Below are positions 1-64,000 of a DNA stretch of 64,000 nt, one piece after another (the first letter of the stretch is position 1; every line of letters begins with the position of its first letter). The stretch spans positions 1-64,000 of the forward strand of contig JAODTK010005795.1 in the NCBI GenBank assembly GCA_026419785.1, in the 5' to 3' direction. The position numbers and the translations under genes are program-made. The notes under the pieces are model-generated. The model did no database searches, was not told the DNA's origin, and worked only from the letters and a program-made list of their open reading frames with translations. The DNA is from Sclerodactyla briareus (Eukaryota; Echinodermata; Holothuroidea; Dendrochirotida; Sclerodactylidae).

Positions 1-70
1 CATAATACAACCGGGCATTACATTCTCAGACCAGAAAGTCACATCTACCAAATTCATGTGAATCAATAAT

Positions 71-336
71 AGTCATAGCACAGCACTATGACACGCATGC
101 ATGTTCCATATTTTGCAAACAAGTGTACACACGTGTTTTCGAAGAAATTGTCATAAATAGTGTTAATTATACAAATGAGCCACATTAATTGGCCTATAAA
201 TATCAGATAGTAGTCATCACATCACGACAGCATACATGTTTCCAATATTTTTTCACACAAGTGTACACAAGCGTTTTCAAATAAATTGCATGGAATGGTG
301 CTAATTATACAAATGAGTCACGTTAATTGGCCTATA
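71..336. repeat. Two-unit tandem repeat, ~130 bp per unit
   Basis: Two adjacent diverged copies (about 71-205 and 206-336) share the same order of words: AGTCAT, then CATGTTTCC or CATGTTCC, then AAGTGTACACA, GTGTTTTCGAA or GCGTTTTCAAA, and finally TTAATTATACAAATGAG and TTAATTGGCCTATA. The copies differ by substitutions and small indels. No coding potential is seen. Confidence 0.8.
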
Positions 337-1784
337 GTGACCTAGACTTAACTGTTAACTCCATCGGGATAAAAGAAGCCTTGTCCATCAAGTTTCGTGA
401 AAATCCGATGGGTTTGAAAATTCGCGTAAATTAAGTTTAGTTGGTCTACCTAATTAACATATTTCAGTGCAAACCTGATGAGGTTAGTGTTCACGTCCAC
501 AGTAGTCATACACTGAACTGATCACCAACCACCCATTTTCGATCATTAGATCTCCTGCACACGAGCTTTCAGTACAACGGACATTTATGCGAATTAGTAT
601 GCTCTTTCGGGACCAAATGTGCCTGGTGTACCTACAACTCTTCATACGGCAACCCCACAAAAATTCACGTTATGGAATTTAAATTCAGAGATATCGCGAA
701 CCACATACTGACAGACAACAGACCAACCCACACGACACAGTGATCATAGAGAGACATAGTGTCTCACCTCGAGCAAGGTTCAGGCGAGAGCAAAAGTGGA
801 ACCCGCCGATGTTTTGCCTATTTGCTAAAACATGAAAGAACGTTTTGCAAGCCTCGATATGCGAATATATAGTTTGGAATACGGAGCATCTTAGACGAGT
901 GAAGTGCTGCTGGTTTTTAATTTCGAATTGCTTTTCCAGACGAAGTTTCCATTACCATTCGTATGGGCCCTATATCATGTATATGGGCATCATGGATCTC
1001 ATCTCCTTTCATTCGTACATGGGCAGACACGCATAATGTTTGAGATTGTCATGTGTGATGGGTCAGAGGGAGGGGTGGGGGGGGGGGGTCGGTCGGGGGT
1101 GTTAGGACGTCATTAGGTCTTCCACACAAGTGCGAATGATCACACTAGTTTGCTCGATCCTTTTATTGGACGTCAATAATGCGTCCGGTATTCACCAAGT
1201 AACTGTAAAAATGCAAATCAAAGGCAAGATAGATAGGCGGATTGAACACGAGAGAGGGACCGGGAGTATGTAGATCGTTTTTCCGCAGGGCGGTGCGCCA
1301 GAATTTCTAGATGGAGGTAATGCGGTTCCCCGGAGGAGGTCGCACCAGCCTTACGCTGGGGTTCTGATGATAGGGAATACTCCAGCCCCGATTGTTGCAA
1401 TGCGCGCTTACTTCATCACTGTGAAGAATGAATACGACCCGGGAACAAAACAAGGAAGGCAACCGTGACAAGCTATTGGGGAGGAAGGGGGGGGTTACGG
1501 CTTGCAGCTCTATTGTGAGCACAGGGACTCCACACCAGAGAAAGTTGGCTGGTAATGTTGCTGATTGCTTTCAGCTAAATGGAATACGCACTAATATAAC
1601 GCATCCTACTGAGAAGACAACATGCTTCGCATTGCTTCCTTTTGAAATTGCAACTCTTGTACAAGAACTCTGCCAAAAGAAACGAACCCACCCAAACCCA
1701 CCAACCCAAACCCACCGCCCGAGGCATTGAAAGGGGAGGGGACTTGTTTTTTTTTCAGACTCATCACATCAACTTTTTCCGTTA
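337..1784. other. Non-genic stretch, nothing recognised
   Basis: I see no recognisable gene, RNA or mobile element here. The stretch holds a long G run near 1076-1089, a shorter one near 1488, and only short chance-like open frames. Confidence 0.5.
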
Positions 1785-1870
1785 TGTTTAGTCGGCCGCA
1801 CGTGCGATATATTTATCGTACGACATTTTCATCGCACCATGTGTGACACGCCCACCGAATAAATTTAAGC
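1785..1870. repeat. CGATAAATTTATCG / TCGTA repeat, copy 1
   Basis: It contains ATTTATCGTACGACA, then TTTCATCGCAC, then a CCGAATAAATTTAAGCGTA block. The same blocks in the same order lie at 10668-10866, so this is a dispersed repeat. The partly palindromic core suggests a MITE, but the termini are not defined. Confidence 0.6.
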
Positions 1871-1938
1871 GTAGTCTCAGACATTTAATTGATTAAATTA
1901 CTCTCATTCCACATGACATAAGAGGGCACCTCACTTAA

Positions 1939-2250
1939 CCCGAGTGAATAACAATTGGTAGAGCATCGGGCCTCCACCCGGGAGATTGGTATTCGAATCC
2001 CGGTAGGATCATTAATGGTATACACTATGCTTCACGCGGGCGGCGCAGCACAAGAGATTAGGGCAGGGACTAACGAGGGGCAGGCAACTTTGCGAGTTGT
2101 CCGTCTGCGTGCTGATTACCCATCCATATAAGGTACTACCGAAGAGGCGGTTGCCTTATTCCCGTGTAACCTGGTAAGGATTTCGCAGCTGACAATATTT
2201 GTAGTATCCAGGTCTGGTCTCGCTCAAGTCACCCTAAAAAAAAACACAAG
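1939..2250 (+). mobile_element. tRNA-derived SINE, family A, copy 1
   Basis: The head resembles a tRNA gene with RNA polymerase III signals: an A-box-like TGGTAGAGCATCGGG and a B-box-like ATTCGAATCCCGG about 30 bases later. The body (GGGCAGGGACTAACGAGG, GAAGAGGCGGTTGCC, CCTGGTAAGGATT, GCAGCTGACAATA) ends in an A-rich tail near 2236. The body recurs at 24020-24370 and 32415-32715. It is a retroposon and not a working tRNA, because a continuous SINE body follows the head. SINEs encode no protein and use a partner LINE to move. Confidence 0.85.
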
Positions 2251-5129
2251 TACCGTCCAATGCCTTTATTACCGCATGACAGCTCATTCGATCTTTACCG
2301 GAAAAATTCTTCCCATCACCTTATATATTCATACATTCGCTTTCGCACTTTTGGTTTTGCGTTTATACTGATATTTTGCGCAATCGAGATCTGATATATG
2401 GCCGGCATCTAGATAGATTAGTGAAAGGCGCTTTAGCGTAAAATCACCAATAGCTGTTTCTGACTATTATTTTAAGATTTGTCCAAGATACCCCTTCAGA
2501 CACCAAATAGACCTAGTCTCCCATCAACCTCAACATATACCTGATTTATAACATGACTTTGGTTCTTTGCTGTCTGAATATAAAGTGACCAGGGCCCAAA
2601 TACTCTGTCGCCATTAAAGTTTTGTATTTGTAAAATTAAAATAGGATGTCAGTTCTGCCTTTACTTGAAGTGACTAATTCAGGCCTGTTTGATTCAAACA
2701 TACGATTTTTGTTTTACTGTTGGAGATGATTCCAAGGTGAAAATGTAAAATGGTTAAAAAAAACGAACTCGTTTCTTCGTTTCTTCTCTTCCTGGCGTGG
2801 GGTGGCCTTGGAAATTACCCGAAAGTCATACTTCCCAGCTCCTCCCACTCCACCCACAGTCCAGGACCCACATTTACGCCATGCTCGTAGGACCGTACGA
2901 TGGAAAGGCGCCTTAAATCGAATCCGTTGTCGAATTCGGGTAACTTGAGACCTGCTGGCTTGTAACCGGACAAATCCTGCCATGCAAAAGGAATCATTCA
3001 CCCCATGCACAAACTAGACAGGATCCTTGGCGCTGCACGTACACTGCTTAATGGCGGAACAAACATTCTGTTCTAACGCAAAACAATATTGTTATTAACA
3101 TGTCTAAAGGCAAATCCGTGATTTTCCTCATCATTCGTTGCTCGTTTTCGTAGCTTTCTCCCGCCAGACCTGTCCGGTCTGCCTTGTACACTCCTGTAAT
3201 CAATATGCTAACGGATGCCTTTATGCTTCTTCTGTTAGTGACAATAATAGCGGAAAATATGTTTGTGTTAGGAACCTTTTAAAGCCGGAATATATCGTGT
3301 CGCACATTGCACTCGCGGCAAGCGTCCAGTGCATCAACGGGCTAATATGTTAACATTGATGGCGCTATTACAGGGGCTTTCGAGCGTTTTGAAAAAGTGA
3401 GGGGGGGGGGACACAAATCGGATGGCAAATGACCATCTACAGCGGAGCGCCAACCTCATTTGGCGCGAAGCGACCAAGAACCTTTCAGATTTTCATACCC
3501 GACGGAAACGGCACTTGCCAGGCTCAGTATAATAGCACCCATCTACATGTATGATTTGATTAAAAGAGACAGCAAAAAGTTGTCATTTGCATGCCAAGAT
3601 GATTTACCGAAAATCAAACATGGTATTTTTTCATTACATTTTCCGGGTACTACTGTGGCTTGGTTTGCGTGGGATCGGAGGGGTTAACCGAACGGTCTCT
3701 GGTGGGATCGAAGGGAAAAGCCATAAGCGCACAGGACACTCTAATCTGGGAGCAGAAAATTTGGCAGTCATTGGAACTACTGGACTACTGGCTTTTATCG
3801 AAAAACAACTTCGAGCATTTTTTTTTTCATCTTTCGTTTTTCCTTCTCAAATTTTAAAAATAACGAATTTCCGCCCGAATTTTTCATAATAGAAAATTTG
3901 GGGGGGGGGGGGGGGGCTATCGACCCCCAGGCTTCGAATTAATCGAGTGAAAAAATGATTCGAAAGGCATTACATCCATAATTAGCCTCACGCCTAGAAG
4001 AAACGCCATTTTGCTGGCGCGAAACACTTGAAAAATTATGCACTTATTGGCTATTCGATTTAAAATTCAGAACTCGGTATGAATCATGAGTAATCCTTCG
4101 ACTTCGCCCTATTCGGTCCAGATCTCCACCTGGAGTCGCACACCTGGAATTAGTTGACTATACAATTTCCAACCGCGATTATTGTTTGCTTACAGACAAC
4201 AATTGATCCGTTTAGAATGGGGGTACAAAATCGGGCAGTGCCTCATTATTTTTAATTACGGTCCGGGAAAAGTGGGGGGGGGGGGAGGGGCAAACGATAG
4301 GATATCCCCACTTTGAAGAAAGTGGGGGGACATGTCACCACCCCCCCGTCGGCCCACCTGTTGACGCCCATAGCTATATATTACCATTCTTATCGTAAGT
4401 TTTCCATGAAGCGCGGGTCGCGGTTACTTTTGTCCGATACTGCGAATGCTTTGGTTTATTTTCAGATGAAAGAAACAAAATAATGGATAGCGATCTTGTA
4501 TTCAACCCTGGCAGTGCCTACGCATTGCATAGCGTTGTGATTGGAACTCGAAATGACAATGTACTCTAACCCATTATGCGGTTCAATCCCGGAAGGGTGG
4601 GAATGGGGGATATATCCCTCACAATATATTATGTTGGGGGATCGCCTATGTGATAACCCCCCCCCCTCCCCCAATGACGGCATGCATCTCCTACTAGACA
4701 ATGATAGATGAAAAGAAGTGCAACGAAGGTACAGTACGGTCCACAACCAAATACCTTACACTTTTTCTAATAATATTATTGCTTGAAATCTTATTTTGAG
4801 AAGTCCAAAATTGCAAAACAATTCGCGCAGCGCACGCTGTTTTTCATTGTCGCGTTACAAATATAGTACAGTATAGGACCATTACGCAATAACTAACTTC
4901 GTCCAATTTGCAAATATGGTTTTCTCCATGCGTGTTAACTATACCCGGGCAGTGAACATAGGGAAAACTGAAACTGCCACAAGGAGCATTTGCCTTGAGG
5001 GACCCACTTCAGCCGCCCCCCCCACCAATGCTGGATTTCAACTGGCATTGGTCTGAACACTGCACATACCAATGGCTAAGTCTCTTTATTGTTTATACGG
5101 CCTGCTGCTTCTTGATTAAAGCTATATGC
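2251..5129. other. Non-genic stretch with G/C runs
   Basis: No gene is recognised. Long G runs occur near 3402, 3900-3916 and 4275. At about 4272-4352 a G-rich block, a GGGGGGACATGTC word and a C-rich block form an imperfect palindrome of a type seen again near 6600 and 12500. Confidence 0.5.
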
Positions 5130-5665
5130 AACAAGACACAACAGGGGGGGGGCTGGGGTCGTGTCACTCAGTAATGGAGGTTACGATTGACCATTGCACT
5201 ATAAATAGACGCGGAGGCATAACAAACCGATTCTGGGACTTGTAACATTTGGCCAAAAATTTGAACTGAAACAAATTGGTGAACATGACCAAATTTTCTA
5301 CTGACGTCCTCGATTATTTTTCCATCAAAGCCCCGAAAAATGGCACACACTTTCCACGACAGTGATGTTTCAGCAATTTTCCTCCCTAGATGCTGGCAAC
5401 CTCTACCCGCATGGAAGTTCTATGTGCCGCGGAACTAACCTCTAAAAAATGGCTATGGAAGGAAGGGAGGCCACGATGAAGAATTGTTAGGAATAAACAT
5501 TTGGATCAGTTTTCGGAAATTTATTGTCCAATTCCAGTGATATTGCTCATTGCCTTAAGGCTGGGAAGTGCTATGTCCCTGCAATCTTGAGATCAGTGTA
5601 AAACGAAAAACTTTCTTTGAATCGCACTCGCTAACCCGATGTGGGGGGGGGGGGGGGGGGGGGTC
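5130..5665. repeat. Complex repeat family C, copy 1
   Basis: The order of words (GCACTATAAA, AAAATTTGAAC, GCCACGATGAA, GATCAGTTTT, AAATTTATTGTC, TTCCAGTGATATTGCT, CCTGCAATCT) matches 7140-7500, so two long diverged copies lie about 2 kb apart. It ends in a run of about 20 Gs near 5642-5662. No protein is recognisable. Confidence 0.65.
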
Positions 5666-5899
5666 GCTTAGATGGTACTAATCACGTATGTCTCTCACTC
5701 TCTCCTCCCATATTTAACACTAATATCGAAGTTTGAGACTGTAGGCCTATTCGTTATGGTTGAACAAATGTAACTGGCAATATGAAGGGCTAGTATGGAA
5801 CTCTGCAGATGGAATGAATGTAGTAGGATGCATGTAGGTATGATTCTTTGTATCCATCTCGACTCATCGGGATATGTATTACTTTCATAGATCGTTTTT

Positions 5900-6120
5900 T
5901 TCTCATTAGACGTGGAATTGCAGACATACGATAATCAGGCTTTTAAATGCAGCTCAAAACACCGACAAGCGCCCTTTTTCCAACCATCTGAAGGGTCCTG
6001 GAATCCAGAAAATTTTCTTGGGAACTCCGCGTCAACCATTGGTGGCGCTTGCTTCCGCTTAAATAGTTTCACAGCACCATCATCCCCCATGCCAGAAACA
6101 AATCTACGCCACGCTCTAAC
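5900..6120. repeat. Family C fragment
   Basis: GCGTCAACCATTGGTGGCGCTTGCTTCCGCTTA closely resembles the 3' end of the family C block at 8098-8130 (GCGCCAACCAATGTTGGCGCTCCGCTTAGA), followed in both cases by a C-rich run. The preceding GAAAATTTTC word is also shared. No coding function is proposed. Confidence 0.5.
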
Positions 6121-6534
6121 CAACTAATTGAACTCGGAAAGTTTGAGTAAGTTCCGGTGCTCGAGGAGAACGGAAAGGGGCCAGGGATCGCAGTTGACTA
6201 AATAGTGACCAGAGAAGTGCGATACCATCAGTTTTGTTTGTTTTGTCGCTTTTTCCGAAGGCGTTGTGTTCGTATTGCATAGCATCGGCTGTGTTCCTTT
6301 CTTTCTTCCTTGGGGTTATACGCTGGAGGTATACGAATGATGGAGCTTAGTTCGTCATGACATGCTATCCTCGGGGGCGGTAACATCTTATCTTTTATCG
6401 CTATCATTTTGTTCTCTATCCGATCTACTACGACAACAATGGCTATAATCAGCGCCACTCGATGTTTCTTTCCCCAAACCGTACCACTTAACACCTGGTA
6501 GAGGAGGAGCATCACCCAGGCATGGGACGGGGCG

Positions 6535-6670
6535 ATCACGGGGGGGGGGGGGGGGACCAGGGAGACGCGGGGGGGGGCGCAGGGAAAAGAGGAAGGATCC
6601 CGGGGGGGGGGACATGTTCCCCCCCCCATATTTTGGTGGGCGGGACATAATATCAATGTCCCCCCAATAG
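6535..6670. repeat. Poly-G/poly-C palindromic block
   Basis: Several G runs (about 6540-6555, 6569-6575, 6602-6610) are followed by GACATGTTCCCCCCCC, ATATTTTGG and later TGTCCCCCCAATAG. The GGGGACATGTCCCC-type core with ATATTTT flanks recurs near 4340 and 12530. It may be a small inverted-repeat element; the ends are unclear. Confidence 0.5.
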
Positions 6671-7089
6671 TTTGTGGACTGGTGGAAAAAATCCTATAAT
6701 CATATTACAGTACTGCCATAACACCAGGTTCTAACTCATATTTCTTATCAGATGCTTACATTTTATGTCGCTAAGCCGAATGCAAAATTTGTCTTTTCGC
6801 GCTGCTGTCGCGCCTGTATTTTCTGTGCTTTTCCGTTACATGTATACTACATTGCCCATGTATACAATAACTTTGTAAGATTCTAATTCAAATATTACTT
6901 TTCTGCTCCCTACGTGCCACTCAAGTGGGGTGAACATATGGGTAGGCCCCCAACAAGGAGAATTGGCTTGGGCGGTTGGCAAAATGGTTGCAACCCCCTC
7001 CCCCACTACACAACGCTGAAAACCACTGCCACGTTCCTTAACATGCACACAACTGATAGCTAGGATTAGATTTACTTCTGATCCTCTTG

Positions 7090-8160
7090 TTCAGACTGCA
7101 ATGCATTGCATGGCTTTGCCAGCCAACGTGAAGATGGAATCTATTTGCAACGAAAAAACAATAGGGAGGTGATCGTGCACACCACTATGGAGGGGGGGGG
7201 GAAGGTTATTGTTGTATGGCACTATAAAGGCGCGATGCGGGGCGAACGATTCGCATGAGACATAGTATTTTGGACGAAAATTTGAACGGTAAACATGCGG
7301 GCAATTCAATCCAATTGGAAGGGTCCTCGATGAAAGACTCTAAACTATAGGGCTATGGTAGGAACGGAAGCCACGATGAAAGAAAGTGAGAATAACATAG
7401 ATCAGTTTTGGAAAATTTATTGTCAGTTTCAGTGATGCTGCTTACTGCCAAGCCCCGGGAAGAGCCGCTCTCTGCAATCTGTGTTCGGGGGAAGGGTCTG
7501 GTAGACTGTTTGTGGCGCGAAATTGTAATGAATGAAACATAAGCTCAGTTTCCTTCAAGAGCGTTTTCGTGAATATAAATTTCGGGAATTTAATTGTGAA
7601 TTTCAGGGATTTTGCTTACTGTCATAAACCCGGAAGTCCGCGTTTCCGGCAATCTGGGGGTTCGCAAGGCTCAAAATTCCCTAGTACCCTACGCGTCCAC
7701 ATGGTGGCCCGAATTGCAAGGAAAACAATCGACAGATCCTCCAATGACGTTTCTTGAAATATAAGTCTTTTTGGCAATTCATTGCCAATTTTTTGGCTTT
7801 GCTAATTGCAATACGGCCCAGGAAGTGCCGGTTCCTGCTATCTGGGGGGGAGGAGTAACAAGGGGGGGGGGTATTATTAAACGAGAATTTTCCTTGTACC
7901 CTATACGCGTCCACTGATGGTTCCCGAATTGTAAGGAATGAACTGAACAGGTCCTTAAGAAGGTTTCTTAATTTTATTACTAAATTCTGAAAATTATTGC
8001 CAGTTCTAGGGACCTGTGCTTCCTTGGCCATACGGTTCGGGAATGCCGTTTCCTGCACAAATTGGGGGATTCTGTAAAACGAAAAAATTTTCGTCACCCC
8101 GCGCCAACCAATGTTGGCGCTCCGCTTAGATGGTGTCAGCCTCATATTGTCCCCCCCCCC
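7090..8160. repeat. Complex repeat family C, copy 2, with ~200-bp subunits
   Basis: The first part (7140-7500) aligns with 5160-5600. The rest is built from degenerate subunits spaced roughly 170-230 bases apart, each with AATTTATTG or AATTGTGAATTT, TTTTGCT(T/A)ACTG, a GGAAGTGCCG-type word, CAATCTG(GGGG), and then CCCTA followed by ACGCGTCCAC. The long antisense open frame across it (8175 down to 7681) follows the repeat and resembles no protein I know. Confidence 0.65.
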
Positions 8161-9640
8161 AAATAGTTTTGACACAGATCGCCGGCCCCTGACCCAAGGG
8201 TCACATATTTAATGCTGGTCGAGCTTTTATTAGGAATCGGGCTTGCAATATGTCAACTATCAACAGTCCGGAGTATACAGACAGAAATCCCAGTTGAGCG
8301 ATTCCGCCTATAGCTCAAGCGATCCGTTTGAATTCATGGGGTCCAAGTTCCCCGGAAGGGGGGTTAGCGGTATCACAGTTCAAAGTGCAAAACCTCACTC
8401 TATTCACATTCGAGGGAGGGTCGATTATTCTGTCTCCCAAAAAACTCGCTTGCACGCATTTGGAAAAATCGAGCACGATCGCGATCGGCTCGGTTCTCAA
8501 GCTTTGATTTGAACCCATTCCCCCGCGGGGTATACAAAAGTCGGTTATCATTATTACTACTTCAAGTTCCCACCACTTTTCTCCATCTGCTAAGGCGAAC
8601 GTGGCTTGGCGGGTACACATGCGTCGGCATTATTAATACATGTAGTTATGGTAAGTGTGCCATCATGCGCGCCAGGATGTCAGCGGAGATCATCTCAAGA
8701 TCGCCCTGCACGATACGGGCCAACCAGGAGTTTGGCCCGAGTACAGGACCTGCTCAGCAAAAGTAAAACGCGTGGGTTACACCGCACCTTATATAGGGCC
8801 ACTGGAGTTAATTGTTATTTTGGTCCTACATTTGTAACAGACTTCTGACCGGCGGCCAAAAAATTCACAGGACTGAATCACCAATATGGGTCATTGCCCT
8901 ATTTGAACTTGATCTATTCCTGTGTTCCTCGGGTTATCATGAGGACAAACGTTTGATATCGTGTTCCTCCCAGACCCGTACCTAACACCAAACACGATCA
9001 TGTTTTTTTCAGTTCTGTATCTGAAACCCACACACCCCACTTTTGAATGACGCGTTCACAATTGGGTCTGAACATATTCAACTACTACCCAGAAGAAAAT
9101 TTCAATGGGGTCCCATTAAATCCCATTAGAAAACTTAATTGGTTTCACAATGGGATCCCATTAAATCCCAATAATTACAGTCAGGCATGATGGAGAGCTT
9201 ACAAGGGAGCTGCACATCCTCGAATGATTGGCCATACCTGTTCGAAACGAAGCTACGAGGGAGTACATTTACAATTGTCTTCGTTGTGACCGTCGTTTTG
9301 TTCGCCGCCACTCAACTATCAGATGAACATTGCCACAATGCCACTGCTACTATCATATGGAATAATGTCCGATGCCCTTCTACTTACAGCGCTGGGAGGA
9401 TGGGTCGGGTGACGGACAAGCGAGATAGGAGAGTAAATCTCATGTTTGTAACAATCCTGTATACGCGACTTAGGTTTCGCTGGGGTTATTTTTGCTTCTG
9501 TGAAGAAGCAACATGAACCAGATCGCAGTATACGTTGCTCTGGTGTCCAGAGCTGCATGGTGGGACTTTTCCCTCCTGACTTGGCCTGTCTAAAAAACAA
9601 AGCGTGAACAAGAACGATTAACTCACTATCATTCCGAAGA
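8161..9640. other. Non-genic stretch with a short CCCATTAAATCCCATT duplication
   Basis: No gene is recognised. At 9102-9180 the word ATGGGGTCCCATTAAATCCC occurs twice about 50 bases apart, a small tandem duplication. An open frame at 9187-9516 has one hydrophobic run (IVFVVTVVLF) but no family resemblance. Confidence 0.5.
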
Positions 9641-10660
9641 TTTAAATAAAAAAATTACTCGGTGCTTAACTCGGATAGAAAGAACACTCACTCCGATTCA
9701 GTCCGGCGTAAAATTCTTCGAAGTGATCGTGACTTCGACAACTCACACTAGGCCATTTTTTTTCCCTCCTTCGGACTGAATTTCACTCTCTCGGACTAGC
9801 TTTTTCCCCTGATGGAGTGATGTTTCACTCTAAGACTATTTTAGATTGATACTGAAAGCGAAACACACTAAAATTAGTTAGAATTAACACCATCTACTTA
9901 AAGCTTTTACTAGGCACGCGAATGTGCGAGTACGCGACAAAGACTATTTTAGCTCCTATGGTTATTTATCTGGGTTTATTCATTGGGCACTCGACTCCGC
10001 GAAATGTGCGATTGTTTCGCGGTCGCGATTGGGTGAACTCTGCGTCTCCTAATACGCGAAGTGAGGTGGCCAATGAATCAATTCAGTCAATTTAGTTAAT
10101 TCAGTGAAGTTGAGGATCTGAAAATTGGAGCTTGTCTACTCTGGCTCGAGAACAAGCATGTAAAAATAATGCATACGGCTCACCTGTGTGGACTAAGGTC
10201 CACTTACCTACATGACATTATTAACACTTGGTCGTTAGAATCGACATTATTTCCCATTCCTCCCCCCCCCCCATATAGCTTATTCCTGTTGCCTTCTTCG
10301 TTCCTTTTCCCGCCTTTCTCTTCACATGAAGGTGAGGATAAAGTTCGCGCGTGTCACTCAGGCTGTGGATCGACCCCCCCCCCCTCTGGGGAATCCCTCC
10401 GACCCTTCCCCTCTCAAACACCCAACAACGCACGGGTAGCGATGTGAAGCTCACTGTCTGATTTCTGTGATCGGCCAATTGCTCTTTTCCACGCCTCTAC
10501 AATACTTAGAAAGAACACCCTGAGCTTCGAATTGTCTTTGGGGAAATTACAATTCTTGGTACTCAAAAAGTCTGCTGACTGGCAGGCTAATTCCCGCCCC
10601 AAGCACAAAAGGGGGAAACTTGTGCTTCTCTCAAATAAAATCCCACTACTTTCTCGTTAA
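9640..10660. other. Non-genic stretch with short inverted words
   Basis: GATTCAGTCCGG near 9697 and TCGGACTGAATTTC near 9772 are inverted copies separated by about 65 bases, with further CACTC/CGGA words between. This could be a degraded inverted-repeat element. No gene is recognised; C runs occur at 10262 and 10374. Confidence 0.4.
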
Positions 10661-10667
10661 GTAGTAG

Positions 10668-10866
10668 GGGCGTCGAGACGTCCGATAAAATTATCGTACG
10701 ACAGTTTCATCGCACAAGTGTGAACACCCTCCGATAATTTATCGTATCGTATCGTATCGTTCCGTATCGCACATGTTGTGGAAAACCTATTGAAAATAAC
10801 ACTTTGCAACTCGACGTCCGATAAATTTAGGCGTATCGTATCGTATCGTACGCACCAGTGTTAACA
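10668..10866. repeat. CGATAAATTTATCG / TCGTA repeat, copies 2 and 3
   Basis: Two head-to-tail copies: CGTCCGATAAAATTATCGTACG then CATCGCACAAGTGTGAACACC and (ATCGT)n near 10740-10765, followed by CGTCCGATAAATTTAGGCG and (TATCG)n near 10835-10855. Short pentanucleotide TATCG runs sit inside the copies. The first half matches 1785-1870. Confidence 0.7.
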
Positions 10867-10904
10867 ACCTCTTAAGGATCATAAGTTGACTGAACTCTAG
10901 GCCT

Positions 10905-11160
10905 GTTTTCATTATTTGAATGTTTTTTAAATGTTTTCAGATTGCATTTCAATGTTTTATTTTTCACAGTGAATTTGGTCCCCATTCCACATGGTTAACA
11001 TTTAATATTGTGTAATGCACTAGTTCCGCAAAACCATGTCAATCGATAATTATTGATGTTCTGCCTTCGTAGTAAACACAAAAAATAGTGTTTTCCTGCA
11101 TTTTAAGATTTCTGAGACAGCATAATGTTGAGGTGAGTATGCCAACATTGTGCAGCGGCC
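10905..11160. repeat. Dispersed repeat family D, copy 1
   Basis: AAATGTTTTCAGAT, TTTTTCACAGTG, GGTCCCCATTCCACATGG, CCATGTCAATCGA, AAATAGTGTTTTC and TGTCTGA-like words occur in the same order at 56585-56830. Both copies are on the + strand and diverged by substitutions and indels. The repeat encodes nothing I recognise. Confidence 0.75.
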
Positions 11161-12460
11161 CCAATACTTATTTCATCCTAGTTTCAATCTTGGCCTTCCT
11201 GTAAGACTGTATACAACCCAGAATTGTACTGGTCGTGTCAATTTTCAAGCTGAAAATCCAATTACTTATTGGGCACCATTTGTGGTTTTTTTTCTGACCT
11301 TTTTTTGGAATTTTTGACTAAAGATTAGGGGGTGACTGACCGCACGCCCTCAAGTCCCCTCTACTATTGGCCACAGGAACGTATTCAAATTATTCCTCAG
11401 TTTTTCCCCACCCCCTCCTACCACCAAACAACATGTTCATGTAGGCTACATGAAGCCTTATAAACACTAGCGTTGGTCAGGAGACCCCCCCCCCCGCCAC
11501 CCCCAGTGTCCTGAGGCGGCTCGTAGAGATTGAACATTTAATCTCCATTTCATCCCTGTGCCACTGTATTTCTCATTTCTTCTGACATTCCTGAATGCAA
11601 GGCAAACTCCACTCCCTTAACATTTGCTTCTCTGTTTCAGTCTATAGTTTTCTGGTTTTTTTAGCACCCCCCCCCCACAACCAACCGCCCCCGCCGCCCC
11701 CCTCCTCCATTGCAGACAAGGCCCCTTAGCCTTCAGTCCTTGCCCCTTGGGCATAGGAAAAAAAATAAAACTTCGGAACAAGGGTACCTCCACGAAACAA
11801 AACAGACATAACTACTATTCCTACAATTTAAACCTTCAGTTTTCCAAATTGTCATATGCTCATGTTTTAACAAGCAGTGCCTATATTCAGGTAGCCCATA
11901 TCTCTTATTTGCAGGGGTCCCCATACAAGACTTGGTAGTGGTACTTACTTGACCTGTGTACTACCCGTCGGCTCCTTGGGGGATGTAAACCACTAGCCTG
12001 TAGATTTAATGATGGTGGGTTGGGTGATAGGATAAGCTGTGACCGCAATACCATTAAATCAGCCCAGGTCTCTGATGTTTATATTGGGAGGAAGAAGTGT
12101 GACTTGGCTAATGGGGACAGTTGGTTAGAGAGTCTACCAACAAACTTGCACTATATTTTCGCTGATGTGGGAAAATGTCAGTTCAGATTCAACATTGGTG
12201 GGGTGGGTGGGGGGGGGGGGCATGATTCGTGTCTGTCTCGAAACAATTCTCCTTGTGGGCCGTTCCCCAATTTTCCCGCCTTGTAGATGACACATACATG
12301 ACATATGAAGAAAACATATTTTTGCCAAAATCTGGAAGGCAGAAGACAGCGCGTTGCAGTGCATTTCGACCTCCACATAAAATGTAAGCAATCTGATTAG
12401 TAACATGTGTCAGGCCTTTGTTTTCTATGGCGGTACTGTTATCTTTTGACTATATTTTTT
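11161..12460. other. Non-genic stretch with C and G runs
   Basis: Poly-C runs lie near 11486, 11668 and 11695, and a G run near 12210. No gene, RNA or bounded repeat is recognised. Confidence 0.5.
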
Positions 12461-12469
12461 TTCCACAGT

Positions 12470-12562
12470 CCGCAAAATATGGGGGGGGGAATCTTGTATA
12501 TTAATGTTCCCTTCCCCACAAGAAAATATTGGGGGGACATGTAAACCCCCCCCCCCGGATTG
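12470..12562. repeat. Poly-G/poly-C palindromic block
   Basis: CGCAAAATATGGGGGGG at the left is mirrored by AAAATATTGGGGGGACATG followed by a C run and CCGG. This is the same word set as the blocks near 4340 and 6600 and probably a small inverted-repeat element. Confidence 0.5.
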
Positions 12563-15240
12563 CCGGCCCGCGTGCAACAGAACTCCCACTCTATTGAAAT
12601 GTGTAACTACTTACTAGCACACGTATCCCGGTGTTTGTGCAAAAGCCACACAATCAATATGTATACTCTGCACAATTTGTGTATTTTTTACACAAGTTTC
12701 ACCAATGTGTTCACACAACACGTGGAATAGCTATGTCTATGTTACCCAAGTGCCTATGTAACTTATATTCAACATTTTTAGGAGTGTTGTATAGTCTGAA
12801 TTACATATTGGAAAAAGAGAGAGTATTTCCCCGCAGAAATTTAAACCCAGTATAATATCCCTGAAGACTAACAGTATGGGGGGGGGGGTATAATTAAAAT
12901 TCTGAAGGTGAAGTTCCTCATCCCATGATATATACCTCTTCCACTGCCACCTCCGATATGACGAGCCATAAGTCTTTGTGGGGCCTACCGTGTCCGCGAA
13001 AAATAACTATAGGCCGTACTCTCAGTGTACCAGCAGCCAGCAATGATTTATTGTGCGAGGTGGTATTCCTGCCTCTCACCATGGAGGTAACCTCCATGCT
13101 TCTCACTCACCATACAGACGCGACAATGCACCTTCCTATACCCGCCACTCAGACTTGTGTGAACACTCTAATAAATGACACGAACAAAAACACCGAACAG
13201 ACCGGAACAATCCGTGCTTCTGATAGTCTATCATCCAAATATTGATGTAGGTCTTGACCGTCACGCCATTCAATTTCCAAGCTCTGATGAGCGCCCATAA
13301 TGAGAATGAAGAATATCATGGAGCGATCCTACTATTGACTTCCATCCTTAAATGCACCCAGTCCGCCTTTTTCTTTTTTGCTAGAGCGCAACGCAGCGAA
13401 CTGTCTCTTCGCACCAAACAGGCCTGGCGCCCAATTTGAACTAACAGCCTGTAGTCCGTCCACATTGATACTGTGCGTATAGCCCAAATGCAGCCTGCCC
13501 GCAGTACGGATCCTCTACGTCCAGATGGTGTTAATTCAGGAGGTCACCGAATCGCTTGGGTTCAAAAACCCTCGTGGGTGGTGATTAAGGTCGCTTGGGA
13601 TCTTGGGCTCCCAGTGCTCCCCATTAATAGCCAAAGAATAGTAAATTAAAGAGCTATAGATTAGGAAGTGTATAAGCATGCAATTGTATACATTTTATGA
13701 CGGTTAACCAGTTGGTGTGGCGGGTGCGGCGAACCCGATCGCAATGACGCATCATCATGCAAGATACCACTCAAGGTTCTGGTCTCCGTTGGACATCAGT
13801 TACACAGAAGTATTTGCATGTAGCCAGTTTTATATCAGTGAATTTTTGCACACAATGAATATAAGTTTTAAATGATCCAAAGAGATAAAAATTGTCGCCC
13901 TTATATTGACACCTTCCAATAGTATCGACGTGTCTTCAATTTACTTTGACAGGTTTTTCAATGTTCACGTGGTTATGGGTGTGTTAGTTGGCAATTTTGG
14001 CACAACCCTAGAGACACGGGTAAAAAATCCTAAACGTGTTGTGGGCTTAATTGCCTAGAAAGGCCTATCGAACATGTATTACAAGACGGGCTTCCGTTCC
14101 CGAATGGGATATTGTTTATTTCCCAACACTGTTGTTTTGGTGACACTAATATCTAATCTACGTTCCAAAACACTACCAGATTAGTAATGAAACTGCCAGA
14201 AATGGTGATCTGATGTCAAATGAATGCATTCCATTTCAGGCAACCACCTCTTTGTATGGACCTGTTTCTACATGCCCTTTATACACGACTTAGCTTTGTT
14301 GAATATCGGCGACCCCCCCCCCCCACTCTTCCGCCCTCCTGTTAAAATATCACAGATAATCATGTCAGGTGTTCACATTGCGTTTTAGGTTCATTATTCT
14401 GCAAAGTATAATTTTGCCCCTTAATTTATAAGCCACTTCTAACTTCACTCAATTCATGCGAATTTAGTAACCTAGAATAAACGCGTATCCCCCGTCCACT
14501 TAAGCCACCCACTCATAAGCACCTGGAAGGCACGAACCAGATCCCTCCACCGCTTCCAATCACCCGGAGCCAGCGGCCGAGCATGCATGGCTTGACCGTG
14601 CCTTCTCGTCCTGTCGTTGCCCGCTTCAACTCACTAGAACAAGTAGGCGTTATAGGGGTCTCTTGACAGAACAATGGTGCAATACCGTGATGCATTATTC
14701 CGGTAATCCTAAAAATGTGTTCAAAAGGAGGTCACAGGGGTTTAAATGATCGTTGGCGATATATTGCAACCGACCGGCCGGGGTTCACTCAGTGCTTGAC
14801 ACCGCGCAGGTAGTTAGTTCACCTGTCATTCACTTATAGGCAAACTTCGGCGAGGAAACGGTGCAACCGTGATATTCTTTTAAGTAGCTCATATAGATAC
14901 ATTTATTTTGGTCTGGATTGTCCTTTCACAGGGCCAGTTTTGCAGAGCCGTTAGCCTCCAGTCGGAAGACTGAAGGAACCCCCCCACCCCTTGCCCCCCA
15001 GTAATGTTGTCACATGACGAGAAAATGACAAGAAGATTTCCGGCCAATAGGTGTCTTAGTCACGCTACCTAAGTCTGGGCTTTCACATACTTTCAACCAT
15101 TAGGGCCTCGACTGTAGGGCGTTTACATTCGCGCTAATGTCACAATCCACCTATGTCACCCATTTCTGTATATAACTATTACAGTCTGCATGGATCCAAT
15201 TACCACGACTAGCCAGTTAGGCATGGAAATCTAATACTGA
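12563..15240. other. Non-genic stretch, nothing recognised
   Basis: I find no supported gene or mobile element. A G run occurs near 12878 and a C run near 14313. Confidence 0.45.
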
Positions 15241-15299
15241 AAAAAATACACTGCCATGTGGGGGCGTGTCCAATAACCTACTGGGGGGTATTCATCTGC

Positions 15300-16140
15300 T
15301 TTCTTATAAACGCTTCTTTTATATCGAACAGAGCCAAACAATTCCTATCACGGATCTATAGGGGTAGTCCATTTGCCCCTTATCGGACTTGTCAAATTAT
15401 AATCGACAGCCAGACTTCCTTCACGACTTTAGGGTTAGTTTTCGTTCGTCCCCTTATGTGACTTGTCAATTTTATAATCGACAGCCAACATCTCTTATCA
15501 CACGGATCATTGGGGGCAGTCCATTTGCCCCTTATGGGAACTTTTTGTTTATTTTATAGTCGACAGCCAAACATCCCATCACGGATCTATTATGGGGTAG
15601 TTCATCTGCCCCTTACGTACAATGACTTGTCACCTTTATACAATCGACAAGCCAGACATCTCCTATTCACGGCATCTATTCGGGGTAGTTCGTTCGCCCC
15701 TTATGTGACTTGTCAATTTTATAATCGGCCAAACATCTCCTATCAAACGGATTATTAGAGGGGTAGTCCATTTGCCTTGCCCCTTATAGGAATTGTTAAT
15801 TTTAATAATCGACAGCCAAACATCTTCCCACACGGATCTATCAGGGTATTCATTTGCCCTTTACAGGACTTGTCAAATTTATAATCGACGGCCAGACATT
15901 CCTATCACGGATCTATTAGGGGTAGTTCGTTCGTTTCGCCCCTTATAGAACTTGTCAATTTTATAAATCGCCAGCCAAGATCTCCAATCACGGATCTATT
16001 AGGGTTATTCATTTGCCCGTTATAAGCTTGTCATTTCTATTATATCCAAATGACAACTAGAAATCTCCTATACCACGGACCAAAAAACAAAAAACAAAAA
16101 AAAACAATCAAAAAACTATTGGGGGTAGTTCCATCGTAGC
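15300..16140. repeat. Tandem array, ~80-bp unit, about 10 copies
   Basis: Each unit reads approximately CACGGATCTATTAGGGGTAG, TTCATTTGCCCCTTAT, GACTTGTCAATTTTATAATC, GACAGCCAAACATCTCCTAT. The CGGATCTATT word or a variant occurs near 15351, 15421, 15503, 15582, 15671, 15748, 15833, 15907 and 15990, giving spacings of 70-89 bases. The last unit is interrupted by an A-rich insert near 16081-16110. Divergence is mostly short indels. This is minisatellite-like and non-coding. Confidence 0.9.
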
Positions 16141-16880
16141 CTCTTATGGGACTGTTACTTTTTTGTTTGCCTATTACAACCATGAAACACTTACAATTTA
16201 AACAATGATATAGGAAAAATCCTGGGGGTAACATGTAATTATGCTTTATTTGAATTTGACTTGATTAGTTGCGCATATTTGTTGGAGCATTCCAATGTTC
16301 ACACTATACAATATTCGACAATTCATGTCTGTATAGACTGAAAGAACAAATTTTGGTCACTTGTGTTTCATTCTTCTTCCCTCCATTATTTCAATAGTCG
16401 GTTCTAATTTCTCCAGTTTTAACGCTGATTTGCCAACACGCATTAGGAACAACTTCTGACGTAACAACAATGACAAGCTCTAGGTCGCTTCCTCATAACC
16501 TTTTGTTCGAGTAACAAGGTCAATGTAAGTTAACATTTGGTATTTCCCGCACTGGAAGTGTTTTCCATATCGTATTAAATACTGTTCCAATTTATCAATG
16601 TAGTGTCCGGTAACTATTGTAGTATAATTGGAGATAAACCGCTCTGTTCTTAGGCGTTTTTTTTTTTGCGATTCCACGTATGAATCCACAACCTTACGAG
16701 TTAAAAGGCCATCACGCCTGCAATACTTTTGCTTGCATAAAAATCAAAAAAAGACTTGTGTTATGGAATGTTAGTTCGTTTTGGTAGAAAAAAATCATTT
16801 TGTCGTACATGAAATTTTTTGAAAATACATGACCGCTGTTATATCGCTATAATAAGAATCCCCCTATGTAGGCCTCCTAT
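16141..16880. other. AT-rich non-genic stretch
   Basis: No supported gene. A minus-strand open frame at 16480-16689 (containing YIDKLEQYLIRYGKHF) reads somewhat like protein but matches no family I know and has no splice or promoter support. Confidence 0.35.
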
Positions 16881-16883
16881 TAA

Positions 16884-17125
16884 TTAATATTGTTATTATT
16901 ATTACTGTTATTATTGTTATTATTCATTATTATTGCTATTATTGTTATTATATTGTTGTTGTTTTTGTTGTTGTTTTTGTTTCGTTGTCCTTGTCGTTGG
17001 CCGTTTGTTGTTGTTGTTGTTTGTTGCGGTTTGTGTGTTGTCGTCGTTGTTGTTCGGCGTTGTCGTTGTTGTTGTTGTCGTTGTTGTCATTGGTCGTTGT
17101 TGTCGTTGCCGTTGTTGTCAAACAA
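16884..17125. repeat. Compound microsatellite, (ATT/GTT/GTC)n
   Basis: A pyrimidine-biased triplet run changes gradually along its length: ATT/GTT-rich at 16884-16955, GTT-rich at 16955-17035, and GTT mixed with GTC and GTTGTCGTTGCC at 17035-17125. Open frames here are low-complexity poly-Leu/Val and are not genes. Confidence 0.9.
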
Positions 17126-19017
17126 CCGTACGCTAACTAGTTTAAACCTAAACACCGGTGTTTCATTTCTGAAAACCATTGTTCTCTGAATGTCACGATT
17201 ACGCCCACCATTAAAACTTCAAAATGGACAGGTTTTGGAGATTTATTTAGCACATATTGACAGTATCACATCGGTTTAAACTGTAAATATGTGTTCAAAA
17301 AGGTTCTAGGCCGTTGAATTTAGACACAATCTGTATAAAATCTCACACCTAGTGTTTGTAAAGTTTTGAATGTTGTTTGGAACATTCTTTGAACCTAAAA
17401 TTTGTCCTCTATCTCCATTATCGGGCTTAAAGCCGGTAAGATTGAAGGAAAATCCTCGGGAATTGATTGCGAAATAACCGGCGGACTCAAGCGTGGGCGG
17501 GGGCGGAAAAAATCGCTACATGACGTCGATTCTAAAAACGCCCGCCCGCCCGCCGTCCGCGTGCATGGAAACGGCTCCATTGAAAATAATAACGATGAGC
17601 GATTTTAGACTCCCCGCCCGCCCGCCCGCCCGCCCGCCCCGCGTGTCTGGAACGCGCTTTAAGTGTTGTGGAGCGATGATCGAACGGTTAGAATGTTTAC
17701 GCACTACAATGGTGACACACATACACACTATGTTTTGTGTACGTGTATGCACGAAAGTAATATTCGGCTTCTCGATCGAATCTGCAGGCTGGCCGCGCGT
17801 ATCGACCTTATGATATTCACAGAGTATCGGAGCTTCCGAATCCATTTCCAAGCTGGCGTAATTATTTGTTTCCTTCACCGGGAACCAACATATGCACTTC
17901 GATCCAAAAGATTGAATCTGATGAGTAATGACTTGAAACTAAAGCTGAATGAGACTAACCCCTGTAGGTCTATTGGATGAGATTTAACTCAGGGAAGTTG
18001 CCTTCCGTAATGCAATGATGACATGTGAACGTGTAATGGACTTGAATATGGTATCGTATCGGAATCGGACCGTTATGGAAAAAATAATCGTTATCGGTAA
18101 CATCCGATATTGGCATAAATCTTTTGAACACTAGTCGGTAAGCATTCATTTTAGATGTGGGAAAATGAAAGATGATCTACAGTTTGACGGGCTCTAGTTG
18201 CAGGAAAAGGTCGCTCCCTGGACTTCTGACTTGGAACTCTAACGGGCGCTGTTCATCTCTCCTGACGGGCGCTGTGTTGGGCGCCTCAGGCTGGCGCCCC
18301 GCTTTATTTTGACCCTTGGTCGCAAATGTTAGTTTCAGATGAGCCTTATATCTAACCGAAAAATTCTTCCTATAGCCCGGAAAATATAAAAATGGTTCCA
18401 AAACCAAATATTATTGACTCTAAAGTAATTTGGATTTTATTGATAGTGACATTTTAATACTATGCACCGGCGTTTTCCTCAGTTATGAACGTTCGTATAA
18501 TTCCTACTTTTTTGTTTGAAAAACCTTACAATGTTTGTTTTTTTCCGAACTTGGTATCTATGGTGAGCCGGAAATGGCACATCTGGCGGGCTGATTTTGG
18601 CCGCGGGCATCGCCATTTGGGAACCCCCGAGGAGGCGTTGTTTGTGTATGTTTGAACCTAATTTCCTGAATAGAACGGAAAAACTTATAATATCAGGGGA
18701 ATCCAGCGTTTAATTTACTTAAATTTTTGATGCCACTAGCTCGCATTTTCTGGGCCGGTAGAAGTCTTGGGCTGTAATGACCCAGATTGGGTTGAGTTGG
18801 TGGTGGCGCAGATGAATATTGATACGAATATCAAGCGCGAGCTTAGGATCATTTACATATTATCAACTAAGGCAATGGTATACAATCTCGACTGTATGAT
18901 TAAGTGAGGTGTGGGGGGAAATCCGCAAACGATTATGAAGAACAATTGAATATATAGTCTACTTTCCGATTTCGAGGGGAATACCTTTTTAATTCAAAAT
19001 ATGACAAAACAGTTATG
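17126..19017. other. Non-genic stretch with (CCCG)n microsatellites
   Basis: GCCCGCCCGCC runs at about 17538-17553 and 17616-17641 lie inside two similar segments (AAACGCCCGCC..., then GACTCCCCGCCCGCC...). The rest shows no recognised gene. The long minus open frame at 17516-17878 is driven by this repeat. Confidence 0.5.
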
Positions 19018-19078
19018 ACACCTATGACATAATTTGGGGGGCCCGGCCGCCGGGGTCCCAATGAGCCACGAACGCCAC
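19018..19078 (-). mobile_element. Possible DNA-transposon terminus
   Basis: Read on the minus strand the block begins CAGTGGCGTTCGTGGCTC and runs into a G/C-rich CCCCGGCGGCCGGGCCCCCC stretch. CAGTGGCG-type starts are common at invertebrate DNA-transposon ends. No matching opposite end was found, so this is weak. Confidence 0.3.
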
Positions 19079-21230
19079 TGATCAGATGTTCCTGCCGGCT
19101 CCAAATCTTTTCACTGTGTTCTGTTTCAAGTCATCTCTGCAACAGTTTGGTTCCGGCCCAAAAGTTTTTTATCTGCATCTGATTGTGGACACCGGTGTTT
19201 TGGGTTCGTCCTCTTGGTCCTTCTATCTACTCGGGCTTGGTGCTCTTCGCCAAATGAAGCGGACCTTGCCGACTCTTTCCATTTGGGCATAATTATTTGA
19301 ATGTGATTAAGTTCTGTTAGTAGGGGTCCTAGAGAAATACTTATTCTCCGAAAATAGATTTCTCTTCATTGTTATGAATATTTATTCTTTAGAAATGTTA
19401 TTTTAGAGTTGTGTAAATGAGAATCATTATCCGTCCCAATATGAGACTCGTTTCAGGTACCCCATGAAAATCTGTGCATAGTAGCTATTATTTTGAGTGA
19501 TGCACTGCGGTAATATTTTCAATTTCATCTTGATGTGATCAAGATGAATAGAGGCTACGAATTCTGATGGATTTTTTTCGAAGTATTTCAAACAAGACAA
19601 GGTAAAATCCGAATTACATTCCAGTCTAGTTACATCATGAGATTGTTCATTATGTGAACGTTCCATAATAAAAATGAAACAAATTGTTCCGTATTCACAA
19701 TTGGTTCATTTCGGCATAATAGAAGCTGATCGCGATCTACCTTAGGAGTTTCCTAACGCTAACGTTAGCACTGAATATAGGCTAGGCCTAACTTACATCG
19801 CGGTGTTGTAGTAAACGTACTACACTGTAAGCGGGCCTAGGCCTAGCGAACACGCGCTCGTAACGTTTTGCTAGCTCCACTTATATACATTTACAAAAAG
19901 GTTGGATACAAATCCTAACGACGGTTTGAACCCAACGACTTTCAAATGCGAAAATCGAGATCGACCGGCGGGCTATGACAAATAAACGCTTCACAGAACC
20001 CACGAAAGATTCTTTCTAGGCCTAGGCTACATGGTAACCTGCTCATATCGACGAGCTTAACTGGAAAACTCGCGAAATCGGGAAAAGATTGTGGACCAAC
20101 CGGTTGGAATCTGCATTTGCGGCTGCGCGGCCCTCGAATTGACCATTGACCATGAGTGTTTCTATTCCAGGACGTGCCATCATCCTGGACTCTTCTTCCA
20201 GAATAAATCATAACCAGTCTTTGCCCAGTGGACGTCAGGTGTCCTCACTCTGCGTCCCTGCTGCTTCTGTGGAAACACAATAAGAACCCACCTAGGAACA
20301 GCGGGAACCTTAATGAATGTATTGACAGTGTATAAAACGTGATAGAGATAAGATACACTGCACGTAATAGCAACTAATATCACCAGGCGTAGTCAATATT
20401 TATCGCAATCAGATCGCTGAAGTTGCCGAAGAAGACGAGAAAACCGAATAAATTATACGCCCTGTTCATCACTTGCCGAATTGGCTAACAAGACGCCTCG
20501 TGGCTCTAACCGCTACACACACAATAAATCGGCAAAAGTACAACCCCTCACTCGGCCAGGGTATATAACAAAATCCGGAGTGGCAAGGCAAAGATACACC
20601 GAGATAATGGAACAAGTCAAGGTACTGAGCTACTTACTACTCCGTTAAGCGCATCACGATACAGTGGAGGGCTGACATACACTAGTAGCCTAACACTCGA
20701 AACACACCATACCATAATGGCAGGATAAAGAAACAAGGCCAAAGGAACACTGTAGGAGTTGCTGCTGCCACTGAAAATGAACCTCTCAAAGAAGTCATCA
20801 AGGAATGTAGACATCATAAACAGTAAACCGTCAGAGTGACGGTCAAATACCACGTCCTCAAGAGAACCAGTCCTACAACTGATAAAATCGGCAGTTGTTA
20901 AACATGATACCAGGCTCGCGCGTCGCAATACACCGCGTAACAGCAGCAAAGCATAGTGTACAGAGCAAAAATACATTAGGCCTGATAGGGAAGATGATCG
21001 ATCATGGTGCCTGCAAATGCAGAAATGAATCACATAAAGACCTTTGCAGACACATAAAATGTAAAGATGTGTGTAAGTAAGCTGAATGTATGCTGATCCC
21101 AGTGAGCAATTAAAGCTCACGCAATAGAAAGCAGGCGCAGGATTCTGTGGTCTTTCTTACTTCCGAAAGCTGAAACGAAAAGAAGCTAGTGACAAATTAT
21201 AGCACTCATTAATACGGTGCAGCCTGCGCT
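19079..21230. other. Non-genic stretch with GCTAACGTTAGC and TAGGCCTA words
   Basis: GCTAACGTTAGC lies at 19757-19768, and TAGGCCTA words flank a small inverted repeat (GTTGTAGTA / TACTACAC) near 19805-19835. Open frames at 19942-20211 and 20617-21120 on the minus strand are not recognised. No gene call is supported. Confidence 0.4.
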
Positions 21231-21239
21231 GCCACACTA

Positions 21240-22200
21240 GCAAAATCATTGGAATCACTACAAATCATACGTGCGTTGTTTCACTATTAGGTAGGTAACT
21301 GAGTAGGCCTTTATAACTCGCTATAACCACTCTACCGTTGACTGTACAACTTTACAAGAAGGATATTAAGTATGGGTCAATAGTGTCAAAGCTTTCTTAA
21401 GATCAAGATAAAGGCCCAGACAGCCTTCCCGTTGCCGAGATGAGTACGAATACAATTAACTGTTTCCAATAGAGCATGACCCGTGCTGTGCCCCTCATGA
21501 AAGCCAATTGAAAATCGAATAAAATATTATTAAATATTCAAGAATAACCTCAGGCGTGTCTCGATTAACCTTTCCAATACTGTATTGATACAGGAAAGTC
21601 GACTGATATTTTTCGGGTCAATTTTTCCGGAAAAAAAAAGGGTTTACGTTCCCCCTTCTGAAAATGGGAATTACTTTGGCCTCCTTCAAGGCTTCGGGTA
21701 AACAACCTGTGGTATACAAGATTAAAATACAACACAGACTGGAGCAATTAAATGTGAGATGGGCTTCTAGAATTTAGGGGAATGCCATCAACACCAGGGG
21801 AGCGTAAGAGCGTTAATTCATTACAAATTTCATCAACAAGTGGTAGGAGTTAGGAACATAGAGTAGTTATCATTCATAAATTGCATTGGATCGTTATTAC
21901 TAAGGATATTATCACGGAGTTTGTTACCAACTGTTGAAAAATAGTATTGAATGCATTAGGCTAGCATCGTCCGTCAAACAATAGAACCAGATTGTAGTCA
22001 ATTTTTTAACATGAGTGGTGGAATTCATTTTCCTGTTTAGCAGATTGTTAAGGATAGACCCGTTTTCGCGTGCACAGTGTTGATTATCATGAAGAATACG
22101 CTTGTGATATGGTGACTTTCGATAGCTTATTGTTTTGTTGAGGATTAGAGCTGAACTTTGACAATGAAGCTTTGTCCAATGAACAGTAATGTAGACTAAA
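21240..22200 (-). mobile_element. Non-LTR retrotransposon (LINE) reverse-transcriptase fragment
   Basis: On the minus strand, spread over three frames, are the typical steps of a CR1/L2/Jockey-like reverse transcriptase: SPGVDGIPL near 21790, EAKVIPIFRRG near 21665, a GFHEGHSTGHALLETVNCIRT-type helix near 21450-21500 and LDLKKAF near 21395, then SYLPNSETTHV near 21280. The 5' endonuclease region and the YADD-containing part are not seen, so this is an internal, truncated and frame-broken copy. Clade assignment is tentative. The 22000-22200 part is included because it reads like the linker before the RT domain. Confidence 0.75.
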
Positions 22201-22732
22201 CTATTATACTGCTAAGGTAATTCTTTGTCAATTTGATATTTGCTTGAATTTTCATTTTGACGACAGGGACGGTAGATGCTCTGTTCAACAATAGTAGGCC
22301 TATACATGGGTGAGAAAAAAAATGCCTGGATTAGGTCCCTTCTAGTTGTCTTTTTTGCAAAGTCATCCAAGGGTTAGAAATTCTCAATCTGTGCTATATG
22401 GGCACTGTTCTCACAGGTTTTTGCACGAGGTGGCCTGGCAAAAGAGGGACTCGCGAGTGATAGCAGGGGAGGGGGTTGTCCCTCTCACCTGGGGAAATTT
22501 CTCAGATTTTGGTGATCGCCTTTTCATAGTTAACGTTTTGCAAAGTCACTAAATAGATATTACATTTGCATGCAAATTGATGCAATTGATTGTTCAACAT
22601 GTATCAATATCATATAGCCAAACTATAATTACCCAAATTCTTCAATGAAAGTTTCATGTTCATTGTCCACTTGATAGAGATTTCAATTCGATTGCAATGA
22701 AATGTCATAACATTAATAAGGCACTCTATACA

Positions 22733-22945
22733 GCATTTTACTGGACCGGATGCCCTGGAGGCCTGTCTCACCGGTCGGGGCTGTGCCAACCTAGCCTGTA
22801 CCGGTCCCAGTCGGGCTACACGTTCTGGAGGCAGGACATGTACCAGCCAGGCCTGTCCGACGGTCACTCAGACCCCCGGGAGTCGATTGGCTCTCCCCTA
22901 GCAGTGCGTCGATATCCCAGCCCCCCAAAGATTGTGGACGACTAG
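22733..22945 (+). CDS. Candidate terminal coding exon, unrecognised
   Basis: A GC-rich frame follows a plausible acceptor (ACTCTATACAG at 22722-22732) and ends at a TAG at 22943-22945. The peptide includes CPGGLSHRSG, GYTFWRQDMYQPGLSDGHSD and ends RRYPSPPKIVDD. It contrasts with its AT-rich surroundings and the peptide is not low-complexity. I do not recognise a family and cannot find the preceding exon. The antisense frame is also open, so strand is uncertain. It could be a chance frame in a repeat. Confidence 0.25.
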   Translation, partial: AFYWTGCPGGLSHRSGLCQPSLYRSQSGYTFWRQDMYQPGLSDGHSDPRESIGSPLAVRRYPSPPKIVDD

Positions 22946-23169
22946 TTCCAGCCATCTGGAGCCAGATTGGCTCTGCATGGTTTGTGAATCTGGGAAGGTA
23001 TAATGGAAATACTTACCCGGTGAACCCTATATTGGACGCACCCGCCCTATCGGTCCCACTTTCCGGGCAATGATCACGGCCTCCTCCTCTGTTCCGATTT
23101 CGTGGGCCTTCGCCCCCATTTCTAGGACGCCTTCGCCGGGAAAAAATAAGGAGGGTGATGGGCAGGATG

Positions 23170-23560
23170 CACTCGAGCAGAATCGGAGCCATGCCGCACG
23201 GCACTAAAAAAAAGTGTCATGGATATACTGTCTAAAGCACAAATATAGGGTCCATGATGTGAAAGCCATTATTATGTCACAAAAATAGGCAATATGGCCC
23301 CTCTGTTTGGACCTGGGCCCCGGCCATTACCCGCTGCGCATCCGGGTACACGTTATCATGACAATCTTTACAGAATTCAGATGCAGAATTGCCCGCAATC
23401 AGATTTCTCTGCTCCAACCCTGGGGATGGGGTGGCCAATCGGGCCTATGTGTTATGCCAGATGTTCAATGGTGCGGGGTGTGGTAGGGTCACAGGGTGTA
23501 TGGTCCAATATGGGGTAAGGTCTTCATACTGTTAGTTGAATATGTATGTATGTATGTGAA
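23170..23560. repeat. Dispersed repeat family B, copy 1
   Basis: Words CTCGAGCAGAATCGG, GGCACTAAAAAAAAG, AATATGGCCCC, CGCTGCGCAT, GCAGAATTGCCC and CTCCAACCCTG match 61365-61640 in order. The later part (GATGGGGTGGCC, GCCAGATGTTCAATGG, GGTCCAATATGGG) matches 35933-36010. It is thus a repeat of at least 380 bases present several times here. A (GTAT)n run follows at 23543-23560. Confidence 0.75.
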
Positions 23561-24019
23561 GCTGGCAATATTATCATTGAGGAAAAAAGTGGAAAAGTAC
23601 CTGTAATGTTCAAGAATTTTAGGTCCTTGTTGGGATGACCAAGCTTTTCTCCAATAGATAGATAGATGATGATCAGGAAGTGATCAAAATCACTTGGACC
23701 AATCTGTACATATGAGGTGTTTTGACTTTAAGATAAGTTCTAGGGCATCTAGGGGTCAATCTTAGCCAAATTGTCTGTTGGAGCAGTCAAGGGCTTTCAC
23801 TTACACAGAATCACTGGGTGATAATGAAAGTTGATCAGTAATACCACGCCTGTAACCATGAACAGAACCTATTTTAGGCCAGCAAGGGTGGAGACCGGAT
23901 ACTGCACTTTATTGTCAGCGGCGAATCCCTCCCCAGGTACTCATAGGCACGCCTCTTTGGCAGTGCCGTAATGTGAGGTTGGGGGTAATGATCGGTACAT
24001 CCACACGCAGACGGAAACT
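23561..24019. other. Non-genic stretch
   Basis: Nothing recognised between the family B copy and the SINE. Confidence 0.4.
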
Positions 24020-24370
24020 TGCAAATCCTTGTGCTGAGCGTCCAGGGAGTAGGCAACATGTACTTCCACACGGAGGACCGGGATTCGATATCCTGTTGGG
24101 TCATACCAAAAATGGTACTGTTGCCCTCTCGATGGACGCTCGGAACAAGGGATTGGAGCAGGGACAAACGAGGGTAGGCAAATTGCCATTTGCGTTGATT
24201 ACTCCGACCCCCAATAAGTACCACCAAAGAGGCTTGCCTTTATATCCGTGTACCTGGTGAAAGGATTCGCAGCTGACAATAGGTGGAGTAACCCAGGTCT
24301 CACCCTTGCGGGGCCATAATAGGGTTTTTTGATCTCTACGTCGGTAAATATACCATAAAAAAATTAAAAT
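24020..24370 (+). mobile_element. tRNA-derived SINE, family A, copy 2
   Basis: A tRNA-like head with B-box-like GGGATTCGATATCC at 24079-24092 is followed by the family body: GATTGGAGCAGGGACAAACG, AAGAGGCTTGCC, CGTGTACCTGGTGAAAGG, TTCGCAGCTGACAATA and CCAGGTCTCACCCTTGC, then an A-rich end near 24355-24377. It aligns with 1939-2250 and 32415-32715. Open frames on both strands here are shadows of the SINE. Confidence 0.85.
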
Positions 24371-27350
24371 AAAAACAAACATTGACTATGTATATTTTTC
24401 AAGTATACCATAATTTGTATTGGCCCGTTACCAAGATTCAGCAGAGCTTGTTCAATCACCTGCACAAATGTTGTGCGACGTTTCATCACTCTCTATCGTT
24501 GAACCAGAAGTATCAAGAAATGGTCTTCGAGACATGACCACTTGGTAAATTTCATTGACTGTCTGTGTGCGATGCAGCCATCTCGCGTGTGAACGCCAGT
24601 CAGGCGCGTGGAATGTAAATTTTCATATATTGGATAAAAGATCCAGGAGAAGCTGCAATAATCCATGCGCCATATACACACCACACAGCTACTGTGTGTT
24701 GCATTGAAGGGGGTTGATTAAAATTTGTATATCAGCAAATAGTCATTTAAATATTCCCCTGATGATTTTTTGTGCTTTCTGTTCAATATTCCATTCTGAA
24801 AGCCAAGACCCGGTGTAATGAGTCAAATGCGTGCATGTACTCCGAAAAACATGTACCGAGCAAACCAGAGGTGGGATCTGAATGAGAACTTCAAAATCCC
24901 AGAATTTTTCAGTTATCCTATATGAAAATGCCTAATTCCTGTATCAAGGCAATAGAAGTGGAGCATTTGTTATTGAGTCAAAATCAACAGCCCTCCCCCC
25001 CCCCCCCCTCCCTTCTCCCCTCTCCCCTTCTCCCCTCTCCCACTTACATGAATTCCTCATCTCCCAATAACATGAATCCTCAAAGTAAATTGGAATATCA
25101 AAAGCCAATATCCTTCTTTTGTTTTCCCTTCTCCCTATTTTTCTCTTTCTTCCCTCCTCCCATATAAAAACAATCTGTGCTGGGGACAATCACAAAATTT
25201 TTTTTTTTTATTTTTGTCGAGTGACAGTAGGCCTTGGGCATTGGCTGTGCTGAAGTGTTCCATTCCAAATGGAAGTAGCCCTGGTTATTCAGTCAGTTTT
25301 GTGCTCGTACGGGTGAAGTGTTGATGACAGCCTTGGGCGTAGAACTTGAAATGGCAACAGAGAATGACAGCAACCTTGCCCCCACATCCTACCAGGCTCA
25401 CCCCCCTCCTCACCCCACCCACCCCCCACCCCCTCCTTCCTTCCATACAGGCATGATCCTCCGTGACGGTGAATCAGGATCTGACAGCATAGCCAATGTA
25501 TGTGATTCCACTGTCGAATATCCTGTCTGACCACAATCATTATTTTTTTTACGGGGGTGGTGGGGGGATGTGGTCGGTATTCTGCTCAAATCTCAGAGGG
25601 TTTGCTCCTTTGAGTTTCATAGGTCTCTTGGTTCTGTATGACTTGGGACAGTGTTCCTGATCCATGAGTGATTGGCTTGGATAACACTTCGTGTGGTGTA
25701 TTGTATTGTACTGTACTTCCAGTATGTACATGTACAAGTAAGTACTGCAGGAAGGTATACTGTTATTGTAGTAGTTGATAGTATAGGTACATGTCTTGTA
25801 ACTGATTTCACATGGGGGGAGGCCGGTAAAGAGAGTGTGATTTTTTTTGGGTGGGGAAGGGGGGGTTACCGGTACTTTTCCTTGCAAGATGAGTCAGTAA
25901 CAACAATCATCAACTTTCCCGAACAAGTAGGCTTTTGCCACCCAATCCTCCATAATACTGCATTACAACATGTACATGTTTTTAGTCACATAATTTTACC
26001 AGTTTTCACCGGATTTCCCAGACGGGGGGGTCCGAGCTCCCCGACTCCTCCGGTCCAAGTTGAAGTTCCGCGACGAGGCTCACCTCACCCCCTAGTCAAA
26101 ACCTGCATTTTTGATGTTTTCACTTTTTTCATTTTTTTTGAACATTTTTTCTTGAAGAATGTAAAAAATGAAAACATGAAATACGCATTGTGGAGGGCAA
26201 TGTTTACTTTCATAGCTTCCCCTCAATCCAGGCTCCCTTATTAGTAGACTAGGGTCAGGGCTTCCCAATCACGGCACAGGAATACTGGGCACTGCGTCGT
26301 GAAAGCACATCACTCTACACGAGGCAAACAGTGGTAGACGGCAGACGAGCATCCTCCCCAAATGAATTGTAAACCTTAATCTCTTGCATGAACATTTCGA
26401 AGATATCAAAGGCTTTTGTATCCTATCTATAATTCCAGCGATTGTATAGTCTGAAGGACGATGATTACGCTAACATCCCCGAGCGAGGAACGTTGCAGAC
26501 TACAGAAAGATATGTAGGGTGGCGCGCGAACGCGGCAGGACAATTTTCATAGCTTCATATAGAATTTTCACTATAGAATTTTTGGAATTATCTGTCGGCT
26601 CAAAAAGGCCTCGTCGTGGTGTGTACATTTTAGCGTACCACTCGGCTCCCGAGATGGGGGAAATTCCCCGACGGGGGGGCCAGGCCTCCCCCTCGGGGGG
26701 GGGGCTGGCCCCCTGCCCCCCGCTTGCACCACCTTCCTGACTTTTAAACTAGCAAAGTGGAAAGGAGACATCCCAAGACCCCACACCTGGAATTTGGAGG
26801 TTTCTAGCCTTGTTGAAATAGTTCATTTTACTTTTGGGCATTTCGAGGAATAGATGCATTCAACAGGGAAACGATGGCAAAGGCTGCTTATAGGCACACC
26901 TACATGCTGCAGATTTTAGCGCCATCACAACAGAAAAAAACAAGAAAAAAAACACGAATATTGTTCAGGAAATTAGTGAGATTATTCTTCAATGTTTTGG
27001 CGGGGGGGGTGAACGATGTGGAGCTTTTAGTTGGGATCCCATCTATAGTTTCTCTTGGTAAAGATTTTCAAAAGTATGCATTATACATTGACTTTGTATT
27101 ATTGTGGTCCTGCATTTCCCGTAATGACACAAGATAAATTTTCCTGGACTGATTGTTCCTTATCCATGGACTCGAATTGGCTGAATCTCGAGTCTGTGTT
27201 TTGGCTGACATAATGTAATACATACAAGTCCAGTACAATTATTTAAATGACCAATAGGCACTTTAAAACGATCAACCACATCTAGTAAAAGTTGGAGTTA
27301 GTAAACAGTAGCATCCAACGTGATCTCAGGAGGTGTTGAGCAAAATAGAC
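24371..27350. other. Non-genic stretch with C/G-rich low complexity
   Basis: (CCCTCTC)-type low complexity lies at 24993-25040, C-rich words at 25400-25440, G runs at 25555, 25860 and 26680-26703. A 46-base acceptor-to-donor island (CCATACAG ... CCAAT|GTATGTG, 25450-25495) reads MILRDGESGSDSIAN in one frame but has no recognised partner exons. The 190-codon open frame at 25672-26244 shows no family resemblance. Confidence 0.4.
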
Positions 27351-27354
27351 GATC

Positions 27355-27640
27355 ATGGCAAGGGCGTGTCATTTCAACATGCTTAGTTCAGAAGATGGTG
27401 GTCCAACGCATAGAAGAGCCCACCAACTGGCCTGCTTGTACACAATCATCCATTATAACCGGGACATTCCGAAGACTTACATCATCCCTAAAGTAGACAG
27501 AGCGGAGGAAAAAAGGGAGGGGGAAAAAGACATGACCAAAAACTACAGCTTCCACCACAAACACTGCGGCCTATGCAACCTCCTTTTTCCCGAGAAACTT
27601 CTAAAGATTGGAATGGTTACCCGAGCCGGGACCTGTTGAC
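27355..27640 (+). CDS. Coding-like segment with Cys/His pairs, unrecognised
   Basis: The frame from ATG at 27355 gives HQLACLYTIIHYNRDIPKTY, a charged stretch (DRAEEKREGEKD) and HHKHCGLCNLLFPEKLLK, then stops at 27637-27639; an overlapping frame continues DLLTKPQLQHFNRKC to about 27840. The Cys/His spacing (H-x2-HC-x2-C) could bind zinc. The composition is more protein-like than neighbouring frames. I do not recognise it; a decayed transposase tail or chance are alternatives. Confidence 0.2.
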
Positions 27641-27857
27641 AAAACCTCAGCTGCAGCATTTCAACCGAAAGTGTCTTAATTTTTTTATACGCGACCACCA
27701 TGCACCTCCAGTTAAAACTTCCTGGCGGAGTCCTACGGAGGTAACCACACGCAAGTACGAAGTAAGTAGAGAAATATTCTGGAAAAAAAAAGAGGTGCCA
27801 ACCCAGTACTTTGTGAAAATGCAGAAAGTTGTTAGCATATTAGGGAGAGGGGGGGGT

Positions 27858-27962
27858 TGTCGATAAGGGATAAGTATTCATAGTTCATAAGGATTTCACA
27901 AAACCTGTCTGTTTTGGGATTATGTACTAACATCAGGGTATATATAGGTATATATATATAGT
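27858..27962. repeat. Family B tail plus (TA)n
   Basis: TAAGTATTCATAGTTCATAAGG, CACAAAACCTGTCTGTTTTG, GGATTATGTACTAACATCAG matches 36015-36072 (TGAGTATTTGTAGTTCAC..., CCATACAGTTTTGTGG, ATTGTATACCATCAG). A short TA-rich run (27945-27961) follows. Confidence 0.6.
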
Positions 27963-29855
27963 GACCAGTGCTATCCAAAAAGGCACCGCAAAACATGGTA
28001 ATGTTGCAATGTGTACAAACTCAAGGTAGCCATTTAGCCTTGCCAGATAGGTGTATTAGAAGTGCCAAATTGCCGTCTTTTTGTTGATGCAGCAACTTCA
28101 TGGAAACTGACAGTTCTCCCACTACAAAACATAAAAAGTCTAGGCCCTAGGAGTTTCACCTATGATTCCATTGACCTCTCAGGCCGAGAAGGGAATTCAA
28201 CACGCATGACATGACACCTAAATACCAAAGACTGAAGGAAATAACTGGGATCTCGGTGCGCACACTCGCGTGGGGGGGTGATGTCACGCCAGCATTCACC
28301 GTGCGTCACTCGATGTGGACTCTGTACGGGGTAGCCGTCAGCCAGAGTGGAGGTTGTAAGTTGTGACAGGGAAGAATGGTCCATGAAGACACCTCTCTGA
28401 TATGGAGGGCATACATGTGGTTACCACCTTTGAGGGTGAGAAGGGTGTTAAAAACAGGCAGCCGTGACACCGCTGCCCTTCGGATATAAACAAATATCAG
28501 GACTGCACTCGCTGCCGGGTCAGAGTATAACCAACTTAGCACCCGTGGAAAAAAAAGGCAAGGAGTCACCCCTGCAAACAACATTTCAGAGAGTCAATAT
28601 AGAGAGCTTGAACCCAGTAATTTCCAAACCCCGTTTGCAGAGGTTTGATCGGAATACAGGTAGTAGGTACATAAAGACATATTAGGGCCAATCACTCTAC
28701 AATAGCGTATCGTGCTACAATCCAGTTTTTCATGGTGACTTTTTTGTCCCCGGGAAGGAGTCCGTGTCGTTAACTGTTAGGCCGCTCAAAACACCCTGTT
28801 GCCATCATAAAGGACCCGATTCGCTATTTGCAGGCCATCCCGATGTGGTGTATGGCTCTTCCTTACTTTTGATAACCACATATTTCCTATTCATCGTGAG
28901 ACTATTAGCAAATTAACGTAAAATTTTTCATGACGGCACTGTAGGAATGTACTGTAGTTTGTTTCAAACACTTTTCGATTTTTAGAAGTTGAGTGATTGT
29001 ATACTAGTATTATGAACATTTATCACCACACAGGCCCCCTTCTCCTTCTTCAGCGTGTGTAAAGTTTGAAGAGGTCATGCAACAGGAAGAGATAAGGCCA
29101 TCCGTAGAGTGTGCTTTACCCTTAAAGTACAATGGTAACGAAATGGATTATCATGTTGAAATTCACAGACGGTTTTGTGTGACCCATTAATACTTCCACC
29201 AAAAATCAGTTTTTGATTCATATTTTTACAGCATTTTAATGACAATAGAGTTTTACAAATAATACACTGGCCAGAAATTAACGCACCCGTGATATTCTAG
29301 TGAAACACTAAAAGAGCTAGAGAGCACGCTTCCTACATCTGGTTACTACATGTAATAACAAGTGTTGCCTAGTATGTGTACGGATTTTCCGCAATCATGT
29401 TAGACGCACGGCACAGAATTCGAAACACAATTTTAGACCGTCAGTGCGTGTTTCGAGCGTGCCATATTTGTATCTTTTATGAGCATGTTGTTTATAGGTG
29501 TCCACAGCACAATCTGGCAGAAAAAATTCCTTGTTACGTCACGAGGGACCTCCACATAGTACAAAATATAATTATTATACTGTCATTGCGTCAGTTCATG
29601 GTAATTCCAAGGGCTATTGGCATCTTGTAACAATCCAGAAAATGATGAAAATATGTTTTTTAGTGACCATCGGTCCTGTGAGATGCTTGTAATGTTCTAA
29701 CTGATGAGTAATGATGTAAACCTTTCCACAGTGTTAGTGCGCATACTCACTGGTCGCTAAACAGCAGGGGGTATAGATGAGATTTTAGCATAAGCCTATC
29801 AGGACTGACCTAATGTCAAACTGTCACGCTCTTGAGAAGCAACAATCATCCTAAT
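27963..29855. other. Non-genic stretch upstream of MOB3 exon A
   Basis: No first MOB3 exon was found here. CACTGGCCAGAAATTAACGC at 29268-29287 follows a TA and resembles the start of a Tc1/mariner-type inverted repeat, but I find no matching opposite end. Nothing else is recognised. Confidence 0.4.
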
Positions 29856-29859
29856 CTTC

Positions 29860-29949
29860 TGGGATGTTGTTGTTGATAAGCATGGGGGGGGGGGGAGTCT
29901 GCAGTACAGACTCCCCCCCCCCATGCTTATCAACAATAAACATCCAATG
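29860..29949. repeat. Near-perfect hairpin with G-run/C-run arms
   Basis: The left arm (about 29860-29901) reads GGATGTTGTTGTTGATAAGC, ATG, about 12 Gs, AGTCTG. The right arm (29907-29949) reads CAGACT, about 11 Cs, CATGCTTATCAACAATAAAC, ATCCA. Only five bases (CAGTA) separate them. GTTATTGTTGATAAC follows at 29949. This can fold into a stem of about 40 bp. It may be a fold-back insertion or a long-read or assembly inversion artefact. Confidence 0.9.
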
Positions 29950-30156
29950 TTATTGTTGATAACAATGAGTCTGAAAGTTTGTTGCTAATAGGAGGTGTGA
30001 CAGTAGCTTGGTCAGGGAAGTTTGGAAAATTGTTTTGCCGCATACAGAGGTCTGTGTACCTCTAGTGTCATTTTGTTCACCTAGCATTTATCTGGGCTAT
30101 TGCTATACAGTTTGTATTGTATAGTCTCCATTCTTTGTTATCCTTTCCCCCGCCAG

Positions 30157-30311
30157 ACTTCCGTCCCAAGCGAAAAAGTTGTGTGGGGACCCTCAAGTAT
30201 GAGCTCTCACAAGAAGGCGATGGCCTCCCTGAATGCGGGGGCCTGGGACCTTAAGGGCGTGGTCCAGCTGCCAGCTTTGAAGAGGACCTCAATGACGGCT
30301 GGCAGTCCATG
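30157..30311 (+). CDS. MOB3: MOB3 exon A (FRPKRK ... LNDWLAVH)
   Basis: Acceptor CCTTTCCCCCGCCAG at 30142-30156, donor ATG|GTATGT at 30312. It reads FRPKRK, GTLKYEL, HKKAMASLNAGA, DLKGVVQLPA, FEEDLND and LAVH across three frames. An extra base near 30204 and missing or extra bases near 30274 and 30294 are implied. The split codon G|TG joins correctly to exon B. Confidence 0.9.
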
Positions 30312-33300
30312 GTATGTAGACATTGATGTCTTTTCTGTTGTAGTGGTGTGTGTGTTGTTGTGTCGTCAGAGGAGGTGGATGTAAACCTCTGGTGGTCTTA
30401 TGGTGAGTGAGTCATTTCTTTGAGGTGTCTGTGCGTCTGTTGTTTGAGTCGCCACATGTATTGGCTTCCAACAAGAAGAACAACATTGTTCTACTCAAGA
30501 AGGACAAGCTTGATGCCCAGCTGGCACTTTTGGTGGCAGCGGTCATTAGCATTTGTCTTTCATGTGTGAGTGTGTCTGTTTCTTTGTTATTTGAGTTGTC
30601 TCAAGCAGATGTACATGACAAATTAGAACCATGTATTGTCCGTCTGTGTCTCGGTTATTTGGGTGGTCACAGGCCGATGAAATGGTGATAGCCCATCTAC
30701 TGGTTTATGTCTTGAAAATAGTTGTTCCAGACTGTGATTGGAAGCTCTTGAGTTGTAATACAGGACTGATTAGCCTTTCTGAGTGTTGCCATTTGGGTAA
30801 GGGCACACATGCTCTTCAACAGGTTGCAAGTTGGGGCCTCTGTAAGCAAGAAACTTGAATGCAACTAGCATGTTATTATCGGCGCACTTTACTATCGGGG
30901 ATTGCGAAAATGTTGTATGGGTTCCCTCGAACAGTATAATCTCTGTTAAAATACTTGAAGCAAGTCTGAATACTTCAATGTATGAAAAAGCACCATGGAT
31001 TTGGACACAGATAAACATATCCTGCTCGATCTGGTCACTCAAAATGCCAGATCCTAGTTAGGCTACTTATTCCTTCAATGGAACCATGTCATATCATGAT
31101 AGAGTTTCATTGCCCATAAAACTTTTTTTTTTCCTCTCCAGTGGTGGACTTCTTCAAAAAGAATCAACCTTATCTATGGTACTTATGCGAGTACTGCACC
31201 AAAAACAATGTCCAATAATGAGCGGTGGGCCAAAAGTGAGTATAGCACTGGTACTTTCTATTCGTTTCCCCTCGTCCACTAGGGACCCCATTTGTAGACC
31301 TTGTTAGTGGCAAAAATCACAAGCATGACAGCCTCAGCCCTGTGCTCAATCCAATTCAATACTTGTAATAGTTTATTATTGATTGTAACCCAGTCCTACA
31401 GTACTCAATGCTGCGTGCTTACATTTAGTGAAAATTTCAATTTCTAGCAGCCAGCCTGCTGAAAATTTGGAATTGCTCCACAGTTACAATGAATACGCTG
31501 CCGAACGAGATGGGTAACAGAACAGTCCTGAATATGTATGTAGAGGTATGTATTATGTAGTCTATGCAGAGCAGGAAATAATATCTGGCCTCTCGGGAAA
31601 ATTGGTGATCATTTGCTTTCAAGGGGATCTTCCTACACTAACTACGTGGGGAAAATTCTCTGCCCCCCCCCCCCCCGGCTCTATTTTCAGGGGCTATTTT
31701 GGCGTATCAAAAGACTAATAACCCTTAGTCACCACTTGAGCTTGCTTATATTTCTAGGGCATGGACAGAAACTAACATGTATGGTCACAAACGTAAACTA
31801 AAGGTTTGAGTAAGCCGGGACTACAAATAGGCCAAAAAACAATATTGAGAATTTAGCAAGAAACGGAATTCATGGGAAAGAAAATTAATTTCATGCAAAT
31901 AATAACCACTGGCTCACCTCTCTTTTATGCTCACTCCAGATCGAGACATGTGGTTGTGAGGCGAGGAAGTACAAAAAAGCCGTCGCCCCTTCCCGGCCAG
32001 CGGGACATTGGTAACATGATGGACTGGGTGGAGAAAAACTCATAAATAACGACCAAAATATTCCAGCAGCGAGGTGGAGTTATCTGCTCCAGTGCCTGCT
32101 TCCATTCGTTGCCATCAAAGCATGGATCCAGTGGAAGAAGAATAAAGGAAACTGTCAAAATGGTGGTAACTTGGTTCGACCGAGTAGACACAGGTAACAC
32201 CAAGGTGAGTGCCTTGGTAAACTTAATCTACTACGCATATCAAACTTAAACATATTGCATAATGGACCACATCCATGCATGACCCTAGAAATGTGACATG
32301 CCCCATATGGTCACACCTCACTAAAATTTGACAGTCTTGGGTGGACAAAAGATTTAGTACGCTGGAAGGTATACGCATTGTGGAAGTTTAAAACTTAAGC
32401 CTCAATCTATATGAGTGGTTGGAATTTTGGTCGGGGCATACCAAGACTTTTTGAAAATGGTACCTGGTTGCTCGGCTGGGCATGCTCAGCACGAGGGATT
32501 CGGAGCAGGGACAAAAGCAGAGATGGGGTAGGCAATTGGTAAGTTGATGTCTACGTGTGATTACCACCAGGTACTGCCAAATAGAATTGGCCTTGTTCCA
32601 TGTGCTGGTGAGGGATCACAGCGGGACATTGAGGTGGCGTATCCAGGTCTGCACCCTTGCTGGGCCTTGAATAGGTTTGATCCTCTAGGAGTGGCAATCA
32701 ATTGAAAAAAGAAAAATTGACACACACTTCATGAACCTTCTACCTGACATCTAATTTTACTGAGCAGGAACAACCAGCTTCAACAAACTGAGGGGAGATA
32801 CCCACAGTATCCTCCACATGGCTTGTTTGAGTACGCTTTAAGTAAATTGGATCATTTCATATTTTCACAATATTCAATTGCAGGAATACCATGGACCATG
32901 CCCGATGCTCCTTGCGATATGCTGCATGATTCAAGTGAGTAGTCCTTCAATGGATATCACTAAGCATTTGTCGATGGGGACCATTCCCGTCATTGCTTGA
33001 ATTTTTACTGGTCCAGAAGGCCGAGTGACACTTGTCAGGACCCTGGCTGATGAAATTAACAGTGGAGAGCACCAGTACCCAACTCGCCATCTCTTCTCAA
33101 CTAGTGCTCGATTTGATTTGATTGACTTGATTTCTATGGTTCATGAAGCCCTTTAGGCTCATCTTGGAACCCTGGCCGTATTGAATCGTGGATGAGCACC
33201 CGGTGAAGAACTCGCCTTCTCTCTTGACTAGTGCTCAGAAGTTAACGAGCGGGGTAGTAACCAAATTCCCAAACCTGCTCCCCCGGGGTCCCCCGCCGTT

Positions 33301-36300
33301 TTAACGTCCCCATCTAAGGAAACTATCGGTGAACTCCAGATCCTACCACTTTCTCGGAACCTGAGGAAGTTCAAGTCACGGTGCCCGCTCGACCGCCTAC
33401 AGACGAACGGATTGCAAATAGCCCGTACAACCTCCAGTAAAACCCCAGAATATCCACTGCACCACAGGCGACATGAAGTGAACAGACCCCAAGGCCTCGC
33501 CCATCGCAACTGCAGTACAGCCACCCAGGGTAATCGTCCGGTTCCTTCTGGAATTCGACTGGCCAGAATATTTGGTGTGTCCCTAATACCAACTCCTAAC
33601 ATTCAGCCGCCCCTATGCTCAGATGACATTGGGACTGGGATGTAACCAATCCCAATCTTCTCCCGGGACCTCCATTTTACTTCCCCCATCCGAAGGACAG
33701 CCATTAACCCCAGGAGCCGACCACCTCCCTCAGACTCGAAGGATCGAAGTGTTCAAGTTCAATGTGATCGACTGCTCACAGTCCGACCGATGAGACTCAT
33801 TGCAATATTCCGTCACAATCCTATTACCCCATAAATCTACTGCACTCTGTGTCCCATGAAGTTAATCCAAGACATCGCCTATCGCAACTGCAATCACAGC
33901 CACCTGGGCAAAATCCTTGAATGTTGCATGCAGAGCGCACTGATACCAAACCACTATTTCTGCGTCTGCCATTCTTTCCGCATTGGATGATGGGTAACTG
34001 TATTTGCCATCGGAATTGCATATGTTTCATACAGTGGCTGTTGTCATAGCCTGGTTTTAAAAAGTTTTATCCTTCTGATAGGAGCTTTGGGGGAGGTCAT
34101 GCCCTCATGTCAGATGATCAGCTCACATAGATATTGACCCCGCTGACCCCCCCTCTCCCTATGTGTGATACTGATAACTTGTCATCTGCTGATATCGTCT
34201 TCGTGCCCCGTTCAAAGTGGAGTAGTGGGTCCAGCCAGTTTTATTTTCATCAGCAGTGAGTGGAAGAGCTGTGTGAGCTTCACTTATGTCTGTAATGCAT
34301 CGAAATATTCAGAGCCTACATTGATCTATAGCCCAAGCTCATACTGTAGTTTGCCTTCGTCGGCTTGCAATGACAAAACCTCTCGCCTGTTTTAGATTTT
34401 TAGTTACTTCCACACTAGGGTATAGGCGTGGTCAGGCATCACTTTTTTGCACTATGGGTTTTTCCATTGTGCCTGCTCGAAATCCTAACTATTGTATAAC
34501 GGCTGATGGGGTTGCCAGTGGGCTGCTTTTCCTTTTCACTGTCAGTTTTTAGGCATATTGTGTCAGTCGGTACCCTCCCCGTAGATTCCCATACTATTTA
34601 GTTATGGGGGATCCAGGGTACAATGTTCCCCTCAAAAATTTTTGACAGTGCGTCAAAATCACCACTTTCCTCATTTTGAAATTGTGGGTTGAGTCGATTC
34701 CTAGTGTGCACCGACCTGATTGGGTAGTACAGAACCCTCTTGTTTCAACCTATTGCTCTGATGTCAGTGCCGTCAATAGTGGGGCACTGGGGTGCGTCAG
34801 ACCGTCCTACAGTCCTACAGGAAACACTGACCAGGTACATATGGCACTAATGGCTCACTAATTCACATACCCTGTCCTGTCCTATTTCATCAATCTATGG
34901 GCTGCATTTCTTTGGATCATGATCCCCCGCTGTCATTTTGATGTTTTTTTTTTCTTTCTGTTTCGTCCCTTTTTCAGATGTACCATTTCCCAAGATTTCT
35001 CCAGACCTGTGTAAGAAGATCATGACGGGCTGCACAGAGTGTTTTACACGTCTACATACACACTTTGACAATTAGGATAGATTGCGCGGTTGAGTCATCA
35101 TCTAGGCGCTGCACTGTTGTTTCAACTTTCATAGATCATATTATCTGTATTCACACTGGATCCTGCATCGTGCCACACAAATTTTCCTCCACATAATCAT
35201 AACCCCATCCTCTTTCGCTGTCACTGACTTAGGATCTGCCTCCTGACCGTCTAGCCTGTTACAATGTCTGCCTGACCCTATAAACTTTACCTCATTTATG
35301 CCAATGTATATTGACCTAATTATTCCCAGCTGGCAGGATATGGCATGGATCATCGGATGACTTTACGATCACATTGCGTCCAGCCCTAGCTCGCTCAATG
35401 AGCCTACATAATAATTTGAATTTCAAGTCGAGTACAAGTACATGTCACATGCATGTCAATAAATATTAAGATTGTCTCTGATTGTTCTATCTATAAACCG
35501 ATCAGAAAACTGCCAATAATTTGTGCCACTTGATGTTTGGCACGGGGACGTACACACCAGACAAGGCACTGTGCTGTAATTTGAGACATCAGTGACCATC
35601 TATTCTTTTTTCAAGTCACACACAAAGGCTGACAGTGGACCTGGCCCCTCTGTCGTTTGTATATAGCAAGACTTTTGGTATTTGTTGTTGTTATTATCCA
35701 TATTGGACCCTAAACAGGATCGTCGAGAGAGAGAAGAAGAACCCTTTGAATATGACCAAACCCTCTCAAAATACTTGTCCCTAGTAGCTGCAATCAAAGG
35801 TGAAATAGCTGATCTCTGTGATTAACTGGTGATTGTTGATCAATGAGTAGATAGAAGGGTTGAAATTTTTGATGAAAATCGTTAGCCAAGATACTCAAAT
35901 AAAGATGCGAAGTCCTGACAAAATGAGAAGGGCGATGGGGTTGCCGACTCAAACTCTGTGCTATGCTAGATGTTCAATGGCGCGTGGGTGAGGTGCAGGG
36001 TCCAATATGGGCTGAGTATTTGTAGTTCACAGATTCACAAACCCATACAGTTTTGTGGATTGTATACCATCAGTAGAACACCCAATAATTATACAGGCAG
36101 TATCCGGTTTCAAACACTATCTATGCCACCATAACAATATCTCATTCTTATATAGCGCTCTTCCAGGTCGAAGACTTGCTCAAAGCTCTTTACAGATATT
36201 ACCCCTGATCATTAGTGACTTGTCACACCCGTACCATACAGCATGCACCTCTCGCTCGTTCCCTCCCAATACACCATTTCAGTACGTTACTCCATTGTGT

Positions 36301-39264
36301 CTCCCGGGGACTCCCCAGTATCAAGTTGCCACATACAGCGCTGATACTCTTCACAAGTCAACTCACGGGGTATTCCCTTTCACACGTGGCTGGCGTGGGA
36401 TTGTCAGGAGACATGCCATGTCCAACAGCACTGCGGAGAAGTCCTTGGGCTTCCGATGGGCAAACTCGTAATCAATGTGTCGCACTCTGGAACACTACCG
36501 ACTGAGCTAATCCCCTCGCATCTGTCCACCGTCCTATCTTATAGTAATCCATAACCTAGTCTACTACAATCTAGTATCTGTCGCAGAATGTGGTAAGGCG
36601 AGGGTCCCGACCACCGTTTACCAGTTTGATAGTAGTTGGGGTCCAAGGGTCCAAGGCATGTTGGAGGGGATGGGTACAAACTCCAAAGCAGTGGTGAGCA
36701 ATTTTTTGTATGGGCAAAAAATCGAGGCCAACAAAAGTTAGGGGATCATGAACCCCCCCACCCCCACCCCCACCACCCAGCACCCCCTGACCCCCACCCC
36801 CTCTTCCAGAAGTTGCGCCCTTGGTGTGAGGGCTAATCAAGGTTAGCCCTATTCTGCTCCAGTAATTTTCATACAATTACCTGACTGATATTGTTCCATT
36901 TACAGGAGGCCCACATAAACACATGCTACAAGCACTTCTACTACTTTGTGATGAGTTTAAGCTGGTGGAACCCAAAGAACTAGAGCCACTTGTGAGTATA
37001 TTTCCTAATCATTTCAATTTTAATTTATTTTTAGTTAATTTATTATTTATTACTATTAATAAGTTAAATGCCTTATAATTACCTGATACCAGGCATGAAC
37101 ATTCTAGCATCTGGGTTCGCCCATGAGCACTTACCCCTGTATACCTATATTCCTTTCGAGGGAGCTTTGAATATGCATGTTACAAGTGTTTGGCAAAATG
37201 ATATTCATAGTCATGGTACAGAATATTTTGTAAGACTTCAGGCTTCACAAAGAAATGTTTGTAGCTTCCATAGACACTGGAACACAAAAAGATGCATATC
37301 TTGCCCAAGCCCTGAACAAGGCCTACGCTGCCCAAAAATCCTTTCATGATACCCCTGTCATGCATGCTATCACTCACCATACATCTTCTGACAACCTGCA
37401 GTGTATGGAGATAATGCCATTTTGACTCATGTTGCTCAGAATAAAGGTGGCTCTAAAAAGTCATGTGATTTGAAAGAGATGCTCTAAATCCTGGAAATGT
37501 CATGGGATTTGAGGCAAAATGTCACAAGGCCTGGAAAAAAACAGGAAATGGTTTAGCCAAAGAGGATAAGTTTCATTTCAATGGATCCCCAAACCACAAT
37601 GATAATGATTGGTCACATGAGGAACTTTTTATGTGTCTTAGAAGTGTTGCGAACCGAACTGAAAAGCATCTCAGCACTGAAAAAGCTGAGTAAAAAGTAG
37701 TGCACTCCTTGCTCCCAGAGCTGTTTCTCCAATCACATCATATTGTGGCCTCAGCTGTTCAAGTTCCATTCAACTTTTATTCCATGTCCTCCTTTCCAGC
37801 CACGAAGCTACCCATATTGTAGTAATCTAATGGTTTGACGATATAAAAACTACAATTGGGGAAAGTCAGTTGCAACGATAGTATCAGGTCAAAAATCATA
37901 CTTTCGGGAATGAGCCCCTTGGCGAATACATTTGGTGCGGCCGGCCGGCTTTTTCAGAAATTCACAGACTGATCCCTATTCCCCTAGTTTTGATTGAAGT
38001 TCTTGTTTTAGATGAGTATCGAACGATGGCATTCATTTTCAATATCATTGATGACTATTTTCTTGATATTTCAAAGACTGAATGGAGCTTCAAGCATTAT
38101 TGTTGAAAAGGAAAAAGTACTGACCGTGTTCCTCCTAAATACAGTCCCTCTCTCATAACCCCCCCCCCCCCCACCCGCCTTGATTTTTGACGATGACCAC
38201 CATCCAGTCATGCCCATGGTCTAGGAGATCTCCACAATGGATTCAATCAGCTGGGACAAATCCTGTTCCCGTTCAATGTTGTAGTTGGGCTGTGCAATCG
38301 AATACAACATGAGAAGTAGGGGGGGGGGGTGGGGTTGCAAACAATAAAGATTCTTGTATATCGATGTTTGTTCCAGCTTCCTTGCGGAGAGTGTAGCCCC
38401 TACACAGTACACGCAACATAAGATCATCAATAGTAAACTGCCTGCCGCACCGCGCCAACAAAATGCCTCGATTTTGCATGAAACCCAAGCAAGACGCAGC
38501 CTAAATCTTTTTAAAAGATAAGCATCATTGCCAAAGCTGCTTATTATAATTGTTCTTTCGACTATCCAGTGAAGGCAAGTCTTGCGTTGACATGTACGTC
38601 AAGCCTACTGTAGGTTGACACGAATCACAGCATCATATATCATGAATCAACGATCTCTCGGACAATTCAGCGTCAATCACTTGTCAATGCAAAAATCCCA
38701 TTGAAATTAAATGTGTGTGGAGAAGATCGAGGGTGAAATAGCTTGAAAGATTCCTATGCGAGTGGCCGAAATGGCATTGCAATAGCTGGATGGCAATGTA
38801 CACGTTAATGGCAAACAGCTGAATACTGGCAATGCTGCTGCATGCATTGCGTGTATTGTAGTCAGTGAGTGGACAATGCATCCCTGCAATCACCGAAGAA
38901 TATAGAAGAAATTACTTCCACGTGGGTTGTTCGTGCCTTTCCCCTATCAATAATCCTCACAGTCCAAAGACCTGTGGATGATGGGTTAACTGCATGGTGC
39001 ATTTGTGTCACTTCAAATAGCCCCCCCTTTGTGAAGTGCAAGCAAGCGCCCTGGGGATAAATTAGAAGGCTTACGGTAAGTGTACCCCAAATGAAAAAAA
39101 ATGAAAAAACACCAAAATGATTGTTCTGCAAATTGTATATTTTTGTTCCTGTCTTATGAGTCATATGCATGTATTCAACCACAATTTGCAAAGATAAAAG
39201 AGTGATGGAATATCTTGTTTATTTTCCCTCCCAGCGTGAAATGAGGGAGAGTATCTGCACATAG
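30157..39264 (+). CDS. MOB3: MOB3-type MOB kinase activator (6 exons, 5' end missing)
   Basis: MOB proteins are small zinc-binding adaptors that bind and modulate NDR/LATS and MST kinases of the Hippo and mitotic-exit networks; MOB3 members bind MST-type kinases. Six exons in order match about residues 14 to the C-terminus of a ~216-residue MOB3: FRPKRK, VVDFF, INLIYGT, the C-x4-C zinc pair (CEYCT...CPIMSGGPK), YKK, MMDWVE, VPFPK, CKKI, HVYIH (zinc histidines), EAHINTCYKHFYYFV, KELEPL and the terminus REM...C. EAHINTCYKHFYYF and KELEPL favour MOB3 over MOB1. Exon lengths (155, 94, 137, ~111, 86, 30) fit the family. Splice sites are canonical except a weak C donor. The first exon (MS-ALKQVF-type) was not found. 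Several one-base indels break the frame inside exons; I attribute these mainly to consensus errors. Confidence 0.9.
30420..30700. repeat. Short intronic repeat, TCTGTxTTTGTTxTTTGAGT
   Basis: TGTCTGTGCGTCTGTTGTTTGAGTCG near 30425, GTGTCTGTTTCTTTGTTATTTGAG near 30575 and CCGTCTGTGTCTCGGTTATTTGGG near 30637 are similar. This sits in MOB3 intron A. Confidence 0.4.
31142..31235 (+). CDS. MOB3: MOB3 exon B (VVDFFKKINLIYGT, zinc cysteines)
   Basis: Acceptor TTTTCCTCTCCAG, donor AAA|GTGAGT at 31236. It encodes VVDFF, INLIYGT, CEYCTKNN and CPIMSGGPK, with one surplus A near 31160 and a one-base loss near 31209. The two cysteines of CEYCTKNNCP are the family's zinc ligands. Confidence 0.92.
31940..32076 (+). 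CDS. MOB3: MOB3 exon C (YKK ... MMDWVE ... IFP)
   Basis: Acceptor TGCTCACTCCAG ends at 31939. The readable parts are KYKK, then GNMMDWVE, INNDQ and IFP-like residues, the same order as the family's YKKP-ALPA-Y-MDWIE-INNE-IFP region. Several indels are present. The donor is uncertain; GAG|GTGGAG at about 32077 fits the expected length. Confidence 0.75.
32415..32715 (+). mobile_element. SINE, family A, copy 3 (head truncated)
   Basis: The body GGGATTCGGAGCAGGGACAAA, GTAGGCAATTGG, CTACGTGTGATTACC, GTGCTGGTGAGGGATC, GGCGTATCCAGGTCTGCACC and CTTGCTGGGCCTTGAATAGG aligns with 24120-24330 and 2050-2230; the tRNA-like head is not evident. An A-rich tail is at 32703-32720. It lies in MOB3 intron C in the sense orientation. 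Confidence 0.8.
33060..33235. repeat. Duplicated GAGCACC...CTAGTGCTC block
   Basis: GAGAGCACCAGTACCCAACTCGCC...TCAACTAGTGCTCG (33064-33113) and GATGAGCACCCGGTGAAGAACTCGCC...TTGACTAGTGCTCAG (33191-33238) are diverged copies about 127 bases apart. Confidence 0.65.
33236..34015. repeat. Two-unit tandem repeat, ~385 bp per unit
   Basis: Unit 1 (33236-33620) and unit 2 (33621-34015) share, in order, AACCAA, a CCCGGGACC-like block, a CCCCATC block, CTCGGAACCTGAGGAAGTTC or CTCAGACTCGAAGGATCG, TCAAGT, a GACCGCC/CCGACCG block, GATTGCAAATA or CATTGCAATA, GAATATCCACTGCACCAC or AATCTACTGCACTCTG, CATGAAGT, and CGCC(C/T)ATCGCAACTGCA with CAGCCACC. It lies in MOB3 intron C. The long minus open frame at 33228-33602 is not recognised. 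Confidence 0.75.
34016..34965. other. MOB3 intron C remainder
   Basis: Nothing recognised beyond intronic sequence and a T-rich tract leading into exon D. Confidence 0.4.
34978..35088 (+). CDS. MOB3: MOB3 exon D (VPFPK ... CKKI ... HVYIH)
   Basis: Strong polypyrimidine tract and acceptor TCCCTTTTTCAG at 34966-34977. VPFPK, FLQ, CKKIMT, HRVF and HVYIH follow in shifting frames, matching the family's VPFPKNF...CKKI...VHVYIHHFD segment with zinc-binding histidines. The 3' boundary is uncertain; the last ~25 bases are poorly preserved. Confidence 0.85.
35930..36072. repeat. Family B, copy 3 (partial)
   Basis: CGATGGGGTTGCC, GCTAGATGTTCAATGGCGCG, GCAGGGTCCAATATGGGCTG and the tail GTATTTGTAGTTCACAG with CCATACAGTTTTGTGG match 23415-23510 and 27860-27945. 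It lies in MOB3 intron D. Confidence 0.7.
36150..36520 (-). mobile_element. tRNA-derived SINE with L2-like 3' tail
   Basis: Read on the minus strand it starts GGGGATTAGCTCAGTCGGTAG, a clear tRNA D-arm/A-box sequence, followed by a non-tRNA body. It ends GTAAAGAGCTTTGAGCAAG, CTGGAAGAGCGCTATATAAG and AATGAGATATTG, closely resembling the 3' end of L2-clade LINEs that such SINEs use for priming. It lies antisense in MOB3 intron D, about 390 bases before exon E. Both ends are present, so it looks nearly full-length. Confidence 0.85.
36560..36845. other. Intronic stretch with C-rich CCACCCCC words
   Basis: CACCCCCACCCCCACCACC at about 36757-36776 is low-complexity. Nothing else recognised. Confidence 0.4.
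36906..36991 (+). CDS. MOB3: MOB3 exon E (EAHINTCYKHFYYF ... KELEPL)
   Basis: Acceptor TCCATTTACAG at 36895-36905, donor CTT|GTGAGT at 36992. It encodes EAHINTCYKHFYYFVMS then, after a one-base loss, FKLVEPKELEPL. This is the most diagnostic MOB3 exon; 86 bases against 87 expected. Confidence 0.95.
37068..37800 (+). other. Unrecognised coding-like stretch inside MOB3 last intron
   Basis: A run of protein-like reading passes through three frames: HEHLPLYTYIPFEGALNMHV and ASQRNVCSFHRHWN (37125-37290), DAYLAQALNKAYAAQKSFHD and THHTSSDNLQCME (37290-37410), NAILTHVAQNKGGSKKSCDL (37410-37475), then CHKAWKKTGNGLAKEDKFHF and HEELFMCLRSVANRTEKHLS (37520-37690), and LLPELFLQSHHIVASAVQVP to 37790. There are only a few frame changes, similar to those in the MOB3 exons. 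It is not MOB3 and lies between exons E and F. It could be a decayed transposon protein or a retrogene. I do not recognise the family. Confidence 0.35.
38221..38512 (-). CDS. Unrecognised coding-like segment, antisense in MOB3 intron
   Basis: On the minus strand GFMQNRGILLARCGRQFTID, DLMLRVLCRGYTLRKEAG and TNIDIQESLLFA run without a stop to a C run at 38319-38328; in the next frame YSIAQPNYNIEREQDLSQLI then ESIVEIS end at a stop. One slip in the homopolymer would join them into about 95 residues. The amino-acid mix is normal for a globular protein. The upstream ATTTAG could be an acceptor but its pyrimidine tract is poor. Family unknown; no zinc or catalytic motif seen. Confidence 0.35.
39235..39264 (+). 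CDS. MOB3: MOB3 exon F, terminal exon
   Basis: Acceptor ATTTTCCCTCCCAG at 39221-39234 precedes REMRESICT and TAG at 39262-39264. The 10-codon length and REM...C pattern match the family's terminal KEMTSRMCH. It is in phase with exon E. Confidence 0.8.
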   Translation, partial: REMRESICT

Positions 39265-39484
39265 GAGGGGGAGGAGCCTAGTGATTGACAGATGTACAGC
39301 CACAGACAATTGGAGGAGGGCTTACCATTACCCAGCCTCTTGAATATGCAACAGGTTTCCACCACTGTTGGGAAACTTCCACCCGCCGTACAAGATTCTT
39401 ATGGAGCTCTTAGAAGTGAACCCTTTTAGCCTCTCCCTTGAAATTTTCCTTTAGATTAGAAGATTAGATTTTATTGATAGAAGC

Positions 39485-40035
39485 CCATGATTACTTGTGC
39501 AAGGGGAAATTTCAGTTATGACTAGACTTTTGTATCCAGAAGAGTTCATATCATATGACCTTTGTATAGAAAAGTTAACATCGGAAATAGTTAATACAAC
39601 TCGCTGTATGCTATTTTCTATTTGAATATTCATGGACTCATGCATTAACTGTACAGGGCGATATCTCTGAACATGGGTTCTCCATCCTGGAGAATTTACC
39701 TAGTTTGTATGGCTTCTGCATAGACGAGTGTAAATAGAGAACATTTGCTATGGGTTATTTTCAATATGAATATTCATAAAGTCTGCTGCACTAAATGTAC
39801 AGGGAGAAGTCCCAGTTACGACACAGGTTTGTAGCCCGAAGTGTTCACATAGTATGACTTTTGCTCGGATGAGTCAACATGGAAATAGTTACATTTGCTA
39901 TGTGCTAATTCCTATATGAATATTCAAATATTCATGAAGGTTCAATGCATTAAATGTACAGGGAGAAATCTGAAGTTATGACATGGATTTTCATCCTTAG
40001 GAGTTTTAGTCTGGGTATGAATTTGCCATTTACCT
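39485..40035. repeat. Tandem repeat, four units of ~145-165 bp
   Basis: Units start near 39485, 39630, 39775 and 39925. Each carries TATGAATATTCAT, TGCATTAAATGTACAGGG, AGAAATCTCAGTTATGACA, TTTGTAxCC or TTTTCATCC, GAGTTCATA, GTATGACTTTTGC, GATGAGTCAACATGGAAATA and CATTTGCTATGTG. It begins about 220 bases after the MOB3 stop, possibly in the 3' UTR or just past it. Confidence 0.85.
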
Positions 40036-42330
40036 TGCTATATTCTACTGCTGCTATGGCCCTCAGTTATTGAGGCTACCATAAAATGCTGCTACTGTCA
40101 CTTTACATTATGAAGAGTACTTTTTCACGCAGATGGGAGAAGGTCTCCTTTTTTTTGGGGGGGGGGGGGCGGGGGGGGGGGAGGTGTAGAGAACGAATCT
40201 GCATCTATGCAGGAGTGCCACCAACATGGGAGCACCTTTTGCTGCATGCACCTTGATGGTTCCATCAGTCTGTGTGTCTTATCCACGACGCTTCAAGACC
40301 ATCTCATCAAATTAACCTGCATGTTGCGTAGCAGACTTACAATTTGCACGTTCACGCCAGTTCTGACCACATCACGATATCAGATGCCTTTCCACGAGGC
40401 TTCTAATAAACAGGTGGTTTAGGGACCGCGAGACGAGTTAGATCGTTCTAGAATGGGACCTTATTGATGGCGCCTGTCGAGTTTTATTCAGGTCTTATTT
40501 ACCACTGGACACCTTGTTCCCAGAATATTCCAGCTTTTGTGCAGCGGATTTGGGCATTCACAGGAGTTCTGACTATATTGTGTTAACCAGACGAACAGGT
40601 TTTGAGACCGTATCATAGTGAAGGTCTCCTCGAGGATCTGACAAGTCTAAGAGGAGGCCCACATGTCCTGAGATATAATTACACTAGATGTCATTCAGTA
40701 ATCAGTCCATCGCTAAATTGCTTTTTGGTTGTGAAAGAATAAGTTCCCTTAGGTCACATACCGTTGGTACGTTCCAGCATTCGCCCTACCACACGCTAGG
40801 CCACGTCTGAGTGATACAGGGTTGGGAGAGACGTTGGCTCGCCGCCGGGGAGACAGGTTACACTCCTGGTAGAGTCCGACCAGTCCGACCAGAGACCTGC
40901 CTGTCGATGCTTTTTTGCATTTTACAACTCGGCTATCGTCTGCTTCCTTCTGGTATAGGAGGAAGCCCAGTCCCTCAAAAGTTTGAAATATATTTAAAGA
41001 CATCTGTATGCAAGATGGTTGGGGGGAGTGGGGGGGGGTTTGACCAGAGAGCAAATTGGGAGCTTCTAAAGTGTTGGAAAGACATTATGTATGGAGCCTC
41101 TCCTACTAAAAGTCAGGGGGAATGACCTCACCCCCTCCCCCACAACACATTCCTTCAGCCAGTGGCTGTGCTCTTGCACATAGAGACTTGAGAAACATTT
41201 TGCACTCTGTTAAAGCCCTGTTTAATCTTCTGATAATAAATTTCGCGTCAGTAGTCAGTCTGTCTTTGTCACAAGAAATCATGGTTTGTTGCTATTAGTT
41301 TTTGCCGAACACATGCAAAGCAGCTACTTGACCTCAGAAGACAGGATTTGTCTTGTTTCCATTTTGGATATACACAATGCACGAAATTAGGAGAAATTCA
41401 AAGTTCCATCCAGCCTTTGAAATATTCCAAAAAATAAGCATCTTGGTATTGAATGAATGTCATCGTTTGATACCTCATCTACGAGGATCTTCAGTCAAAA
41501 TTACAGCACTCAAATCATATCTATTCTTGGAGAATATAGTGATCAGTCAGCGAATTGTGAAAAATCTGGCTGGCCACCACAGGGAACTATTCCACAAAAT
41601 TATGAATTTTGACCTATAACTATCGTAAAAAAATTCAATCATAGTTTTTATATCGGTCAATACAGTAGATTGCTACAGTATGGGTAGATTCGTACCTGGA
41701 AAAGAGGACATGAAATGAAGGCTTAATGGAACTTTAAGGAAGTAATTACTGATTTGTACTCCCAGGGATGAGAGATAGCTGGCCAAGTCATGTGAATAAA
41801 TACAAAGATTGTGTTATTTTTGTATATTTATGTTAAAATTGATTTCTTTTTTGAGAAGTTGAATAACTTTCTTGTACAAATATTTTTAGTATATGATATG
41901 TTTCCTTTGTATCAACTCGTCGTTATTTGTTTTTTGGAGGTGATTCTGGCTGGTTCTGTTTTGATATTACCTACTGCGGCTTGTCTGTTCTGGGATCGTG
42001 GAGGTTGTGATTTTTTGTCTTTCATAACCAAAAGTGTGTTACAGAACTTCTGGAAATCTGCTATTTTTCAAAATTCAATTAACAAACCCGGCTATATGCA
42101 CAAGGCCCTCATTCGCTAGTGATAGTTTTGATTAGCTCCAGCCGCTCTCTATCTATACCACAGTTAGTACGCATGTCCGCAGTTGAACTCTGAACCTGTG
42201 CTATTTAAAAAAATAAATAGAGTGAGCCTATTTCTGACTAATACCTCCAAAATACCGTCCCTAAAAAACCCAGGGGGGTTTTGTTTCGACAAATTCCCCC
42301 GAAGTTGGGATTCTTTTCATTGTAAATCAT
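40036..42330. other. Non-genic stretch
   Basis: A G run with one C interruption lies at 40155-40180. No supported gene; open frames at 40811-41125, 41353-41619 and 41811-42119 resemble no family. Confidence 0.4.
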
Positions 42331-42334
42331 GTGA

Positions 42335-42640
42335 CCTAACAGTTTAAGCACTAACAGCACGTGTGCGTTGAGAGCGTGAGTGTCCCAGCGTCAACTCCGA
42401 ACTTGTAATCCAGAGGTTTTGGTTCGCGTCCGCGTAGAACCCTTGAGTCAAGGTATTTATCTCAGACTGCTTCTCTCACCCAGTGTATAAATGGGAACCT
42501 GGGAGGATCTGAGTAACACCCGTTGCTGATATAGAGCCACCTACTCTCCATGATTGTCGGAGTGCGTACAGGTTTCTAAAAATGAGCAGGGTAACATTGT
42601 TAAAAGCGCCTTGATCAGCTGGTAGCTGGATATGGGGGCG
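42335..42640 (+). mobile_element. tRNA-derived SINE with L2-like 3' tail
   Basis: The head GAGCGTGAGTGTCCCAGCG, CGAACTTGTAATCCAGAGG and TTTTGGTTCGCGTCCGCG has the layout of a tRNA A box, anticodon arm and B box. The body includes CACCCAGTGTATAAATGGG, AACCTGGGAGGATCTGAGTA and CGGAGTGCGTACAGG. The tail AACATTGTTAAAAGCGCCTT resembles the L2-type GTAAAGCGCCTTGA ending. G-rich low complexity follows at 42634-42715. Confidence 0.8.
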
Positions 42641-42715
42641 GGGGAAGGGAAAGGGGGGGAGGGGAACGGGGGGGGGGGCAAGGGAGGGTGGGGGGCAGGG
42701 TAATGGGGGGGGGTG
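42634..42715. repeat. G-rich low-complexity block
   Basis: G runs separated by AA, C or T. The antisense Pro-rich open frame over it is not a gene. Confidence 0.8.
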
Positions 42716-43309
42716 ACACGTCAGGGGGAAATATTCTGTGGAATCCGTTCTGAGGGGAGAGGGTGTCCGTTGGAAAGAGGGATTGTCTAGCCTGAATAGA
42801 AAAGGCCATGATGCCACCCTGAGGTGTAGAGTGGGGGAATGGGTTGCATGGCTGGGAGAGAGGGCCTCCAATAATGCATAATTTGCATCTATTTACATCA
42901 CAAATAACTGAAACTCAGCTTCTATTTATCCTAGCTTTTACATCTCGAGAAGTATTTGCTACAAGTCTTGTGAATATTTTGGCTCCTGTCTAACCAAATC
43001 AAGAATTATGGAACCAAATTTTCTTCTTCATGGCTCTTAAATGGAGGCAATTTATGCAACTTGCTCTCGCTGTATTGGTATCACATTCTGTGTTGTTGTT
43101 GTTTGAAGCCAGTCCTTTCAACATGTGACTCCCCCTATACCCTGAACGGCGGTTAAAGGTGGGTCATACACTTATTTTTTAGGACACACACCTTATCACA
43201 AGTCCTCAAATTCTTGGAAATGACAGCACTGTATGCCAGCTTTGTCTATTGTTTTCCATATAACCAAGTAAATGACGCACCCCAGAGACTGTGACTGACC
43301 ATTCATGGA

Positions 43310-43700
43310 AAGTGTTTCACCTCTGAGTCACTTTGTATTTGCAATACCCACATTTGAACTGACCATGTCCAGAGTAAGCTCTGACTATTTCCATTTGGGG
43401 ATTGATGCATCTAGTCATGGGATTGGACAATGAACCCCATTTGACTGACCATGTCCAGATAAACTCTGTGACCTTCTTAGGGAGAGTGTTGCACATCTGA
43501 GTCCCTTTGTATTGAAATGACTCACATTTGAATGACATACTCCTGTCTTTTGTGGGTGCATCATGCAATTGACAGAGTTCATCACCTCCTGGCCGAAGCC
43601 GATATTGAAATTTGTCTGATACATTTTTTTTTCCAAGGAAGTTGGGGTACTGTGATGTATTTTGAATTGCGATTATGTGATCCATAGTTTGCAGTTTTGT
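43310..43700 (-). mobile_element. LINE 3' coding fragment (C-terminal region)
   Basis: The minus strand reads KFQYRLRPGGDELCQLHDAP, RSMSFKCESFQYKGTQMCNT and LPKKVTEF, matching the conserved C-terminal tail of CR1/L2-like LINE polyproteins (arginine-rich linker, then a FxYKGxxxWNxLPxEV block). One open frame covers about 128 codons. A short internal duplication (CTGACCATGTCCAGA twice, 43358 and 43445) lies at the 3' side. The RT core is absent. Confidence 0.55.
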
Positions 43701-43719
43701 CATTTCATGTAATAGTGGA

Positions 43720-45130
43720 AACGTTGCCTCAGGAATGGATGGATAGGAGGCAAGCCTGTTATGGAGGAATGTTTAGTTGTTGGACTGTATATTTGTTTTT
43801 TGGTATTTTTCAGTTTTGTCATCTCGATATCAGCTTTTTAATAAAAATATAAATTGTATACTCCTTTTCTTGCATTTATCTACCTTCTTTCTGGTGTCTT
43901 CTATCTGTTCACAATTGATCAAATCGCTTTCGCTACATTCTTTGTTTGGATCGTGAGGAACTCAGTCACTGCGATAACCAAGTGTAGGGTCATCTGGGCA
44001 TGGCATAACCAGTAAGGAGGAGGGGGAAGTGCCCCCCCCCGACAAAAAAAGTTGGGATGAATTGCATAATCGTGGAAAGAAATTGCCCCAAATGGCCTTG
44101 ACGTTAATGTGGGCATGGTGAGTCTGAGGAAGCCTACTCTTTTTCATCCTCACAAAGATAGAGTTCCCCCCCCCACACCTTTTGCTCAGGGCTCCGTTAA
44201 CAGAGAAATACCCGTGCAAAACGTCCCTTCGGGAATATCGTCTTGTCCCCTCGACTTGAAAGGCTGGCTATACGCTACACATCTAGAGTGTTTTTCCAGA
44301 AAATTGAGTCATAGGTCATCTAGGGGTTTCTTGTTCCACGAAAGTTGGGGGATATGATTGTACCACCTCATTGACCATTGGGGAGTGTTCAGACATCAAC
44401 ATCACAGAGTCATGCTGGGGAAATCCAGCTATTTGAGCCGCAGACATTCTACCTTACTTCTTGATCCTAAATTTGTCAGTATTATCAATTGACAATAGTA
44501 ACATAGGGTTTCATCAATAAGTGGTCAAAGGTCATCATCACTTTTGTACAGTCCAACAGCACTACTACAGAACAATTGATGATGCACGTTTGTCAATAAT
44601 ATCATTGTCAATGGGTTTTCCTTCATCTTGAGGTCCCCTTATATCATCACAAGTATGGGTGAGGTCAGATTTCGGCCATTTTGTTTCAAAGCTCGAGAGT
44701 TTCCTTCTCCGAATAGATGGGATGATCATGGAGGTTGGTGAGCATTATCAGCCCATGTCATATATTGGGTTTTTAGGAAATTTGAGGTAAAAAGTCATCT
44801 CCCCGGGTTCGATCAGCGATTTCTACAGAATAGAATGGATATGATCATAAGAGTTTATCAGTATTATTGCTGACTGCATGTACATTTGGGGATGTTTCGG
44901 GAATCCCATCATCGTATGAACATGTCACGCAGCTGCTGCTCCTAAGAATATGTTGGATGATCAAGAAAGTTGTCCCTATCATCATTGAAATTCAAAGGTC
45001 CTCCAGTCCATGGCTCAATTTTGGTGGTCATGCTTTGACCGGGTACCTGTGAATAATGCTGTTTCTGTGTGTTCAATGCCTTGTTCCAGCTACCTGGGGG
45101 ATTTGATACCAACAATTCCTCAGTCTTCCT
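43720..45130. other. Non-genic stretch
   Basis: C runs at 44031 and 44167. No gene recognised. Confidence 0.4.
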
Positions 45131-45134
45131 GCCC

Positions 45135-45166
45135 CCCTGTCACAAATCCTGGATCCACCACTGACA
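45135..45166 (-). mobile_element. Possible DNA-transposon terminus
   Basis: On the minus strand CAGTGGTGGATCCAGGATTT followed by GTGACAGGGGGGCAGG resembles the common CAGTGGCGGATCCAGG start of invertebrate DNA transposons. The partner end was not found. Confidence 0.35.
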
Positions 45167-46204
45167 CATTTGTATCTAGAACTCCATGCTCTCAAGGCCG
45201 CATGTTGTTTTTTGGATTTTTTTGCACTGGGAAGTTTCTGACTTCCCTGTAGTTTCAAAGGTGCGTCGTACAAGGAAGGAGTGGGATTAACTATCTCTGA
45301 CAGTGGTTGTCAACCATGCAGGACTTATGTGGGCTGGTCACAGACATCATTCTGGTGAGGCAGGCTTGTTCTGTATTTTTGCTCAATTGGGAATGCCAGT
45401 GTTTTGGGCTTTCATGTAGATTTTGAGGTATTCAGTAGGCCTATAGACACTAGTCCAGGTTGTAGTGATTGCGGGTGATCTCTGCTGAAGCTGTGTCGTG
45501 TCACTTCCATCACGCTTTTTGCAATTAGCCTCTCGCAATTCATTTTGGTCTAGCTCATGGGGCAATGGCATCTATGAAGGCCAATAGGATTTCAGCAGAA
45601 TAATTGATTTTTTCCTGCCAAGAAGTTAGCCATGTTATACAGATTTTCACAATCAAGATGTACAATATATCGGGGAACAACACTAAATTTTGAGAGAATA
45701 TGCACAAAGAGTGGGAAGATAATAAACAGTTGGAAATTCCCGCCCAATACATTCTACCACAACACTGCTCCCTGAATTATCCAGCATGCATCGAAACTAT
45801 ACCGCAGTGCACTGAACTTGCTATTTGCAAAAAAGACTATGTTCAAGTTTAAAGAGACATTATCACACCTTGCGCATGATGGACGATGCAACTCACGACT
45901 CATGATGATATATCGTATCGTATGAAATTACATCCAGAGATTTTTCATCAAGTCGTTGTGTTGTATGTAACAGGCCCCATCGATCATTCGGCTAGTTGCT
46001 ACTTGACGACCCACTATAACTTCGACCAGAAAGCAAAAGGCTGGCTTAGCCTGATTTCTCGACGCATTCTGTAGTCAATGTCTATCACCCGAGGAACACT
46101 TTTGAAAATGTACCATCTCATTATGGGGCACAATATGTTATTTCCCCAAATTCCCCATTCCTCAAAGATGACATCCCCTTGACAAAGCATTGCGTTACAA
46201 GATT

Positions 46205-46525
46205 CCACAAGTTGAACGTGGGGACCTCAAATTGACCCCAAAACAATGGGGTCATGTTCTCATCAAGGGTAACACATATAAAAGGTGAGCTTCATCATTC
46301 AGTGGGGCGCTTATCAGGGTTACAAACTGAAATTGGCCAGAAAAATTGATTCTCCCAAGAACTTTTTTACCAAGAATGACCCACTTCCACACAAGATAAT
46401 AATTGGGTTCTACTCCCCCAATCAAGCTACACACAACATATCGCCGCGATCGGACCAACAAGCATCTTGACTTTTGTTTAAAAGAATTTTCAGACTTTGT
46501 CCTCTGTGACCTCTAACTTGACTAC
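46205..46525 (+). repeat. Isolated, diverged unit of the 325-bp repeat
   Basis: GACCCCAAAACAATGGGGTCATG, TTCTCATCAAGGGTAACACA, GTGAGCTTCATC, AAATTGGCCAGAAAAATTGA, TACTCCCCCAATCAAGCTAC, GATCGGACCAACAAG and TTTCAGACTTTGTCCTCTG, TGACCTCTAACTTGAC follow the same order as the array units at 50853-53545. It is a single copy, 4 kb from and outside the hAT element, in the same orientation. Confidence 0.8.
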
Positions 46526-47149
46526 ACATTCTGAGGGGACGGCTGTGGTGACTCAAGTGTTCTATCATTGGCATGTAATATATACAGAAACCAGGAGGAA
46601 GACCTGGTCCACACTATACAGAAAGCAGGGTCGGCAGATTCTGAGCAAACCATTCCCTTGACTTTTCCATGATCAATAAAGGATTTTCATGACCTTCTCT
46701 ATGAACACCAACAGACTTCTCAACTTAACATCAAACAAAAGAGCCAAAGCAACCTCCGGAAAACAAGCTGTGAGGAAAATACATCACCCCATGACAATTT
46801 TCATGATTTCCATGACGGGACAACTTTCACTGAATTTCACAACTTATCCAGGCTGGATTTTACTGATGAATTGCCACACCTTTTCAGGTTTTTCATGCTG
46901 CGGGAACCCGAGCAACGAAACTAACTTTTTCACAAGCAACCATAGTGCCATTCACAAATACTGCGTTAAGGACTTACGGATAGAATTAAGAAGTTAGCGA
47001 TGACCAATCAGATTAACCTTTGATGATAAGACTTGGCCAATCAGGAGTATATGACATTCAACGTCACAGCTTATTCACCTAGGTAGAATCCGGAAGGCAT
47101 CTAAGCCAACAGGCAACCCGAAACAGGTGGTTGAATGCATACATTGCTT

Positions 47150-47576
47150 CAGATTCGTCGAATCCAGAGAAATCAAACACTGGCCCGCCTTGTTACACGA
47201 ATTAAGCCATCAGATACACATATCTTCTGTTCTCCATGATCTGCACTGGCTTCCAGTTCGATCAGAATCCATCAAACTGTCATTGCTCATTCCGTGCCGG
47301 TAAATCAACATGACCCACCGTATGTACGGAGCTAATGGAACTCTATTCATCCCCTTGTTCTGGTCTGAAAAATCTGCCTCGAAATTTCTTCTGACTGAGC
47401 TGAAGTCGTCACTGGACACGTTCAAGTTAAGATTGAGCCATAACCTTATGAGAATGCATTTCATTCAGGTTACTCCGCTGTTGATATTTTGTACATTTTT
47501 GTGTGAGCTCTGTGTGCCCCATGAGCATTTTTTTGCTGATTGGCATTATAGTATCAATATTATTATTACAGCTCAA
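47150..47576 (+). mobile_element. L2/CR1-like LINE 3' end
   Basis: LARLVTRIKPSD then ISSVLHDLHWLPVRSESIKL match the hallmark AARLVTR...HITPLL-LHWLPV-RI-KL block after a LINE RT domain. TELKSSLDTFKLRLSHNLMR (47395-47455) matches the family's C-terminal LP-EL-S-FK-LK-LF block; the part between is shortened. The 3' UTR ends GCTGATTGGCATTATAGTAT and an ATT-rich tail (47560-47576), like the 3' end of L2-clade LINEs. It is 5'-truncated, internally deleted and frame-broken. Confidence 0.8.
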
Positions 47577-48590
47577 GGCTCTTGTCATCGTGGTCGAGTG
47601 TTGACTGTCAATTTTTACTGTTATAGTTACAGCGTGACTGACCAAGGACCATAACTTCAATTGCACCAGTCACACATGGGTATATGGTGGGAATTGACCT
47701 CCGAACAATTTCTCATCGCGTGACGGTAACACTGTTGACCACTGGGAGGAGAATGTTTACTATTGACGTTCCAGCCAACAATATTGTGTTCTTATCGCTA
47801 AAGAGTGACCGCACCAGTCCGAAATAATTTTCAGCAGCACTATAGGAACAGTGTACCCGGGGGCCTCAAATGACTTACCCATTCTTGGTAGTTTAGAGTG
47901 AGGTATCAGTGACACTTTACAAAGCAAATATTCCAGGTTCAAAATCCAGCAGCATCCGGAGGTTTTTCTTTTCGTGGTTGTACTTGCAGTGACGATGTGC
48001 AAGTCTTCGTCTTCATTTTCATTGGTTCTGCTGAATGCAGGGAATGCTGGGGTTTGTTACGAGATATTGCAATAAGTCTTGTAGGTCGCTGTGGCAATTC
48101 CGCTCCTCCAGGTTTGAGGAAGTTGTCGGGTCCTGGAGTTCACGCAGTCTTCCTTAGGATGAGGGACGTAAAATGGCCGTCCTGGGAAGCAAGTAGGAGT
48201 AGGGATGGTTACACCCTGCGTGAATCATCGAGACTAGGCGAGAAGAGAAAGCAAGTTATCGACAGTGCTCATCCACAATCCGTGACCGGACACGATTCCA
48301 CCCAGACAAGTCCCACTCAGCAGAATGTTTTTCTGGTCAGGAATTAGGGTGCGGACTAAAGTTAGGGTGACGTGTTGGTGGGAATTGTCCGCGTGGGAAT
48401 TTTCGGAACTCCACAATCAATGCAGCCAGGGTTCTTAGATGATCCTAATGGCCCATGAAACGTACCAATCAATCAATTTAAGTTAAGCAATTTAAGTCCA
48501 TTGGCCTTCAAAAGACACAAGGTGGTCAGCTATTTCTACTCTCTTGAGTTTTCATTTTCAGTTGTAAACAAAGAAGACAAGAGGAATATT
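47577..48590. other. Non-genic stretch 3' of RPS11
   Basis: An open frame at 47997-48347 (+) is not recognised. No other feature. Confidence 0.4.
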
Positions 48591-48604
48591 TTTCCCTCTG
48601 GCCA

Positions 48605-48610
48605 TTTATT
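48605..48610 (-). promoter_or_regulatory. RPS11: Polyadenylation signal of RPS11
   Basis: AATAAA on the minus strand, about 48 bases past the RPS11 stop. A short 3' UTR is typical of ribosomal-protein genes. Confidence 0.75.
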
Positions 48611-48658
48611 CCTTAACTATTTCTACAAAGTCAGCTCCTCAAATTCTGCCAGACTGCC

Positions 48659-48782
48659 TCAGAACTGTGGAACTGCTTCTTCCCCGACCTGGTGCCTTGT
48701 TCACCTTCAGGACGTTGAACCTGATCGTCTTGCTGATTGGCGGCACTCCCCGACGGTGCACGAATCCCCACGATCTTCCGTC
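48659..48782 (-). CDS. RPS11: RPS11 last exon
   Basis: Acceptor GGGTTTCATTTCAG precedes 48782. TVGECR, ISKTIRFNVLKVNKAPG and KKQFH match the family's [31 protein letters not shown] end. The stop TGA at 48661-48659 assumes one missing base after CACAG; without it the frame would run to TGA at 48636. Confidence 0.92.
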
Positions 48783-51700
48783 CTGAAATGAAACCCAGCG
48801 AGAAGTGAATGCTGCCTGGATAGATGAGCATCCTGATATTTTTGTGACTGAATAGAAGTTGGTTCCTTCAGGTTCAGGCAGATCGGCAAGTGGTGAGGTT
48901 CAATGCCTTCATGTGCGACTCCATTTGAACAATGCATTTACTCTGCATACGTGCCCTCGCCATAAAGACGACATAGCGTGTCAGGCTGAAATTCATAGTT
49001 CTGGAGGTGTTGAAGCACCCCCTCAACTATGGCTACACCACAGTGTTGCCAAGACACACACATTTTGCAAACAATATAGACAGCAAGTTCAAAGTCCACA
49101 GTGCTCTTATTTTTCTCACCATTCTGTAAGCATGACTGCCGCCAGGTAAACACCAACAGGTAAATCTGTGGCCAAATTCATTTACAGCCTTAGCCCAGCT
49201 AAGACTGACAGTTCATAATTGACCGACTGACTGAATCAGGAGTTGCTTTTGCTTTTTCCAAGCTGTGTATTTAAGTGTAATATAGTCCTACAATATGAAT
49301 ATTTATTAAGAAGCACTAGAGTGTCACTCTGAATGGAATTTAGTTCTGAATTTCACGGAGGGGGCGTTGCTTGGAATAGCACCCAAAAATGAAGTATTTC
49401 AGACCCTGCATCATGTACACATACCACCCCCAGTGTTAGCACAAAAGTGCGGGATAGTCAAACTTACCAAATCTACATCTCATCTCGAAAATGACATGAT
49501 GCTGAAGGGAAAGACCTCCTTGATTTAAAAAAAAAAAAAAATTCTCATGGAAAAAAAAAACAAAACAGGGAAATTTCCTCCCGGATCCAATTCCTGAGCG
49601 CCCCAGCACTGAAGACCACTTTACTATGACCAACCCCCACCTCTCCCTGCCCACCCGCTTTCCCCCAGCCAACCATCAGAGAATCTGACACATACCCTGA
49701 AGGCAAGGGGAGTGTGGACAGGACATGTTCTGGTGCCTCTTCTCGAACCTCTTTGTATTTGGGGTGTAGTGAGGTAGTCCGGCGGATCACGATGCTCCGC
49801 TGCATCTTCATGCGGATGACGACCCCATTAAGGATCATCCGTCCCCGGAGTGGCTGTTTACGGTGACGGGGCATTTCTTGTCGATGTATGTCCCCAGCTG
49901 CGGCCTAATCGGAGGAGAGAGAGCAGCGGACAAGTAAGTTTGATAGCCGGAAGACCTAGCATGTCGCTAGTTTCACAATGCTAGTACTAGTTTCGTAAGA
50001 CGGTGCCATCTGATTTCTTGCTGCTCTTCATTGCGGCTCACACAATTCGAGAGCACTACCATCAGCAGTCCTAACTGTATCAACGTCTATTTCAAATGTT
50101 AATTTGCTACGTATCAGGAGCGACGAGCACACATGACAGAGACCTCCTACCTTGAAATCAAGTTTTTGCTGATGAATAGTCCAAATTGTTAAACGTGTGC
50201 TACTACAAAGCATAGGCAAGTAAGTAAGTTACAATTTGAACATGGCTGAACAAAAAATAGCTAGCAGGTAGGGTTGCGCGGTACGGTGTACTGACAATTG
50301 TGGAACCGGTAGTACCGAGACTTGGCCACCGGTATCGGTGCTGGTACCGGTATTAACGTTGTCTAGAAAAAAAATCAGGGATCGTTATTGTTACTTGTGT
50401 GATACTGGAAAACTTACAGCTGGTATTCACCACAGTTCCAATCAATTTCAAGCTGCTAGGTATACATCCCTCTTGCTCTTTTGCCACTATTCAAAAATAT
50501 TGGTCTGAAATCAATGTTCAGTGTTCAAATTGCTTATTTACAATGTTCACTGAGCAGTGGAATAATAATATACTCTGTTTAGCTACAAGCCTGCGCCCAC
50601 ACTCTCATACGCAAGGCAATTACCATTGATTGAAGGTCTGTCATAACCAGAAAGCCAAAGTCTTAGTGATTCCGTGACTTCTTTCTGACCACCAATAGCC
50701 AGACACAAGGGACAAATGGGAGAGGGCTCATAATGGGAAACATATAGTCTGACAAATTTCACATTTTCCCAACCAAACCAATAGGGTCCCAATACTCTTG
50801 ATAAGATAGGCTTACAACACTAATTCGGATTTCAGATTGGCCTCTGGTGACCAAAAACAATAGGGTGTCATGTACTCATCATGACCTCGACCTGACCCCA
50901 AAACACATAGGGTAATGTACTCAGCATGGGGAAACACACAACCCAAGTAGAGTTCATCCATCCAGGTGGGGTCACAGTTATCGTGTTCACAAGCCGAAAT
51001 GCGGGCCAAAATATTGACTTCATAATTTCCTAGTTTCACGAAATTCACCCCCAAATATACCAGAAACCGCGGGTTCCTGTACTCCCCATAAGAATTGCTA
51101 CACACCAAATGTGAACCTGATCAGAGCAAACATTCTGGACTTATCGTGTTCAACAAGGTTGATTAATACTGGACCTCTGGACCTCAGAACCTGAACCACA
51201 AAACAATAGGGTTCATGTACTCATCATGGGGAACACACATACATTATGAGCTTTCAACATCCCTCCAGGTGGGTCCGTTATCGTTTCACAGCCAAATTGG
51301 CCAAATACAACTTTTCATCAAATTTTTTCCCTATTTTTGGACACCAAATTCACTCCCACACACCCCGACCTATACCAGAAACCGAGGGTTCCTGTCTCCC
51401 CATAAGAAAGCTATACACAACACACCAAATTTGACCCCATCAGACCACCACTCTGGACTTATATCGTGTTCACAAGGTTTCATTTTTTTTGTTTTTTCAG
51501 ACTTTGACCTCGGGGACCTCAGATGCCCTATGACCTGACCCCAAAACAATAGGTTCATGTACTCATCATGGAACACACATACCAGTATGAGTCTCCTCTC
51601 TCCTGTGGGGTTCACGTTATCAATGTCCACAATCCAAATTGGCCAAATTTAACTTCCTATTTTTGACCAAAATTCCCCCCCCCGACTATACCAGAAACCA

Positions 51701-54700
51701 GAGGGCTCCTGACTCCCCATAGAACCGCATACAAACACCAAATTTGAACCTCAATCCGAGACCAACCATTCTGGACTTATCATGTGGCCAAGGTTTTCAT
51801 ACTTTGACCATCTGGTGACCTCAGTGACCTCTGCCCTGACCCACAAAACAATATGGTCATGTACTCCTCAATGGGAACAACATCCCAAGTTGATCTTTCA
51901 TCCTCCAGGTGGGGTCAAGTTCTCGTGTTCACTAGCACACGCCAAAATTGCCAAATTATTAACTTTACTTTTCAAATTTCCCTATTTTGAACCAAAATTC
52001 ACCCCGAAGCTACGCAGAAACACTAGGGTTCCTGTACTCCTCCCCATAAGAAAGCTACACACCAAAGTTTTTTTTGAACCCGATCCGAACCACCAGTTCT
52101 GGAGCTATCGTGTCCACAAGGTTTTTCAGACGTTGACCTGTCTGGTGGACCTCAATGACCGCTGACCTTACCCCAAACCAAACAATAGGGTCATGTACTT
52201 CACCATGGGGGAACACACGTAACAAATATGAACTTCATCCAACCATGTGGGATTGAGTTATCTGTTTCACAAGCTAAAATTGGCCAAATTATTGATCTTT
52301 TCCCACAAAAGTTCTCCGATTTTTGACACAATTCACAGGACGACCTATTCCAAACGAGAGGTCCTGTCCTCCCCATAAGAAAGCTACACACAAAATTTGA
52401 ACCGATCAGACAAAAAATTATCGACTCTTTTTTTTTTTTTTTTTATCGTGTACAAGGTTTTCAGACTTGACTCTGGGGACCAGATGACTCTGACCTGACC
52501 CCAAAACAATAGGGTTCATGTACTCATCATGGGACCACAACAAGTATGAGCTTCATACGTCCAGGTGGGGTCACGTTCTCGTGTCCACAAGCCAAAATTG
52601 GCCAAATTATTAACTCCTATTTTTGACCAAAATTCACCAAGACCGTATACCAGAAACCAGAGGGCTCCTGTACTCCCCATAAGAAACGCTACCACCAAAT
52701 TTGAACCTCATCAGACCAAAAACCATTGGGACTTACTAATGTTTCACAAGGGGTTCAGACTTGGACCTCTGGTGACTCAGATGACCTATGACCGAACCCA
52801 AAACAAGAGGGTTAATATACTCATCATGACGAACACACATACAAGTATGAGCTCATACATTCCAGGGGGGGTCAAGTTATCGTGTTCACAACAAAATTGG
52901 CCAAATATTACTTTTCAATTTCCCGCCAGAGAGCTCGTCTCCTGACCAAAATTTCACCCAGACCTATACCAGAAACATAGGGTTCCTGTTACTCCCCATA
53001 AGAGAAAACAAAAGTACCACAAATTGAACCCGATCAGACCAAACCATCTGGTAATCGGTCCACACGTTTCAGACTTTGACCTTGTGACATCAGAGGACCT
53101 CTGACCTGACACCCCAAAACAATACGGGGTATTAACTCACACATGGGGAACACACATCCAGGTATGAACTTCATCAATCCACTGTGGGATTGATGTATAC
53201 TGTTACAAAGCTAAATTGGGCCAAAAAAAAAAAAAAAAAAAAAATTATTGACTTTTCACAAATTTCGATTTTGACCAAAATCCACACCGACATATTCCAA
53301 AAAAAAACGTAGGTTCCTGTCCTCCCCATAAGGAAAGACACACCAAATTTGAAACTCGATATAAGACCAACCAGTCTGAACTTTCGTGTTCACAAGGTTT
53401 TCAGACTTTGACATCTTGGTGGACTCAGATGACCTCTGACTGACATCAAAACAATAGGGTTAAGTTCCCCCTTTTTCATGGGAACACACATACCAAGTAT
53501 GAGCTTATCCATGAGGTGGGGTCGAGTTATTGTGTTCACAAGCCAGCAGTACATACACACATACTACACCCCACCACACACAGCTGTAATGACTGCATAG
53601 AATCCTATGACTGCGTAAAGGAAATCAAAAAGCCTTTATTTCGCGGAATAGTATATGGTTGTTGGTACCCACGGTGATGCTTGAAATCTGCACCGCAACT
53701 AATCAGAGCACTGAAATTTCATCACATGTTTAACTAAACAATGGCAACATGCGCTGCACTGCCAAATGTCGATCACATCGCTGTCGCTGACAAGTGATGT
53801 CTATCTTGCAGAAAATTCCCAGGTGAGTGATAGAAAATTACTTCAGTTTGCCTAAGATTTTGGAAAATATTGAGGCATTGAATTGATTATAGGATATCCT
53901 CCGGGGATGATGGGAAATCCACACAAGTTTTTTGTTAATATAAAGTTGTCCAGGTATGTAAGAGGATTTAGTTTTTTATATGAAATAGAAAAGTATGTAA
54001 TGAAAACAACCACGTAACGTTGGTCAGTTGGTCATACAATACTTTGAATCAACGGGGAATGATCTCACGCAGCCGTTTGGAAATAGGTGCTACATTTCTG
54101 TTCGTTGACACTGACAAATTTGTTCAAGCGGCATGTGAAACGGCCAACACTTCGAAAATGGTAATTTTAGACTAGAAATTATTGTTTATGAAAAGACATT
54201 TGTTAGTGGTAAACATAGACTGCTGAAACCACGATGTGTGCGGTCGCCGAAATCGGACACTACTACAAGCACCAGTAATTTTAGCCAGTACCGGTAATTT
54301 TAAGCCAGTACGGTAAAGCTACCGTTGCATACGGACGTCGGTACTGTGAGTACGGTGACTGCAAGTACCAGTACTAATGTGAATTTACCGGTATACCACG
54401 CAACCCTACTAGCAGGAAAATTTACATAAACACTTCCAAATAAGACGTGATACAGTGGTATAGGACACTGCAGGAATGCTGTAGGGTGGTGGGTAAAGCC
54501 AGCAGGAAGCTGGGACTATCTCAGCTTCCTGAACCCGCAGATTCAAATCAAAATGTTTATAGTGCCACAAGAATATACCCATCCTATGATGAGAGCTATG
54601 TCCTGTCCAATGAATGCACCCCATGTTACACTACCAACCGTTGTGATTTTTGTGTCTGGTGGAAGCTTCAGTGAATGAAAATTTGATTGATGGTCCGAAA

Positions 54701-57700
54701 AACAGGTCTGTCAAAATTTTGGTCGTCTTCTGAACGATCCAGACGATTGAAGAAAACAAAAATTGAGCACTGAAACACAGCAAATTAGGGTGCCAGAATG
54801 AGCTGAAAAAAATTTAGGAGAAAAAAAAAGGCTCCACGATATTAGAGAAAGAATCTCGTTCATTGTCGTGGAGAGAGATATTAAAGAAAATCTCTTTAAT
54901 GTTTGTGAGATCAAGTCCGAGTCGGGCCCTAATACAACTGTGAATTTTGGCATAGATATATAGAGTAGGTCAATCAGTTAGTTGTTGCATCACCCCACAA
55001 ACAGAATATGTTGTAGTGTTGCATAATATTCCAATGAAACTCCCACACGGCCTACCTGTTTTAGAGATGAAGTCATCATCGAGTAGGTTTATAACAACAA
55101 GTCATGTAAATGCAAACTGCAATGCCCTAAACAACCCAAACTATCCAATTACTCCCTCCCCCCTCCAACTCTCATGGACCCATGTATTTTTTCAAGACAC
55201 GTTATCACTTTGAAGTATTTGTTTATTGCATGCATTCCAAGAAAATCTTCAATCCATAGTTTTTGCAGACAACAGCACAGTGTAGTTTCATGAGAATGCC
55301 ACCTCTGCTGACGGCCATTCAGCAAGCAGTTTAGTCGGTTAAACCCACTATTTGGCTACTTTTACATTTGGAGTGAGTGATTTTGATGACATTGACGAAC
55401 AAGGTAGTAGTACATCCCGATTCAAGATTATCAATGTCATAAGAATTTCTTTTTTTTTTTGCAGTCGTCTTTCCCAGGTTTCCCTATGGATTTCTTTGAC
55501 GGTTCTGACCTGGTTTCCAGGTCGAGGCCCCCTGGCCCCCCCCCCCACCCCCCGAGTCCGAACTGGCAAACCTGGTCATCGTAGCAGAATTCCTAGACCT
55601 TCAACAACTGTCTCATACCAAGACGACTCGAGCCGTCCACACTGGTGCCCAGTGAGCCAAACTGTTTTACGAACCTCAGTGTCGAAATATCTACCTGATC
55701 AGCAGTTGTATTTTCGACCACTCCCCCCCCCATGGAAAGCCGAGCTGGTTCCGCCGGGCTTCTAACTCATAGCTTCCACTAGCCCGAACAAAAAGTTGAC
55801 TAGCCCAATAAAATTTATTAGGCCGACCCCACCGCTCGCCTCACTGCGAAACTTCCAACCAACGATGCTCGAGGAGCGAGTTACGTTATAAGTCGCGCGA
55901 ATAGCTGCGAACAAGGCGTAAGTATGTCAAACATATTCAGTCATATCCTAATCAGTGTTGATTGCTAGGTTTCGAAATGTGGGGGGGATTGCCCACTACA
56001 ATTTTTCAAAGGGGGATTGGAAATTGGGGGGGGGTTCACAAGAAAATAGATCGGCAGTCTTTGATCATGCATACACCGAACATGCAACGTTGCCCGTTTC
56101 ACATTGGGAGTTGGTGTGCTAAGGGGTTTAAGCCTCCATCGTGGCCAATTGTCTACCCGACTCGCTCTCTCAAACGGACTGCATTGAAAACTATTGACTA
56201 CACAAGTTGAACTGTATATAGGCAAGGGTACCGGGAAATCACCCATGCCATACCATCATGCTTTCACCCCATAGCAACATGACTGTCCCCGAAAGGGCAA
56301 ATCCTCAACGGGGCAACATTTTTGGCCCATAGTGATGTTCTTCCCAGGCAAAATTGGATTTTGTGTGAATAATAAGAAAATAAAAATGATAATTTCCAAC
56401 CCACAAAAATTCCCGCAAGGTAGCCACCATTACACCTAAGCTACTGAACTTGCTATGACTTTTTACGGGATCACACTCAGCCTGCGATCAGAAAAGTGGT
56501 TATCTGAAGACACCTTGACAAAAAACATGCTTCCAATTTCTTTTGTGAAAAGTGTTGGTATCAACCATCCACATGCACTGTTTAATTATTTGCTGACTTT
56601 TAAATGTTTTCAGATCGCAGATTCTAACGTATTTTACAGTGTCCTTGGTCCCATTCCACAAGGTTAACATAGAGTGTGTACATAAACCCAGTACTACAAA
56701 GTCATGTCAATCGAACGTTAACGATGTGTAGGTTAAAAATAGTGTTTCTCTCATGTTCTGCAGTGTTACGATGTCTGACACAATGATATTAGTATGAATA
56801 CATTGTGCCTGAAGTCCTGAGATCGTGACTGGTTGAAAAGATTGCAAAATTTACTATTCCTGTTATGGAAACCAGTGCGAGTCATTCCACACATATAAAT
56901 TATTTTGTGCGGGATTTTGAGTTTTGAGTGCGCAGATCATGCGATCCCACACCTTTAGCGTGAACACTGATCGTAATGCACAGTTCACTCGGTGAGTCTG
57001 TGTTCACGTGGGGCCGGGCGTTTCTTATACAACTTTTTGTTATGGGACTACGATCGTTGATCGGCTTACATTTTCGTGACTGTCGAGTATCAGCCCGACG
57101 GGCAGCTGCAGCAGTGTTTCTAGTAGCCCGAACTGAACTTCGAGTAGCCCCGGGCTATCGGGCTTACGTAAATTTCGAGCACTGTTTCCGCTTTATGTTA
57201 TGAAGTGCCTAATCATATCACGTAGATCATCTAGTGCAAGCAGTCAGTGTTTAAATAAATCTGTCATGCTATGGTGCATTTGATTGGTGCTCGTACTTGT
57301 AAGGATTAAATTCATATTAGTGATATGCTCAAAGAACAACTCAACAAGACATCAACAAGACAAGAGCTTCTGCAGAAAGTGCAATGGGAAAGCATTGAAA
57401 TAAATCAGGAGCCACGGAAAAACAATGAGATCATCCGACTCCCAAACAAGACTAGACAGAACCAACCCATTTAGGAACTAATGACATCCCCATCCCATCA
57501 TATAATTTAGGAATAAACTGCAACTGGAGACTTTTACTGGGAATAAACAGTCGAGAGTATGAATTTAGGTAAATGACGAACGAGGCGCAGCCGAGTTCGT
57601 TATTATACTAAATTCAGAGTCGAGACGATTTATGAACCAGTAAAAGTCGACCTGCTGTAGATTATTCCTTTCTACAACCCGCAACATTTAAATTATCCAA

Positions 57701-60621
57701 ACTATTAGAGATACTATATCTCTGATCTAATAATCTTGTTATCTGAACAGTAAATAACTTCTAGGGTACGGAGGCGCCATGTCAGAATATCGGCCGCCGC
57801 GGCTGCCTGGGCGAGCCGAGGGAAGCCGCGCCGCCGCCCTCCTCGGCGTTGGTTCGTTGCTATGACAAAACCAATAACAATAGCTGGGCAGACGCTGCCC
57901 GCTCGGCAGCACGCCTCATAATGAGCCTCACACCCTGCTATAGTGCATTGTGCGTGTGCCCAGTGCTATCGTGGAGGTCCCTATTGAAACGTGGCCGCCG
58001 ATGCCGCTGAGGCTTCTAAAAAAAACAATACTTGATTGGTAAAATGAGAAGACACTAAGTACTGTACTGGTTTGGTTTGTTTGACAATTTTAAAAATTTT
58101 TTTTATTCGATCGCTCACATCCTATTGTACATATATAAGCGAATTATACATGTCATCACCACAAAATCTTTATGAGGCTAATAAGAAGAGTTTGTGACCA
58201 CAATTTCAATATGAACGTTGTGTAGCTAGTCTTGAAGGTGGTAAACCTCGTGCAAAGGTAGTTAGGATTGTTCGGCCATGTATTTATCAACCTAAAAATA
58301 TAACTGAAAATAGACCAAATAGATATATAGAAGATTGCGAGGGGTTATCCGGGCGTACTAGGTGTCCTGAAAATCTCAACATTTAGTCAACCAAATCTAG
58401 AACATTGCGAGTGAAGTTGCGATAGCGTAAATAATTTTATTAGCGTGAAACTTTTGTCTATTGAGGCATCGGGGAGAGCACTTGCAATGCCCACACAAGA
58501 AATATCCGCCTGGGGGACGTAGCACTGGTGAACCACCTCCAAACACAAGCGTCCTCCGACTGCATTGGGGCAGTGCTGTCGAGACTTAACTTCGGCGGCA
58601 GTAGCAACGATCACTGATCGAGCATATATTATCTGATCAAAATTAACAACGTAGTACTGCATAGTATCCATGGACTGATCAAATCAATGATTAACGAACT
58701 CGATTTGAAACATGGTCTTCAGAGACTCAGAGGTGGTTTGAATAAATGAAATTAATCAGTTAATTTTTCTACCAATTACATATATAATGACATATTGTGT
58801 TCTTCACCTGCTTATCATAAGCGCCGCCCCAATCTCATTGGACTTGGTCCATTATTGCTATGGGGGGGGGTTTGGAATGTCACCTAGGCTCGTTGTTTAA
58901 ACAATGACTTTTTTACCAGTCTAGGAGAGGGATTGTTTGTGAGGACTTCATTTGGCAAAAATGGTGTCCCGCTACAGAACACGCCATAACTCGAAAACGG
59001 AAGGGATTTTTCATTTTTTCGGCAGTATCATGATTCATAAACCTAATTTAAGGATGCTCTATCCATCGGCTCCACTTTCGAGAAAATCGGGTCGTAGCCC
59101 GCTAGTATATTATACTTTTTCACGGAACTGGTACCATGGGTCGTGGGCTCAGCCCGGGCTACAGCCTATTTTTCTCGAAAGTGATACAGAATGGAAAGAG
59201 CATCCGTTAAGTTAGTTTTATGAAATCGGTATACGGCTGAAAAAATCTGAAAATCCCTTCCGTTCGGTTATGGAGCGATTTTCTCTACCCGCCGTCAGGC
59301 AGTCCTTAACTTTTCACCACATCGTAATATATGTCTGGTGTGTGTGTGCATCGAATGCAGTCCATTGTGTATATCGATCGATAGTTCGATTGAAATCGGC
59401 CGGCCCGGCCGCTGCTGCATTGCCCTTTGTTCAACATGAAGATAACGGTTCCGAACAGAGTCAGCGATGTTGCGTAAGGCATTAGATTGCGGTCTGATAA
59501 CCCTCGGCACGCGCGGCGCCTCGCCCAGGCCGCCGCAAGATTGCTCGGCAAGGCGGGCGGGCAGGCCGATGCTAAAACTTTTGGCACCCATGGCGCCTAA
59601 CTATGCCGAAAAAGTAAATTGCATTGCGTAGCATACACAAAAGATTGTTTGTTTGTAATGTAATACACGCAATAAAAACCACGCATGCCGAACCGGAGGG
59701 TTCTGCACGTTGATTGGGATTAGCCAATCAGAATCGTGTAGTAGCAATACCGGATAGCTTGGGGCTGTAGAATATAATAATGAATTATGAGACTGACCTC
59801 CTTTGGGGTCTTGGAAGGCCCAGGCCATGTGCAAGATAGCCTGGGGTCCCGACCTTCCCAGACCCAAGAAGAACCCTCTTCTTCTTGGGTCCGGGAACAC
59901 TCACGAGGCATGCATTTCCCACGTGTATGCAGAGGCACTTGATTGGGAGGATTAGCCAATCAGAATCCGTAGTCGCAATAATAACAGATAGCTTGGGCTT
60001 TGTAGAATATAATTGAATTATGCGACGACTCTTTGGGGGTCTTGAGCCCCAGGCCATGTTCCAGGCTAGCCTGGGGGGCCGCGACCTTCCCAGACCAAGA
60101 AGAACCTCTTCGTCTTGGGTCGGGAACACTCACGAGGCATGCATATACCACGGTATGCATGAGGCTACTTTGATGGGATAGCCAATCAGAATCGTATTCG
60201 CAAAAATTACTAAAAAAAAAAAAAGAAGCTTGGGCTGCTGTAGAATATAATATGAATTATGGGGACTGACCTCTTGGGGGGTCTTGAGCCCAGGCCAATG
60301 TTCCGGACTAGCTGGTGTCATTGACTTCACAGACCAAGAAGAACCCTCTTCTTCTTGGGTCGGGAACACTCACGAGGTAGGCAATACCACGGGTTAGCTG
60401 AAGCTAAGTGATGGGGTTTAGCCATATCAGAATTCCTGTATTCGCAATAGCAGATAGCTTGGGGCTGTAGAATATAATATGAATATGAGACTGACCTCTT
60501 GGGGGTCTTGAAGCCCAGGCCAATGTTCCGGACTAGCCTGGTGTCCTTGACCTTCCCAGACCAAGAAGAACCTCTTCTTGTTCTGGAATACGGAGGGATG
60601 GGTTTCTGATAGGCTTTCAGT
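48659..60621 (-). CDS. RPS11: Ribosomal protein S11 (uS17), three exons found, first exon missing
   Basis: RPS11 (uS17) is an essential cytosolic 40S protein binding 18S rRNA. On the minus strand exon 2 (60621-60496) gives TE-AYQKP, FQNKKR, VLLG-type, KVKDTRLVRNIGLGFKTPK; exon 3 (49904-49696) gives GTYIDKKCPVT, RGRMILNGVVIRMKMQRSIV, IRR, PKYK; the last exon (48782-48659) gives TVGECR, SKTIRFNVLKVNKAPG and KKQFH before a TGA. Exon lengths 126, 209 and 124 compare with about 132, 207 and 123 expected. Acceptors and donors are GT-AG. The short MADIQ exon was not found upstream. Single-base indels occur in every exon. Intron 2 is about 10.6 kb, unusually large for this gene, and is loaded with repeats including duplicate exon 2 copies. 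Confidence 0.92.
48783..49695 (-). other. RPS11 intron 3
   Basis: 913 bases, with A-runs at 49527-49541 and 49551-49560. I looked for C/D-box snoRNA signals, which RPS11 introns host in vertebrates, and saw no convincing C-D pair. Confidence 0.6.
49696..49904 (-). CDS. RPS11: RPS11 exon 3 (GTYIDKKCP ... MKMQRSIVIRR)
   Basis: Acceptor CTCTCTCCTCCGATTAG lies just above 49904, donor CAGG|GTATGT just below 49696. GTYIDKKCPVT, then GRMILNGVVIRMKMQRSIVI, RR and PKYK are readable, with indels near 49888, 49853 and 49775-49730. MKMQR-IVIRR is the most conserved part of RPS11. Confidence 0.95.
50261..50268. repeat. hAT target-site duplication, left
   Basis: CTAGCAGG, identical to 54409-54416. An 8-bp duplication is characteristic of hAT transposition. 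Confidence 0.9.
50269..54408. mobile_element. Non-autonomous hAT-type DNA transposon, 4.14 kb
   Basis: It starts TAGGGTTGCGCGGTAC and ends with the reverse complement TAGGGTTGCGTGGTAT, a ~16-bp terminal inverted repeat with the TAGGGTTGCG form typical of hAT elements, bounded by an identical 8-bp CTAGCAGG duplication. Subterminal zones (50285-50360 and 54275-54395) are rich in ACCGGTA/TACCGGT words in both orientations, probable transposase-binding motifs. No transposase frame is seen. The interior is mostly a 325-bp tandem array (50770-53545), with AT-rich filler on both sides. The perfect duplication suggests fairly recent insertion. It lies in RPS11 intron 2. Confidence 0.9.
50770..53545 (+). 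repeat. Tandem array of ~325-bp units (about 8 full units)
   Basis: The CCAAAACAATAGGG word marks units near 50853, 51199, 51541, 51843, 52173, 52501, 52799, 53115 and 53447, giving spacings of about 299-346. Unit order: ACAATAGGGTCATGTACTCA, TCATGGGGAACACACAT, CAAGTATGAGCTTCATCC, CCAGGTGGGGTCA, GTTATCGTGTTCACAAGCC, AAATTGGCCAAATTATTAAC, CTATTTTTGACCAAAATTCA, CCTATACCAGAAACC, GGGTTCCTGTACTCCCCATA, AAGCTACACACCAAATTTGA, TCAGACCAAACATTCTGGAC, CACAAGGTTTTCAGACTTTG, ACCTCTGGTGACCTCAGATG, ACCTCTGACCTGACC. Divergence is dominated by small indels. A T run (52429-52444) and an A run (53224-53244) interrupt it. Confidence 0.95.
54409..54416. repeat. hAT target-site duplication, right
   Basis: CTAGCAGG, the partner of 50261-50268. 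Confidence 0.9.
54417..55345. other. RPS11 intron 2, unassigned
   Basis: An open frame at 54447-54674 (+) begins 31 bases after the hAT target duplication but resembles no family. GTGGAGAGAGATATTAAAGA and nearby AGAGAAAGAATCTCGTTC words form weak inverted repeats near 54840-54900. Confidence 0.35.
55352..55765 (+). CDS. Candidate coding region, unrecognised, antisense to RPS11
   Basis: A + strand frame reads ATFTFGVSDFDDIDEQGSST and SRFK, crosses a T-rich tract ending TTTTTTTTTTGCAG (55445-55463), and then runs through a GC-rich block to TAA near 55765. After the acceptor one frame gives SSFPGFPMDFFDGSDLVSRS; after a C run the other gives HRSRIPRPSTTVSYQDD and KYLPDQQLYFRPLPPPW. SRIPRP resembles an EB1-binding SxIP motif. 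It could be two exons of a nested gene or a chance frame. Confidence 0.3.
   Translation: MATFTFGVSDFDDIDEQGSSTSRFKIINVIRISFFFCSRLSQVSLWISLTVLTWFPGRGPLAPPPTPRVRTGKPGHRSRIPRPSTTVSYQDDSSRPHWCPVSQTVLRTSVSKYLPDQQLYFRPLPPPWKAELVPPGF
55770..55835. repeat. AGCCCGA repeat, copy 1
   Basis: CCACTAGCCCGAACAAAAAG, TTGACTAGCCCAATAAA parallels TTCTAGTAGCCCGAACTGAAC and TTCGAGTAGCCCCGGG at 57118-57160, in the same orientation. Confidence 0.5.
55836..56580. other. RPS11 intron 2, unassigned
   Basis: Nothing recognised; G runs at 55981 and 56024. Confidence 0.35.
56585..56830. repeat. Dispersed repeat family D, copy 2
   Basis: TTTTAAATGTTTTCAGATCG, TTTACAGTG, GGTCCCATTCCACAAGG, TCATGTCAATCGAACG, AAAATAGTGTTTCTC and TGTCTGACACAATGATA parallel 10905-11160. 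Confidence 0.75.
57085..57190. repeat. AGCCCGA repeat, copy 2
   Basis: CAGCCCGACGGGCAG, GTAGCCCGAACTGAACTTCG, AGTAGCCCCGGGCTATCGGG and TAAATTTCGAGCACTG form alternating CCCG/CGGG words, partly palindromic. Confidence 0.55.
57509..57669. mobile_element. Fold-back MITE, 161 bp
   Basis: Nearly the whole element is palindromic. The left end AGGAATAAACTGCAACTGG, ACTTTTACTGG, then GTCGAGAGTATGAATTTAGG and ACGAACGAGG, mirrors the right end read in reverse: GGAATAATCTACAGCAGG, ACTTTTACTGG, GTCTCGACTCTGAATTTAGT and ACGAACTCGG. Only GCGCAGC lies between. No coding capacity. Confidence 0.85.
57770..58015. other. GC-rich, CpG-dense block
   Basis: ATCGGCCGCCGCGGCTGCC, GGGCGAGCCGAGG and GCCGCGCCGCCGCCCTCC stand out from the AT-rich intron. 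GGCGCCATG at the start and CTGCCTGGGCGAG recur inverted at 59510-59600. It could be a CpG island, but the inverted partner makes a repeat more likely. Confidence 0.45.
58020..58960. other. RPS11 intron 2, unassigned
   Basis: AT-rich with nothing recognised; a G run at 58862. Confidence 0.35.
58970..59282. mobile_element. Fold-back element with ~130-bp arms
   Basis: The left arm (58970-59102) reads CGCTACAGAACACGCCATAA, CTCGAAAACGGAAGGGATTT, TTTTCGGCAGTATCATGATT, GGATGCTCTATCCATC, CCACTTTCGAGAAAATCGGG, CGTAGCCCG. The reverse complement of the right arm (59152-59282) reads CGCTCCATAACC, GAACGGAAGGGATTTT, TTTTTTCAGCCGTATACCG, GGATGCTCTTTCCATT, TCACTTTCGAGAAAAATAGG, CTGTAGCCCG. The ~50-base loop holds GGGCTCAGCCC. 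No coding capacity. Confidence 0.88.
59395..59600. other. GC-rich block, inverted relative to 57770-58015
   Basis: ATCGGCCGGCCCGGCCGC, CGCGCGGCGCCTCGCCCAGG, CCGCCGC and GGCGGGCGGGCAGGCC. Read on the minus strand it begins GGCGCCATGGGTGCC with a 98-codon frame containing CGGCGGCCTGGGCGAGG. No family recognised; probably one arm of a larger inverted repeat. Confidence 0.4.
59710..60408 (-). repeat. Three extra partial copies of RPS11 exon 2 in a ~233-bp tandem array
   Basis: Units start near 59710, 59939, 60172 (the fourth, from ~60409, contains the authentic exon). Each has about 95 bases of exon 2 in antisense (59798-59890, 60029-60121, 60271-60361), ending in the donor context AAGGAG|GTCAGT or its remnant, plus ~135 bases of adjoining intron (GATTAGCCAATCAGAATC, GATAGCTTGGGGCTGTAGAA, TATAATATGAATTATG). 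The exon part reads KKKRVLLGSGKVG in the clearest copy. Copies lack the TE-AYQKP part and the acceptor; instead CCTCGTGAGTGTTCCCG abuts CCCAAGAAGAAG. They are therefore likely unspliced pseudo-exons. Confidence 0.88.
60496..60621 (-). CDS. RPS11: RPS11 exon 2 (authentic copy)
   Basis: Acceptor GATCTCTCCACAG precedes ACTGAAAGCCTATCAGAAAC (TE-AYQK), then FQNKKR, KVKDTRLVRNIGLGFKTPK and the donor AGAG|GTCAGT. It is the only one of four related copies that has the TE-AYQKP N-terminal part and an acceptor, so I take it as the functional exon. Confidence 0.92.
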
Positions 60622-60649
60622 CTGTGGAGAGATCAGAATTATAATCAAG

Positions 60650-61240
60650 TATCGTTCACATCCCATAACTTCGAAATTCCGCGTAATTATGCGAATCAGT
60701 GCCCCAGAATTGCAGTGAAGCCCACTTTGAAATCATCCGAGATTCATAGGGCGGACATGTGGTACCGAGTTCCAGATCAATGGATTGAAAGCTTTAAAAG
60801 AGTATCGCACTAAGCTAACGCCCAAAGCCTCCTGCGGATGGGCAGGAGCTGGGAACTAGGTTTATTACAATATTATTAATTTGGATATCAGAGTGTAGAT
60901 TTGAGAATACTGGCTATGTGAGGACATCGAAAGGTTTCGAGTTGGTACCAGGGGGTAGTAGGCCGAGCCAATGGATCCTGGGTGGTTGCCGGCAATGTCT
61001 TATCTGGTCAACCAATGACCAGGGGATGAGTCGCTAGTCGATGTAAGGAGGCGCTGCCTTGATCACAAGACTGATACACCCACATCTCAATCTTGAAAGA
61101 TGCTGTCATGCTGACCACACGCAAGATGTCTGTATTTTTTATTCCTCTTTGGTGGGTAATTCTCTCGAGACGGGAATTGAATCAGTGAGCTCAAAAAGCT
61201 GCTCGATTTGCTAGATGTAGGTCAGGTTAACGGGAACCAT
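60650..61240. other. Non-genic stretch upstream of RPS11 exon 2
   Basis: No RPS11 first exon is recognised. Nothing else noted. Confidence 0.4.
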
Positions 61241-61246
61241 TCACTG

Positions 61247-61640
61247 AGATCAGATTAGCTTAGTTGTAAGAGCTTCATCTGTTGATCGAAAGATTGTCAG
61301 TTCGCATCTTGCTTTGCTGCCGATCAGGGGCATGTAGCTTCTACGTGGGCCGCACCCGGGCGGAGCCACCCGGCACTCAAGCAGAAATCAGGCAATGCCA
61401 CCCAGCACTAAAAAAAAACAAAACATTTGTACTTTTTTTAGTAATGGGTAACTGTACACTGCAACAATATAGCCTTCATGCTGTAGAACCCCCCAATTTT
61501 TAAACACACAAAATGGCCCCCCATTGGGACCGGCCCCGTTGTGACTGCTGCGCATCACACTCTACACTATCCCCACATCTTCAACAGATTCGGATGGCAG
61601 AATGCCCAGCACTCAAAATTCTCTAGCTACAACCCTGCTG
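61247..61640 (+). mobile_element. SINE-like repeat with tRNA head, joined to family B
   Basis: GATTAGCTTAGTTGTAAGAG, CTTCATCTGTTGATCGAAAG and ATTGTCAGTTCGCATCTTGC have the A box, anticodon arm and B box of a tRNA. From about 61368 on (CTCAAGCAGAAATCAGG, CCAGCACTAAAAAAAAAC, ACAAAATGGCCCC, CTGCTGCGCAT, GGCAGAATGCCCAGC, CTACAACCCTG) it matches family B at 23170-23420. Family B may therefore be the body of this SINE. Confidence 0.7.
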
Positions 61641-62040
61641 CCGATAAAGAACAACTTCCACTCATTGTTCACAGAAGTAAAAAGATGTTAGACCTCCAGT
61701 ATCCAATCATTCATCATGTTGGAAAAGCCCCTGTTGTCCGTTTTAACCATTCAACTTTCCCATAGTGTCAGGGAGAAGCGAGGAATATAAGCCCTTCTCA
61801 CATTGTAACAATACCCACTAATTATAACAATGAAAAAATTCATATTGATGAAGTCCGAAACAACAACTCAAAAGAGTTCGAGAGCTCCTGGTAGCGTGAG
61901 AATTGGCCTTGATTCCAGAAGAGAATAAATGTTCGGTTTTCAAACGTTGTATTTGGGGGGCAGAGAAATCATAACCTTTGTGGTATCCCAACAAATATAG
62001 CTTCTCTATGTTGTGGCTATTGTAATCCCCTATATGACTA
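61641..62040. other. Non-genic stretch
   Basis: Nothing recognised. Confidence 0.4.
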
Positions 62041-62045
62041 TGACT

Positions 62046-62234
62046 CTACCTGGACAGAGTCAATTTAAAGTTCACATTATGGTAGCCATGTTTCTTTAGA
62101 CATCGATCCATGACGGCCTTCAAGTCATTCACAAAGGTTGCAAGTAAATAAGTCTCAAATAATGTCCAACCGCACAACCAAGGATTTTTTATTAGGCCAA
62201 AAGTCAATTTTTCGTGTCCATAACTACTGGGCAA
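62046..62234 (-). CDS. Weak candidate coding exon, unrecognised
   Basis: The minus frame TWLFETYLLATFVN-like (WTLFETYLLATFVNDLKAVM) then DRCLKKHGYHNVNFKLTLSR has normal composition and ends just past a plausible donor (GTCCAG|GTAGAG near 62053). No acceptor, partner exon or family is recognised. Confidence 0.18.
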   Translation of the reverse strand: MPSSYGHEKLTFGLIKNPWLCGWTLFETYLLATFVNDLKAVMDRCLKKHGYHNVNFKLTLSR

Positions 62235-62249
62235 TCACCGTAATAGTCA

Positions 62250-64000
62250 TTTCCCAGTAATTAATCAGGCAAGATCTCATTTGTTAAATTGAATATTTCT
62301 CCTTGTCATTTGCTCATTTCTTTCGTCAGTGTTATATATCAAATGATTTCTGGGTTCTATCACAGCTAGCAATTGCTCTCCCGCTCCTTTTGTCTGGGTG
62401 CTCCAGGGGTTGTGGATCAATAATGAAAGCCACTGGAACTGGAATCAAATGAATTCAAGTCTCTTCTGGAAAAGTTTGCCAATTTGTGAGATGTGATATC
62501 TCGTCCGCGCATTGCAGTCAGTACGTCGCATCGACATGCAGGACTAAAAATTTTCATGTCATTCCACCTTTTAATCACCTTCCCACTAGGCTTTGCGGTT
62601 CACGTCGACAGTGTCAGATCAATTCCCGTTTCTGGCGGGAGGGATTAGGGTACTGTCCCCATTTAGGTCCCTGGAGGAATTGTCACAAAAATGACCAGTT
62701 AGTTAAGTTTTAATAACAGTTTGCATTACATCAACAACTATGTTCCTGTTTGGGACTGAAACTAATGGAAACTTCTATCAGATGAATGATATTTCTAGAG
62801 GACTACTCAATAAGAGTACACGATCTGGAGGATTTCTGACAACTTTGCCCTCAAATATGAGGTAGCTACAGTTCTAATTGTGTTAGAAAATGTGTGAAAT
62901 CAGAAGAATATTGGGAGGAAAGTGAAAATTGATTTTTCATCAACAGCTCCAGGTGGTCAGTGGACTGATCATTGGCGAGGACTAATGTTCAGGTTGTTGT
63001 TCAATCACGCTGGCCTATTCACTGCTGATCCAAGATACGCCAAAATTGCCTACGTCACAATAGCGGAATACCACCCACTGACATCACGGGGTTAAACGAG
63101 AGTGAACATGTCAAAGCAATGGGACAGTATTCTTGACATCGCGTACATCAAAACTTTTCAGATAGGACTATGGTTCATGTACCATTCCTTCCATCGGCAC
63201 GAGAGGTGAAACAATTTCATCGATATTCGTACCTGTGCAAAAAAATTGCCACACGTACACTGGAAACGGGAGTAATTCGGACCCCAAAAGCTTAGGAGAA
63301 GCCCTTCAGTGTGTAAAGGAATAACATTAGGTCACTGTGCGTACCCACGCTCATGTAAAGCGAATCCAGTAATACTAATTCACCAATTTGCTGTTAGTCA
63401 GTGCATGTACGCACTGTGGCCTTCCCTACGTTAATTGGTTTGCACACTGAAAGGCTTATCTAAACTTGTTTTTGTCGGATTACTCACTCGTTGAAAATAA
63501 ATACAAAAATATGGATGAAAACATTTAGTGTTATTTGAACTGGAAGGAATGATACTGTACTAGCCTAGGCTAGCCACAGCGCCCCCTCAACTTCTTAGTA
63601 TATAGTATATAAATTACTGCAAGGGTTTGGACTCTTCTGCCATGACCAACGTTAAGCAGCCTGCGTAGTCGATTCAAACTGATTATGAGTTTTCCACCAT
63701 CTTTGGAAAAAAGTTGCCTCACCTGGAAGATCTGTGTTGTAATCAGCTTGCCAAGTAGTTTTTTCTCAAAAACTCGTCACAGTCTTTGTGTTTGAGTGAA
63801 TTTTCGGGTCTCAAGACATCTCCGGGGTCCAGAGAAAGTCAAGTATGACAATCGGTTTATTTCTTATTGTAAGCATATACGCAATCATCATGACCAATCA
63901 CGGTGGAGGTTCATAGACAATTCAGCATTTTTTTTGCCTTTTTGAATTTAGCCGGTGCAAGGCGTATTTCTGGTTACCGAGATCGTGCCCATATTTGATT
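62250..64000. other. Non-genic stretch to the window end
   Basis: No supported gene, RNA or bounded repeat. Confidence 0.4.

Follow-up and report, generated by a model that had tools for sequence, protein, structure and literature searches.

The window, by which we mean the whole stretch of 64,000 nucleotides from Sclerodactyla briareus that was analysed, carries on its minus strand the gene for ribosomal protein S11 (RPS11/uS17), the coding blocks of which are separated by introns. The authentic exon 2 lies at 60621-60496 (minus strand), with the acceptor CTCTCCACAG before position 60621 and the donor GT at 60495-60494. A frameshift-aware alignment placed the next coding block (GTYIDKKCP ... 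SPCF) at about 49904-49696 and the last one found (D..GD...TVGECRPISKTIRFNVLKV) at about 48782-48662, both on the minus strand; intron 2 measures ~10.6 kb. The open frame 60327-60632 (minus strand) matched uS17/RPS11 chains in the PDB with a best E of 4.7e-4, and a stitched reading composed of exon 2 and the later blocks, with frameshifts bridged by hand and doubtful positions given as X, matched them with an E of 5.7e-74, in agreement with the initial annotation, which had named RPS11 as the host gene and the repeated exon as its exon 2. In Pfam, an open-frame piece of RPS11 reached 17.2 bits with Ribosomal_S17, under the cut-off of 25.9, and nine other open frames of the window gave no match. 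Exon 1 was not found; two ATGGC words occur on the minus strand in 60640-64000, neither of them convincing.

When the three coding blocks were aligned to human RPS11, 23 frameshifted codons were counted over 461 bases and no stop codon was met, in an alignment that penalises stops and can bypass them and for which the window gave no second gene as a cross-check. Among the in-frame codons, 104 of 131 were identical to the human ones. On the strength of these three counts the frameshifts were read as assembly errors, and RPS11 as intact, the assembly being unpolished and carrying ~5% single-base indels at this locus. A processed or decayed pseudogene was discarded on the same lack of stops and codon identity and on the introns that split the coding blocks.

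Within this gene, TRF reported a tandem array at 59710-60579 (period 229, 3.8 copies, 78% matches, 12% indels, score 895) that begins within exon 2 and runs into intron 2. Four copies could be aligned in it, the number initially proposed, and blastn searches of the window with the unit sequences (E up to 0.01) gave matches confined to 59651-60579. On the minus strand, copy 1 (60579-60354) comprises the 3′ part of exon 2, its donor, the start of intron 2 and a linker; copy 2 (60353-60114) has the exon part nearest to that of copy 1, an intact donor octamer and a linker; copy 3 (60113-59884) has a linker and a donor octamer that is not intact; and copy 4 (59883-59710) has an intact octamer with no linker after it. 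A run of 13 A on the plus strand, at 60212-60224, is an insertion confined to copy 2. Head-to-tail copies of one gene segment are what characterizes an intragenic tandem duplication, and the origin of the copies in the host's own exon was indicated by frameshift-aware scores against RPS11 of 90, 84, 74 and 81 for copies 1 to 4, respectively, as compared to a shuffled maximum of 44 (n=60). In the exon parts of copies 2, 3 and 4, 18/26, 17/27 and 18/25 codons are identical to those of RPS11, a persisting protein-likeness that selection or a recent origin would also yield.

Other repeats are present in the window. The array is adjoined by an imperfect inverted repeat at 58996-59264, with arms of ~100 bases and a centre of ~53 bases, which resembles an element of the foldback or MITE type. 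TRF also reported a tandem array at 15332-16040 (period 83 or 159, 8.9 copies, 70% matches, 17% indels) and a tandem repeat at 90-336 (unit of 138 bases, 1.8 copies, 84% matches). Homopolymer runs of at least 10 bases number 30 for G or C and 11 for A or T over the whole window, where a first-order Markov model predicts 0.2 and 0.7, respectively.

The extra copies had been described at first as diverging from one another. Among the six copy pairs, indel events amounted to 0.068-0.087 per aligned base, not above the ~0.10 expected for two copies at the local rate of 23/461, so that indels between copies carry no information and are probably noise. The substitutions are genuine differences and came to 10.7-17.4% over whole units at the lower gap setting. 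In the exon part, copy 1 differs from copies 2, 3 and 4 at 2/79, 10/80 and 12/80 positions, copy 2 from copies 3 and 4 at 12/79 and 15/79, and copy 3 from copy 4 at 8/80; in the intron part the corresponding values are 13/84, 8/81 and 7/83, then 12/85 and 10/81, and 7/79. The exonic value of copies 1 and 2, which bounds the substitution error at ~1% per copy, is below those of copies 1 and 3 (Fisher p 0.032) and of copies 1 and 4 (p 0.0094), and also below the intronic value of the same pair (p 0.0054), all p values being uncorrected and dependent on the alignment. The described divergence stands for substitutions, in the exons of five of the six pairs, while much of what is seen as divergence is probably indel noise.

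Sites at which the copies split two against two place copies 1 and 2 against copies 3 and 4 ten times, copies 1 and 4 against 2 and 3 once and copies 1 and 3 against 2 and 4 never, with the caveat that four of the ten (aligned columns 86-91) could reflect one shifted base. This grouping bears on the possibility of an assembly artefact, that is, a chain built from noisy reads of fewer copies, or a head-to-tail fusion of alleles. The indel rate of the coding blocks is that of an unpolished assembly, and the copy number may be inexact, but random errors would not be shared as these substitutions are, and the linkers of the array do not occur in its flanks; we regard such an artefact as improbable. 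The substitutions and the linkers common to the copies likewise bear out the earlier view that a simple collapse of identical reads is unlikely.

The linkers, of ~43-46 bases, lie at each of the three junctions between copies, at 60366-60408 (copies 1/2), 60126-60168 (copies 2/3) and 59896-59941 (copies 3/4) on the minus strand, with borders set by hand; none follows copy 4, which ends at the point where a linker would start. They resemble each other (local scores 84, 67 and 98) and showed no likeness to the 5′ part of exon 2 or to either flank of the array (nine tests, shuffle fractions 0.077-0.95). A search for their source across the window gave best scores within the shuffle range. In 57000-63000, the linkers of junctions 2/3 and 3/4 had a single plus-strand match each (0/100 and 1/100 shuffles, respectively), at different places, and that of junction 1/2 had none. 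A 21-base linker word had no match in GTDB contigs, which are prokaryotic and little informative here. An inverted copy of the exon 2 start in each unit was also considered and rejected as not significant, its scores being reached by 0.106, 0.085, 0.107 and 0.498 of 1000 shuffles.

The absence of a linker after copy 4 can be accounted for in two ways. A plain tandem duplication of a contiguous segment, silent too, would make the linker a piece of ordinary intron that was later deleted from the last copy; filler is then unnecessary, and the length of the three linkers, each of which stops at an exon copy, would suit a normal piece of intron. This reading requires, however, an extra deletion precisely at the linker start in the last copy, and no trace of a linker was detected after 59710 (shuffle fractions 0.46, 0.54 and 0.87), and we consider it rather unlikely. 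The reading that we favour is that filler remained at the junction of the first duplication and that crossing-over multiplied the unit together with this junction, hence four copies with three linkers and a last copy without one.

The favoured reading ties the first event to a hairpin, since the repeated unit begins inside a quasi-palindrome of exon 2 (codons for FQNKKRVLLG). In copy 1 this stretch (60549-60593, minus strand) gave a DNA fold of -12.4 kcal/mol (z -6.37, 0/200 shuffles), and a hairpin with near-perfect 19-base arms at the junction of copies 3 and 4 (59854-59898, minus strand) gave -20.0 kcal/mol (z -6.73, 0/200). The folds at junctions 1/2 and 2/3 were -9.0 kcal/mol (z -2.76) and -10.6 (z -2.99), and as RNA copies 2 and 3 reached -14.7 and -12.1 vs. 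-17.2 for copy 1. The hairpins of copies 2 and 3 are weaker than that of copy 1, perhaps in part through indel noise, and the improvement of the arms is clear at the junction of copies 3 and 4 alone. Template switching that makes the arms of inverted repeats in coding DNA more alike is described in PMC8604942.

As for the splice sites, the acceptor CTCTCCACAG occurs once within 59600-60700, in copy 1, so the acceptor and the start of the exon are indeed restricted to the outermost copy. Under exon definition, copies without an acceptor should be skipped, and since no copy after the first has the exon 2 acceptor, the extra copies should exit with intron 2. The donor octamer AGGTCAGT is found in three of the four copies, with its GT at 60495 (copy 1), 60270 (copy 2) and 59797 (copy 4), and is missing from copy 3. 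As two of the three extra copies retain it exactly, donor competition is possible. The acceptor-like TTCTACAG is present in three of the four units, copy 3 having no acceptor-like AG, and GTGAGT is present in all three linkers; small cassettes bounded by these two words could exist within the units, a suggestion weakened by the 15 occurrences of GTGAGT along the window's minus strand. The array does not have the organization of tandemly duplicated alternative exons, in which each copy has its own acceptor, donor and open frame, because the exon 2 acceptor is in copy 1 only and the donor octamer in three of four copies. Among the roles that the initial annotation had considered, that of silent pseudo-exons is the best fit.

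Ribosomal protein genes are known to undergo unproductive splicing. A regulatory array, in which RPS11 would be tuned by this route through the repeated donors or through cassettes within a unit that extend from TTCTACAG to CTC/GTGAGT, could draw on the donor octamers and splice-like words kept in most units; against it, GTGAGT is common, copy 3 has lost both its donor and its acceptor-like AG, and no known regulatory RNA family was matched, and we would give such a role little credence. A shade less probable still would be a splicing decoy kept by the gene, in which repeated donors and TTCTACAG-GTGAGT cassettes would make unproductive RPS11 forms and the exon part of copy 2 would be held by selection, not by conversion.

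Rfam gave no match at the curated gathering cut-off over the whole window, and no tRNA was found. In 59500-60900, six Rfam matches were returned up to E 5, each under its own cut-off; two of them, to mir-4659 (27.6 and 22.5 bits, cut-off 92), were rejected as reflecting the hairpin. The possibility that the unit contains a known RNA gene, such as an intronic snoRNA, was rejected as well, no Rfam family reaching a curated score. A CCAAT-box-like word on the plus strand, AGCCAATCAGAAT, is exact in three units (59722, 59954 and 60180) and is followed ~50 bases further on by an AT-rich TATA-like stretch; since its occurrences are copies of one another, they are weak evidence. As regards an antisense promoter, CCAAT-type sites in the window number 18 vs. 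12.2 expected, a count reached by 6/100 shuffles.

Most likely, the three extra copies are silent remnants left when DNA copying slipped at a site prone to hairpins. For the array as a whole, we infer, with somewhat more confidence than doubt, a non-functional intronic tandem duplication that arose in the following order. A replication or repair error (template switch or slippage) at the quasi-palindrome of exon 2 would have duplicated the 3′ part of the exon, its donor and ~90 intron bases, with filler left at the junction as a linker that carries a second hairpin arm of better match. From these two copies, unequal crossing-over or slippage would then have produced four copies and three junctions identical by descent. 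Copies 2 to 4, silent in the RNA, would be spliced out as part of the ~10.6-kb intron 2 and drift, and gene conversion has probably made the exon part of copy 2 uniform with the real exon.

The RPS11 array is like other intragenic partial-exon tandem duplications in that an exon fragment, its donor and flanking intron are repeated head to tail within one gene, and unlike them in its four copies of ~230 bases, in its location in a ribosomal protein gene and in its common filler linker. With quasi-palindrome correction by short template switching (PMC8604942), the array shares a breakpoint in a non-identical inverted repeat and one junction with nearly perfect arms, whereas in RPS11 the putative event goes along with a tandem duplication and its filler, for which no source was found in the window. 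Like the poison exons of unproductively spliced ribosomal protein genes, the RPS11 intron holds splice-like sites; unlike them, the extra copies have no exon 2 acceptor. No title in our literature search had a nuclear RPS11 exon array as its subject. The mutational process is an ordinary one, and its location is unusual.

The array is also a warning: before an assembly is polished, its indel noise can pass for divergence between copies. It records in legible form how, within a highly expressed gene, a coding stretch prone to hairpins can give rise to a series of broken exon copies in an intron; should the extra donors be in use, the locus would provide a natural test of competition among several identical donors.
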